In this document: positions 1 through 64,000 of the stretch, piece after piece
Position numbering within the stretch: position 1 is the first letter of the stretch
Layout: each line of letters starts with the position of its first letter
Notes under the pieces: model-generated
Told to the model about the DNA's origin: nothing
The model's database searches: none
What the model saw: the letters and a program-made list of their open reading frames with translations, nothing else
NCBI RefSeq assembly: GCF_018446385.1
Contig: NC_055999.1
Span: 84,238,281-84,302,280, forward strand
DNA: 64,000 nucleotides
From: Zingiber officinale
Taxonomy: Eukaryota; Streptophyta; Magnoliopsida; Zingiberales; Zingiberaceae
Direction: 5' to 3'
Program-made: the position numbers and the translations under genes

Positions 1-877
1 CTTCGGGTCCGGTGAAGGATGGAGCATCCAAGGGACCGTGGACAAGGCAGCGAGGACAAGGGCCGAGGGAAGAATGACATTGGGTACGAGCCGCGGGCTT
101 GAATGTATCCGAGGGACGAGAGCCAAAGGAAGTAGGCTTGAAGGCAAAAGGTCAAAGCTGCAAAGGAAGCGTCAAATGAGTCATAAGGGTGAGGGTACGA
201 GTGCATGAGAGATTGTACTCGGAGTAAAATCCTAGTTTTAGGGTTTTACTGTAGCAGTACTGTAGCGCTACTGTAGCAGTACTGTAGCAGTCGACTGCAT
301 GTTTTAGCAGTCGACTGGTGCAGTCGACTGGTGCAGTCGACTGGGGCAGTCGACTGGCAGTGTGGAATCGAGCCGTTGGGATGTAACGGTCGAATTTCCA
401 TAGAGGGCAGTCGACTGCATGTTTTAGCAGTCGACTGGTAGGCGGGGTTTTCCAACCCGCGACCTATATAACCAAGGCTTGGAAGCTTGGTTATCCCTGA
501 TGAAATTAGACTTGGTTAAGGTCTAATTAGTAGTTTACAAGTGCTCAAGAGTTTCCCTTGTGCCCAAGAGGTCTTGGTGAGTTTGTGGTGAGATTTCTCC
601 ACCCACAAGGAGGTTTGAGCTAGCCAGAGATCTTCCGGGGAGTAATCCACCGACGGATAGGGATCGTCCACCTTACGGACACGCCGTGGAGTAGGAGCTT
701 TATCTCCGAACCACGTAAATGATCGTGTAGCTTGGTTTGCATTCTTTCCTTTAGTATTTAGCTTTCTACTTATTTTGTTTGCATTTCCGCTTGCGCACTA
801 ACGTTATAGAAAGAAGCGAGTATTTGGGGACGCCGTCTATCCAACCCCCCTTCAAGCCGGCCGACCGATCCCCAACA
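1..877 (+). mobile_element. 3' part of a copia-type LTR, left end outside the window
   Basis: The block ends in CCCCAACA at 877, where minus-strand copia reverse transcriptase begins abruptly, so this LTR is inserted into that element. It has the layout of a plant SIRE-type LTR: a short-repeat zone (240-440), a box reading CTATATAACC near 464-473, then the R/U5-like end. The repeat zone holds about seven copies of the perfect palindrome CAGTCGACTG plus CAGTACTG and GTAGCGCTAC palindromes. The window start hides whether this is a solo LTR or the end of a full element. Orientation is inferred from the TATA-like box and the terminal CA. Confidence 0.75.
288..437. repeat. Short palindrome array inside the copia LTR
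   Basis: GCAGTCGACTG occurs about seven times between 288 and 437, four of them (from 307) spaced 13 bp apart. Each core is a perfect 10-bp palindrome. It lies upstream of the TATA-like box at 464, where U3 regulatory sites would be expected. Confidence 0.8.
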
Positions 878-1419
878 GTAAATTCATCTAAGAATTCTGA
901 ATTTGTTGAACCAAAGATTATGTTATCTACGTAAATTTGTGCTATAAAAATATCTTCTTTTATTAATTTGACAAATAAGGTTGGGTCAATTTGTCCTTGG
1001 TTAAACCCTTTAGAGATTAGGTAAGACGTTAGTCTTTCATACCAAGCCCTAGGTGCTTGCTTAAGTTCATATAAGGCTTTCTTCAATTTATAGACATAAT
1101 CAGGGTGTTCTAGACTCTCAAACCTAGGTGGTTGTCTTACGTAGACTTCTTCTTTTATTAGTCCATTTAGGAATGCTGACTTAACATCCATTTGGTATAG
1201 TCTAAACCCTTTGTGTGCTGCATAACTTAGTAACATCCTAATGGACTCTAGTCTAGCTACTGGGGCATATGTTTCATCATAGTCAAGTCCTTCCACTTGA
1301 CTGAACCCCTTAGCAACTAGCCTGGCCTTATTTCTAGTAATTTCACCAGTTTCACTTAGTTTGTTTCTAAATACCCATTTTGTTTCTATTATTTTCTTAT
1401 TCTTGGGTGGGGGTACCAA
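878..1419 (-). pseudogene. Copia reverse transcriptase fragment
   Basis: The translation carries the copia RT signature: the N-terminal TKWVFRNK block, [27 protein letters not shown], the [11 protein letters not shown] motif with the first catalytic Asp, and the APRAWYE block. It ends near the YVDN catalytic motif, just before the inserted LTR at 877. It is part of a retroelement fossil and has no host role. Confidence 0.9.
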
Positions 1420-1960
1420 GTCTCAAACTTCATTACGCTCAAATTGAGCTAATTCTTCTTGCATAGCTATGACCCAGTCTGGGTCAAGTAGTGACTCGGC
1501 TATGGTTTTGGGTTTAATTTTTGAGATTAAAGATATTTGACATAGATTTCTAAAGGAATATCTAGTTTGAACCCTAAGATCTGGGTCACCAATTATTTGA
1601 TCAGTTGGGTGATTTGGATTGACTCTTATTGTTCTAGGGGGTTGATTCTCCTGAGGTCGTTCTTCTTCTTCATGACTTAGGATTTGGTTGGCTCCTTCAG
1701 AGTTATTATTTTCTTAAACAAAATCAATTGATTGATGTTGTGTTTGTTCTAGGTTTTGTTTGGATTCTTCAAATTTCACATTAGTAGTTTTTTCAATTCT
1801 TAAGGTAACCTTATTGTAAACCCTGCAGCCTCTACTATTTAGGGAGTATCCTAAGAAAATTCCATTTTCAACTTTGGAGGTGAATTTTCCTAAGTGTTCT
1901 CTTGTGTTTAAGATAAAAGCTGGGCACCCAAATACTCTAAAGTATTTTATATTGGGTTGT

Positions 1961-2605
1961 CTATTGTAATAAACTCCAAAAAAATGTTTTGTTATGGGTT
2001 TTGTTTAGTGTTGTTTTGTTTTGTACATAGCAAGCTGTACTAACAGCTTCTGCCAAAAAATATTTAGGTAAGTTGTATTCATTTAACATTGTTCTAGAGG
2101 CTTCAAGTAAAGTTCTATTTTTTCTTTCTACAATCCCATTTTGTTGGGGGGTTTTAGGGCATGAAAATTCATGATGGTAGCCATTTTCAAGACAGAATTT
2201 GTTAAAGTTATGATTTTTGAATTCTCCCCCATTATCACTTCTAATTCTTTTAATTTTAAGGTCCTTTTCATTTTCGACTTGTTTACAAAAGTTTGTAAAA
2301 ATTTCAAAAGTTTCATCCTTATTTTTTAAAAACTTTACCCAAGTGAACCTAGAATAGTCATCTATTATTACTAGACAGTATAGACTTCCATTTATTGATT
2401 TGACTCCATGGGAGTCAAATAAGTCTAAATGTAACAGTTCTAAGATTGAGTTGGTTTGTGATTCATTAGTTGATTTGTGGGTAGATTTTGTTTGCTTACC
2501 TTGTTGACAAGCATTACATATGGTTGAATCAAGGTTAGGTAATTTTGGTAGTCCTCTAACTAGTCCATTTAGTCTGCTTATATTTCTGAAATTTGTATGT
2601 GACAT
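1961..2605 (-). pseudogene. Copia integrase region
   Basis: The translation shows the end of the zinc-binding segment (CNACQQGK) followed by a DDE core: Asp in LLHLDLFDS, Asp in RSDNGGEF, and Glu in NGIVERKNRTL. This is the retroviral-type integrase fold (rve family) in the copia arrangement. The first His pair of the zinc finger lies upstream and is not clear in this frame. Confidence 0.88.
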
Positions 2606-2788
2606 TCTTCTATGTCATAACCAGGTTTCTTCTTTTTGTGTTAAATAACACTTAATTGAAGAAGTGGTTAAGTTAATCGCATAGATGTTGTCTTTCCTAA
2701 ACCCTTTTAGGCTTATGTTAGGGTTGTCTAGGTGTTTAATTAAGCATTCTATAGATAAAAACCTAACTTTATACATAGTATCACACAG

Positions 2789-2995
2789 TTAACTGATACT
2801 TAAAAGATTATACTTGAAATTTTCAACAAGTAAAACATTTGTAATAATAAAGTCAATTTTTAATTCGATATTACCTATACCATTTACCTTGAGTTTGTCG
2901 TTGTTCCCAAAGGCAACTGTTCCTAGGCTTTTGTAGGTGAGTTGAGTGAATTTTGTGTGATCTCCAATCATATGTTTGGAGCAACCACTATCCAA
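2789..2995 (-). pseudogene. Copia aspartic protease fragment
   Basis: The segment opens with MDSGCSKHMIGD, the copia protease active-site block in which D-S-G is the catalytic triad. It is followed by the GNNDKLKVNGIGNIEL and NVLLVENFKYNLLSIS blocks that usually precede the integrase zinc finger. It is an element fossil. Confidence 0.88.
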
Positions 2996-3039
2996 AATTC
3001 ACTTAGTTTCCTACAATAGGTAGGAATTGGGGTTAGTCT

Positions 3040-3990
3040 AACTAAAAAATTAAAATAATTTTTAAGTTTTTTAGGTTTTAATAAATTTTTGAAATGAATT
3101 TTTAAAATAATTTTTAAGAGAAAAAGTTTTAAAAATAAAATTTTAAGTTTAAGTTTTAATATATTTTTTTTAAAATGATTTTTTTTTAAAAAAAAATAAG
3201 TTTAATTTTTTTTAAGAGAAAAAGTTTTTAAAAAATTAAGTTTTAATAAATGAATTTTTTAAGTTAAAAAAATAAGTTTAATTTTTAAAATAATTTTTAA
3301 GAGAAAAAATAAAATTTTTAAGTTTAAGTTTTAATATATTTTTTAAAATGAATTTTTTTAAAAAAATAAGTTTAATTTTTAAAATAATTTTTAAGAGAAA
3401 AAGTTTTAAAATAAATTTTTAAGTTTTAAGAAATTTTTTTAAATGAATTTTCAAGTTAAAAATCAAGTTTAATTTTTAAAATAATTTTTAAGAGAAAAAG
3501 TTTTAAAATAAATTTTTAAGTTTTAAGTTTTAATAAATTTTTTAAAAATGAATTTTTAAGTTAAAAATTAAGTTTAATTTTTAAAATCATTTTTAAGAGA
3601 AAAAGTCTTAAAATAAATTTTTAAGTTTAAGTTTTAATAATTTTTTTTTAAAAAATGAATTTTTTAAGTTAAGAAATTAAGTTTAATTTTTAAAATAATT
3701 TTTAAGAGTAAAAGAATTAAAAAAAATTATGATTAATTTTAATTTTAATTTTAATGTTAATGTTAATTTAATTTTAATTTAATTTTAATTTTAATTTAAT
3801 TTTAATTTTAATTTAATTTTAATTTTAGTTTAATTTAATTTTAGTTTAATTTTAATTTTAATTTAATTTTAGTTTAATTTAATTTTAGTTTAATTTTAAT
3901 TTTAATTTAATTTAATTTAATTTTAATTTAATTTTAATTTTAGTTTAATTTAATTTTAGTTTAATTTTAATTTAATTTTAATTTTAATTT
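3040..3990. repeat. AT-rich tandem array between gag and protease of the copia element
   Basis: From about 3040 to 3720 an imperfect unit of roughly 90-110 bp repeats about seven times. A shared marker AAGAGAAAAAG occurs near 3116, 3213, 3300, 3391, 3490, 3595 and, with a change, 3704. From 3725 to 3990 it becomes almost pure runs of TTTAATTTTAA. No coding signal is present. The array sits where gag should pass into protease, so it probably expanded within the element. Confidence 0.85.
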
Positions 3991-4513
3991 CCTTAGTCAT
4001 CTCACTTGATCTATGTTTTCAATCAGGGAATCCTATAATTTTTTGAGATGAATTAGATTCAATTTTAGAATTTGTTTTTAACTTGTATTAGATTCAGGTT
4101 TAGCTTTGGGTTCAACAAATAGGCATTCTCTGGATAAACTTCTGGGCTATGGTGAGTCACTCGAACATCATTAAAGTAACCATGCCTTCGAGATTTTTCA
4201 AATAGTCCTATCCATTAGACTTAATACAAAACCTTGGTCTAACTGGTTAGGATCCATAAAGGGTAGCTTCGGTCAGTTCCACTTAGCCAAATGCACCAGG
4301 TCGAAGTCATATCTTCCTAGACATGCATAGACTAAGCTTCCCTAACGTACTATCATCCAAAATTTTACCAGTACCATTTTTCAAGTTAAATTTGAACCCT
4401 TTTTAACTAATCCTAATTACCCTATCGGGTAGGTTGGTTAGGGTTACCCTACCGGATAGGTTAGTTTTGGAGGTGTCAGCTATTCTGGAGCCTCCCCCTG
4501 AAGTAATGGTCAT
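3991..4513. other. Spacer between the AT-rich array and copia gag
   Basis: This stretch has normal base composition and no long frame. By position it is probably the decayed C-terminal part of gag and the gag-protease junction. I recognise no motif in it. Confidence 0.5.
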
Positions 4514-6196
4514 TTAATTTAATTTTGTTCTCGGTTTATGTCTATTTCTTTTGTAATTATATTTTACTGGGTGATAGTTTACATTTTGTTGAGTTTTAAT
4601 ATGTTTAGATTTTAAATTTTTTTGTTCAGGTTTGTATTCTGGTTTTTGATTTGGTTTATTTGATTTTATGTAATATATTTTATCTTTAGGGATATAATAT
4701 TGGTTGGGTCCTATTTGCGTGGTCAAACACGCTTTCGGAACCCAGGCCTTATTCATTAGTTTGTATTGGGTTATTAATGATTTAAACGTTTTATTTGAGT
4801 TCGACTTATATCCGAGTCCGGTTTTATTATAACATACTTTTTGATTATTTAGTATTAAGTCTAAATTTTTTGATCTAGTAGTAAATTTTTCTAACATAAT
4901 TTTTAAATAATTAATTTTTAATTTTAAAGATGAATTCTCCTCCTCAAGTGTTAGATCTTGAGTTGGTTTATTATTTACAATTTGTTCCTTGAGGATTTGA
5001 TTTTCCTCGAGGAGCAATTTGTTTTCATTTTCAAACTTAACTAATTTATTATTTAAGCAATAAATAATTTTTAAAAATTTCCGATTTAAGTTTAGGAATA
5101 CCTCTTCGGAACCTTCGGAAACGAGTACGGACTCGTGGCTTGATTCGGGTTCGGACCCGTCTTCCGATTCATCTTCCGACTCTGCTTCGCGAGCCATCAG
5201 CGCGAGGTGGCTCTGGTGTTTTTGATCTTCTGCTTCTGACTCTTCCGAGGAGTCGTCCCATGTCGCTTTGAGGGCCTTCTTTTTGGTCGGCTTCGGTTTG
5301 TCGATCTTTAATCTCAGGCACTCGTTTTTGTAGTGGCCCTTCTTGTTGCATCCGAAGCACGTCACGCTCCTCGATTCGGTTGGAGAATTGATCTTTTGAA
5401 GGTCCTTCTTGCTGAAGCTTCTTTTCCTCCTGGTGAACATCTTCCTTACCAGGTTCACCAGGTGTTCTTCATCTTCAGAGTTCTGGTCAGAGTCTTCTTC
5501 CGGTTCAGACTTGTTCTTCTTTTCTTTTGAGGAACCTGCAAACAAGGCTACACATTTCTCGACCCCGGCGTTAGTTTGCTCATGCAGTTCTAATTCACAA
5601 AAAAGCTCATCTAATTTTAATTTAGATAAATTTTTAGAGATCTTGTAGGCATCTACGATAGATGCCCACAAGCTGTTGCGTGGAAAGGCGTTTAGGGCAT
5701 ACCTTATTAAGTACCGGCTCTCCATTTGGTGCCCTATTGCGTGGAGTCTGTTGAGAATGTCTTTAATTCTTGCGTGGAGTTGGCTCGCCGTTTCTCCTTC
5801 CTGCATTTTTATGTTAAAAATTCTATTTAAGAGAAAGTCTCGTTTTGTTACCTTAGCGTCGCTCGTTCCTTCGTGCAGCTCGATCAGTTTGTCCCATAGC
5901 TCTTTGGCGTTCTTATGTTGTCCGACCCGGTTTAGTTCTTCTCTAGTCAATCCGCACTGTAGGGTGTTGATTGCCTTGTTCTCTGTTGATGCCTTCTTCT
6001 TTAGGTCTGTTGTCCAATCTTCTGGATCTAGTAGATTCTCGGAACTGTCTACTGGTATTTTGTAGGGTCTGGTGACGCTCATCCACTGGTCGAAGTCCGT
6101 CTTGAGATACACTTCCATTTGCTTCTTCCAGTATGGGAAATCATCCCCGTTGAAGAAGGGAGGTCGCACTGTGCTGAAGCCCTCGATATGCGACAT
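4514..6196 (-). pseudogene. Copia gag polyprotein
   Basis: The Met in a copia-gag-like context (MSHIEGFSTVRPPFFNGDD) at 6196 starts a frame of about 560 residues. It has the N-terminal YWKKQMEVYL block, the gag core (LWDKLIELHEGT, KRDFLLNRIFNIKMQEGE), a CCHC zinc knuckle CFGCNKKGHYKNEC of CX2CX4HX4C form, an acidic Ser/Glu-rich stretch, and a coiled-coil-like segment. The capsid core matches the plant UBN2/DUF4219 gag families. The position between primer site and protease agrees. It belongs to the copia fossil. Confidence 0.88.
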
Positions 6197-6432
6197 TTTA
6201 AATCTGCACACAAAAATATAGAGAGGTTCCAAGACTTGGTCTTGGATTAGTAGTGTGGGAAAAATAAAAATAACTAAATTGGTGTTGCTCCAATTTAGAT
6301 TAAATCACGATGGAAAGAAACTTCCAAAAAGGTAATAATACCAGTTTGGATCTTTACGAAAAACTGAAATCCGAAAAGAAATTAAAAACAAGTCACCCCC
6401 TTGTCTGATTGGTGGTTGCAACAAATCAGAAC

Positions 6433-6451
6433 GGTACCCGCTCTGATATCA
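6433..6451 (-). other. Primer binding site of the copia element
   Basis: On the minus strand the bases next to the LTR read TGATATCAGAGCGGGTACC. The TATCAGAGC part is the usual initiator Met-tRNA complement used by plant copia elements. Two bases separate it from the LTR end at 6454. Confidence 0.85.
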
Positions 6452-6453
6452 CT

Positions 6454-7548
6454 TGTTGGATCGTGAAGTTTCGCTAGAGGGGGGGGTGAATAGCGATTAT
6501 AAAAAATTTCGACAAGAGTAAGCGCAGCGGAAAAGAAAACAAGCCAAAGAGAACGCAAGGATTTACTTGGTTCGGAGCCTTTGGCGACTCCTACTCCAAG
6601 GCCCGCACACAAGGGTGCTTTCGATGGGCAATTCACTAGCAGTTCGAAAGTTATTACAAACTAAGTATAGAGAATGCTAATGAAAAAACAATTAAAGCAA
6701 TACCGACAAAATAAGAGACTTAGAAAAAGGAAGCAGCGCGTTTGTCAGAACTTTGCAGCGTCGCAGGAGCACAGAAGAACAGATCGTCAATTCAGAGTTG
6801 TTGTTGGAGCTCCACTCATGCCCCTTCTTTTATATGACGCTCGGGTCGCCCCAGATCCCTTCCGGGCGCCCTGGAGGAGTGTGGCAGGTCCAACCAGTGA
6901 GCTCCACGTGGCGACGACGTGTTTGGATGAAATTTGTCTCCCGGGGGCCCAGATCCCCTCCGGGCGCCCGGACCACCTTTTTCCAGGGAGCACATTTCCT
7001 GCAAAACAAGGTTAGTCCGAGGCAGATATATAAATTATAACCTGCAAAACAGAGTGTTAGTTTAGTTTATAGTTTAGCAAAAAGAGTATGACTTAGATTC
7101 CGTCTTTCCGAGACCGAAATCTAGTCACGATCTCGACTTAGATATCCGAAATGGATCTAAGCCGGATCGACGCCTAATGTTCCCTTCCCGGGAACGCGTC
7201 CTCACAGTCACTCCCTTCCAGTGACTTATCTTTACTCACCTGCCAGACGTCCGGTCAGTCCTTCGACCCGTCTGGACTTCTCGCCAAGCATCCGGTCAGC
7301 CCGTCGACCCGCTTGGACTTCTTGCCAGACATCCGGTCAGCCCGTCGACCTAGCTGGACTTCTCGCCAAGCGTCCGGTCAGCCCGTCGACTCGCTTGGAC
7401 TTCGTGCCAGACATCCGGTCAGCCCGTCGACCTGTCTGGACTTATCCTGCACACTCGGTCAGAGTGTTAGATCACGACAAACCTAACTCAACCTAATTTG
7501 TCATTCATCAAAACCTGGGTTAGACCGTTAGTGCTAACCGCACCAACA
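6454..7548 (-). repeat. 5' LTR of the copia element, 1095 bp
   Basis: The edges are TGTTGG and CCAACA, a perfect 6-bp inverted end. The left edge abuts the primer site and the right edge abuts Tat-element sequence. The interior holds a GC-rich zone around 6840-6990 with repeated CGGGCGCCC-like words, and the 41-bp hairpin array at 7243-7439. The partner 3' LTR would lie left of the window. Confidence 0.85.
7243..7439. repeat. Five 41-bp hairpin repeats in the copia LTR
   Basis: Units start at 7243, 7284, 7325, 7366 and 7407, an exact 41-bp period. Each unit has complementary ends around a shared core CCGGTCAGCCCGTCGACC. The stems differ between units yet still pair: CCAGACG with CGTCTGG (unit 1), CCAAGC with GCTTGG (unit 2), CCAAGCG with CGCTTGG (unit 4), CCAGACA with TGTCTGG (unit 5). 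Unit 3 pairs only over four bases. The frame open across it on the plus strand is just the repeat read through. Confidence 0.9.
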
Positions 7549-7797
7549 CCGCGTTCTCCGCCGACTTGTCATCCATCTATATTTTACGAAGTTTCCCTCC
7601 CTGGGAGACGAACAGGCTCCTACGCATATGCTGACTCCTCAACTTCCGAGCGTACCCCTTTTTCATAAATGTCACACGGTTATCCAAGCGACAACTCAAA
7701 TTCCGAGGAAATCCCTTCACCTTCTCCTTCCTTATTAAAGGTCTGAGCATCTCCTACCTCAAGCTATCCGCTTGCCAACACAGTATCTTACCTTCAT

Positions 7798-8215
7798 GGA
7801 ACCCCCGATAGAACCTAGCGAACTTGCTTCTTTACTTCGGCAAACTTCCCATCTACTGGAGTTATCGGCTCAGAAAGAAGAAGCCTCGCTGCAAATTGCC
7901 GCTCTGACGGAATTACTGGCTCAAAAAGAAGAAATCCTACTGGAGATGACTGCGAGCAGAGATCTTCAAGTGTCCCTTACTCATGAGATGGAAAGCCTAT
8001 GGCTGGCCACCAAATCCAGGACCCGAGCTAAAATCGCCCTCAAACTTAAAGCTCAATCGGACTTCCAGAGCCAGGTGTACTATATTATTTATCTGAAGAT
8101 GAAGCATGAAGACGAGGTGGCTCTTCTGAGAGAGGAAGGACGAATCAAAGATGAGACTATTGGACAACTGAAGCACGTCATCGATCTTATTAAAGAAGAT
8201 TTAACTAAAGCCTAA
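7798..8215 (+). pseudogene. Coiled-coil ORF remnant, possible third extra-ORF unit
   Basis: This plus-strand frame gives about 139 residues from the Met at 7798, rich in Leu, Glu, Lys and Gln in heptad-like spacing (SAQKEEASLQIAALTELLAQ and onward), so probably a coiled coil. A TATA-like TTATTAAAG lies about 65 bp upstream. It has no globular domain like the two ORF units at 10361 and 13694, but their second halves are coiled coils too. It may be a shortened third copy; that link is inference. It lies in the Tat element's downstream region. Confidence 0.5.
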
Positions 8216-8654
8216 GCTCATCTGGCTAGAAAGGACCAAGCCTCTGGCTCTGGTAGCCATGTAAACCCTTAAAAAATGTACCTCTGATTTAACGGAATAA
8301 AACCTATTTTCTGCGTTCCATTCATGGTGTAGCCCCACACTCTACTGCTCGGGTATCATCATATTTTTATAGAACACCTGCGTTTGACTAGTATTTCTAG
8401 CAAAAATAATAAAGATAACTTGCTTACCCCCTCTTCCTTTTACCTCCTATCACATGAGCCTTTGGCTGAAGCGAATGAGGCGCTGGAGAATGCGCCCGTG
8501 ACTTAAGAATACGCATGCAAAATGTCATATTTGGCAAGAAACCTTGAAATATGACTGACTAACCAATCCTGAACGATAACTTGACTTGCTGAATTTTGCG
8601 TCGGCGAATATAAGGAGTACCGACAGAGAAAATCATTGTACCGACTGAAAAGAT
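8216..8654. other. Non-coding spacer in the Tat downstream region
   Basis: It lies between the coiled-coil ORF and the 71-bp array. No open frame or known motif was found. A few CG-rich words resemble the start of the array. Confidence 0.5.
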
Positions 8655-9652
8655 CGTTGGGCGTGAGAGCCTTGCTCACTTATAACTCGCACTAAGGCGA
8701 GAGTCTGGGACCCGACCTGGACGGTCGTTGGGCGTGAGAGCCTTGCTCACTTATAACTCGTACTGGGGCGAGAGTCTGGGACCCGACCTGGACGGTCGTT
8801 GGGTGTGAGAGTCTTGCTCACTTATAACTCACACTGGGGCGAGAGTATGGACGGTCGTTGAGTGTGAGAGTCTTGCTCACTTATAACTCGCACTGGGGCG
8901 AGTGTCTGGGACCCGACCTGGACGGTCGTTGGGCGTGAGAGCCTTGCTCACTTATAACTCGCACTAGGGCGAGAGTCTGGGACCCGACCTAAACAATCGT
9001 TGAGCGTGAGAGCCTTGCTCACTTATAATTCTCACTGGGGCCAGAGTCTGGGACCCGACCTGAATGGTCGTTGGGCGTGAGAGCCTTGCTCACTTATAAC
9101 TCGCACTGGGGCAAGAGTCTGGGACCCGACCTGAACGGTCGTTGGGCGTGAGAGCCTTTCTCACTTATAACTCGCACTGGGGTGAGAGTTTGGGACCCGA
9201 CCTGGACGGTCGTTGGGCGTGAGAGCCTTGCTCGCTTATAACTCGCACTGGGCCGAAAGTCTGGGACCCGACCTGAACGGTCGTTAGGCGTGAGAGTCTT
9301 GCTCACTTATAACTCACACTGGGGCGAGAGTCTGGGACCTGACCTAAACGGTCGTTGGGCGTGAGAGCCTTGCTCACTTATAACTCGCACTGGGCGAGAG
9401 TCTGGGACCCGACCTGAACGGTCGTTGGGCGTGAGAGCCTTGCTCACTTATAACTCGCACTGGGGCGAGAGTCTGGGATCCGACCTGAACGGTCGTTGGG
9501 CGTGAGAGCCTTGCTCACTTATAACTCGCACTGGGGCGAGAGTCTGGGACCCGACCTGAACGGTCGGGACCTGACCTGAACAGTCGATGGGCGTGAGAGC
9601 CTTGCTCACTTATAACTCGCACTGGGGCGAGAGTCTGGGACAACCGACCTGG
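8655..9652. repeat. 71-bp tandem array, about 14 copies
   Basis: The unit begins CGTTGGGCGTGAGAGCC and recurs at 8655, 8726, 8797, then a 59-bp step to 8856, 8927 and so on to about 9585. Copies are highly alike. Each unit holds three short self-complementary pairs: CGACC with GGTCG, GTGAG with CTCAC, and CTCGC with GCGAG. Tandem arrays in this downstream region are an established trait of Tat/Ogre elements and a known source of satellite DNA. Confidence 0.92.
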
Positions 9653-9653
9653 A

Positions 9654-9772
9654 TAGATGTTGCCAACCTGGGGGTGATTTCCCGACCAGGGTAGATGTTG
9701 CCGACCTGGGGGTGATTTCCCGACCAGGATTTATGTTGCCGACTTGGGGGTGATTTCCCGACCAGGATTTAT
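9654..9772. repeat. 38-bp tandem repeat, about three copies
   Basis: Directly after the 71-bp array, a unit containing TGCCGACCTGGGGGTGATTT recurs at 9661, 9699 and 9737, an exact 38-bp step. The next 600 bp up to the ORF at 10361 hold no open frame apart from short chance ones. Confidence 0.88.
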
Positions 9773-10184
9773 TTGGAGAGTCTTTTGACTTTGTATGCAG
9801 GCAAGAGATATACAGTATCAGACTTATTACGAAGATAAAAATATTAAAATCTTACTCAGCCTGTGGAAAGGATGCCTTGTGGCCTCGCCACGTTCAAATT
9901 TCTTTCCCGCCTATTTTCTTCGCCACTTCCCGAGAAAATCGCGTGGTAAGCATTTCCGTACCCCGCTTCATCTCATGATTTCCTTATCACGTCCATCATT
10001 AATACGCTTCCTAGGGGATCAACACTTGTCACACGCCTTTATTGCTTATGTAGTATGACGCCGCCGACTCCACTCCTTTTTGTACACGATTTCCCATTAG
10101 AGCATGTCTCTCTGCGATCGGACGGCTTTGGGCACTTTACCCAAAAATATACTCGACACATTTTTTGATATTCCCTAGGAAAAC

Positions 10185-10200
10185 CCCCTTTATAAACCCT
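10185..10200 (+). promoter_or_regulatory. TATA-like box before extra-ORF unit 1
   Basis: CCTTTATAAACCC lies about 170 bp before the Met at 10361 on the strand of the extra ORF, opposite to the retroelement's own genes. Unit 2 has TCTATAAATAC at the matching place (near 13548). Shared placement in both copies supports a promoter for antisense transcription; expression is not shown. Confidence 0.45.
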
Positions 10201-10360
10201 AAAGGTAGTCCGCCATCGTTGCCTTGAACGCTTCGACTGCCTTCGTCTCCCTGTCGCTTCGTTGTCTTTGGTGTATCGGCCCTTCCCCTTCTAGCTTCTT
10301 CACGCCTGGTGCTCTTCCTCTTCTTGACTAACCTCTCCTCCAACCTCCCTCACCTTGATA

Positions 10361-12871
10361 ATGGCTGACGGTAAGGCCACCCTTTGGTATTCGTGCTTCA
10401 TTTCTGACATAGATGATCATGACCTGTCTGTGATTCGGTCTGACTTGCGACTTAGTGATGCTTATGAACTCAGAGTTCCTACACCCCATGAACACCCCGT
10501 GAATCCTCCTGAAGGCTTTATGACCGTTTTTAGAGACCAACTTTTAGGAGGCCTTCGGTTTCCTATACCTCCCTTTATCTCTTCCTTGAGCCGTTACTTT
10601 GGTATTTTCCCTTCTCAATTTGCTCCCAATTTCTTCCGAGCGGTTTGTGGCACTGTCATTCTATGTCGCATATACCAAATTCCCCTGACCGTTCAGCTCT
10701 TCCACCATTTTTATTCTTTCAAACACTCTGAACCGGGAGTATTCATGGTGCAGGCTAGGCCTGATTACAAGTTCTTTTCTGACATGTCCTCATCCAACAA
10801 GAGGTGGAAATCTTGCTTCTTTTTTGTTAGATCACCTGAACCCCTGGTCAAGCCGACCCAATGGTGTTATGACCTCCCTTCCAACCTCCCTGTACATCAG
10901 CATCAGCCTTCTTGCGACACCACTTCCGAAAAACTTCAAGGAGTGAGCGTTCGCTTATCAATATTACTGTTGGAAGGATTTTTGTATTCTTTCGGGCTCA
11001 GCCCAGTTCAGGCGGAGATAGGGTCTCGGTTAGGTAAGCTCCCATTTTCCTCTTTGTTATTCTTCGCTAACTAAGGTATCTCTCTTTCACTTTGCAGAAG
11101 CTGCCATGCTCCGGTCTTACTCCTCATATACAAAACGCTAGTCTTTCGCCATTTTGCAAGCTATAAGTGCGGAGCTTAAGCAGGGCATAGCGGCTTCCTC
11201 CCAGTCTACCCCTTCTGCCTCGCAGTCTGTCCCATCTGCCTCACAATCTGCTCCCCTGGTACCAGCTCAAGAGGAAGCTTCCTCGGCTCTTCCCCTGGAT
11301 GTGGCTCTTGTAGAAGACCTAGCCACTGTAGAGCAGGTCGAGGAAGAGCGGGCCACATCTCCCCCACCCACCAAACGTCTAAGGCTCCAGCGCAAGAGGA
11401 AGAAGGTTACTCCAGCGACTCAAGCGTCACCTCCACCGCTTCCTTCTGGCCGTCGCTCATCAGCCGCCTCTCAATCTTCGGAGGCCAAGACTGTTACTCC
11501 CGACCGGGAGATGGCCCTAGGGCCAGAAGTTCCCATTCTGTCGCCACGAACATCAGCCCTAACACCCGGTAAGGATTTATTTCCCGAATAGGCTATTCTT
11601 CCCGCTCAGGTCTCCTCTCCCGGGCATCGACCCCTTCCCATAATGGATCAGCCCGGGAGTTCTACAACTCTATCCTCTTCCCTTCCAGCGACCGCTCCGG
11701 CCTCTACTTCTCAATCTCGAGGGAAAATTCACAAGAAGTATGCCTTTACCGACTCTTGGCGCTTGCCTTCCTCCACCGAATCCGACGCCGCTGAAGGAAC
11801 TGCTGAAAAGGCTCGTCCCCCTGTTGCCCTGGTTTAGCTACAGGGTGATTTGGCTGCATCCTAGCGCTCGGGCAATCAAAAATTTTGGAACAATCCGCCG
11901 ATGGAAGGGCTGGATCAAGCTTCTCGCCTAATAGTTTCCGTAAGTTTTCTTTTAGCAAGGCTCCTCTACTGGAATCTCTTATAATCCTTCTTCATATATA
12001 TAATGCAGGCATGTTCCGCCAACCTGAGTGTCATCCAATACGCCTCCCATTTGCAGAGGGAGAATGAAGTATTAAAGACTCATCTTCAGGAGTTGGAGCT
12101 GCCACTGACTCCTCGCGATCCCTTCAACCCGACCCCAAGGGATTTAGCGAGTTATCTCCGATTGATTGGGGAGTTTGCAGAGTCCACCCGCAACATTTCT
12201 CATGCGGCTTTTGACAAAATAAAGACCTTGGAAGCGGCTCTGCAGACAAGCGAGTCCAAACTAGCTTCTGAGACGGAGAGGCGTCGCTCGCTGGTAGTTG
12301 AGCTGGATGCAAAGGACGCTCGGTTGACTACCCTGACCTCCGATCTAAAGAATCTGTAATTGACCCACGAGTCCCTTCAGAAGAATTTAACTGACGTTCA
12401 GGGTCAATTGGCTTCTAGTGCTGACCGAGAGAAGATCCTCCAAAGTAGTTGGGAAGCTAGCCAAGCAACCCTTCAATCAATGCAAGCTGACCTTTTGAGA
12501 GCTCAGGAGAGTGTTTCCCAAGGTCAACAAGATTTGACTTTGGCCCGAGCTAACACGGAGAAGACCCAGCAGAGTTGACAGATTATCAGGCAGGGGAGAT
12601 CGGCCGTCTAAGAGCATAAAGGCGAGCCTACGTCGCCTCTCCCTTCTTCTTGAGGAAGATTGGAGGTCTGATAAATCTCATGCTATGTTGTGGCGCGGCT
12701 GGCGGGGCTCGTCAGATGTTTGAGCAGGATCTGCTTGGCGCTGCTCCTTCTGAAGACTTCTTGGATACCACTCGCTTGATGAACGAGATTCCGCCCGGGT
12801 CACTTCCCTCTTTTAAAGATGATGACGATTTATTTCTTCTCCCTGAGCCTCCTGCTGATGCAGAGCCTTGA
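10361..12871 (+). pseudogene. Extra antisense ORF, unit 1 (gypsy-type 'transposase' PF04195-like), broken
   Basis: Met at 10361 (MADGKATLWYSCFISD) opens an N-terminal domain of about 225 residues. It has a PPEGFMTVFRDQLLGGLRFP block and an FRAVCGTVILCRIYQI block typical of the plant family named 'putative gypsy type transposase'. The domain ends at GTAAGCTCCC (11034), which looks like a splice donor; TTTGCAG ends at 11097. After it come a Ser/Pro/Ala-rich stretch, a basic patch PPTKRLRLQRKRKKV, long coiled coils (12010-12580), and an acidic tail ending near 12871. The family is known as an extra ORF in Tat-type elements. The name 'transposase' is historical; no enzyme motif is visible. It is a fossil with several breaks. 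Confidence 0.75.
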
Positions 12872-13540
12872 TGTAGTACTGTAGGCTAAACTTTTATTGT
12901 AAAAATGAAGCTCCCCAACATTTGCTACTCAACCTACTTTGTAATTTAATATTTGTCGTTACCTTGAACTATGAACTGTTTAACCTTTTTATGATCTGCT
13001 AACCCTCGTATAATATGACATGACTGCTGGTTCTCGATTTTTCCTTATCTCATTCGCGTCTTATCGGTTGCCTCATACATTTTCCGACCGATATGAGTCG
13101 TGGCCCTATGAACATATGTTTTGGTCCCGGTCGAGATTCCATTTTTTTTTTTACCCCGACCTGTTTTCCTTGCCCTTTTTCTGCTGACCGCTCAATTTGG
13201 CTTAGCAAATTACCCTAGTCTGCGTTTATATCCTGACCTGTTTAACTTGCCTTTTTTGGCTGACCATCATGGCTCCACCATACCCCTCGGTCTGCTCTTT
13301 CCTCCGTAATTCAGGTCAGGATAATTTCTAGAGCGAGAAATCAAGAGTTAATACCAGACCGGGAATCAAAGAACGCTTTAAGATAGTTGCGCCTTTTCCT
13401 GAAACTCATCTCCTCATATTCCGTACCAACACTTTTCCATGTATACCCTCGGGCGTTATTTTCAAATAAGATCCGTCGACTCTCTTTGTTCCCGCCAATT
13501 ATTGGGCACCGGTGGATGATGTCTAACGAAATTACCCCTC
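12872..13540. other. Spacer between extra-ORF units
   Basis: This is AT-richer non-coding sequence of about 670 bp between the end of unit 1 and the TATA-like box of unit 2. It would serve as downstream and upstream sequence of the two units. I see no separate gene in it. Confidence 0.5.
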
Positions 13541-13547
13541 TACCCTG

Positions 13548-13560
13548 CGTCTATAAATAC
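13548..13560 (+). promoter_or_regulatory. TATA-like box before extra-ORF unit 2
   Basis: TCTATAAATACTC lies about 145 bp before the Met at 13694, matching the placement of the box before unit 1. Confidence 0.45.
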
Positions 13561-13693
13561 TCTCTTTTAGCTTTTGCTTTCAGACTTTGCACATCTCCTA
13601 CTTCCTTCAGAGTGAATCCACTATTACTCCTGAATCTTTGCTTTTGCGTCGCTAGCCCTTCATTTGATCTCTCTTCCTTCTGTTTCTTTTCTC

Positions 13694-16295
13694 ATGGAAT
13701 CCCCCTCCTTTCTTTCTTCTCTGGCGGCGGTGTACTACCCTGGATCATCCACTTTCGACAAACTGGATCGGGATGACCTGCGCTATACCTATGGAGTCGG
13801 GGATAACGCGCATGTGATCATCCCCACCGGAATACACCGATTTTTTGATCCTCCCGAGGGATATTGCGCCTTCTTTAAAGAACAGTTCGTGGCTGGCCTT
13901 CGTCTTCTTCTGCACCCTTTCTTTTCTGACGTGTGCCGCCATTTCAAGATTCCCCTAGGACAACTAACACCGAATTCCATAAGGATCCTTTGTGGCTTCA
14001 TGATACTCTGCGACGTATGCGAGCTGTCCTGGTCCGCCCATTTATTCCACTGCTTTTTTACCCTCCGGCAACAGAAAGAAGGCACCTTCCGCTTCCAGCC
14101 TCGTCTTCAGACTACTTTTTTCTCGCCCCTACAACCTTCTGAGCCGAGCTGGAGGAACAAATTCTTCTTCATCCGATTTTCTCACGAGGTAGAGTGGCCC
14201 TTGCGATGGAAATCTTCACTTCCCCCAAGCCCGCCACTAGAGGAGTTTCATCTTGATACATCCTATATAGAGGCTTCCTCTCGCTTAGCGGGCTGGCAAT
14301 TAAACTTAATCCACTTATTGTCTGAGGAGTTGCTTTCCTACTTCCGCCTGAGCTATCTTACTCCTGATACGCCTCACTCCCTGGGTAAGCTTCCTTTTCA
14401 GTTCTGTTACCACTTCATAAGCATTTTGTTTCTCCTACTGTAGCCGACCTCCTACCTTATCTTGTGCAGCTGAAGTCTTAACCCGTGCCTCAGAGGTTCA
14501 GCCTCTTCCTCTGAGTGACATGGAAATAATGAGGTGTGGTCGAGTTATTCTGCAAAGAAGATCGCTCCCCTACTCATCTTCGACCTCTGTCGGAGGGGCT
14601 TTCTCTGCAAATCCTTGACCCCGTCCCCCTCGCAGAGGATCTCCTAATGTCCGACCTGCCTCCTTTGCTCGCCCCACTCATCCCCGAACTGCACGTCCAT
14701 CTCGGTCTACCGCCCCTGTTTATCCTCGGGCCCCACATACAGCTCGGCCCCTCACCCCGACTCCTATTCAATCGATTAATCCTCCCCGAGCTACTTATAT
14801 CCCTGGTCATGGCCTCGGTCGAAGATCAGCTAATGTACCATACGCCAGTCCTGCCTTCAGAGAAGCTTCATAAGTGGCCCATCAAGCACGTTCTGTGAAC
14901 GACCGCCTGAGCCAGGATGCCCCTTCTTCTCGACGTAGGGCTCGGCTACCTTCCGATGATTCTGATTCAGATGATCAACCGTTAGCTCAGAGACTTCGTC
15001 ACCGAGCCCCTCAACCTGTGCCAGACTCGGGTCCTTCCACTGTTCCTCCGCCGCCTCCTACTGCAACCACCACTTCTCCTTCGCCTCCTATTGCAGCTCA
15101 GACTCTTGTCCCGAGCCAAGCAGATGTTCCCCCTGCTCCATCCACAGTGCCAGTTGAGCCTCCGCCAGTTCAACCTTCCACCTCGCAACAGCATTAGAGC
15201 GGTGAAGCCGGCCCATCACATCGTCGTTCACCAGTTACCTCGCCGCCAGAGCCATCTCCTGCACCTCCCTCAGCTCCTTCTGGATCGGCTGCTGGGCCTT
15301 CTAGCTCCACTGTCGGGCCTTCCCAATCGCCACCACCTGTTCCTCTTTATTATCTTACCACTACTCCTTCTGAGGCTGGGCTACAATCACGGCGTGATGT
15401 TCCCACCAGCTCCTTGACCATGAAAGGTCGTTTGGCCACTTTGTGGGATGAAAGCATGCAGCAGAAGGAACTTTTGCCGCCCCTTACCCAGATGGATAAA
15501 TTCTCTGAGCTATATATCAAGGTCAGCTTCCATGATTGCTTACTGCAACTATTATCTTCCTCATTCTTATCAGATGTTTCTCCTATGTCCCAGGCCTGTG
15601 CAGAGTCTTTGATAATAAACCAGTCCTTCTATGTTGTTCATCGTCAAAATAAGATGCTCCAGGGTAAGGTAACTGAACTGGAGCTTCAATTGAATAACCC
15701 GACGTAGGCTAGTCACGCCCTGAGAGCTGAAGTAAAGGATCTAACCAGAAGGAAAAATAGTCTGGAAGTATCCTTGGCGATATCTAACCAAGAGCTCAAG
15801 GGCCTCAAGGAAGAAAAAAGTCAGGTCGATGTCGTGCACCAGCAACGCATGGATCAACAAACTTTGGAGCATCAGCGAGCTATGGATCAATTGACTCAGA
15901 AGCTGCGTGCCGCCGAAACTTTAGCGCAGGAGTAAGACAAGAAACTAAAATCCCAGGCGGCCCAATTAACTTCTCAAGCAGCTGAACTGTTGGCCGCCGG
16001 AACCGAACTAGCTCAGGCCTGGACTACTACAGAAGGAGTATCGACAACCCTGACCATTTATAAAGAAGGAGAGAATGGCCGCTGTCAACAGAGCCGCACT
16101 TTGTACCTACGTTCTCCAGAATTCTGTACACAAGCAGGGCAGCGTTTCTCCACCTCTATTATATATGGGGCGGTCGGGCCTCTGCGACAACTTTATGAAC
16201 AGGACTACCTGAAATCAGCTCCTCCTCCTGAATTTTTAGATCACGACCGAATCCTTAAGGAAATTCCGGATGAGATTTTTTCTCCTTTCAAATGA
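13694..16295 (+). pseudogene. Extra antisense ORF, unit 2 (PF04195-like), broken
   Basis: The Met at 13694 (MESPSFLSSLAAVYYPG) begins a second, diverged copy of the unit-1 domain: PPEGYCAFFKEQFVAGLRL and IRILCGFMILCDVCEL align with the unit-1 blocks. The frame again runs into GTAAGCTTCC at 14385, the same place as in unit 1, with a TGTGCAG ending at 14469. A Pro/Ser-rich stretch and coiled coils follow (to about 16050). The tail EFLDHDRILKEIP matches the unit-1 tail DFLDTTRLMNEIP. Its end lies 257 bp from the end of the oppositely directed pol. Several breaks mark it as a fossil. Confidence 0.75.
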
Positions 16296-16551
16296 TTCTT
16301 CTTGACTGCTTATATATAACGACTTAACAATTTCTTGTTAATTACTTCACTATTTTTTCCGCTTGTACTAAGGTTTATCTTTTGCTAAAATTGCTTAGTT
16401 TGCCGAAAGAAATATTAGGACATACAATTTCCGCTTTCATATCCCCTCACCGCCCTATCTGATCTGCTTTTTTCCCTAATCTGCTACCCTGGTCTGTCAA
16501 GTAGGTGACAGCTCGGTCTACAGCCCGACATATTTTTCTTTATATGCTTCT

Positions 16552-19500
16552 TTAGACTTTGTAAGGTCGCAAGTAGTTGGCGCTCCATGGTCGGTCCAGC
16601 TTCTTGCCCCGGTCATCCTGTAAGTAATAAGCTCCGGACAATAGTTTTTTGATGATTTTGTATGGTCCATCCCACTGGGGTGCTAATTTGGCCACGTCCC
16701 CCACGGGCTTAATTTGCTTCCAGACCAGATCTCCTTCTCCAAAGAATCGAGGAATCACTCTGCTGTTATAATTTTGTCTCATTCTTTGTCGATAGGCCTC
16801 AAGCTGAGCTGCCGTCCTATCACGGGTTTCACTAATGAGGTCCAGCTCAGCCAACCACCGCTCTGAGTTTTCTTCGTCGTATAATGTCCTCCTGACTGAT
16901 GGAACTCCGATTTCTATGGGTACAACCGCTTCATTGCCATAAACCAGATGGAATGGTGTTAGACCCGTACTTTCCCGAGGTGTTGTGCGATAAGCCCATA
17001 AGATGCTTGATAACTCCTCCACCCAGTTACCTCCCACATGATCCAGCTTAACCTTCAGACCTCGTATTATTTCTCTGTTGACTACCTCAGTCTGACCATT
17101 GCTTTGTGGATATGCTACTGAAGTGAAGGCCTGCGTTATGTCAAACCCCTTGCACCAGGCCTGTATTTTTTGCCCTTGAAATTGCCTTCCATTGTCTGAC
17201 ACCAGTTTGTGAGGAATACCGAATCTGCAAAGAATGTTCTTCCATAGAAATTGGATGACGACATCTTCTGTGATCCTGGCCAGGGCCTCTGCTTCCACCC
17301 ACTTAGAGAAATAATCTATCGCCACTAACAAGAAATGTCTTTGACTCGGAACTATCGGAAATGGTCCCACAATACCCGTGCCCCACTGATCAAAAGGACA
17401 TGAGACTATAGAGGTTCTCAGCAGAGCTGTTGGTCGATGTGTTAAATTTTGGTGCCTTTGGCAGGACAGGCAGGTGTTTACCAACTTGTGAGCATCCCTC
17501 TGTAAAGTATGCCAGAAATACCCGGCCAGGAGTACCTTGCGAGACAAGGTCCGACCACCTACATGATTGCCACAGCATCCCAGATGTATTTCTCGCAAGG
17601 CTTGGTCGGCCTCCTCCATATCTAAGCATTTGAGTAAGGGTCTGGAGAAGGACCTCTTGTAGAGCTGATCCCCGATCATGACATAAGCATGGGCTTGCTT
17701 CCTGATCAGCCGTGATTCTTCTGGGTCGGTTGATAAGATACCCTGCCTAAGATAGTCGATCATGGGTGTCCGCCAATCGATAGTTGCTTCCCTATTATTT
17801 TGCATATCTATCTGAGCTATAAGGAAAGTTTGTGCCGTTGACCGGTCCAACACCCAAGTAGTTAAGGAACTGGCCATCTTTGCTAGCTCATCTGCCTTCT
17901 CATTCTCCGACCTGGGGATCTTGGCCACTGTGATCTCTGCAAATTCCCCTTTCATCTTCTCATAAGCTTCCCAGTATACTTGTAATTTATCACAATTTAT
18001 CATAAAGTTGTCGGTCACCTGCTGAGTTACCAGCTGGGAATCTGAATAAATGATTACCCGGGCTGCCCCTATGTGACGGGTTGCTTGCAGTCCAGCCAGC
18101 AAAGCCTCGTATTCTGCCTCATTGTTGGTGACTCGAAAATTCAATCGAACAACCAATTGGAGTATATCCCCTTGGGGAGATATCAATAAGACCCCGACCC
18201 CGCTTCCTTGGTGATTCGTCGATTCATCCACATAGACCTTCCAAGTTTCTTCAGAGTTGGTCTGATGAATTTCTGTTAAGAAATCTGCTAAGGCCTGCGC
18301 CTTAATGGCTGTGCGCGGCTGATATTGTATATCGTATTCCCCCAACTCTGTTGCCCACTTGATAAGCCGACCTACCACTTCTATATTAGTTAGAGCTCTC
18401 CCCATGGTGCTATTGGTTAAAACTGTGATGGGATGTGCTAAGAAGTAAGGTCTTAATCGCCGAGCCATAAGAACCAATCCGTAAACCAACTTCTCGAGGG
18501 TCGTGTATCGAGCCTCGACCCCTTTTAATAGATGACTGAAGAAATACACTGGTCGTTGTACATTGTCATGTTCCTTAACAAGCACGGCCCCTACGACCTC
18601 AGGGGTGGCAGATAAGTAGACCCATAAGGGTTCCCCAACAACCGACTTGAACAAAGATGGCAAAGCCTCCAAATACTTCTTCAGCTCCTCAAAAGCTCGA
18701 GTACAGCCTTCATCCCATTGGAATTTGGAGGTCTTCCTGAGCACTTTAAAGAAAGGAGCAGCTCGGTCTGCAGATCTGGAAATGAATCTTGACAGGGCTG
18801 TTATTCTGCCGACCAGCTTCTGAGTTTCCTTCAAATCTGGGGAGGCTGCATATCACGTAATGCCCGAACTTTTTCTGGATTAGCTTCTATTCCCCGCTCG
18901 GTCATCAAGTAGCCCAAGAATTTTCCTCCTTTAGCTCCAAACAGGCATTTCAAGGGGTTCAGCTTCAGCCCATACTGCCGGAGAGTCCTGCATGTTTCTT
19001 CCACATCCTTGATCAAGTTCACGGCTAACAGGGACTTGATGAGTATATCATCCGCATAAACCTCCACATTGCGCCCGATCTGCTCCCGGAAGATTTTGTC
19101 CATCATTCTTTGGTATGTGGCTCTAGCGTTCCTGAGACCAAAGGACATGACAGTATAACAGAAGGTACCGTCAGCCGTAATGAAACTAACCTTTTCTTGG
19201 TCCTCCCTCGCTAGAGGTATCTGATGATACCCCTGGTATGCATCCAGCATGTAGATCCTCTCGCAGCCGGCTATGGAATCCACCATCTGATAGATCCGGG
19301 ACAGAGGATAGCAGTCCTTGGGACTAGCTCGGTTGAGGTCTCTGAAGTCTATACACACCCTCCACTTATTGTTCGATTTTTTTACTAAAACCACATTAGA
19401 GAGTCAGGACGGGAACTGTACTTCTCGAACGTGGCCTGCCTTCCTGAGCTGATCCACCTCAGCTCTGATTATTTTATTCTGGTCGGCTGAGAAGTTTCTT

Positions 19501-20164
19501 TTCTTTTGCTTGATAGGTCGGGCATTTGGTAGTAAATGTAACTTATGCTCGGCTACTTCCGGCCTGACCCCAGGTAACTCTTTTGTAGACCAGGCAAAGA
19601 CGTCCCGATTACGAATCAAGCATTGAACTAACTCTTCCTTGAGGGGAGAAGGAAGGTCGCTTGCCAAGCAAGTTACACTCTCAGGACACTCAGCGTATAG
19701 TTGTACCTCCTCCCAGGGGATAGGTTCCTCAGCCACAGGCAGAGGCTCTTCTTGAGCAGCGTGGGCACCCCCATCTTGCATCCTTTGATTTTTTTCGAGC
19801 CTCCACCCGGACCGTATCAATATAGCATCGGCGAGAAACCCTCTGTTCTCATTTAACTTCCCCGACCTGCTCGCCCACGAGAAATTTGATTTTCTGATGG
19901 AAGGTTGAAACAGCAACCCTAAATTCATGCAGGGCGGGCCTTCCCAAAATGACATTATAAGAAGAAGGGGAGTCCACCACTATAAAAGTGCTCCTCCTTG
20001 TGCGCACCAACGGCTCGGTACCCTAAGATATGGCCAGCTTAATCTGACTCATTGGCTTCACCTCATTGCCTGTAAATCCATATAGAGATGTAGCCATCGG
20101 CTGTAGTTCAGTAGCATCAATCTGCATCTCCTCGAATGCAGTTCTGAACAGAATATTGACCGAG
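16552..20164 (-). pseudogene. Tat gypsy pol: protease end, RT, two RNase H domains, integrase
   Basis: Reading leftwards from 20164: the remaining part of the retropepsin (inserted solo LTR at 20170 splits it); the RT with MVLVKKSNNKWRVCIDFRDL, the YADD catalytic box (about 19050) and FLGYLMTERGIEANPEK; a gypsy RNase H (VYLSATPEVVGAVLV, YFFSHLLKGVEARYTTLEK); and a second RNase H starting WKVYVDESTNHQGSGVGVLL with NNEAEYEALLAGL and YSDSQLV. Last is an integrase with an HHCC finger (CLSCQRH) and a DDE core (DQWGTGIVGPFP, SDNGRQF, NGQTEVVNREI). Two RNase H domains in tandem mark the Tat lineage. No chromodomain is seen at the end. It is a fossil with a small number of breaks. Confidence 0.9.
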
Positions 20165-20169
20165 CTCCC
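20165..20169. repeat. Target site duplication CTCCC, left copy
   Basis: CTCCC here and at 22832-22836 flanks the inserted LTR exactly. The flanking protease sequence continues from one side to the other at this point. Confidence 0.9.
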
Positions 20170-22831
20170 TATTGGTTGCTACTCGAAAAACCTAATGGTT
20201 CCACTGTACAAAAATTTTGTACAAAGGTCTGAACCTTTTCCTAGCTACCATGTGTTCTTTTAAATTAAATTTTGGATCGCCTGCGAAACTTAACACGTTT
20301 GATCCAAAACTTAATCTATTTGTTCTTTTAGGTTTTGACTTGGATCTCCTGCGAAACTTAACACGTTTGATCCAAATCATCTAAGTTATTAATTCCATTA
20401 AATATTAATTTCCAAAATTGGTTCCCAGTACTGACGTGGCGAGGCACATGACCTTCTTGGATATGGGAGCAACCACCACCGACTAGACAAAATCTTTTAA
20501 GGAAAGCTAATATTTAATTTCCTAAAATAACTTTAGGTCAACTGAAAAGAACAAACAAATCACAAGGAAAATAAAAACAAAAGAACACTATATCGAAAAC
20601 AAATTCGAAACACTAGAATCGTATGCCTCTTGTATTTAGTATTATTTCCAAAAATAACTAGTATGATGCGGAAAGAAAAATTACTAGTTATACCTTTTAG
20701 AAAGACCTCTTGATCTTCTACCGTATTCCTCTTCTAACCTCGGACGTTGTGTGGGCAACGATCTTCCGAGATGAGAAACCACCAAAGCACCTTCTTCTCC
20801 TTTTTTCAAATTTCGGCCAAGCACAAAGCTTCCAAAAGATGAAGATCTTTTCCACCAACCAAGCTCCAAGGGATGTAAGCTTTCTCTCCTTCTTCCTTAA
20901 GCTAGATCCGGCCACCAATTAAAACTCCATGAGCATGAAGAGGTTCGGCCACAAAGAGAAGAAGAAGAGAAGAAGGAAGGGTCGGCCACACCACCAAGGA
21001 AAAGAGGGAGAGAAATAGAATAGATTCGTTAGCCTTGAAGCCTCCTCTACCCCCTCTTTTATAATCCTTGATCTTGGCAAATAAGGAAATTTTAATAAAA
21101 ACTTCCTTAATTCTTTTGCCATTGAAAAGGAAAATTTATTTAATTAAAAATAATTTTCTTTCTCAATTTTATTTGGCCGGCCATATAAAAGCTACAAACA
21201 AGGAGAGTTTTAATTAATTAAAACTTCCTAATTTGTCTTAGAAATTTATAAAAATTTCTCCAATAATTTTAATCCCTTTATGATTGGTTTATAAGAAGGA
21301 AATTTAATAAATTAAAATCTTTTTTTTAAACATGTGGATAAAAAGAAAGTTATCTCTATAAATTAAAATCTCCTTTAATCTACAAATAAGGAAAGATATC
21401 AAATCTTTTCTTAATCTTTTGTAGAAACTTATAAAAGAGAATATTTAATTTTAAACTCTCTTTTAAATCATGAACATGATTAAAAAGGAAAGTTTTCTTA
21501 AAATTTAAAATCCTCCTTTAATCAACAAATAAGGAAAGATTTCAAATTTTAAACTCTCTTTTAAACATGTAGATGATTTACAAATAAGGAAAGTTTTTAC
21601 CAAAAAATTAAAACCATCCTTTTAAACTACAAATAAGGAAAGAGATTAATCTCTTCTCTTAATCTTTTGTAGAAAACTATAAAAGGAAATTTTTAATTTT
21701 TAAACTCTCTCTTAAAATCATGATATCCACATAAGAAATAATTTTAATAAAAATCCTTTTTAATATTCTAGTGGTCGGCCACCTAAGCTTGGGACCCAAG
21801 CTTTGGCCGGCCACCTACATGGCTCATCCACTTGATCTTGGCCGGCCCTAGCTTGGGTTCCAAGCTAGCTTGGCCGGCCCCATTGGATGGGTAAGAAGGT
21901 GGGTATGCGGTGGGTATAAATCTCTATATACTAGAGGCTACGATAGGGACCGAGAGGAGGAATTGATTTTGGTCTCCCGATAAAATTAAGCATCGCCCAG
22001 CACACACAACTTAATTTTATCAATAATAATTCATTCCACTAGAGAACTATTATTGAACTACCGCACCAATCCCAAATTACATTTTGGGCTCCTTCTTATT
22101 ATGAGTGTGTTAGTCTCCCTGTGTTTAAGATAACAAAAATCCACTAATTAAGTAAGTTACTGACAACTCACTTAATTAATATCTAGCTCCAAGAGTAGTA
22201 CCACTCAACTTCATCGTCATGTCGGACTAAGTCCACCTGCAGGGTTTAACATGACAATCCTTATGAGCTCCTCTTGGGGACATTCTCAACCTAGATCACT
22301 AGGACACAGTTTCCTTCTATAATCAACAACACACACTATAAGTGATATCATTTCCCAACTTATCAGGCTTATTGATTCATCGAACTAAATCTCACCCATT
22401 GATAAATTAAAGAAATAAATATCAAATATATGTGCTTGTTATTATATTAGGATTAAGAGCACACACTTCCATAATAACTGAGGTCTTTGTTTCTTTATAA
22501 AGTCAGTATAAAAGAAATGGCCTCTAATGGTCCTACTCAATACACTCTAAGTGTACTAGTGTAATTATATAGTTAAGATAAACTAATACCTAATTACACT
22601 ACGACTTTCCAATGGTTTGTTCCTTTCCATTATGGTCGTGAGCTACTGTTTATAATTTATAAGGTACTGATAACATGATCCTCTGTGTGTGACACCACAC
22701 ACCATGTTATCTACAATATAAATTAATTGAACAACTACATTTATCATAAATGTAGACATTTGACCAATGTGATTCTTATTTCTAGATAAATGTTTATACC
22801 AAAAGCTAGGCTTTTAGTATACACTCTAACA
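20170..22831 (-). mobile_element. Solo LTR, 2662 bp, inserted in the Tat protease
   Basis: On the minus strand it begins TGTTAGAGTGTATACTAAAA and ends CAACCAATA. It is flanked by CTCCC on both sides and has no protein-coding frame. A long coding-free unit with a clean 5-bp duplication fits a solo LTR left by recombination between two LTRs. The interior (20900-21760) is very AT-rich with repeated AAATAAGGAAAG-like words, and short GGCCGGCC-rich patches lie near 21780-21880. It is probably copia; that assignment is from memory of similar plant LTRs, not from coding evidence. The TG...TA rather than TG...CA ends are slightly unusual. Confidence 0.75.
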
Positions 22832-23554
22832 CTCCCGGTGTCCATGAAAACCCGAGCTACTCGGCTATTGGCAATAATAGCCTTGATGATAAGTGCATCA
22901 TCGTGAGGCAGCTCTAGACCTTCCAGGTCTGCCGGCCCGAAGCTAATAACAGGGCCAGCAGGCTGCTCTTGGCTGCATCCAACAGTGTGAACCTCCAAGC
23001 GGCGCACATGTGACTTGCACGCTCTTCCCGAATCTCCATCAGTTGGTCCACCAGAGATCATGCCAATCTCCCTGACGACAGCATTGCCTCTGTTCTCGGC
23101 TTCCCGCAATTCCTCTGGCTCTTTCCCCCTACCAGGTTGATGAGCACTGGGCCCCGCTAGGTCGGGGCGGGATTGCCCGGCCTGTCCAGCGGCGGTTCAT
23201 TGCTCTTCCATCAGCTTGAGCACTTGAGGGGCTAGCTTAGGCGGTGGTAAGCCTAACTCGGCAGCCCGCTTGGAATCCCGCGCAAACTAGAAACAGTGGT
23301 TAGTATCATGAGTGCGAGACCGATGAGAAGTACAATACCGAGTGTTCCATGGTCCAAGTCGAGGAGCATGTACGGCTGCGACTCGGGGAGCGGGTCTGAT
23401 CTCCAGCCCGGGATAGAAAATAGGTCTGGCTTCTCGGGCGCGCGGCAGAGGTTAAGGAGGTGGTTGAGGCACTCTTCTCTCCGGCTTGTTGGTAGAGGGA
23501 GGTGGTCTTTCGGCTTTCCTCCGAGCCGCCTATGCTTCTTCTACTTTGATGTAG
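22832..23554 (-). pseudogene. Tat gypsy gag C-terminus and start of protease
   Basis: On the minus strand the frame carries the retropepsin start, with catalytic MDTGS immediately before the solo-LTR insertion (DALIIKAIIANSRVARVF upstream). Further right is a basic, Pro-rich gag tail with a Cys/His cluster (HRSRTHDTNHC region, 23300-23340), and then the edge of the 10.3-kb insertion at 23555. It is an element fossil. Confidence 0.8.
23550..23554. repeat. Target site duplication TGTAG, left copy
   Basis: TGTAG occurs here and at 33836-33840, exactly flanking the two long direct repeats that bound the 10.3-kb element. Confidence 0.92.
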
Positions 23555-25341
23555 TGATAACCATGATTTTACTGCATTATTTTGATTCATATATGCATGG
23601 TTTGATGTTGATTTCATAGTTTAAATCATGGTTACATCACATTTTGTGCATAGTGTGTATTTTTGGACTTAATTACAAATTATATTATTTTTGGTGTTAT
23701 TTGATGCTAATATTTGATTATTATTTTGTAGGCATCAAAGGATCTTGGATTTGGATCTATTTGGACCGAAATTGGGCTCAAATCGGAGTTCAAACGAGAA
23801 GATCTAGCCATTGAGCATTATGAGCCGTTCATCAAGAATAGGACAGATTTGGACCATCCGTTGAAGATCTGGCCGATCCAACTTAATGGGGAGCAGATCT
23901 GAGCCATTGATGAAGATCCAGAAGTTTTGATGCAGATCTGAGTTCATCTAGCTATTGATCCAGTCCGACTTAATCTGGACCGTTCAATGAAGACTGGGCC
24001 GATCTGGGCCATCAAGTGATGATATGATCAATCCGACCTACGGGAGGGTAGATCCAGACCCTAGATCAACATCAGTACCTTCGGATCAGATTTTGGATGA
24101 CTTTTCACCGTTGATTTAGCCCGGAATCATCTCAACCGTCCATTCCAGATCCAGATCTGATTTAAATGAGAAGCTACAGTAGCCAGCTTCTTCGTCGATT
24201 CTCCACAGTGCCGTTCTTCGCGTCCCGTGGCGTTCTCCGAGATTCCGACCACCATCTCGATCTCTAGATCAATTTTCCGGCCAATTTCATCGCCGACGAC
24301 GTTCTCAGCTGCTTGCTACCATCTCCTGATGATCTGACCTCGCTTCAAGGTGTTCCTGCGGCGCGAATTCTGCTCCGCAAACCTCTGCTTCTGCCGCTGC
24401 CGATTGTGAGGTGTTCCTCCAATCGGTGGTTCCGCTTCCATCAGTGAGCTTTGGCGGTGTTCCTCCACTGCTACTGGACCATTCCCGACGACCTTCCATC
24501 CATCATCTTCTCCACATCAGATCTGAGGTTGCAGCTCACAGATTTTCAGATTTTCCGAGTTGGGCGGCACCGATCTTCATTAGCTTCGTTTGGAGTGGTC
24601 TCCGATGGTGCTGGTGAAGGCTGAGTTGAGTGTAGCTACTGAGGTTGTCTTCTCTGATTACAGTTGGAGTGTTCTCCGTTGTTTCCTTGTGTGACGGCAA
24701 GGAGAAATTGTCGTGAGAAGAGATTTGGAGTTGAGATGGTTTAGGGTTTAATTTTTGCATTCATTTTACTATTTACAGATTTAGATTTCAGTTAATGTTG
24801 TTTGGATTCATTAGCATAGTTCTTCTTAACTTAATTGTTTTAATTCAAGTGTTTGAGTAATTCAGTTTTAATTGCTTTTGAAGTTGTTGTTAATTTAGCT
24901 TTAGCTTAAATTTCAGCACTGTTGAGTAGCTTAGTTTTAGTAGTTAAGATTTAAATTTTGCTTTAGAACGTATTCATTTATGTCTTGTTGTTTATTCTTA
25001 GTTTAAGAGTGTCAATGATTTAATCTCAATGTAGGAGTGACAATGCGTTAAGGTTTGATTATTGGCACATAGGTAGGTTTTAGTTATGCTTTAGATTAAT
25101 TTGTTTACTGCTGTGTTTTCCTTTGTAGATTTATATTCAAAGCTTTAAAACCCCCAACTCCATTTTTATATCGAAAACCCCAAAAATAGGAATAAAAATA
25201 CAATCCTAAATTACATCATACTGTTGGTTCCTCGAGAGCGATCCTGGGCTCGTTACTACAACATTATTGTTTAATTAAGGGGTTCAGTGGAAAATACATT
25301 TGTATAATTTGATTAACGGATGTGACAGATCGGCTTTACCA
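23555..25341 (+). repeat. Left LTR of the 10.3-kb element
   Basis: It is about 1787 bp and nearly identical to 32036-33835 up to about 25220, after which the two differ strongly. The exact end is set by aligning its CTTTACCA with CCTTATCA of the other LTR. Confidence 0.85.
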
Positions 25342-25346
25342 AATTT

Positions 25347-25364
25347 TGGCGTCGTTGCCGGGGA
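25347..25364 (+). other. Primer binding site, Asp-tRNA type
   Basis: TGGCGTCGTTGCCGGGGA matches the Athila-type Asp-tRNA complement except for T instead of C at the sixth base. It lies 5 bp after the LTR end. Confidence 0.8.
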
Positions 25365-25510
25365 AATTGTAATATGCAATGTTTAGTAATTTTAGGATTG
25401 TTTTGATTGCTTTCATGATTATATATCCATGTATTTGATTTTATTTGATCCTGAGTCTTCTGATTTTATTTGTTAGTGTTTCAGTGTAAGAACAGGAAAT
25501 TCATGTGACC

Positions 25511-26548
25511 ATGGATCCATATCATCAGTATTTTGGAGATGGGATGGAGAATTATTATTATCAGCCTCAGACTCAGTTTTATCAGCTTGAATATCAGTCC
25601 TACCTACCTATGGAGCAATGGAATAGGTATGAGGATGCACAAGAATAAATTGAAGAATCAATGTGGAAATGCAATGAAGTTATGCAACAAATGAGAGAGC
25701 ATAAAGAGCAACAATTTGCAAGGATACAGAATATACAGAGTCAATTAGATCAGATTGTATCATCAATTAATCAGTTACAAGCACAGAACGCCAGTGAGGA
25801 GATGGAGAGTAGTGATTTTGTCAGGCCTGACCCTATTCCCATTTATTCACAAGAATTTTCTAGTTTTATTTGTGAGGATGATGTAGTTATTCAAATTTCT
25901 GATACTACTAATGTTGTTGCTTTAGATGTTGAAAATGATGCAGGAATTGTTGTTGAAGATAATTTATGTGTAGGAGAATGCTTACTGGAAGCATTACCTC
26001 AAGAATCACCAAGAATGGAGGTAGTAAGTGTAGGGACTTGTGCTATGGAGCCAAGCACCCAAGAATCACTACATGAAGATGAACATTCACCAGAACTAGA
26101 GTCTGAGCATTTTCTTGATGAAGAGGAGGTAATAAACACCATTCTAGAACCTATAAGTACCTTTCAACACGACAAGGTGAGTATTTTGTGTAATTTTTCA
26201 AAGAATTTTATTGAGGTACCAATTGTTGATTTTATTAGTTGTGATGCAATTCTTGATATATATTTTATCCACACTAATATTCTCCTATTTTCTTTTTACC
26301 CCACATGTGTGTGGGAGGTATTTTCTTTTATTGATGTTGTAGGAGAACACAAGCTCCCGGAGTGGGTGCTTAAACTGAACCGCCTTCGACCTCCAGAAAA
26401 AGCTTTCGAAGGAAAAATGATTAATAAGAAGAATTCGAGTGGAACCATGATTACTCCACTTCCGGGATGGATTCTTCTTCTAAACCTTCTTCAACCACCG
26501 GGAATGAAAGGGGAGTTGGTTCCAATTTCGCTTCCTTTTACGTTTTAA
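25511..26548 (+). pseudogene. ORF of unknown function in the 10.3-kb element
   Basis: Just after the primer site comes coding-like sequence, beginning with a Tyr/Gln-rich stretch at 25511 and continuing in a frame of about 295 residues (25661-26548). The latter has a Gln-rich coiled-coil start (MQQMREHKEQQFARIQNIQS), an acidic middle full of Glu/Asp/Val, and two similar hydrophobic blocks near the end, PEWVLKLNRLRPP and PGWILLLNLLQPP. I recognise no family. The place is that of gag, and the coiled coil fits an RNA-packaging or structural role, but that is inference. It is broken. Confidence 0.55.
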
Positions 26549-29500
26549 TTCATGCTTTGTTAATAAATTCTTGCTTTATACGTGTCTTTAGTTTAATACT
26601 TTTCATTTGCATTTTAGTTTCATACTTTGCATTTGCACTTTGTTTATGCATTTTGCATTTTACTTCCATACTTTGCATTTAGTTGGTATACATAGCATGT
26701 CATTTGAATAAATTCTCCATGAATTGTTTAGTAATACTTGTAAGATGGTAAAAGTTGTTTTAAATTTGATCATCAACTTTAGGTCATTTGACATGATTGG
26801 ATACTCTACTTACATGATATTGGTTAAAATGGTGGTGGATTCCATATTGATTAATTGAGCTTGATTGCATAAAAATTACCTAGAGAGGACCACTTTAAGC
26901 CTATACACTATTATTTTCTCTTGTGTGACATGCACTCATAGCAATTGAACTCTAGAATTTGCTTAATTTCTTTTCAAAGTCACAATAACATATGTGTGCA
27001 TGGAAATTAAGGATTGTTTTCATTCTTGATCCCACATTAATTCCAATTCCTTTCTTCACAATTTTCTTAAACATTCTCCTCTAGCATTTTAATCTATGTT
27101 TGCCTTTGCTTGCTCTATTTCATTGAGATTTTGGTTGAATTGCTTGATAAGTTGGCTTGATCAAGATGTGGACATATCCCGCAAAGATCAATTCTGTTGC
27201 TGCTGGGCATAGATTCTGTATGGGTTTGAAAGAAAAAAACTCACAAAATGAGTGTGTTATCTTAGCTAACCAAGATTAACTGAATTCCTTGTTGAAATGA
27301 GAACGTGCTAGCTGATTGTAGCTGAAAAATTGGTTTATGCAGATTTGGTTTTTATACAAAATCTGCAGTAAGCAAAGATAGAAGGCAGTTTGAGTTGTAT
27401 CAAATGAAGATATTACTGCAGTTGTATCAAGAGAAGAGGAGAAATTTAAGTCAGTTTTGGGCTGCAATAAGCTATTACTGCAGTAAGCTTCTGAACAGCA
27501 AGAATTCATGAAGAGAAATCTGATACTCGAATGAAGATATTGTTGAGAAGGTTAGTTGCTAGTTTTGGAGATGTGTTGAATTAATGCTGAGTGTTGTGAT
27601 CAATACTGCTACTGGTGATTAATGGCATGCCCTTATTGAATCTACCAAAGACAGAAACAGAAAAAGGAAATTGTTAAGATATGCAAATTTAAAAAAAAAA
27701 TAGAACTTGGAAATGTAGAATTGAAGATCTTAAAGTTACCAAAATTCTGTTATGGTGTGCTTAAGTTGAGTTAATAGTTGCAGAAATGAAGTGTCATTTA
27801 TCAGAATTTGAATTCTGAAAGTCATCTGCTGCTGAGTGCTACTCAATTTTTGTTGCTGGGACTTAAAGATGCTGAATTACAATCAGAAAATTTTTCCTGT
27901 AAGAAGATCATAAGATGGACAAAAGAAGCAACAAAATGATACTGAATTAATGTATGGAAGTAGACAATTTTAGGATGACTTGTAGAGAGTTTCAGAGACA
28001 GTTGCTGGAAAATTCTGTCAAAACAGTTTGGAATTCCAGAATGGATACTTGGTGGTCTTTTATAGAGAAATTCAAATCTGCAAAATATGGATCTGCAGGA
28101 AATCTACAGAATTGAGGTCTAAATTTGATAAGTTGCAAGTTTTGGATTTTGTGTTCTGAATTGATTTTGAGTATCAGAATTCTCAAGCTCTCAATAATCA
28201 AATGTTCATCCGTGGTCTTTGTGCTACTTTAAAAGGATTGTTTTTCTAGTAATGGAACAGCAAGAATAAACAGAACATTTGATACAAAGTGCAGTAATGC
28301 AATTGTGCCAACCTTTCAATTCATTTTCGGATCGTGTTGCTGTAAAAGGTTTCAAAGAAACAAGAAGTTTCAGATCAAGCTAATCTGTGTAGTGGAATTC
28401 ATTTGATGTGATCCCGAGAAAAGACATCTCTGAAGTAAAAATTCAAAAGCTGGAAATGTAGGAATTCAATTTTGAGTGACACTGCTGAGTTACAAAAATC
28501 AAGTTCAGCTCCTAATGGATGTATTGAGAGGGCAATTTAAGCTGAAAGAAGGGAAGTCTTTTGAGATAAAAGTTTGATTATGCTTCGGATCTTTAGCAAT
28601 TCAGAGGATTTTCCAAGAGAATAGAGTTTGAATAGTGGTTATGCTTTGAGATTTAATCACAAATCAAAAGAGTACTAGCAGCCAATGAATTCCGGAATTG
28701 AAGCTGTGCCAACTTCAATATGTTTTGTGCCAAGTTCTGGTGTAACTCTCTTATCATTGAAGCATCAAGATTGGGAAAAAGTCAGAAATTAGATTCTGAA
28801 ATTCTGGTAGATGTTTCTGTCCAAAAATTGAAATTCAGAAAATTGGAAGGCAGAAAATGGCAGTGGCAGAAATATGCAGGAATTGTTTGGAAATGCAGAA
28901 TTTTGTGCCAAGGAAATCAAGAATCAGGTACAACATTTAAACAAATGATAAGTTAAGGAAGCTTTGGGATTTGTGGTAAGAAATGGTTTCGTGTTCTTTA
29001 TTGGCTTCTATAAGTTGTATAGCCAGTTTACAATGGAGTTGCAAATGCTGAATTTGAATTATGGAATCTGAAATGGTAAAAGGGCTGAGTTGAAGGGTTA
29101 TGCTAATATGAAAATTGATTTGTTGAGCTGGAATGAATTTGAGATGTTGTTTGTTGGATGCTTAATAAGTTGTTGTAGGGAGATTGAAACTTCAAGGATT
29201 GGACAGCAATTCAAAGAATCGGATTTGGAACTTTGGCAGGAAGTGCAGAAAAGAAATCAGAAATGTAATGCTGATTTGTGCCAAAACTTTGTGTTGTTTT
29301 CGAATTACAGAAATTTGGATTCAAGTTCAAAACAAAGAAGTTGAATTAAGTGGTGTTCTGAAATTATAAGTGATGAGTTCAATTGAATGTAAATGAAGGG
29401 TGAAATTGGCAGAACCTTGCAGATTTTGCAGAGACACTAGAATTTAATTGCTGAAACTAAGGAGCTGGAATTGCTGATTGTAGCTGAATTCCAGAACCCA

Positions 29501-32035
29501 GTATTCAGTTTTGTTTATGTGCCATATTTTCCTTGCAATTCTTGAATCAATGGAAGGCTTAAGCAAAATTAATTGTTGTTGTAACCCAGAATTTGAAATC
29601 TATGACAGTTTCCAGAGCTGATACATGGTGCTTTGTGCCTAATTCTCTTGTTGTTTTTGTCCAGAATACGAATAGAATTCCACTACCTATCAATTCACTG
29701 CTTAATGGGATCTCATTCAAAGCTAACTCCTTCATGATTCAGGCTAAAATTTCCTTGAATTATAAATGCTGAAACTTGAAGCAGATTTTTGCAACCAGAT
29801 TTTATTACTGATGTTGTAGATCAAAAAGTTTTGAAATGATAGTGTGAAAGCCTAACATTAGTAATAGTTTCTTTCCAATGAAGTAAAGAGGAAAACAATG
29901 GAATCATTTCAGAAGTTGTTAAGTCAAGTCCTTGATGGTTAAAAGTTGAACTGTTGAATTGAAGTTGATGTTTTCTATTGCTGCAGAAGTGGATCTGAGC
30001 ATGATTGAATTTGCTCAGTGACAAGCTCAAAATTCAGAAGCTGAAACAAATCAGTAACCAGTTGCATTTCAGTAACATTATTTTTGAAGCTGCCATGAAG
30101 CTTTATGTATGAAAGTGAAATGTTCAGAATTGAATTACTAAGAAACAGAATGCAGAAAAGGAAAAAAAAAACTGTGACTAATGTTGTTGTGCCAAACCTT
30201 CAAGCCATTTCTAGCCCGAAACAATTCTGTTTCCCAATCAATTTTGAACTGAAACTGCAATTCTGTTTATGAACTGCACTTCTAATTCTTGTTTCCAATT
30301 TTCAAAGATGCATGCTCTTCTCAACCAGTAGTTTGCACTTTTCTTCTAATTCTGTTTTTGCATATCTGTTCAAGGCATGTAGTTTTAGTGGACTTGATTC
30401 TGATAATGTCCAGCTTATATGAAGTTAACTCAAAACTTCTAGATTTCCTAATTAGTGAGCACATAATGCTTCAACTCAACTCAGAGTGCAGAGCTGTTGT
30501 GAGTTGAGCTGTGGACGAAATTAAAATTGTTATGTGCCTAATTCTATTGTGAGTTTTAACTGATGACAGCTTCAAGAATTCAGAATGGTGTTGTGTGGTA
30601 AAACTATCAAAGGATTAAAGGAGTTGTTTATGTTCCAACGCTTTGCTCAGATTCATAAGTGATACAAGGTGATGTAAATCTTCAAGATATCCAAGACACA
30701 AATAAGTTACAACAGCATGTGCAACACTATTTTCTGAAATTGTTGTTGCTGTGAAAGCTGAATGCAGAATTTGAGATTAGCCAGTTACACTTTAATGCAG
30801 AAATTAGTGAATTGTTCAGATTCGGTTTTCAAAGTTCTGGAATGTTTACAGAAATTTGACATAAGAAGCAACAAATGATGCTGAATTGATTTACAGAAAA
30901 TCCGGACCCAAAGAACTGAAATCATCTCATTGCTTATGTGAAATTGATTGTGATTGTGAAATTAATTGTTTTCTTGCTAACATGATCAGAAATAAATAGA
31001 GATGCAGAGTGTGTTGTTACTGCAGTTGTGAATTGTGTGTTGTATTGCAAAAGCTGCATTTCAATTTTAAAATCAGTTATGGCACAGCTGGGTTACTGAA
31101 CTTGAAAGATTATTATTACTTATAGAGCCTTGAAATGTTAGTTGAAGTGCCTTATATTTGTGATGATAGCACCCAATGGAAAACTACGGATTGACACAGT
31201 ACAGAAAAAATGAAATCTGCAGAATGTAAAGGGAAGCAGTGGCTAGAAGAGTTTCAAGTAAGTGGAAAGCATGATGTTCTTCATTGTCCGAGACGGCCAA
31301 ATTTTAAGTGTGGGGGAGGGAGTTATTCTTCATGAGTTGAGATTATTTTTGAGCTTCCAAAATGCTGAAATTTAAGTGCAAAGACAGTGAAGAAAAAAAA
31401 AATACATTGAAAATTGGCACATCAAGAGAGTATCAAGTGGAAGATAGAGTATCAAGATTCTTTGTTTGCCATCAAATTGAAGGGGAGGTTAACTTGATAT
31501 TTTGAATTGGTAACAACAAATGATATTCATCTCTTTACACATCAAATTGGTCAACTCATCAAGTATATTCCTCCAAAACTCTCATCTTCTCATTTCCTTC
31601 ATTTAATACTTTTCTTTTGCCATTTCATCCACTTTCATTGTTCTTCTTGCTTCCATTTCAATTCTTCATGATAAATTCCTTTTGATTCATGTATGCTATG
31701 TTTATAGTGGTGGAGAAGTAGAAAATAAGCAAGCTTATGGTAGTGAATGTTGTGAGTTGCATTGAGTGTTCTCCACTTATACACATGCTTGAGTGTGAGA
31801 GATAGATTAGGTAAATCCCTTGTGAGATTGCAACTTGCTTAATTTTTCAATTGGATTGAAACTACCATACATACTGATTATTGTTTGGATTGTATTCATG
31901 ATTGTTAGTGATTTGTATATGGTTTTAGTTAAATTCCTTTTACTATCTTCTAGGTATTGCTAGGGAATTTTCTGTGGAGATAATTTTTAGTTTTCTTTAC
32001 TTGCACGGGACGTTCAAAACTAAGTGTGGGGGATT
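26549..32035. other. 5.5-kb non-coding interior of the 10.3-kb element
   Basis: No frame longer than about 85 codons is convincing on either strand. The sequence is purine-rich, full of GAATT, CAGAA and GCTGAA words. The word TGTGCCAA recurs near 28309, 28719, 28907, 29277 and 30190, often next to CTTCAA. This fits the long structured or spacer interior of LARD-type elements. Just before the right LTR is the purine-rich tract. Confidence 0.7.
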
Positions 32036-33835
32036 TGATAACCATGATTTTACTGCATTATTTTGATTCATATATGCATGGTTTGATGTTGATTTCATAG
32101 TTTAAATCATGGTTACATCACATTTTGTGCATAGTGTGTATTTTTGGACTTAATTGCAAATTATATTATTTTTGGTGTTATTTGATGCTAATATTTGATT
32201 CTTATTTTGTAGGCATCAAAGGATCTTGGATTTGGATATATTTGGACCGAAATTGGGCTCAAATCGGAGTTCAAACGAGAAGATCTAGCCATTGAGCATT
32301 ATGAGCCGTTCATCAAGAATAGGACAGATTTGGACCATCCGTTGAAGATCTGGCCGATCCAACTTAATGGGGAGCAGATCTGAGCCATTGACGAAGATCC
32401 AGAAGTTTTGATGCAGATCTGAGTTCATCTAGCTATTGATCCAGTCCGACTTAATCTGGACCGTTCAATGAAGACTGGGCCGATCTGGGCCATCCAGTGA
32501 TGATATGATCAATCCAACCTACGGGAGGGTAGATCCAGACCCTAGATCAACATCAGTACCTTCGGATCAGATTTTGGATGACTTTTCACCGTTGATTTAG
32601 CCCAGAATCATCTCAACCGTCCATTCCAGATCCAGATCTGATTTAAATGAGAAGCTACAGTAGCCAGCTTCTTCGTCGATTCTCCACAGCGCCGTTCTTC
32701 GCGTCCCGCGGCGTTCTCCGAGATTCCGACCACCATCTCGATCTCTAGATCAATTTTCCAGCCAATTTCATCGCCGACGACGTTCTCAGCTGCTTGCTAC
32801 CATCTCCTGATGATCTGACCTCGCTTCAAGGTGTTCCTACGGCGAGAATTCTGCTCCGCAAACCTCTGCTTCTGCCGCTGCCGATTGTGAGGTGTTCCTC
32901 CAATCGGTGGTTCCGCTTCCATCAGTGAGCTTTGGCGGTGTTCCTCCATTGCTACTGGACCATTCCTGACGACCTTCCATCCATCATCTTCTCCACATCA
33001 GATCTGAGGTTGCAGCTCACAGATTTTCAGATTTTCCGAGTTGGGCGGCACCGATCTTCATTAGCTTCGTTTGGAGTGGTCTCCGATGGTGCTGGTGAAG
33101 GCTGAGCTGAGTGTAGCTACTGAGGTTGTCTTCTCTGATTACAGTTGGAGTGTTCTCTGTTGTTTCCTTGTGTGACGGCAAGGAGAAATTGCCGTGAGAA
33201 GAGATTTGGAGTTGAGATGGTTTAGGGTTTAATTTTTGTATTCATTTTACTGTTTACAGATTTAGATTTCAGTTAATGTTGTTTGGATTCATTAGCATAG
33301 TTCTTCTTAGCTTAATTGTTTTAATTCAAGTGTTTGAGTAATTCAGTTTTAATTGCTTTTGAAGTTGTTGTTAATTTAGCTTTAGCTTAAATTTTAGCAC
33401 TGTTGAGTAGCTTAGTTTTTGTAGTTAAGATTTAAATTTTGCTTTAGAACGTATTCATTTAAGTCTTGTTGTTTATTCTTAGTTTAAGAGTGTCAATGAT
33501 TTAATCTCAATGTAGGAGTGACAATGCGTTAAGGTTTGATTATTGGCACATAGGTAGGTTTTAGTTATGCTTTAGATTAATTTCTTTACTGCTGTGTTTT
33601 CCTTTGTAGATTTATATTCAAAGCTTTAAAACCCCCAACTCCATTTTTATATCGAAAACCCCAAAAATAGGAATAAAAATACAATCCTAAATTACATTCT
33701 ATCGTTGGTTCCTCGGGATCGATCCTGGGCTCGTTACTATAACGTTATTGTGAAATTAAGGGGTTCAGTGAATATTAAATTGTTAATTTGATAAGCCTAT
33801 TTGTCACATTTAATATAGATTTTAGTGCCTTATCA
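32036..33835 (+). repeat. Right LTR of the 10.3-kb element, 1800 bp
   Basis: It begins TGATAACC at 32036 and ends TTATCA at 33835, followed by the TGTAG duplication. It is the partner of 23555-25341. Confidence 0.9.
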
Positions 33836-33840
33836 TGTAG

Positions 33841-34715
33841 CAGGCAGTTTTTTCCACCATCTCATCAAAATTCCGAGCGGGATTTTTGATGAGATCTCTG
33901 AAGAATTCTCCTTCCCCTAATCCGTGAGAGAATGCGCTCAATAGAATCTCCGAAGTGGCGGTGGGGACATCCTGAGCCACTTGATTAAAGCGGTTGATAT
34001 AACTTCTTAAGGGCTCGGTCGACCCTTGCTTTAGAGCGAAAAGACAGTGATTTGTCTTCTGATATTTCTTACTACTAGCAAATCGATGTAGGAAGGTCGT
34101 CTTGAAGTCCAAGAAACAAGTGATGGATCCTTGAGATAGCCCATCAAACCATTTTAATGTCGAGCCAGCTAGAGTGTTCAAGAAAACTCGACATTTGACA
34201 GCAGCAATGTATTGGTGCAATAGGACTGCATTTTTAAACTTGCGTAAATGCTCTTCCGGGTCTTTGCTCCCGTCATACTCTCCGATCGACGGGGCCCTAT
34301 AGCCCTTGGGCAATCTTTCATTTAAAATCCTGGCTGAGAATGACACTCTCTCATCCGGGTCTTCCGGGAACACTTCCGGGATGATGAGAGCCTTCCCCTT
34401 CTTCGAATCTCTGGGCAAGGAACTTTCAGCCATGGAGACTTACGGCTGTTCTTTCTTGAGGTTGTGGCCCTGGGGCTCTGGTTGATAATACCCCACGGTG
34501 GGCTCATGATAAGTAACCTGTGGAAATATCTCAGGTTGTTTTCTCTTAGAGCCCCGATCCGAGATAGGGATGGGATCCTTAGAAGCTTCAGCAGGAGTTT
34601 GGCGTGGTCGAGAGACAGTCGCTTGCTTCTCGGAGGCTGCTCGCCTTTTGGCCTCCTTGAAGAGTTCGTACTCTCCGGCGGTCATGGTAACATTGATGCG
34701 GCCAGACTCCTCCAT
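33841..34715 (-). pseudogene. Tat gypsy gag, N-terminal and capsid part
   Basis: Met at 34715 (MEESGRINVTMTAGEYELFK) opens a Glu/Lys-rich leader. A second segment carries the capsid core of the Retrotrans_gag family: GYRAPSIGEYDGSKDPEEHL, NTLAGSTLKWFDGL, FLHRFASSKKYQKTNHCLF and LRSYINRFNQVA. The frame is cut by the 10.3-kb insertion at 33835/33836. It is a fossil. Confidence 0.88.
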
Positions 34716-34742
34716 CTTCACGTTCCGGAACAGGTTGTTGTC

Positions 34743-34760
34743 TTCCCACAGACGGCGCCA
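34743..34760 (-). other. Primer binding site of the Tat element
   Basis: On the minus strand TGGCGCCGTCTGTGGGAA follows the LTR end at 34765 after four bases. This stretch is common as primer site in Tat and related gypsy elements. Confidence 0.8.
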
Positions 34761-34764
34761 AATT

Positions 34765-35229
34765 TGATCCCGTCCGGAAGCTGAGTCGGATGGAGGTGGG
34801 CCTTGATGTACTGAAAGTTGACGGAAAGTCGCCAAAGCGTGGGATCTACCCCCCGAGAAGTTCACACGGACGGCTGACGAAGGAAGATGACCAGGACGAT
34901 GACACTGCGGTCCTACGCTCACTCGTCATTTCTGACGAGTCTTTACTTTTCGTCCTTTCTCTGTGCTTTCTGGGGAAAAAGTACCTGACTTGAGCGTCGG
35001 AGGACCTGACCCGGGGACTATTTTCCTAGTTTCTGGTCTCTAACGACTCATGGGCTCGTCTGAGTGTGCGCAGGACCGCAGTGTCATCGTCCTGGTCGTC
35101 TTCCTTTGTCAGCCGTCCATATGAACTTCTCAGGGGGGGTGCCAGGTAGATCCTGCGCTTCGGCGACTTCCGTCAACTTTCAGTATATCAAGGCCCGCCT
35201 TCATCCGACTCAGCTTCCGGACGGGATCA
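34765..35229 (-). repeat. 5' LTR of the Tat element, 465 bp, built as a long fold-back
   Basis: It begins TGATCCCGTCCGGAAGCTGA and its other end is the reverse complement of the same stretch. The match continues inward for about 160 bp on each side (34765-34924 with 35062-35229) with scattered differences, leaving a middle of about 140 bp. One arm edge adjoins the primer site, so the unit is the LTR and not a separate transposon. Confidence 0.8.
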
Positions 35230-36060
35230 TATACCATTTACGAAATCATAGTTACTATCGTAATTATAACCATTACAATTTCATGTTACACGTTATTGAA
35301 CAAGATAATTTTATATTGTAGTAACTATGAAACTATAGCTGCTACAACTATGATAGCAATTATAAAATCATAGCTACTACAATTTATTAATCTAGCTATT
35401 CAACTATTAAAGCTAACTATCTATAGTTGACCAGTACAATCCTATACAAATTTTCCAACTACTACTAGAGTAAATCAGAAAGTACTTACCGATCACTAAA
35501 TGAGATTCAATCATTAAATATCTAATTAATTGTTTAAAGGACCTAACAACTATATCATTATCCCAAGAAATACACACGAACTTATCTTATATATTCATAC
35601 AACTAGCGATCAATTCATGATTTAATGGGTATGGTAAAAATTAATAATGTTGAATAATGTCTTGAGATCAATGGTGTCTTCTCGACGGATTGATATATCA
35701 TATGATAAAAAAAAAAATTTGAAAGAGCAGTGTCATATGATCATTACAGAGAGAGGCGAGTCAGGGCATAGTACATGATGATAGACACGTGATTTTGATA
35801 GGATAGTTAAAGATCGATCCTTAAGAATCGATGACTTAAGATTTATCTAATTATTTATATTTATTTTCTTTCGTATTCGTGGTATTGATATTAGAGGATA
35901 TTAAAATAATAGATCTATTATTATTATTATTATTTACAGAGAAGCGGTGTTCTAAATTTTTTTTTTCATAAAACTACTTATTTCAATTAATTAGCTACTT
36001 TTGATTATACGAAAAACATTACATACGTAATTGTTATTTTCTTGTGATCATTTCCTAAAA
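35230..36060. other. Intergenic AT-rich sequence
   Basis: No gene is seen. It includes repeated TAGTAACTATGA/GCTACAACTATG-like words (35240-35400) that can pair with each other, and a short ATT run near 35921-35935. Confidence 0.6.
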
Positions 36061-36075
36061 ATATAAATAAATAAA
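36061..36075 (+). promoter_or_regulatory. Possible TATA box of the bc1 subunit gene
   Basis: ATATAAATAAATAAAA lies about 150 bp before the start codon at 36214, in an AT-rich stretch followed by a GC-richer leader. Confidence 0.35.
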
Positions 36076-36213
36076 AGAATAGTGTGCTTTTTCGTTAATT
36101 ACGTGAGCCGTCCATTTGTTTTCTTGATCGCTGGATGACTGTAGAAAAAGCAACCTTTCTCCATGCAGACTCTCCTCTTCTCACCTAATCGATCGTTTTG
36201 GCTGTGGCCAGAT

Positions 36214-37876
36214 ATGGCAATTGGATCCGCCGCCGCCGCCGGATCAGGTCTGTTCAACTTCCTCCGGCCGCGCCTCCGACCGCAACCAACGGACGTCGCC
36301 GCTGCAGCCACCTGGGGTGTGGCTGCCACTGTCACCGCCCTCTGGCTCATCCAGGTTCAGAAGATCCTCGATCGAATATTTTTCTCTTTGCTATCCATTT
36401 ACCCTAGAACTTGTTCAGAGTTGTCCTTGGAGGAATTATCATGCTGGCAAGTTTTCTTCATGTTCTGCTCTCGTAGCAGATCTGTTGTGTTTTCGGATTT
36501 AGTCGTTCTCTTAATACTTGCTTGGAATAAGAGGATTTCAGGGAATTAAAATCATAACTCCGTAGTGGATATATGTTTCTCTGTTTGGGAATAGGGGTGG
36601 GGAATTGGGATTCCCATTTCTTAAGATTAGGGTTCATTGCTGAAAAAAACTTTTCCTTTTTATGCTTGGATTTACCTGCAATGCTTGACATTGTGATTAA
36701 GCAGTGAGAAATGCTAGAAATCTAAGATTTTGAAAAGGATTTCTGGAGAGCTGATTGTATTTTTTGTCTTTCTTCTTCCTCTTCTGATGAAGAAGAAGAA
36801 GAAGAAGAAAGAATATATAGAGTTGATTTAATAACAATTGAAATATGCTATATGCTCTATACACGAGTTGTATATTCTCGATTTCATGAATGCGAGCATG
36901 ATAGAATATAGATAGTTGAGATTGGAATGCAACAACAAGCACAAGCTCCAAGTAATGCATTCCTATTAGGAAGATGGGGAAAGGGCAAACAAAGTTGTAA
37001 GTGATCTGAGCCAAACCATGCTCAACTATCTTCTTGCTTGTCTCTTTATGTCGCCAAGATTAGAAACAAGTTCAAGCTTGTTTATAAAAAAATCTCATCA
37101 AGCGTGAGTGGAACTCAATATTTTACCAAGTTTAACTAGAGATAAGGTTAATGTTACAATTTTATTAACCCATCAATCCCATAAATGAAGTTTATATAAC
37201 TTTCTCATTTTTAACATACTATAAATACTTTGGAATTAGAAAATTTATAAGATATCAAGAAATAATAAACATAAATACTATCATAAGTATGAATTGTTTG
37301 TTGTTTTTAGATTAATGAACCAAGTTCACTAATATTCAAGTTTATTTATTTTGTATATTTTCATATTGAAGGAATGTGAATGAGCACTTTTCGAACCAAA
37401 TATTGAGCTTGTCATGAACATTTGTTCATTTACAGTTGTGAGCACAATCAATGTAAGTGGTGGGCAAGTAATTTCATGATTTCATTGTTTTCATTCCTCA
37501 AACGGAAGCCCAATTAACAAATTGTTTATGGAAGTTGATTGGGAGGTCCATGTATATTTTTTTGAAGTTGTGCTCATGTTTTCAACCATCAGTAGTATTG
37601 CAATTTATATTGGACAACCAGCTAAGGATGAGAAGATGATCAGTGGACTCTAGGGTTCATCATAGCACATTTGGTGTTCACAATGATCCCAATATGAGTA
37701 TTGTTTATTGGGCAATACTTGTTTGCTTGGTAGTTATTATTATTTGGACTCTTTTTATACTTGTTATTGTCTTCAAGCATGAGATCTTTTCATTTGATCA
37801 TAATTATAATCCGTCTTTGCAGCCTTTTGATTGGTTGAAGAAACAACTTTTCGAAAAAACAGAGTCTGGGAGTTAA
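36214..37876 (+). CDS. QCR10: Cytochrome b-c1 complex subunit 10 (ubiquinol-cytochrome c reductase, 6-7 kDa type)
   Basis: Two exons, 36214-36354 and 37823-37876, joined in phase 0 across a 1468-bp GT-AG intron, give 64 residues. The N-terminus is short and Ala/Gly-rich. Then come FNFLRPRLRPQPTDV, a single membrane helix (about residues 27-46, WGVAATVTALWLIQ) and a basic tail (PFDWLKKQLFEK). This is the pattern and size of the plant homologue of the smallest bc1 subunit in the inner mitochondrial membrane. From family knowledge it is an accessory, non-catalytic subunit that helps hold the Rieske protein. An in-frame ATG at 36163 would add 17 residues; I prefer 36214 by family length. The intron starts after ATC CAG with a weak donor (GTTCAG). 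No transit peptide is visible. Confidence 0.85.
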
Positions 37877-38634
37877 TCGAAGAAATGTCTAAATAAGAAG
37901 TTAGTCCGAAGCATTATGAACTTTTATTTTTGCCCGACTATTAAGATTGTAACCTCTGATGGACGGCTGTATTTTTTGTCTGACGAATGACTAGTGTTTC
38001 TCCGGGAAAAAACAAAAGTGCCCTTAGTCTCTTTTATTCTCATCGGATCATTTAAGTTATGCACCAGAGGATGTAGCAGGTAGTGCAATGGGCGAGTGGC
38101 GGCGAGCACGCCTAAACGACTCAAGCAGAGATGAGCCTGGTAAGGTATTTCCTCTATAAATGGGGTACCTTTTGAATAATTAGAAACTATAGAACATTCA
38201 CTCTTTCACCGGGAATAAAACAAACACCAAGAACACTATCTTATAAGATTTTCTTCCTTTTTTTTTCCCTGAAAATCAATTGTCATCGTCTAAGCTCTCA
38301 AAACAATAATACAGCAACGTAACTAACAACAGATGATTTGCAAGCAACTAATCATAAAATTGGTCTCCCAAGAGATACTCGAGCAGAGTACAATGCTTCT
38401 TGTAAGCATCCAGATTATAAGGAAATAACATCACAAGTTAACGCTGGTTGCGACTTGAAGATAGGATCATCACATGGTTAGCTTTCTGAGGAAAACTCAC
38501 AATTACTGGCAACTTAATTTTTAGTAATTTGATTGTGCACAACATGTTATAGAAATTGACGCACACAAGATGTGTGCGCCATATAAATAGTTAATTAGTG
38601 GTGGAAAAAAGAAAAGATCGAGGAAAGTAGTTCT
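37877..38634. other. Intergenic region between convergent genes
   Basis: It must hold the 3' UTRs of the genes ending at 37876 (plus) and 38635 (minus). A TATA-like CTCTATAAATGGGG at about 38151 stands in GC-richer sequence, perhaps a remnant of an old LTR; I could not find a partner. Confidence 0.5.
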
Positions 38635-40201
38635 TCACGACTTATCTGTTTTCGTGATTAAGTTGCAGGTAGAGTATATGGAAGCTGCAGCGGCCCACAC
38701 CGCATACTTAAGCTCCAAAGCCTCAGGTGCATTAAATTTACTGTGAAACAAAAAACCATAAACAAGAATAAATAAAGAAGGCAAATGAATCAGATTCTGT
38801 AGGTATCAGAAGGGCTAATAGACAAGATTACAAAATTTCCCATCAAACAAATGGGAAAAAAAAAAAGGCCCATCAACTTAACCTTTGAATGCATCTTTCA
38901 ACTCTAGCATAAACTAGTGTTTCCTTAGCGTAGGAAGGCGATGTATCATAGAAGTTGAAGAATATCCGAGAGCACTTATATTTATACAAATACACAACAG
39001 TACATGATTACTTATATTTTCATTGGCAATATTTTATAACAAAGTAATCATCAAAGCAATCCATTTCAAAGAGAAAAGTTTGGGTCAACCATGCAGTATT
39101 TTAAATATTTTGATATAAACAATCTCTATAAAAAGAAAATTTTAAACCTTAAAAGAAAATTTCACTATTATCTATTTTATCAGTTTTACTTGACTATTTT
39201 AACTCGATCATTTTAATTTGACTACAATTTGGCCATATATTTTGTATAATGGACTGCCTAAATCATATATTTGGACCATCTTGACTACAAACTTAACCAC
39301 TTATACCATATAGATCCCATAAACTGTATTACAACATGCAACCGAGACCATATAGATCATCTTATCTTCGATGAAGAATGCTAAAGAACAATTTCTCTTA
39401 CCCTAATAGGATGAATGTGATTATGGAATATTAAAATATATAAACAAAAACTAGTATCAATATACTACCGTCTTTTTAATGAGTATGAAAATTTTACAAG
39501 TTCTACAAAGGAAACTTCATTTTATTTACTTGGTTGGCAAGTACATATAGGAGTTTCGATGCGTGCATTAGTAATCTACGTTTTGCTGCTAAATATTTGT
39601 AAAAAGCAAACCTTGGATTGTCCGCTGAAATTAAATGTGAAGAAACGGATGAGCCGACAAACTTAAGACCGTTCTCACAGTGTAGTTGCATTTCTTGAAC
39701 TTGTTTTAACCAATTCTCCTGGAGGACAAGTCAAATAATATCGACAAAAGATCCATGAGAGTGAAGAATAAATTTTTGAAATCAAATGTTCAAATAAAAA
39801 AGTTTAAGAAAAAATAGGAATGAATTACACAATGGTTTAAACTGAAATCCAACTCTCCATTTAAGTTGAACTGAGATTTTGACCTACAAGCCGTCGTAGT
39901 GGAAACAACTACCATGACCTTTCCTCCATGAAAAATTGTGGAAAAGTTTGATAATGACCTATCTATAGTTGAGATGGGAAATCATAATCTGAGTTAAAAT
40001 AATTAAATGAAAGATAATCTCTTTTAATTTGTAAGTTGTTTTTATCTCAACTATAAAAATTGTTGCATTATACTCGATCTATTTAAAGACTTGCCACACT
40101 AAGGCTGTGTAATTTGGTAGCTTAGTTAACCCTAACCTTTACATGTTTAAAATCATTGATTGGTATTAAAACTGCAAAAGGAGTGACAAATACGCAACTT
40201 T

Positions 40202-40245
<44 letters not shown>

Positions 40246-43200
40246 CTTTTACCTTGCACACGCTTACCCTGCACACTCCTGGATGACCCTCACAAGTCCA
40301 GACGCCCAGATACTCGCCCGGGCACCCCGATTCTTTCATATTTTCTAAATTGAGTTCAGATTTAAAAAAAGGTGGAAAAGTTATCTAGTAATGGGTAAAA
40401 TTTTATTTTTCTAGGTCTATATATATATATTGAAAACCACTTATCAAAATCTATGGTAGCAAATGAAAGAACTCTTAACATCTTAAACATAAAGGGGAAT
40501 AGAAACGATAACCTTAGATGGGAATGTAAAACTAAAGCAATTGATCATTTCACATGCTACACTTAACACTACACATCTCACAAAAAGAAATTGCATAAGA
40601 ATTGAGAGAGAAGGTGGCACTCACAAGTTGTTTTCCCTCTTCAGACAGTGCTCTATCCATCTGACTGAAAAGTGACTTCCAACGTGACACATGCATCTCT
40701 TTGGTTGAACAAGCAAACTCAGATGATTGTGAAGAATGAGGTTCATTTTCTTGATTGGGTGCAAATTCTTTGGAAATCAAGTATGGTAGTTCAGTCAGTA
40801 TGACATTCTTTACCCTCTTCTTGCTACGCCTTAGTGCTTCATACAAAATCAAAACATGATATATAACTAAGTTATAGTAATCAACAACTGATAATACTTT
40901 AAATTAAAGAGGCTATTACCAGCAAGGCGCCCTTTGATATCCTGTTGAAGAAGGTCTAACCACTGAGATGCAATTTTAGCAGCTGCAATCATTGTCAAGT
41001 TAGTTTTGGTGGTATCAAATTAAACCAAATGCTCTGGCACATAATTTTAAGTATCATTCACACTTAGTGCTGTGAAGCACAAACCAGAGAAAAAAACTTA
41101 ATGGAAAATATTTATTGATCAATAAAAATTCAGCAAATACAGGATATAAAGAGCTCACTATTCTAATTGTTGGAGAACTTCGAAATAAATGAATAATGAA
41201 TCATTTCTTATTAGTTACTAGTAATGATAGTATTATAACTGTTCCACAATTAACACTGTTATTTCTTTTTTTCATTGATCAGCAATACTTGAAAAAAAAA
41301 AACACTTATTTTTCATTGCAGTCAATGCAGTAAACGTTATTCCATTTTAATGGTAATCCTATATAGATGAGCTTCGCCAGCAGAAATGGTGATCAAAACA
41401 ACCACCACAGCTTTGGGACAATGGTCCTGATAATGGTGGTGCAGGGCCAGATTTTTCATATCAGTGAATGGGCTTTTGTTGAAAAAAATCCAAAGAACCA
41501 ATCAGATATTTCAAGTTCTGCATTTGTTCAAACCAAGCAAAATAACAAGTGTTTCCAGTAAACTGAAACCATGGTAAATTATATAGTAATTATTGTAAGT
41601 CGATAAACCCAACTAGAAACTGACTATTACTCGTCCAGAAACGGAGGAATTCTCCTAGCACAACTGAGCAAGGTGACTGATTCCTTAGGTGAGATTCTGA
41701 TTTCTGATCTCATTGGACATTGATGTGCAAGTGATCCATAGTAATAGTAATTCTAGTGCTAAAATTATAAATAAAATGCTATACTATTGAGAATGTAGAC
41801 AATGATGAAGGAGAAAAAAAAATGCATTCTGACAAGATGGGCATACCAAACAGTTCAAAGCTACATTGGTTGTTCAAATGTAGACAATTTGGCAAAGTTT
41901 TCTTTTAATAGATTAACTCAATAAATCATTCAACTTTGCATGGCTTGCTAACTATGTGATGGAGCAATTCAGAGATAGCTCACTAAGTACAAGCTACCAA
42001 TCCAAGTTTCATCTATTTGGTAACAACTAAATTTTTATCACATAAACCATTAATAATTTGTTAACAATACTCATTATAATAATTCCAAATAAGATAAGAG
42101 TAATATTATATGATTTAATCCATCACACTATACCTGCAAAAACTATTCAGCAATATAAGGAATATGAGGTCAAGCACCAATGTTCAAATTACAACAATCA
42201 CAACAAAGACAACACAAAAGAGATCACACCAACAATGGAGATTTTCATTATTACATTGTGACTCTCAACTCAATCTACACCAAGATCAACGTTTTGAAGA
42301 CACCAAGGTGTCACAGCCCACCAATTTTCAAGCCCAAGAGAGATTCTTGATCTACTCTTTGACCCACACTCTTGGCCAAGAGAGATTGAGGCCCATGATT
42401 TTTTTTTCTAACTTGTTCAGGATTATTCTAACATTACTCATCATGAAAACATTTAGATATTTTTTAGGAGAAGGAACTTTTTGAACACATAATGTGCATT
42501 GTCAGATTAAATTGATGCTTACTATTTATTTGGGAGAAGGACGTCTACAAATAACTCTCTTTTCTTCATTTGTAATCATCCTTAGAAATAAAAAACTCTC
42601 TTTACTTACTAAAGACTCAAGGCCTCTCAATCTCTCTTTACTTCTCTTGTTTGGGTTTTTAGCAAGTTAAGCTTACTTAGCAACTTTGTAGGGCCAAATT
42701 GTCTAAGTATTGCATGGGTGGATGGTGCTTAATGCAAGCCCGTGACAATTAGTATGCCACCATCAAGCATCTAAGCATTTTTCTAGGAGCAAAGGCATCT
42801 GACACTGACACCTTGGGAAATCAATTTCGTGCACTAAAGGTGCAACACACACAAGGTAGGGGCAATGAGGCTAAGGTAGTGGAGGTGGATGCTACTGAAG
42901 CTCGGATTTCTAACTTGGAGCAAGCTATTTCTAAAGTGCAACCCACTATAGGAGAGATTAGTATTTGATAGCTTGAGGAAGATATTTCCTAAGTTTATTA
43001 TTAGAGATCTCACTAAAAGTGTAGATGGCGTAGAGATGGAGGGTGGTGAGTAAGGTGTTGTTGCCAAGACGATCATCGTCAATTGCAAAAAGGCTTACCA
43101 TGTATATCTAAAAGTTGTTGCACGGGAGCTCGTTGGACTTAGGATGTTAGTAGAGCAAGAGTTGCAAGACTTATGGGTAGAAGTGGAAGCACGCACACAT

Positions 43201-44555
43201 GAGAAAGGTCATAAGCACACATGTGAGGGTAGCTCAAGGTATTCAAGTGTTAGCAAAAGCAACACTAACCTATTGACAATAATAGTTATCTACAAAAGTA
43301 CCCACGATGCCAAGGAGCTCGATACTTTCTTAAATAACCTTGAAAGATTTTTCGAATTCAAGAGCATACTAGATGATGCTTCAAGTATCAATGGCACATT
43401 CATTTACTTACAAGATATTGTGCAACTATGGTTGTGTCGCAAGTTGGCAATACAAGTAAAGGTCTTCACTCAATAGATACTTAAGAGAGTTTCAATAAGG
43501 AACTCAAGGAGCAATTCAATTCAACTAACACTGAAACACATGGTCAATTACATCTGCTGAACATAACACCCTTATTGTCATGATAAGCCGGTATGAAGAA
43601 GCCAACTCTAAGATGAAGGCTCCTAAGCTGACATGGAATCACTTCAAATAATTAGTGCTCTCAAGGACAAAGTCATAACTCATTCCTTAACTAAGAAAAG
43701 GCTTCATGTTCATATGTGCAACCATTAATGACAAAGAAGTATGAGTCATGCCAAATACAAGAGCAACTGACAATTTTATTGTTGAAAGTGGGACCAAATG
43801 ATTAAACCTCAAGATTGCTAGAGCTGACAATGGAATAGAAATCGAGACATTGTTCCCATGAATGACTTCCACGTAGTGTTAGTATTAGAGTTCTTCGACT
43901 AGCATTTACAATTCCTCTCTACTAATAGTCACTCCCTCAGTACATTTGTGAAAATAAGGCATGTGTGGTTTCGACAGAGTGTGCCGCTAAGGTAGAGTTT
44001 AAGGTGCTATCAACATCACAATTCAAGTGAGAGTTGAAGGCAAATCCAAGCTACATTGCCACTATGTGAAAGTTGAATGATGCAAACATCTTACCAACTC
44101 CAGTTCATACAAGTGGCCATCCAAGCTATGTTTAAAGCATACAAGGATGTAATGCCTCAAGAATTTCCAAATAAGCTTCCACTAAGGCATGAGGTAATTA
44201 CCTGATCAAGCTAAAGTTAGGTACTAATCCATCAGCTAGGGCACCTTATTGCATGCAACTTCCGAGTTAGCTGAGTTGTGGAAACAACTACAAATTTGCT
44301 AGACTTATGCTACATTCATCCTTCCCTTTAACACGCCAATTTTATTTCAAAAGAATAAGGATGGGTCACTCCACGTAGGGATGACAATGGGTCGAGTTCG
44401 GGTCGGATTCTATATCCTCTGTCCCCATATCCATCGGGGATAGGATATCCATCCTCATACCCATTAAAGGATCGGATATTTTTTATGCTAATAATTTTTC
44501 TTCTTTTCATTCAATTATCATCATTCAACAAAAGCATATTAGAATTAAGATCATA

Positions 44556-44590
<35 letters not shown>

Positions 44591-47500
44591 AAATATATTA
44601 AACATCTATATAGCCTACTCCTAACATCAACAAAAATAGTTAATAGGTTTTGGGAAAAGAAATTTTCTTTAATCAACAGGTACCTTATCCTTTAATAGTT
44701 GAACTTCTTAATCAGTCGGGGAAACCTCAGTACTTCTTCAAACTAGGTTTGCAGTTAGGATAGCATCAAATGCAGATTGCAATAAGGGATGAGCCCAAGA
44801 CAATATGTGTAATAACATACGACACTTTTGAATTCTTAATTATGCCCTTTGGTCTTACAAATGCATTGGTTACTTTTTACACCCTTACGAATAAACTCAG
44901 TCACCCCAATCTCAACCACTTTATGGTAATATGCTTGGATGACAAACTATGTATTGTATAGCACGACACATAAAGATCATGTGCAACATCTAAAGAAAAT
45001 CTTCTGAGTGCTACGAGAGTGAATTGTATGTCAAGTGCAAGAGAAATTCTTGATTTACTCTTTGGCCCACCCTCTTCACCCATAATCTTGGCCCATGGTC
45101 TTTCTTCTAGATCCTTGATTAGGATTACTTTAGGCATTTCTCTAGAATCATATTTAAATATTTTAAGGAACATTCTAGACATATAATATATACCAAAGGA
45201 TCAAATATATCCTAACCATTTATTTGAGAGGGAGGATGCCTATACATACCTTCCTTTCCTTCATTTGTAATAATCATCAAAAATAAAAATCCCTCTTTAC
45301 TTACTAAAGTTGCAAGCTCTCTCAATCCCTCTCATCTTCTTTTATACAAGTCTCTAGCAAGTTACACTTAGCAACTTTATGGGGACAAGTTGTCTAAGTG
45401 CCACACAAGTAAGTAGTGCTAAAAATAAGCCGGTGACAAAGAGGTGTGATAAGCTCAACACAATCAAAATTGACTCTATAATCATGTTGCTCAAATATGT
45501 ACTTGAAATACATGTCACTCTTCTCATGATTGTATCTATAGAAGCAGATCACATTCATATCTTTATAGAATTGTGTTTTCATCAAACTTGCATACAAGGG
45601 GCAAAAATCACTCTTTAGGGTGCTATAGGATTATAGGTATTTAAGTTACTAATTATTTGATATGCTTTGTATTGTTGAATAATTTTTTGCTTGTTTGATA
45701 CAATATATTAAATAGTGTTATACCATTCTATCTCATTTTGAGTTACTGTAATTTGTACCTTTTACAAATTGTTACTAGTTCATAAATGTTTTTATTCCCT
45801 GTTGCAGGTTAAAGGTTCTTAAACCTACAATATTATCAAACATTACTCCAACACTCAAATGAAAATAAATGGTTACCTTCTATAGACAAAGAATCAAGAT
45901 TTTGCTGATTGTCAGAAAAATGATCATGTGCTCCGCTGCTAGCAATTTCTGAAACCAAAGTAGCAGTTGATGAGAGTTTCAATGTCAGTGCATCATCCTC
46001 GCATCCAGAGGTCAGCTGTGAAGTTGCACAAGCTCCTTGATGAAAATTGTGTTTAGCCATCTCTGTTTCATTCTCCTTACTTAGATACTCCATGCTTGGA
46101 GAAATACATGGATTATGTGTAGATGTTGAAACATTGTCGTGAATATGATCCTTCCTTCTGCCAATAATTTCTTTAGTCCCTCTACCTATTTGGTCACTAA
46201 TTCTATTCCGAATTTGTCCATCATGTTTCTCTGATTTCACGACAGCTTTTATAATGGAGTGAACTTGCTTTGTATTTCTTACATGGTTGATTATTCCTGG
46301 ATTTAATCCAGAAAGTAATCCACTTGGTGCAGCAAGATTTGCGAACCTAGTAATCTGCTCTTTTTTTGAAAACTCACTCTTGCTTTGACTTCTATCAGAT
46401 TTTCTCTTTCTTGGCTGACTGCTCTGCTGTTTGGGCACTGCTATGCCACTGTGTGAATATGAAAGAAAGCCATTTTGTTTCATCTGTTTCCACTTCCTCA
46501 AAGGTTCGCTTTCCTCCATAGGACCTGTGGTACTTCCACACTCAGAAGCATCTGCAGACTTGATTTCTACCAACTTCTTGAAGGGATTAAATGGATCGTA
46601 TTCTGCTATATGTGAGGGATGATCATAATTGAGATCCACTCCAAGGCCAATGTTAACTCTAGTTTGCTCACACTCTTTACTAGGCTCAGGAGGACCCAGT
46701 GTTAGATGAGAAGCAACTTTTTCAGCTGAACTATCATTTGTGCTCTTTGATACAAGCTTATCCAAAACTAATGATTCAGCAGCTACTGAGATTAACGAAT
46801 TTCCTTCTTTTGGTTGGCATCGAAGTACCTTGGCTTCATTTATGGTTGACGAATTTGAAGGTTGGTTCCCAACGTCTGGAACAGAAAACAATCATCTTTA
46901 AAGATTTCAATCAGTAAATGTAAAAAACAGGATGATAAAGCATATCTTTCAAAAGATAAAAATAAGGTCATTTTCAACCTTCATCTTTCTATGGGCTCAT
47001 GACCTTCATGCATCATTCTATGGACGCATAACCTTCACCTATGTCATCCTGAATCTTAAAACTTGGACAGAATGAAAAACAGATTTGTTTTGTGATTTTA
47101 GAGAATTTTAAACCAGCCATCCATGATTGTATGAGCAAACAAACAAAATTCAAATCATGAGGATCGTCGTAATAATTAATAAATGAAACTGTAGTTCAAT
47201 TGCACTAGTATATATCTTGTCAAAAATAATACAACCATTGTTCATTGCAATAACTAATAAGCAAATATAAACCATTTTTTACAGTGATACTTGTTATAAA
47301 AAAAGTTTGGGCGTGTTGTAGATATCGCAAGCTAATACAGTCAGGTAAATAAATGATAAATCATCGTCACAAAGTCGTTTGCAGACTGCAGGCAGAAACA
47401 CAAATCAAGCATGCATTTTCTAATCGGACTCGAAACTTACGGCAATTATTCATGTTTTCTCAGGTACTCGAATGAGCACGTGTTGTACTTGAAAGTATCA

Positions 47501-47880
47501 TGCGAATATGCCAATCTTTATTTCAGGGTTAGAAGTTTTTTCATTTTGCAAAGATCAGAGAGCATGATACAAGAATAAACAAATAAATTGTTGCTAAACG
47601 AAAGAAGGGGGTAAAAAATACTCGAGCAAAACAAGGTCGACAGATCCGATCCAGAAACAAGGAAAGAGAAAAACAAAACAAGACCTTGGACCTGAAGCAC
47701 CGACTCCAGATCTCGCAGCTTGACTTCTTTCGGCCCATCTTTCGACTCATCGAAGCCGTCCTCCTTCAAACCGGTAAGAGCCGCAGAGGCAATATCAGAG
47801 TTGGAAAACCCCAATTTCAAATCTTGAAGTAATCCGATTTCGTACCTTGAGCAGAAAGCTGGGAGTAGCGGCTGATGCAT
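38635..47880 (-). CDS. Conserved plant protein of unknown function, 560 residues, six exons
   Basis: The exons are 47685-47880, 45877-46875, 40920-40982, 40625-40836, 39612-39718 and 38635-38740. All introns are GT-AG, phases agree at every junction, and the sum is 561 codons. The product has an N-terminal segment (YEIGLLQDLKLGFSNSDIAS), a DPFNPFKKLVEIKS block near residue 159, and RKWKQMKQNGFLS. A basic PRKRKSDR patch (221-224) looks like a nuclear signal. PSGLLSGLNPGIINHVRN and a conserved IASQWLDLLQQDIKGRLAAL stretch (about 401-420) followed by RRSKKRV come next, and the C-terminus is WAAAASIYSTCNL. I recall similar unnamed plant proteins but no function. Nuclear location is inferred. The start is uncertain: an ATG at 47910 in another frame has a better context but closes after about 38 codons. 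Intron 2 is 4.9 kb and holds a gypsy fossil. Confidence 0.8.
40204..40254. repeat. (TA)n microsatellite in an intron
   Basis: It is about 51 bp of unbroken TA steps inside the fourth intron of the 560-residue gene. It probably varies in length between individuals. Confidence 0.95.
42309..45438 (+). mobile_element. Old Ty3/gypsy fossil in intron 2 of the 560-residue gene
   Basis: Diverged direct repeats at 42309-42747 and 45029-45438 start TGTCA and end GTGACA and share long stretches, such as ATTTACTCTTT-like and CTCTCTTTACTTACTAAAG blocks. Between them are remnants of gypsy gag (43144-43476, DAKELDTFLNNLERFFEF) and RT (about 44130-44300, DVMPQEFPNKLPLRHEV; and 44770-44961, FEFLIMPFGLTNALVTFY). 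The internal part is only 2.3 kb, so much is lost. LTR likeness by eye is about three quarters, so the insertion is old. It lies antisense to the host gene. It is broken throughout. Confidence 0.75.
44559..44587. repeat. (AT)n microsatellite
   Basis: This AT run of about 29 bp lies inside the gypsy fossil, just after a diverged stretch (44390-44490) rich in GGATATCC-like palindromic words that may be another small insertion. Confidence 0.85.
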
Positions 47881-48000
47881 CCGACGCTATTCCTGAGCCA
47901 AGAATGGCCATCGGAGAGAGGAGGCGGGAAAGAGGGAAAGATCGCTAGGGTTTCGGTGGGGAGGAAGAAAGAATTTGAATGGAGGGAGCGGTTTTATTGA

Positions 48001-49029
48001 GTTCGAACGGAGGCGCTTATGGGGGCCTGGATCTCGCCCGATTTGAATTTGGATTTAGGAAAATTTCATTCCCATCCCTCGTACTTTAGTTTATTTTTCA
48101 TAAAACTCCTCGAAGTTCTAAAATTCTTTGGTAATTTCAAATTCTTAGCGTACGCTCTCAATCGCCAACATTGTCGTAATATTTAATTGAACAGTGGCGT
48201 TAAAAATATTAATAGTTTTTTTGAGGACGATAAGGTTATTTTTGATAAACTGAAATCATGAATGGTGTTTTTAAAAATGAAGTAAGATGTGGGGGTTATA
48301 TGAGAGTTTCCATCAAGTAACGTGGGGACTACATTTTTCCTGCTCAAATTCAAATGCAAGCTGCATATTACTTTATAGGTCTATATTTAATTAATGATGT
48401 TTATAAAATTCACAAATGATTACTTTGATATAATTAAAATGATGTGCTAACAAATACAAATACATTTGTAGAGGCTTCTTAGTCTTTAATTTTAGAATAG
48501 AGCATAATCAATGTACTTGATTGATTATTTAAAAAAAAAAACGATGTCCAATGTTTTCATAATTAAGGTACACACCAAACAATACACTCATATAACATAG
48601 AGACTTTAATGAACTCACCATCGGAAGAAGAACAAATGCATTGACAATAACAATTTTAGCACAATCATGATGATCATGTATTCATCATGCCTTTTCAAAT
48701 TACGAGAGTTTCCTACATTAACTTGATAACTTTAACTTCAAAGTATTTTATTACTATCACATCCGTGGGGACTTCAATAACCGTTTATTCTCAGAGCCAG
48801 TTGAATAACATATTGTTGGTTTTTCAGTGGCGCCCAAAATGAAGAACAAGCAAAATAATAAATGACTACGAACTGAATCTAATTCATCAAGTTTAATCGC
48901 AGGCAGAAAAGGAGTTGCATGAAATTTATTAGGCACCAACATAATCAGTCATAAAATACGTGATTATACGGCTTATTGCATTGATCAAACATCAACAATC
49001 ATGGATCTAGTGTTGGTTTATTGCATTGA
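48001..49029. other. Intergenic region, promoter side of the 560-residue gene
   Basis: A TATA-like TCAATAAAACC (minus, 47990-48000) lies about 110 bp before the ATG at 47880. The rest is AT-rich, with the 3' UTR of the saposin gene at its right end. No other gene is seen. Confidence 0.5.
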
Positions 49030-51339
49030 TCAAGCATCAGCAATCATTGATCCAGTGCTATGTTCATTGTCTTCGCAAACGTGTATGGCAGTGCAGATGT
49101 CTGTTGTCTCGAGAAATGTCTGGACATCGATCAGGATTTGCGGGAGAAATTTGAAGACCAACATCTGGCACTGTAATTAAAACACAAAGCAGGGAATTGC
49201 ATTTTAGAACGGTTGGAGTCGCAACTAACTTTAGTGGTGGAGATAGCTATCAAGTAAAAGCTTAGTTAATGAACAATCTCAAAACTTAGTTTTGGCTGGA
49301 CAGTCGGGCCAATCACCATAAAAATTCATAAATTAATGCAAGTTTAACTCGGACGAAATATTGAAGCATAAAAACAATGAAATGCTCACCTGTGGACCAT
49401 AATTTCCCAATGAACTGCATATCTTAAGAAGAATGTCTGCCACATCAAGCTGAAATTTTGGAAGAATTTCAAGTTGTATTCAGTAGTTTGTGAGATTTGA
49501 GTATAATAGGAAACTCTAGATGTACAGTCCATTTAAAGGTTCAACACACCAGCGAAAATGGGATAGTGTACATAAACAATGAGGACTTCCCAACGATATG
49601 CTATCAAAGTTGTAAAAAACCTAACAGCTAGTTCAGTGCCTCCTAAAAGAGCTATATTTGTGCAAATTTGTAAAACACAAGTGATTGATATTGTGATAAA
49701 AATACTAATTATAGAAGGATCACACTGTTAGGAGTAGGGAACATAAAATTTAAGCATTTTTTAGAGTTTCTAGAATAGGGCTGAATTGTAGAAAAAGGCT
49801 CTTATAGGTGACCATGAATAGTCATTTTGTATTTTGCATTTTGCAATTTCAGATGTCCTAGAATCTAGAACAATTAATTTGGGTTACAGTGTGGTTTTAA
49901 GTTAGAATTCCAGTTAGATGGAATGACATCTCAGCAATACTACTACAAAAATTCTATTCAGAAAACAACTAATGGATAAGATATTTCAACTCAAATCTTA
50001 ATAGGATGCAAAGGATTATCCAGGGTAGAATGTTTCCTGGTAAATAGTGAGAATGTGTTTCCATGGAATCAAGATGAACTCTTTTTCACTTGCACAATAT
50101 TTTTTCATTCTTTAGCCAATGGTTTCTGTTCAGATAAGCTTTTTATACAAATAAAAGGAGTTTTCTTAAAGCTTGTTAGTTCCCTCATTTCCTTCGGAAT
50201 ACAATACCAGTTGGAAGAAGATTAATAATTCACCTTGATGGAAACAAATATATTTGGCACCGCAATAAAATAGGAGAGAATAGCATATTCAAGCATAAAA
50301 TCATTATATATTTATGTATAAATGCTAGCTTGAAATAAGTTGGCATGTCTTGAAAATGTGTATGGTAATTTATGCTGATTGTAGTACAACATTTAGGTGA
50401 GAAATTCCAATCATAATATTTCATAAAATGCAAACACGATGAGTGATGCATTACTACATAAAAGCTGGAACAAGTAACATTCACACAGTGGAATAAAATC
50501 CATACCACTTCAGAAATCACACAGCAAATATATTCTGGCCATGAAGGAAAACAGCTAAAGATAGTGTGGAATAAGGAGCAGTGTTCTATCACAATCGCCT
50601 AGTAAGCCTATTAAATGCTAACCTGAGTATCCGGATCTTTCAACTTGATAAGAGTCTGTACAACAACAATATGGCAAAGGTTGCAGGTATTCTCTTGCTT
50701 TGGCAGTTTCAAAAGACCAGTCTCCTCCCCACAGAGATTCACTTTTTCACATAATTGCTCAGGAGTTATTGTTGAAACCTCCAGGAAAACAAATGACACA
50801 TACTGATCTACCAATGAATTGCACTGCGAGAAGGCATGAACTCCTTGGTTATACTAAATAATTAACCAGAAGAGTTAATTTCTAACATAAGACGAACATA
50901 CCTCTTTCTCATAAAAATGAAAACGAGAGCATACTCTGTTAAGTCTACTAAGAATCTCACTTTGAGTTTCATTGTTGCCAATGTAGTTTAAAGCCTGGGA
51001 AGCATAATCTTCACAAAGTGTGCAAAATTTTTGGTTTCTTCTGACATCACTTTGACTTTCTACTCCACTATCCTTTTGGAGAACTGCAACTTTTAGAACA
51101 AACATAGTCAACCATAAAACGAGATAAAAAGAAAGTCATGAGCCATTGATGGAAATCACGAAACTACAAATTATGGTTTGTAAAATACCCAAAAAAATAC
51201 AAAAAACTTATTAACTTTTGTCTAAGCTAAACCATATTAATAGCTTACCTAAATCATTGAAGATAACCCCATTTCTGGCATTTACAGAGACTAAGCTAAC
51301 TGCCAGCATCAGAAGCATAAAACTTAATCTTGAGCCCAT
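49030..51339 (-). CDS. Secreted saposin B-domain protein (prosaposin-like), 226 residues
   Basis: The coding exons are 51249-51339, 50902-51089, 50623-50823, 49390-49449 and 49030-49170; all junctions are GT-AG, phases agree, and the sum is 227 codons. Residues 1-21 form a signal peptide (SFMLLMLAVSLVSVNA). Two saposin B domains follow, each with six cysteines: 53, 56, 84, 94, 118, 124 and 140, 143, 171, 181, 206, 212. The spacing is almost identical in both. A glycosylation site NET lies at residue 70, in the usual place of domain 1. Family knowledge: such domains bind or lift lipids for lysosomal or vacuolar hydrolases and are cut out of a precursor. Plant proteins of this size with two domains are common. 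The specific lipid or partner cannot be read from sequence. Confidence 0.92.
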
Positions 51340-51345
51340 AGCAAT

Positions 51346-52457
51346 CTGTTATACAAAAGAAAAATAATTGGTTATTTGACAATTCTGTAACATGTCCATT
51401 AGACCACCACCATGGAGAATATCAAAATCATTCATTTCAGGGGCGACAGAATTTCTCTCAGTTCCACTTTTTGATGGATTGGTCAAGAGAAAGCCTATAC
51501 AATACTAAAGGCTAAGGCTAGAGATTAAGAAAAACATGAGTTATCATTCCATTGGAACGAAATGCAGGGTGAAGGTATTATTATGGTGCTGGCGTAGCCT
51601 GATATATCATTATGATCCAATTAATAACGAAATGCTGGTGAAGGTATTATTATGAAGCGGGTGACAATTAATTGATTTATCGTATATTTTTGTGTATTAC
51701 TTTTGCCGTAACTATCAGAAAGACATTAGCAATGACAAAGACAAGAGATATTTCACCAAAAAAGATATACATAAGAGATAGTTATTAAAAATAATAACTA
51801 AAAAAGAAAGCATACTTCCCCTTGGTCATCACTCTTGATTAATAGAAATTTTCAATTCCTTTCCAAAATTAGCAATCAAATATTATTTCCAATTTAATGA
51901 ACTTATTTACAATAAACCTGAGAAATCACTGGAAATAAGCAAAACTAATACCAAATGCTTCCATAGCATTCAATACCACATGCAGGAAAAGTAGAAAAGT
52001 CACAATAATTTTCAGATTATTCTCTCTGACTGAACAAAACGTTTTTTTTTTCTTTCTTTTTTTTTCTGCATTTTTTGTTTGCATTAACCGAAGGCCAACC
52101 TTCGAGCTATTACAAATCTTATCAGACAATATTTTTGTTAAGGAAAATATCAACTCGGACTCACTCAGCAAATCCCTCGAGAAAATTTTTCAAGCTTTAA
52201 CACTCACATTGCCCAAAACCTCTGATTTACTCCACGAAGATCAACGAACGACGCTGATTAGACCTAAAAAAGCACGAAAATGCGTAACAGAACAGATCAG
52301 ATGGCAAAACTCACGGGTAGAAGATCTTCAAAGTCGTATCTGGGAGAAACCTAGATCGGTTGCCACGAATCAAATTTCATTTTCAAAAATGCATAAAAGA
52401 AAACAAAGAGGAGGCACTTAGAAGGTGATCATTTAAGAATTCCACTACTGAGATTAC
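51346..52457 (-). other. Probable intron in the 5' UTR of the saposin gene
   Basis: On the minus strand a donor CGAAG/GTAATC stands at 52457 and an acceptor ATAACAG ends at 51346, six bases before the start codon. Plant genes often carry such leader introns. The upstream exon would be about 52458-52528. Transcript data would decide; the inference rests on splice signals and the TATA-like box position. Confidence 0.5.
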
Positions 52458-52556
52458 CTTCGAGCGCGAGATTTTGGATAAGCAAATCAAGGAAGGTGAA
52501 GGAAGTCGGACGGGGATCCCAGGCTACCCAGCGTCCCTACAGGTAACCTATATAAT

Positions 52557-52565
52557 CTTATATAA
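52557..52565 (-). promoter_or_regulatory. Likely TATA box of the saposin gene
   Basis: The minus strand reads TTATATAAG here, about 30 bp before the proposed leader exon. The inverted-repeat element begins only about 12 bp further upstream. Confidence 0.45.
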
Positions 52566-52576
52566 ATGTAAATTAC

Positions 52577-53774
52577 TTTTCCCCCCTCCCTGACACGCGC
52601 ACCTCCCCTCCCCCTCTCTCTCTCCTCTTTAAATGTCTGTTCTGCCCCTCTATCTTTTTTGATTTTTTTTTTGATTTTTTTTAGTTTTATTTTTAAATTT
52701 AATTTAATTTATTAATTTTTTCATTCATACTTATATATTTTTAAATTTCTATTTAATTTTAATTTTTTAATCAATTTTATTTATTATTTTTCATTAATAC
52801 TTATATATATTTATTAATTTATTTAGTTTTATTTTTTAATTAATTTTGTTTATTATTTTTCATTAATACTTATATTTTTTAAATTTTATTTAAGTTTTAT
52901 TTATTATTTTTTAATATTTATTTAATTTTATTTCTTTAATTAATTTTGTTTATTATTATTATTATCAAATTTTTTAAATTTTTTTTATTTTATATAGTTT
53001 TTAAATTACTCTCTTCCTGTAAATTATCTTTCTAATTTGATACTTAAATTACCCCTCATCCAACTATTGACACATGTCATAATCTTCTCTCCCTTTAAAT
53101 TATCCCTCTCTCCAACCATTGGCACATAACACATGTCAGAATCTCTCACCCTCTTTAAATTACCCATCCTCCAACCATGTCAATGGTTGAAGGGAGGGAT
53201 GATTTAAAGGGAGAGAAGATTATGACATGTATCAATAGTTGGATGAGGATAATTTAAGTGTCAAATTAGGAAGGTAATTTACAGGAAATGAGTAATTTAA
53301 AAATTATATAAAATTTAAAAAATTAAAAAAATTTGATAACAATAATAATAAATAAAATTGATTAAAGAAATAAATATTAAAAAATAATAAATAAAATTAA
53401 TTAAAAATAAAACTTAAATAAAATTTAAAAAATATAAGTATTAATGAAAAATAATAAACAAAATTAATTAAAAAATAAAACTAAATAAATTAATAAATTA
53501 AATTAATTAAAAAATAAAAACTAAATGAAATTTATATAAAACTGAAAAAATAAGTATTGATAAAAAATAATAAATTAAATTAATTAAAAAAGAAAATTTA
53601 AAATATACTGAGAGTTATTTTTAAACAAAATTAATTAAAAAATTAAAATTAAATAAAAATTAAATGAAATTAAAAAAAAAAGGAAAAAAACAGAAGAGGG
53701 GGTTACATGCGTCATTTGGCAGGGAGAGAGGGGAGAAAAAGAAGGGTGTGTGTCAGATCGGGAGGGGGGAAAAG
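52577..53774. mobile_element. 1.2-kb inverted-repeat (fold-back) element
   Basis: The left arm (52577 to about 53180) is the imperfect reverse complement of the right arm (about 53181-53774), meeting at CAACCATGTCAATGGTTG. The outer ends are CTTTTCCCCCCTCCC and GGGAGGGGGGAAAAG. Inside are C/T-rich, then AT-rich, then CTCCAACCATTGGCACAT-like blocks, mirrored in order. No coding frame exists. It behaves like a long-armed MITE or fold-back transposon, or it arose by inverted duplication. I could not settle a target duplication, so the superfamily is open. Confidence 0.85.
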
Positions 53775-54298
53775 CAGCTCTCTATATAAATACGAACAGA
53801 AAATTTCATTTTAGACCCCAATTGGTTGAATTTTCGTTGATCCGACGTATCCTGTTTGTTTATTTGTTTTTTGTTTTGTTTTTCTAACCGATTTAAAATT
53901 ATGTAAATTGTCCTATAATTCCATCTATTTATCTAAGTATCTTTATTTGTTTTTTTAGGTACAACCATATTAAGATAAGATATAATTTTTCTTAAATGTA
54001 AGATTTTTAAATTAAAATTTAATATATTTTTTATTAAATTTAATATGATTCTTATTTTCATTATACACAATTCTAATTAAATGATGCTGAATTTAAAAGA
54101 GATTATATCTTATTATTTTAAACTTTTTATATCTATAAAATATAATAAGTAATTCTATTCTATAAAAATAATTATATAATTTTTAAAAAATTTATTATTA
54201 TTTAATTAGAATAGAATATATCAATCGATTATATAATTTCTTTTAAATTTATTATTATTTAATTAGAATATAATATACCAATAGATTGGTCAGTAAAA

Positions 54299-54329
<31 letters not shown>

Positions 54330-55009
54330 TATTTTAATTTAAATATAATAAATTTAGAAAGAATCAAAGAAGAAAGAAGTTAAGTTTGTATGCATAGAAT
54401 TAGGGGTAATTTACCCTTAAACATTTGCGTAGTAGATACACCAAAGGGAGGCTCCACATCAACAGTGTCTATGCAACCAATGAGGATAGGGAAAATAATA
54501 AGTTAGTACTGTATAGATTATTATATAGCTTTCTGACATAAGAATATTTTTTATATGATAAAAAGGATTTTCTGAAACGTAAGCAAAAATCCTTCATATT
54601 TTCTTCAGTCTCTCAAAAGAAGAACGCAAAAAATCTCGTCATTTTAGTTTCCTATCCATTCCCTTTTGGCTTCTTTTTCTTCGCTTTCACTTTAGCAGAA
54701 ATTGGTGAACATAAAAAAGATAGTTATACTAGAAATTGATGAACTATTTATTAACTGAAAGGGAAAACACAAACTATTGATACTAAACAAATGTACTAGG
54801 AGATCGGACCCTAATATACCAATTCAAGACTAGTAAATCACAACAATTCTTCTTCAGACAAGCAGTACTAGTTGGGCTGACACCAACTGAACAGGGAAAT
54901 TCAAAGTTCACACGCACTACTACAACACAAAGTTTCAAATGCATGTCGGCATGGAACCAAACCTCGAAACAGTTGATAGGGTTCTCCCACTTCGTTTATT
55001 AGGGCATGT
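53775..55009. other. AT-rich intergenic sequence
   Basis: It contains an AT run at about 54298-54323 and no gene I can support. Its right end must hold the 3' UTR of the S1FA exon (stop at 55010-55012). Confidence 0.6.
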
Positions 55010-55225
55010 TTATTCTCCAGGGGCACTGACCCCCTGCCTGAGCCTTTCCTTCTTCATCTTCTTTTTTGACACGGGCTTCTTCTTCCTAGGCGGAAGGGTT
55101 CTCTGTGCGTAAGTATAGAGAGCATAATTGCCAACAAGGAATAACAATACAAGTCCACCAATAAAAAGCAAGACCACCAGTCCAGGGTTCAGTCCGTTAG
55201 TTGCTCTCTCCCTGATTACGTGTCC
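55010..55225 (-). CDS. S1FA-type DNA-binding protein, last exon only
   Basis: After an acceptor (TCGACAG) at 55226 a phase-0 exon encodes 71 residues and a stop. It shows a hydrophobic helix ([20 protein letters not shown], then [11 protein letters not shown]), the invariant [20 protein letters not shown] basic stretch, and the tail GVSAPGE. This is the conserved part of the plant S1FA family, first described as a binder of the negative site S1 of a plastid ribosomal protein gene promoter. The basic stretch serves as DNA contact and nuclear signal in that description, while the hydrophobic helix is unexplained. The family's short acidic first exon, expected to the right, is not visible before 64000. 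Either the intron is longer than 8.7 kb and swollen by transposons, or the gene is cut. Confidence 0.85.
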
Positions 55226-55349
55226 CTGTCGATAAGATAATATATATACTTCAAATGAGGCATTTTTATAAGGAAATCAGCTATAGCACTCAGAAGAATC
55301 AAAGCAAACAAGATATTGAAGTGAGCATTTGTATAAAAGAATAAAGCAA

Positions 55350-55386
<37 letters not shown>

Positions 55387-56231
55387 CAAATAAAATTAAA
55401 GGGTCATCCAATAAGCATGACGCTAGAATTCTTTTATAACTTCTGCATTTTGCATTATATATAGAGAGAGAGAGTTAGAACAGATAAATCAATTAATTTT
55501 AGAGGTACAAAGTAAGTACTACTGGTCAATATTTGACAGGTCCTGAGTCAGGCAACTGACTAATCCTACACATTTGCATTAGAAAGAGGTTTAGGAGGCC
55601 AAAGAGAAATGTCCAGTTACATATCATTTTGGTCTCTAATCAACAACATACACGGCTGAGCTAATCTATTATTCTACCAGATATGTATCTAAATTATACA
55701 CAAGGCATAAAGATGATTAATTTAGTGTATGTTAGTTAATCAACATACACGACTCTACTAGATATTGTTTCATTAGTCAATTGCTCAATTTTAGTTTCAT
55801 ACCATTTTAGTCTCTTATCAACATACGCGAACGAGCTTGGGTAAGGCTATATGACAATTACCATTACCAATAGATTCAACATCATCTTTCACGTCATCAT
55901 TGTGTCAAAAAAGTTGTGGCAAGCACCAAAATTGGAGATGAGCCTCAAAGCACTTCCATAGAGGATACAAGGATGAGACTGTCATTAGGTGACCCTCATC
56001 ATTTCTAAAAATGGCAAGGGAAGAGTGAATGTAAGAATTGAAAGGAAGAATTTTCTTGCAAATCTTCCAATGGAAGTGGTCATGTTACTCGCCATATAAA
56101 GTCACATGATACTACGATCGCGAATGCTCAGGCGACACTATCTCTTGTTGTTAACAATCTTGTAAATTTTGTATTTTTTCAATAAAGAAGGCAGGAATGG
56201 TCACATAAAATTTATTATGAAATATGAGCTA
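55226..56231. other. Probable S1FA intron, AT-rich
   Basis: It holds a (TAA)n microsatellite at about 55351-55382 and an AGAG run near 55461-55474. No exon-like stretch with the expected acidic S1FA N-terminus was found. Confidence 0.55.
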
Positions 56232-58251
56232 TGTTGATGCAGGTACACCAGAATCGAATCTGAGTTTTGATATTGTCAAAGGTTCAAATCATGTTGTAAT
56301 CTAACAAGTTAACTAAATGTACATGATGTTTAATCAACCGGGGAAGTCTTAACAGATTGTGGAAGCCAGATAGGAAGCCCAAGTGGGTCGAGAGGACCCG
56401 ACACTTGGCAGGGTAGCTCGATAGGTTTGGAGGACCGTAGATCGAGAGGAAGTCTTAATGAGTCGATCTGATACTAAGCAACAAAGTCCAAACAGGTCTG
56501 GAGGACCAATGTTTGACAGGTAGATTGAGGTAAACAAACTGGAAAGAAGCGACAGTGAGGTTGTGTTCCGAGAAGGAACAAACCCTAGGTCGCTGATCCA
56601 AATGAAGAAACCGGAAAAATTTCCAAGTTGAGATCAAGACAGTTTTATTGTCAAATACTACTCATGCATCTAACTATTCATATATTTTGTCCTAACTTTG
56701 TTTTGCAGAGATATATTGTGTTAAACTCTGTTTTGCAAGAACCGGCCTGATCGGTCGATCGAACACAGGGATTGGTCAACCGAACTAGATCGACCAAAAT
56801 TCAAACCAGAGCATAACATAGTTCGATCAAAGACTAATCGATCGACCGAACTAGATGATTGGTCGATCGAACCATGATGACATAGCAAAGATCAGATCGA
56901 GCCGAAGCAAAGAAGGAAGTCAGGCTGATCGATCGACCGAACACAGGGATTGGTCAATCGAACGATCACTCTAGAACTAAACACATAGAAGTTAAACATC
57001 ACTTCGTTAGGGATCATGTTACTAAAAGAAATATCGAACTTAACTATATTGATTCAAAATCTAACCTAGCCAATATATTCACCAAGCCTTTACCTAAAAC
57101 TGAATTTAGTAACTTAAGAAGACAATTAAGTATGTGCTTTATAGAATAGGTTTCCTTATTTCTTAACACATTTTTGAAAATTATTAATTAGTTTTTCAAA
57201 ATTCCCCTATCAAAAATTGTTTTCAAAATATTTTATCTTTTCAGACTAGCCTAAGTCTTACCGTAAAATTGCATGCTCCTATAATTTTAGCAACCAGCAT
57301 CTCACAAGCACAATAGGATACCTTGCTTGTGTATTTTGAAACATAGACTGTTGTGAGATGCTTAGGACTTAGCCTAAGATTTCAGATACTTATGTCAGTC
57401 ACTATAAATCTAAACTTTAAACAAATATATTGATCAATTTGAGTTATCTGGCTAGTAACCAACTAGTTAGACCTAAACACTCAAACTGACCAACTTAAAT
57501 TAGCAGTTGCTATCTAGTGGTAGTTAGCTAAGTATGAAGGTTGGACATTTCATCATAAAGATATTTTTTTATTTTTAAAATCATGCTTAAACTTTTAGGT
57601 ACTTTTCAATTTTAGGAGAAACTTCAATATCATTTTTTGAAAATTTTCAACACTAAGGAAATTCAAACTTAATTTTTCAAAAAAAAAATTCTTTCAACAT
57701 ATTTTCAAAACTATTTCTAACATACCTTTATCTTTACATTTTTTTAAAAAATTATTTTCAAATTTTTTCTTTAATATATTTTTAAAATTATTTTCAACCC
57801 TTATCTTTACAAAATTTCTTCAAAATCATTTTCAAATTTCTCTTTATCAAATTTTTAAAATTATTTCTAACAAATTTTTTCTTTATCAAATTTTTAAAAT
57901 TATTTTTAAGCCTTACTCTGCTTAAAAATTTATCTTAGCAAATTTTTAAAAATTTAACTTTAACAAATGTTCAAACCTACTTTCAAATTTTTATTTGACT
58001 TGCAAAATCTTCAAACTTCTTTTCAAAATTTATCTTCAGAATGTATCTTTATAATCTTTGGATAAGTTTTCAAAAGTCTACTTTTTAAATCTAAATATCT
58101 TAGAATCTTACTTAAATTTTTTTTTAACCCGTCCTTATTTTCAAAACCATATTTTTAACATCTTCATGGATTCAAATTTATTATTTATGTTTCCTCTATT
58201 TTTTATGTGTGTCAAAGGGAAAGAGATAGTGAATTCAGGGGGAATTATTAA

Positions 58252-58267
58252 ACTCAGAGGGAGTATT
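58252..58267. repeat. LINE target site duplication, left copy (16 bp)
   Basis: ACTCAGAGGGAGTATT here matches ACTCAGGGGGAGTATT at 60310-60325 with one difference. It marks the two edges of the LINE. Confidence 0.88.
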
Positions 58268-60309
58268 CACAACAACAACAACAACCAAGCATTTTCCCAC
58301 TAGGTGGGGTCGGCTGTATGAATCCTTTTACGTCATTGAGCTCTATCTCTTATTATATCATCATCTATATTTAAATAAATTTTATCTTGTTTTATTGTTG
58401 CTAACCAAGTCTTTTTTGGTCTTCCTCTTCCTCGTTTGATATGTATGTTTATCATAGTTTCACATCGTCTAACTGGAGCATTTATTGGTCATCTAAGTAC
58501 ATGTCCGTACCATCTTAAACGTGTCTCTCGGAGTTTTTCCTCAATAGATGCAACTCCGACTTTCTCTCTAATGCTCTCATTTCGTATTTTTCCCATCCTC
58601 GTATGTCCACACATTCACCTTAACATCCTCATCTCTGCAACTCTCATCTTCTGCTCATGTGCTCGAGTCATAGCCCAACATTCAGCTTCATATAACATAG
58701 CAGGTCTAACTGCGATTTTATAGAATTTACCTTTAAGTTTAAGAGATACTTTACGGTCACATAAAACACTCGACGCTCCCCTCCATTTCACTCATCCTGC
58801 TTGTATTCTATATAAGATATCTCTCTCAATCCCTCCATCATTTTGCAAAAATGATCCTAAATATTTAAATCTCTCGGTTCCGGACAACTCGTCCTCTCCT
58901 ATCTTAACAATTGTTTCATTACTTCTAATATTGCTAAATTTAAATTACATATATTATGTCTTTAATCTACTAAGCTTAAAACTTTTTCCTTCTAGTGTTT
59001 CCCTCCAAGATTCTAGTTTAGCATTTACTCCTTCATGTGTCTCATCTATTAAAATAATATCATCTGCAAATAGCATGCACCACGATATTGTGTCTAGAAT
59101 GTGCGCAGTGAATTGTCCATAATTAGTGTAAAAAGATAGGGACTTAGAGCTGATCCTTGATTTAACCTTATCTTTATTGGAAATGCTTCAGTTACTCCAC
59201 CTGAAGTCTTTACTCTGGTTGTTACATCCTCATACATATCCTTAATTAGTTCAATATATGTTACGCTAACACCTCTCTTTTCTAAAATTCTCCATATAAT
59301 TTTTCTTGAAACTCTATCATAAGCTTTTTCTAAGTCAATGAATATCATGTGTAGAACTTGTTTTTGCTCCCGATATTTTTCAATTAATTGTCTAAGAAGA
59401 TGTATAGCTTCTATTATCGATCTTCCAGGCATGAACCCAAATTGATTTTCTGTCACTGTGATATCCTTTCTTAATCTTTTTTCTATTACTTTTTTCAAAA
59501 TTTCATAGTATGACTCATTAGTTTAATACCCCTATAGTTTGCACAATTTTGTACGTCTCCCTTGTTCTTATATAAGGGAACTAGAGTACTTATCCTCCAT
59601 TGATCAGGTATTTTTTTCGTTTTCAATATCATGTTAAATAATTTTGTAAGTCATTCAATATCTTGTTTCCCTAAGCACTTTCATACCTCTATCGGAATAT
59701 CATCTTGTCCAACGATTTTTCCATCGTGCATCTCATTTAAAGTTTGTTTTACTTCTGAAGTTTGAATTCTGTGATAAAAATTAAAATTTCTATGCTCATT
59801 TGACCTATTTAAATTACCTAAGTTAAGTTGGTCACCTAAACATTCATTAAAAAGTTGATAAAAATACCTCTTCCACCGCTCTTTTATTTCATCGTTTACT
59901 AATACCCTATTACATTCATCTTTAATACATTTTATTTAGCTAAGATCTCTTGTTTTCCTTTCTCTCACTTTAGCTATTCTATAAATATCTCTTTCCCCTT
60001 CTTTTGTATCCAATTTTTGATATAACCGTTCAAAAGTTTCTTTTTTTGCTTCACTCACTACTTTCTTAGCTTCTTTCTTAGCTATTGTATATTTTTTAAG
60101 TTTTCTTCGTTCTTACAAATATATAATTCCTTATAAGCTATTCGTTTTTCTTTCACTTTCTTTTATACTTTCTCATTCCACCACCAAGATTCTTTACTTA
60201 GTGGTGCATGTCCCTTTGACTCACCGAGTACACTCTTAGCTACTATTTTCAATTTTAATACCATCTTATCCCATGTTGTATTAGAGTCATCGTATATTTC
60301 AACTTTAAT
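58268..60309 (-). mobile_element. RTE-type LINE, 5'-truncated, 2.0 kb
   Basis: The minus-strand 3' end is a TTG repeat tail (GGTTGTTGTTGTTGTG), usual for plant RTE elements, preceded by ACCCCACCTAGTGGGA. The coding part shows the RT palm: FGFMPGRSIIEAIHLLRQL, FIDLEKAYDRV with the first catalytic Asp, [11 protein letters not shown], and LFADDI further on near 59060-59085. No endonuclease domain is present, so the copy is truncated at its 5' end. Frames carry stops in the N-terminal part and a shift between the GSALSPYLF frame (59094-59498) and the FADD box. It is not able to move. The 16-bp duplication (58252, 60310) is typical of target-primed insertion. Confidence 0.88.
59094..59498 (-). pseudogene. 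LINE reverse transcriptase fragment
   Basis: This frame of about 134 residues covers RT motifs from ENQFGFMPGRS through FIDLEKAYDR to [15 protein letters not shown]. It ends a short way past motif B; the next catalytic box (FADD) is in a different frame to the left, showing a frameshift. Confidence 0.88.
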
Positions 60310-60934
60310 ACTCAGGGGGAGTATTAAGTAAAAAAATTACTTGTTTACTTATCTTTGCATATGTTATCAACTTAACTGTAAATCTTAATTGCCAAACATC
60401 AAAAAGAAGAGATTGTTGATGTAGGATGGACCAGAATCGAACCTTAGTTTTGATGTTATCAAAAGTTCAAGTTAAGTCATGTTGTGATCTAACAAGTTAA
60501 CTAAGTGTGCATAATGCTTGCTCAACTGGGGAAGTCTTAGCAGATCGTGGAAGCCAGACAGGAAACCCAAGTGGGTCGAGAGGACCGGACACTTGGCAAG
60601 GTAGCTCAATAGGTTTGGAGCACCAAAGATCGAGAGGAAGTCTTGGTGAGCTGATCCGATGCTAAGCAACAAAGTCCAAACAGGTCTGGAGGACCAATGT
60701 TTAGCAGGTAGGTTGAGATAAACAAACTGGAGAGGAATAAAGGTGAGGTCGTGTTTCGGGAAGGAACAAACCCTAGGTCGTTGATCCAACTGAAGACACC
60801 GGAAAGGCTTCCAAATTGAGATCAAGACAGTTACTGTCAAATACTACTCATACATCTTACTATTCATATATTATTGTCCTAACTTTATTTTGCTATATTG
60901 TGTTTAACTCTGTTTTACAGGAATCGACCTAATC

Positions 60935-61330
60935 AGTCAACCGAACACAGGGATCGATCGACCGAACACAAGGATCGATCGACCGAACCAGATCGACTCA
61001 GACCAGAATTCAGACCAGAGTAGAACAGAGTTCGCTCAAAGGCTCAAGCCGAAGTAAAAAAGGAAGCCAGGCTGATCAGTCGACCGAACACAGGGATTGG
61101 TTGACCGAACGATCACATCATTAATGAAGAAATGCGAATCTCGACGAACAAGAAAAGTTCACTGTCTGATCGACCGAATATGGTAATCGGTCAACCGAAC
61201 CATTAAAGATCATAAATGCACGAAGATCAAATCTTAGCAAAGAAGGAAAACACAGTCTACCGATAGGAGGTTCGGTCAATCGAACGAATTAGTCGACCAA
61301 TGAGTTTATCAATCGATCGAACCATGCTTA
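60935..61330. repeat. TCGATCGACCGAAC-type motif array in the copia LTR
   Basis: GATCGACCGAAC and variants (GGTCGATCGAAC, CAGTCGACCGAAC) recur about ten times within the right LTR; a matching set lies at 56750-56965 in the left LTR. The cores GATCGATC and TCGA are palindromic. Confidence 0.75.
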
Positions 61331-61780
61331 TAAAAGGAGAGCTCGAGGTCCGAGGCAGGCATCAATTCTTATGTTCACCTCTGTGCAAAAGCTCAGTTCG
61401 TGCTACTGCTCTGCAACACATCTTCAAGTAAACTATTACTCTGACAAGACGCCAACGATCTCCATCTATACCCTTTTTCAATATACTTTATTTTAGCTTG
61501 CATTGTACTTAAATTCAAATAAGATAGTAGTCTATTACTATCTTATACTTCATTGTACGAATTGCTTATTTCCAAAGTTTTGGAAAGAAGAGTTTTAGTG
61601 GATTGCCCAACGGTGCGATCAAGGATCGCGGGCCTTAGAGTAGGAGTCGACCTAAGTTCCGAACCAAGTAACCGAAACTTGTCTTTATTTTTCGTTGCAC
61701 TACTCTTGTTTTAACGCTTGAAAAGAAAATTTTTTAATGTACGATATTCATCCCCCTTTATCGTATCTTTCGATCTTTCA

Positions 61781-64000
61781 AATTATTGACTAATTCGAGT
61801 AACTTCAAATATTTTGTGATAACTTATTTTCTATCTTAATTTAGAAAAAGTATCTAAAAAACACAATCCATTCAAATACAACAAAACTATTTAATAAGGA
61901 ACAAGAAAATTTAGCTATTTTTTTAAATCTCACAGATATAAAATAACACTATCTTTTGAGAAGATTATAGTCCTATGTCCTTTTCTTTCTTGTTTCATCA
62001 TATTGATCAAAATGAATGAATATTGTCATCATCTATATCCTATATACCTAGATAGCAACAAAGTTTTTCAAAAACTTAAAAATAGATAGGAGTCACATTA
62101 CAACTAAAACCTTTTTTCTTTTCATTTCTGAATTTCATATTTTTCTTTTTTACATTTATTAAATTTGTCACTCTTGCTTAAGTTAAGGAAGTCATTTTGC
62201 CTGCATTATGATATGATGCCCTCACAAGTAACAGAGCAGATAAATTCTTAATGCAAACCCTTTTTATAGGCATGATAGGCCACTAATCCATCAAATCCTG
62301 CAGCCTCACCAGTTCAAACCATGACAGACCCTTGTGTCAGGTAATCTGTGAATATTGTTTGTATACCCTCGCCAAAATTGAGGATCTGCCAAACTAGAGA
62401 TAAAAAGTGCTCTGAGTGGGCACATATGTAACCACCTACTCATTTTAGACAGGGAATCACATCACATATGCAATATGAGGTACCAATAGACAATTCAAGA
62501 ACCTAGACAAGCACCTCTACAACCAACTTGGGTCAAGTGCATATGCAAGCTAAGAGGGCCATCTATCGAGTGAAAAGGGAAAAACTTAGTTTGGTTCATT
62601 TGATGATCTGGAACTTAATGAAGACTTATATAATGTTTTTTCTCCAATGAAGAAGATCCTTATGATTGCAACATACTAAATCATGTTTTTGAAGTGGTAG
62701 CACATAATTTGTAGTGTCAAGTAAAACATTTGTTCTGTAAGTGATAAACGCTTTAGATATTAATCATATGGACATTACAAATAAACATATCCTATTCAAC
62801 ATGTTATATTGCATTGCACATTAAGATTATTCTTTATATATTCTATGTGGAATTGTGAGTTGGATGAATTAATCCATATACTTTGTTGGATATACGTGAG
62901 CTACATCTATGAGTATGCCCAACATTTTTTTTTTCTAATTTTGATTGCATGTGCCCCTGCATTCACATACCATACAGTGAGTTGATTATCTATCATCAAG
63001 AGACAACTTCTAAAATTTTAGGGATAGCAATACATAGTAATCATAGAAACCCAGACCTACTCAAGACACTTAAGTGTTGTTCAAAGATCTAATAGTTTGG
63101 TTTTAGCCAAGTTTAGCTAGTAAGATCATATAAACAAATGGAGTTTAGGTAAAGTTTGGATTTGGCTAAATTCATGGGTATTTATGTGTACATGCATTTT
63201 ATACACATTTAAGTCAGATATTAAGAGCTTTACATACTAATAAATCATAAGAGATGAGTTCGGATTTAGGTAGCAATCACTTGGTTAGGTTAACTCTTGG
63301 GTAATGCCCAAAAAAAAGGTACTCAACCTACTGTCATCTCGTTAAAGATAATTGTTTCTAGTGAGCCTCTAAGTATGAAGGCTGATGCTACCTCTCATCA
63401 AGGACTACCAACACAAACATGTTGATATTAGAAAAAAGGTATTTTGCCAGTACAGCCACCACAAGTACAAGCTCATTAACTGGGATGTGTGCTTGGCACA
63501 TAGCTTGAGTGCATGCTGGACTAGGCTACAAAAGGATTTGCAGCAAGTAAAGGTCTCGAGGCATTCTACCATTTAAGAAAAAAATGTATAAATAGATTAT
63601 CAAATTTGAACTTGTAGACTACAATTTACTATTATATTACTATAAACTATGGAATAGAATATTTTAGCTATCACAATTAAGTAACTAAACTTGAAAAAGG
63701 TTACAAAACATAAGTATAATAAAAAAAACAACTAACCTGCTTGTGTGAATAACTAGTTTGGCAATTGATGATACAAAATAAGTCGGTAGATTTGGAAATG
63801 CCATACAAATACTATATGGTTAGATTCTGAAATTACTTATTTCAAGAGGATTTTACTTATTCAAGCAGTCCCAGACTACACTAATTTAAAAACCTTCCGA
63901 AATAATGTCATGGACATACTTCTCGGCAAAGTTAATTTTGTGAATAATTATGCATATAGTCATGGGCAATCGATACAGGAGTACTGAGAGCGATCAAACA
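61781..64000. other. No recognised feature
   Basis: AT-rich sequence without a convincing frame, RNA gene or repeat pair. I looked for the acidic first exon of S1FA on the minus strand and for tRNA-like stretches and found none. It may be intron or intergenic. Confidence 0.5.

Follow-up and report, generated by a model that had tools for sequence, protein, structure and literature searches.

Paired changes in the arms of a palindromic repeat array in the U3 region of a Sirevirus-type LTR from Zingiber officinale

The U3 region of a Sirevirus-type long terminal repeat (LTR) in Zingiber officinale carries an array of five 41-bp units with dyad symmetry, whose arms differ from unit to unit while remaining largely complementary. 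We read it as a palindromic repeat cluster in which selection has acted on the symmetry of the unit rather than on the sequence of its arms, and put the probability of this reading at roughly 0.6. The arms found in many copies are complementary and those of resident copies decay independently, so symmetry appears to be kept in the lineages that replicate and lost once a copy is resident. Selection on dyad or hairpin symmetry is, in our best reading, the simplest explanation of that contrast.

The array lies in a Ty1/copia element on the minus strand of the window, by which we mean the whole stretch of 64,000 nucleotides analyzed. Profile matches give the domain order gag, integrase, reverse transcriptase, all on the minus strand, so that a copia gag is combined with an integrase that precedes the reverse transcriptase, as in Sireviruses. 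The label "copia LTR", given in an earlier note on this DNA, was thus correct, as judged from the copia gag profile (PF14223), the match to a second LTR and the adjoining primer binding site (PBS). The parts of the element are as follows.

6454–7548, minus strand: 5′ LTR of 1,095 bp, TGTTGG...CCAACA, delimited by the match to the partner LTR, by longer matches in other copies and by a lower end that adjoins the PBS
6479–6486, minus strand: poly-C stretch near the LTR end, compared with the available part of PMC2829016
6440–6448, minus strand: PBS TATCAGAGC, an exact match to the Sirevirus PBS given in the available part of PMC2829016
4514–6304, minus strand: copia-type gag open frame (PF14223, E = 8.8e-17)
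1961–2614, minus strand: integrase piece (PF00665, E = 2e-14; PF13976, E = 7.5e-9)
766–1422, minus strand: reverse transcriptase piece (PF07727, E = 3.4e-55)

The partner LTR (locus L009) lies 13.6 kb from the window LTR, with 13,608 between the two arrays; it breaks off too early to show a target-site duplication, and 525 bp of it are matched at 95.4% (BLAST). The pair has a K2P distance of 0.0455 over 524 sites. A rate of 1.3e-8 per site and year, the one usually taken for rice, would put the age of the element at about 1.75 million years.

Several short motifs bear on the identity of the element. The Sirevirus PBS follows CA/ATTGG, and the window junction reads CA/AGTGA, a spacer that differs at two of five bases, one of them a known variant. 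In L009, the Sirevirus polypurine tract (PPT) octamer AGGGGGAG is followed by AT/TG at the 3′ LTR and flanked by an inverted repeat, with the left arm beside the PPT and the right arm within the LTR, starting 34 bases inside it. The poly-C runs from 6486 to 6479 and the LTR ends at 6454; the Sirevirus poly-C integrase signal is placed at a mean of 21 bp upstream of the LTR end (available part of PMC2829016). The PPT with AT/TG, the PBS, the poly-C and the PPT inverted repeat all match the published description, as far as the available part of PMC2829016 gives it, and the Ty1/copia element carries the Sirevirus hallmarks that were tested.

The window holds other repeats. A 71-bp repeat is present beside the element in about 13 tandem copies, at 8654–9566; its unit contains two short inverted repeats, GTGAG..CTCAC and CTCGC..GCGAG, in which stem changes look one-sided. 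At 52678–53603 an AT-rich segment aligns with its reverse complement (81.6% over 972 bp), forming a large imperfect palindrome. Two direct copies, 23555–25313 and 32036–33792, are 97.7% identical over 1,759 bp and 8.5 kb apart, and may be the two LTRs of a young element. A 766-amino-acid open frame on the minus strand at 16552–18852 has RNase H, integrase zinc-binding and integrase core domains, an order that we read as probably of the Ty3/gypsy kind.

The array occupies LTR positions 102–307, upstream of a TATA box at position 714 of 1095. In the sense of the element, each unit reads CCAxxxx + GGTCGACGGGCTGACCGG + A + xxxxTGG, with an arm pair of 7 bp. The features between the array and the TATA box are listed with it.

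7242–7446, minus strand: U3 array made up of five dyad-symmetric 41-bp units, starting 102 bp into the LTR
7407–7439, minus strand: unit 1 (numbered in the element sense), type A1, CCAGACA/TGTCTGG, 7 of 7 paired
7366–7398, minus strand: unit 2, type B arms, CCAAGCG/CGCTTGG, 7 of 7 paired, one core change
7325–7357, minus strand: unit 3, mosaic of a type C left arm and an A1 right arm, 5 of 7 paired
7284–7316, minus strand: unit 4, type B with one arm base changed, 6 of 7 Watson-Crick pairs
7243–7275, minus strand: unit 5, type A2, CCAGACG/CGTCTGG, 7 of 7 paired
7206–7226, minus strand: U3 hairpin AGTCACT..AGTGACT (60-base window at LTR 320, z = -4.4)
7179–7195, minus strand: U3 hairpin GTTCCC..GGGAAC
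7089–7127, minus strand: U3 hairpin TGACTAGATT..AATCTAAGTCA (60-base window at LTR 420, z = -3.5)
6961–6970, minus strand: palindromic box CGGGCGCCCG with the CGG-CCG signature known from Sirevirus LTR boxes, compared with Table 3 in the available part of PMC2829016
6827–6834, minus strand: TATA box TATAAAAG

Hairpins and CGGGCGCCCG-type boxes are thus found along the stretch from the array to the TATA box. The earlier note had described five units of exactly 41 bp with complementary ends and a nearly constant loop core, and both points are borne out across 7242–7446; Tandem Repeats Finder gives an 82-bp period in addition. Read along the plus strand, arm pairing is 7, 6, 5, 7 and 7 of 7. The statement that unit 3 had lost most of its pairing was therefore too strong, since five of seven pairs remain and the unit joins arms of two types; the corresponding unit of the partner LTR in L009 is paired at all seven positions. 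A search for complementary 7-mers 19 apart gives 21 hits over 63,967 places in the window, three of them within the array. The array contains 22 CpG, at an observed/expected ratio of 1.11.

Across the 3.09-Gb genome, a degenerate 33-base pattern of the unit has 43,046 exact matches and its reversed control none. From this single genome we compiled 782 units in 149 arrays: a first sample of 109 arrays with 534 units (three lone units of 537 distinct were omitted) and a second of 40 arrays with 248 units from two more divergent families, whose loci are 20 of 40 and 20 of 41 matches, mostly the best-ranked. The first arrays were chosen by likeness to the window and later ones by exact core matches (start of C1) or rare left arms, so that unit frequencies describe a non-random sample. 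In the assembly, C1–C22 span 88.7–194.4 Mb (C13 aside) and C23–C26 are each below 0.32 Mb. Because the array flanks of L113 (C3) and L118 (C4) are nearly identical, the assembly may hold two haplotypes, in which case some arrays would be allelic twins.

Among the 782 units we recognize six paired stem types, A1, A2, B, C, D and E, which form a chain C-E-A1-A2-D-B with one base pair swapped at each step. Linking them takes at least five base-pair swaps. A G.T wobble could serve as intermediate in four of the five steps; the C-E step (C-G to A-T) has no such route, and the differences between types at pair 5 include both C-G/A-T and A-T/G-C swaps. The possibility, raised beforehand as one that would undo the idea of a kept fold, that only two types exist and stem from one ancestral event does not hold given these six types and at least five swaps; an origin of two unit types in a single event is refuted by the chain. 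We estimate that swap events were few, five in the chain and up to about eight if array positions are orthologous. In the first sample, exact copies of four arm combinations account for 311 of 534 units (B 104, C 104, A2 57, A1 46), all seven Watson-Crick pairs are present in 318 of 534, and the commonest unpaired combination has nine units.

The types are distributed by family. Family I (89 arrays with B) carries B (CCAAGCG/CGCTTGG) and A2 (CCAGACG/CGTCTGG), most often in the orders A1 B C B A2 (34 arrays) and A1 C B C A2 (15). In a small group without B, 6 of 20 arrays have the order A1 C D C A2; type D (CCAAACG/CGTTTGG) is the nearest type for eight of the 782 units, one of them exact. Family II (85–89% to L131) alternates E (CCAGATA/TATCTGG) with C and ends on A1; its nine exact E units equal in number CCAGATA/TATCTAG (9) and CTAGATA/TATCTGG (9), each one CHG-type change away. 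Family III (78–84% to L058) has 7–10 units per array, mainly type C (CCAGCTA/TAGCTGG), with A1 (CCAGACA/TGTCTGG) as the last unit. When the commonest arms are taken column by column in these four groups, all but one of 23 array positions (22) show full pairing. A tree of the flanks of the first 109 arrays places four of seven D-bearing and four of six E-bearing arrays in one B-less clade of 11, and groups two D arrays with two B arrays in a clade that is itself weak; as many as 56 of its 106 inner branches are weak, and the tree gives no order of events.

A covariation check of the kind proposed in the earlier note, run on aligned units, exceeds its shuffles in three of five measures, with the reservation that related copies are non-independent observations. 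In an alignment of 146 units (100 distinct; three of 149 were removed as out of register), paired cells make up 93.0% against 84.2 (sd 0.6) after shuffling, cells changed on both sides number 133 against 52.2 (sd 9.6), and the covariation score, of a kind that relatedness inflates, is 0.366 against 0.205; none of 500 shuffles was as high in any of the three. Control structures with slid partners score 0.023–0.116. In the same 146 units there is no excess of pairs with two-sided change (6 vs 5.7 shuffled) or of further pair types (18 vs 16.6). APC-corrected mutual information over 507 distinct 33-mers places the four variable stem pairs at ranks 1, 2, 3 and 5 of 528 column pairs; neither the three outer pairs nor the GGTC/GACC inner helix, at ranks 124 to 310, is conspicuous. 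Two-sided change is present in none of the four pairs of the inner helix, which may be conserved for its sequence. Variation is greater at the inner four arm positions than in the core, and the outer CCA/TGG changes little.

Genome-wide counts of double against single changes, made for the type D step alone, give 246 doubles, 131 left-only and 181 right-only forms beside 5,865 of the parent; from these numbers, about 4.0 doubles would be expected if the two sides changed independently. With five types modelled and shuffling kept within type and divergence class, complementary doubles number 37 against 30.7 (sd 4.4), and 212 of 2000 shuffles were as high. The only clear excess is at pair 4 (19 vs 10.1), which is type D. 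An apparent residual covariation beyond four types (27 vs 14.1, sd 3.0) shrank to these values with type E and the larger sample. A wobble-based signal for the RNA strand was likewise rejected, one-sided G.T numbering 101 and A.C 78, with no clear excess; at one inner pair there is a G.U excess of 16 to 0, which could also reflect the decay of C to T in a CCG context.

Resident copies behave differently from the types. Among the 100 matches listed at each of four positions, rare left arms have a complementary partner in 1, 0, 1 and 3 cases, that is, in 5 of 400 rare variants among the matches listed, scored by eye (genome totals for the four positions are 294, 280, 269 and 141); in the second and fourth lists, G.T wobbles and not full mismatches account for many of the rows. 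In the four usable LTR pairs (6 of 10 candidates, with unequal unit numbers, were left out), nine arm changes are one-sided and none two-sided over 147 base pairs. One-sided changes are mostly C-to-T or G-to-A and are most frequent at pairs 2 and 4, where the stem reads CAG/CTG. A bias of this kind at CAG/CTG is expected from plant CHG methylation, and chance C-to-T decay at such sites would fit many of the two-sided changes at these two pairs. Unpaired combinations are common in the older families, for example CTAGCTA/TAGCTGG in 19 of 248 units. The first unit of family II has a right arm, TATCTAG, unpaired at one position in 9 of 16 arrays (L139–L158), a possible inherited one-sided change that runs contrary to our main reading. 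Independent variation of the two stem sides, the other outcome named beforehand as fatal to a kept fold, is thus what resident copies show, and is not seen among the types of the replicating lineages. Decay does explain most departures from pairing.

Whole units are also exchanged, since their number and order vary between arrays, with 44 distinct orders among the 109 arrays of the first sample. The earlier suggestion that two alternating types spread by unequal exchange is upheld as to exchange and fails as to number, there being six types. Exact arms of two types are joined in 4 of 534 units (CCAGCTA/TGTCTGG and CCAGCTA/CGCTTGG), window unit 3 included. Adjacent units share their kind (A, B or C) in 26 of 425 cases, where shuffling gives 103.5 (sd 7.6). 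With each distinct order counted once, the figures are 26 of 152 and 44.8 (sd 4.6), and none of 2000 shuffles is as low. An exchange register of 82 bp could generate this deficit. Mean cross-pairing between neighbors is 6.63, 5.80, 5.01 and 3.77 of 7 in families III and II, the no-B group and family I, respectively, against 6.41, 6.02, 5.43 and 4.56 with order shuffled and 6.57, 5.94, 5.49 and 3.94 with each order counted once; last-unit core identities in the same sequence are 0.79, 0.80, 0.83 and 0.92. Alternation is no general rule, because cross-pairing in family III lies above its shuffled value. It is conceivable, and in our judgment quite improbable, that arrays evolve toward mutually incompatible neighbors, each unit retaining self-pairing while cross-pairing is lost through stem swaps in successive families. 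If true, this would be character displacement among hairpins, in which each folds on itself or exchange between units is hindered; the trend is a lead only, drawn from four groups, two of them defined by a type.

RNA folding gives a mixed picture. Folded singly, four of the five units have z scores of -1.97 to -2.71 on the minus strand and -2.68 to -3.60 on the plus strand, and unit 3 has -0.53 and -0.79, respectively. The drawn hairpin is recovered for three of five units on the minus strand, with a fourth internally rearranged, and for four of five on the plus strand; unit 3 does not form it on either strand in these single-unit folds. The whole array reaches z = -2.2 in sense and -1.9 in antisense, and its minimum-energy fold lacks the five separate hairpins, so that whole-array RNA folding, as modelled, would support a fold only weakly. 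As sense RNA, the LTR has z = -7.0 over its first 720 bases and -0.9 over the remainder (50 shuffles each). Rfam returned no match at gathering score within the window, and a known RNA family was rejected for the array on that basis.

The symmetry could instead come from protein binding, with a dimeric host protein recognizing the arms as half-sites and the stem types representing specificities. We consider this possible, if on balance somewhat unlikely. The array does stand upstream of the TATA box, retrotransposon activators often show dyad symmetry, and a regulatory role has been suggested for Sirevirus boxes (available part of PMC2829016). Six arm sequences, up to four of seven positions apart (B vs C), are nevertheless ill-suited to one factor, and the inner four arm positions vary more than the core.

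The paired changes may also be mutational in origin. Template switching within a hairpin, probably at reverse transcription, would copy one arm onto the other (quasi-palindrome correction), and unequal exchange would spread whole units, making selection on the fold unnecessary. Such switching yields two-sided change in one step, including the wobble-less C-G to A-T swap, and the 44 orders and the four units of joined arms, window unit 3 among them, accord with the exchange of units. We regard this origin as unlikely, given that correction is nearly absent from resident copies (the 5 of 400 rare left variants among the matches listed, and no two-sided against nine one-sided changes in four LTR pairs), although these counts concern chromosomal copies and not reverse transcription. 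It is very improbable that CHG deamination on both arms, followed by inheritance, merely mimics covariation: one-sided change is indeed mostly C-to-T and G-to-A at pairs 2 and 4, and the leftover doubles are matched by 212 of 2000 shuffles, but the types differ by C-G/A-T and A-T/G-C swaps at pair 5, type D doubles exceed each single form and the signal is gone in slid controls, the last two of which refute pure decay as the source of the types.

Selection on symmetry thus remains our preferred explanation. Replicating lineages would retain complementary arms while the letters change by single base-pair swaps, elements whose units lost dyad symmetry would have left fewer copies, and resident copies would lose pairing one side at a time. 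What selection kept might be a hairpin, formed by RNA, by single-stranded cDNA or by extruded DNA, or it might be a pair of half-sites. The earlier proposal that linked stem changes imply a kept fold holds in so far as linked changes are found in replicating lineages; such a fold might act in RNA or in DNA. Its position, together with what is reported for maize Sireviruses, suggests that the cluster regulates in cis from upstream of the TATA box; it may also be a source of small RNAs.

Objects of this kind are already known. Sirevirus LTRs carry palindromic repeated boxes (RM boxes) upstream of the promoter (Bousios et al., 2010, PMC2829016; this and the comparisons below refer to the available parts of the papers cited). 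Like them, the window array consists of CpG-containing palindromic repeats in the upper LTR half upstream of the TATA box, and its half-sites GGTC/GACC recur in CGGTCTGACCG (Osr10), CGGTCGACCG (Vitis) and CGGTCAGACCG (Osr8) (PMC2829016). It differs in its 41-bp tandem unit, its outer 7-bp arm pair and its several arm types per array, in the eight bases between GGTC and GACC, and in starting nearer the LTR end than the 200–400 bp reported (PMC2829016). RM boxes number at least eight copies per element (PMC2829016), against five units in the window LTR, counting array units alone. A symmetric CGG-CCG core is absent from the repeat unit, which shows GGTC..GACC with CGG after GACC only; the CGG-CCG signature is present in the separate CGGGCGCCCG box at 6961–6970.

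In Tnt1-type copia LTRs, which belong to another lineage, the promoter is preceded in U3 by tandem enhancer boxes that have symmetry and differ in sequence from the window array; we know of no paired arm evolution in them. Box I of Tnt1 is named in PMC2829016. In maize, Sirevirus palindromes lie in the cis-regulatory region, and an excess of small RNAs maps there (PMC10760457, PMC5311732). The maize LTRs resemble the window array in having palindrome clusters with strong predicted structure in their regulatory part; the maize motif, CACCGGACNNNGTCCGGTG, is unlike the window unit, and the small-RNA mapping is for maize only (PMC10760457, PMC5311732).

A literature search that took in few subscription journals found no earlier description of LTR arrays whose arms evolve stepwise in pairs, and in this respect the present array goes further than the known Sirevirus palindrome clusters. 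The finding addresses the question of whether Sirevirus LTR palindromes are protein sites, structures or merely tolerated. Here structure can be separated from sequence, through paired swaps in replicating lineages as against one-sided decay in residents.
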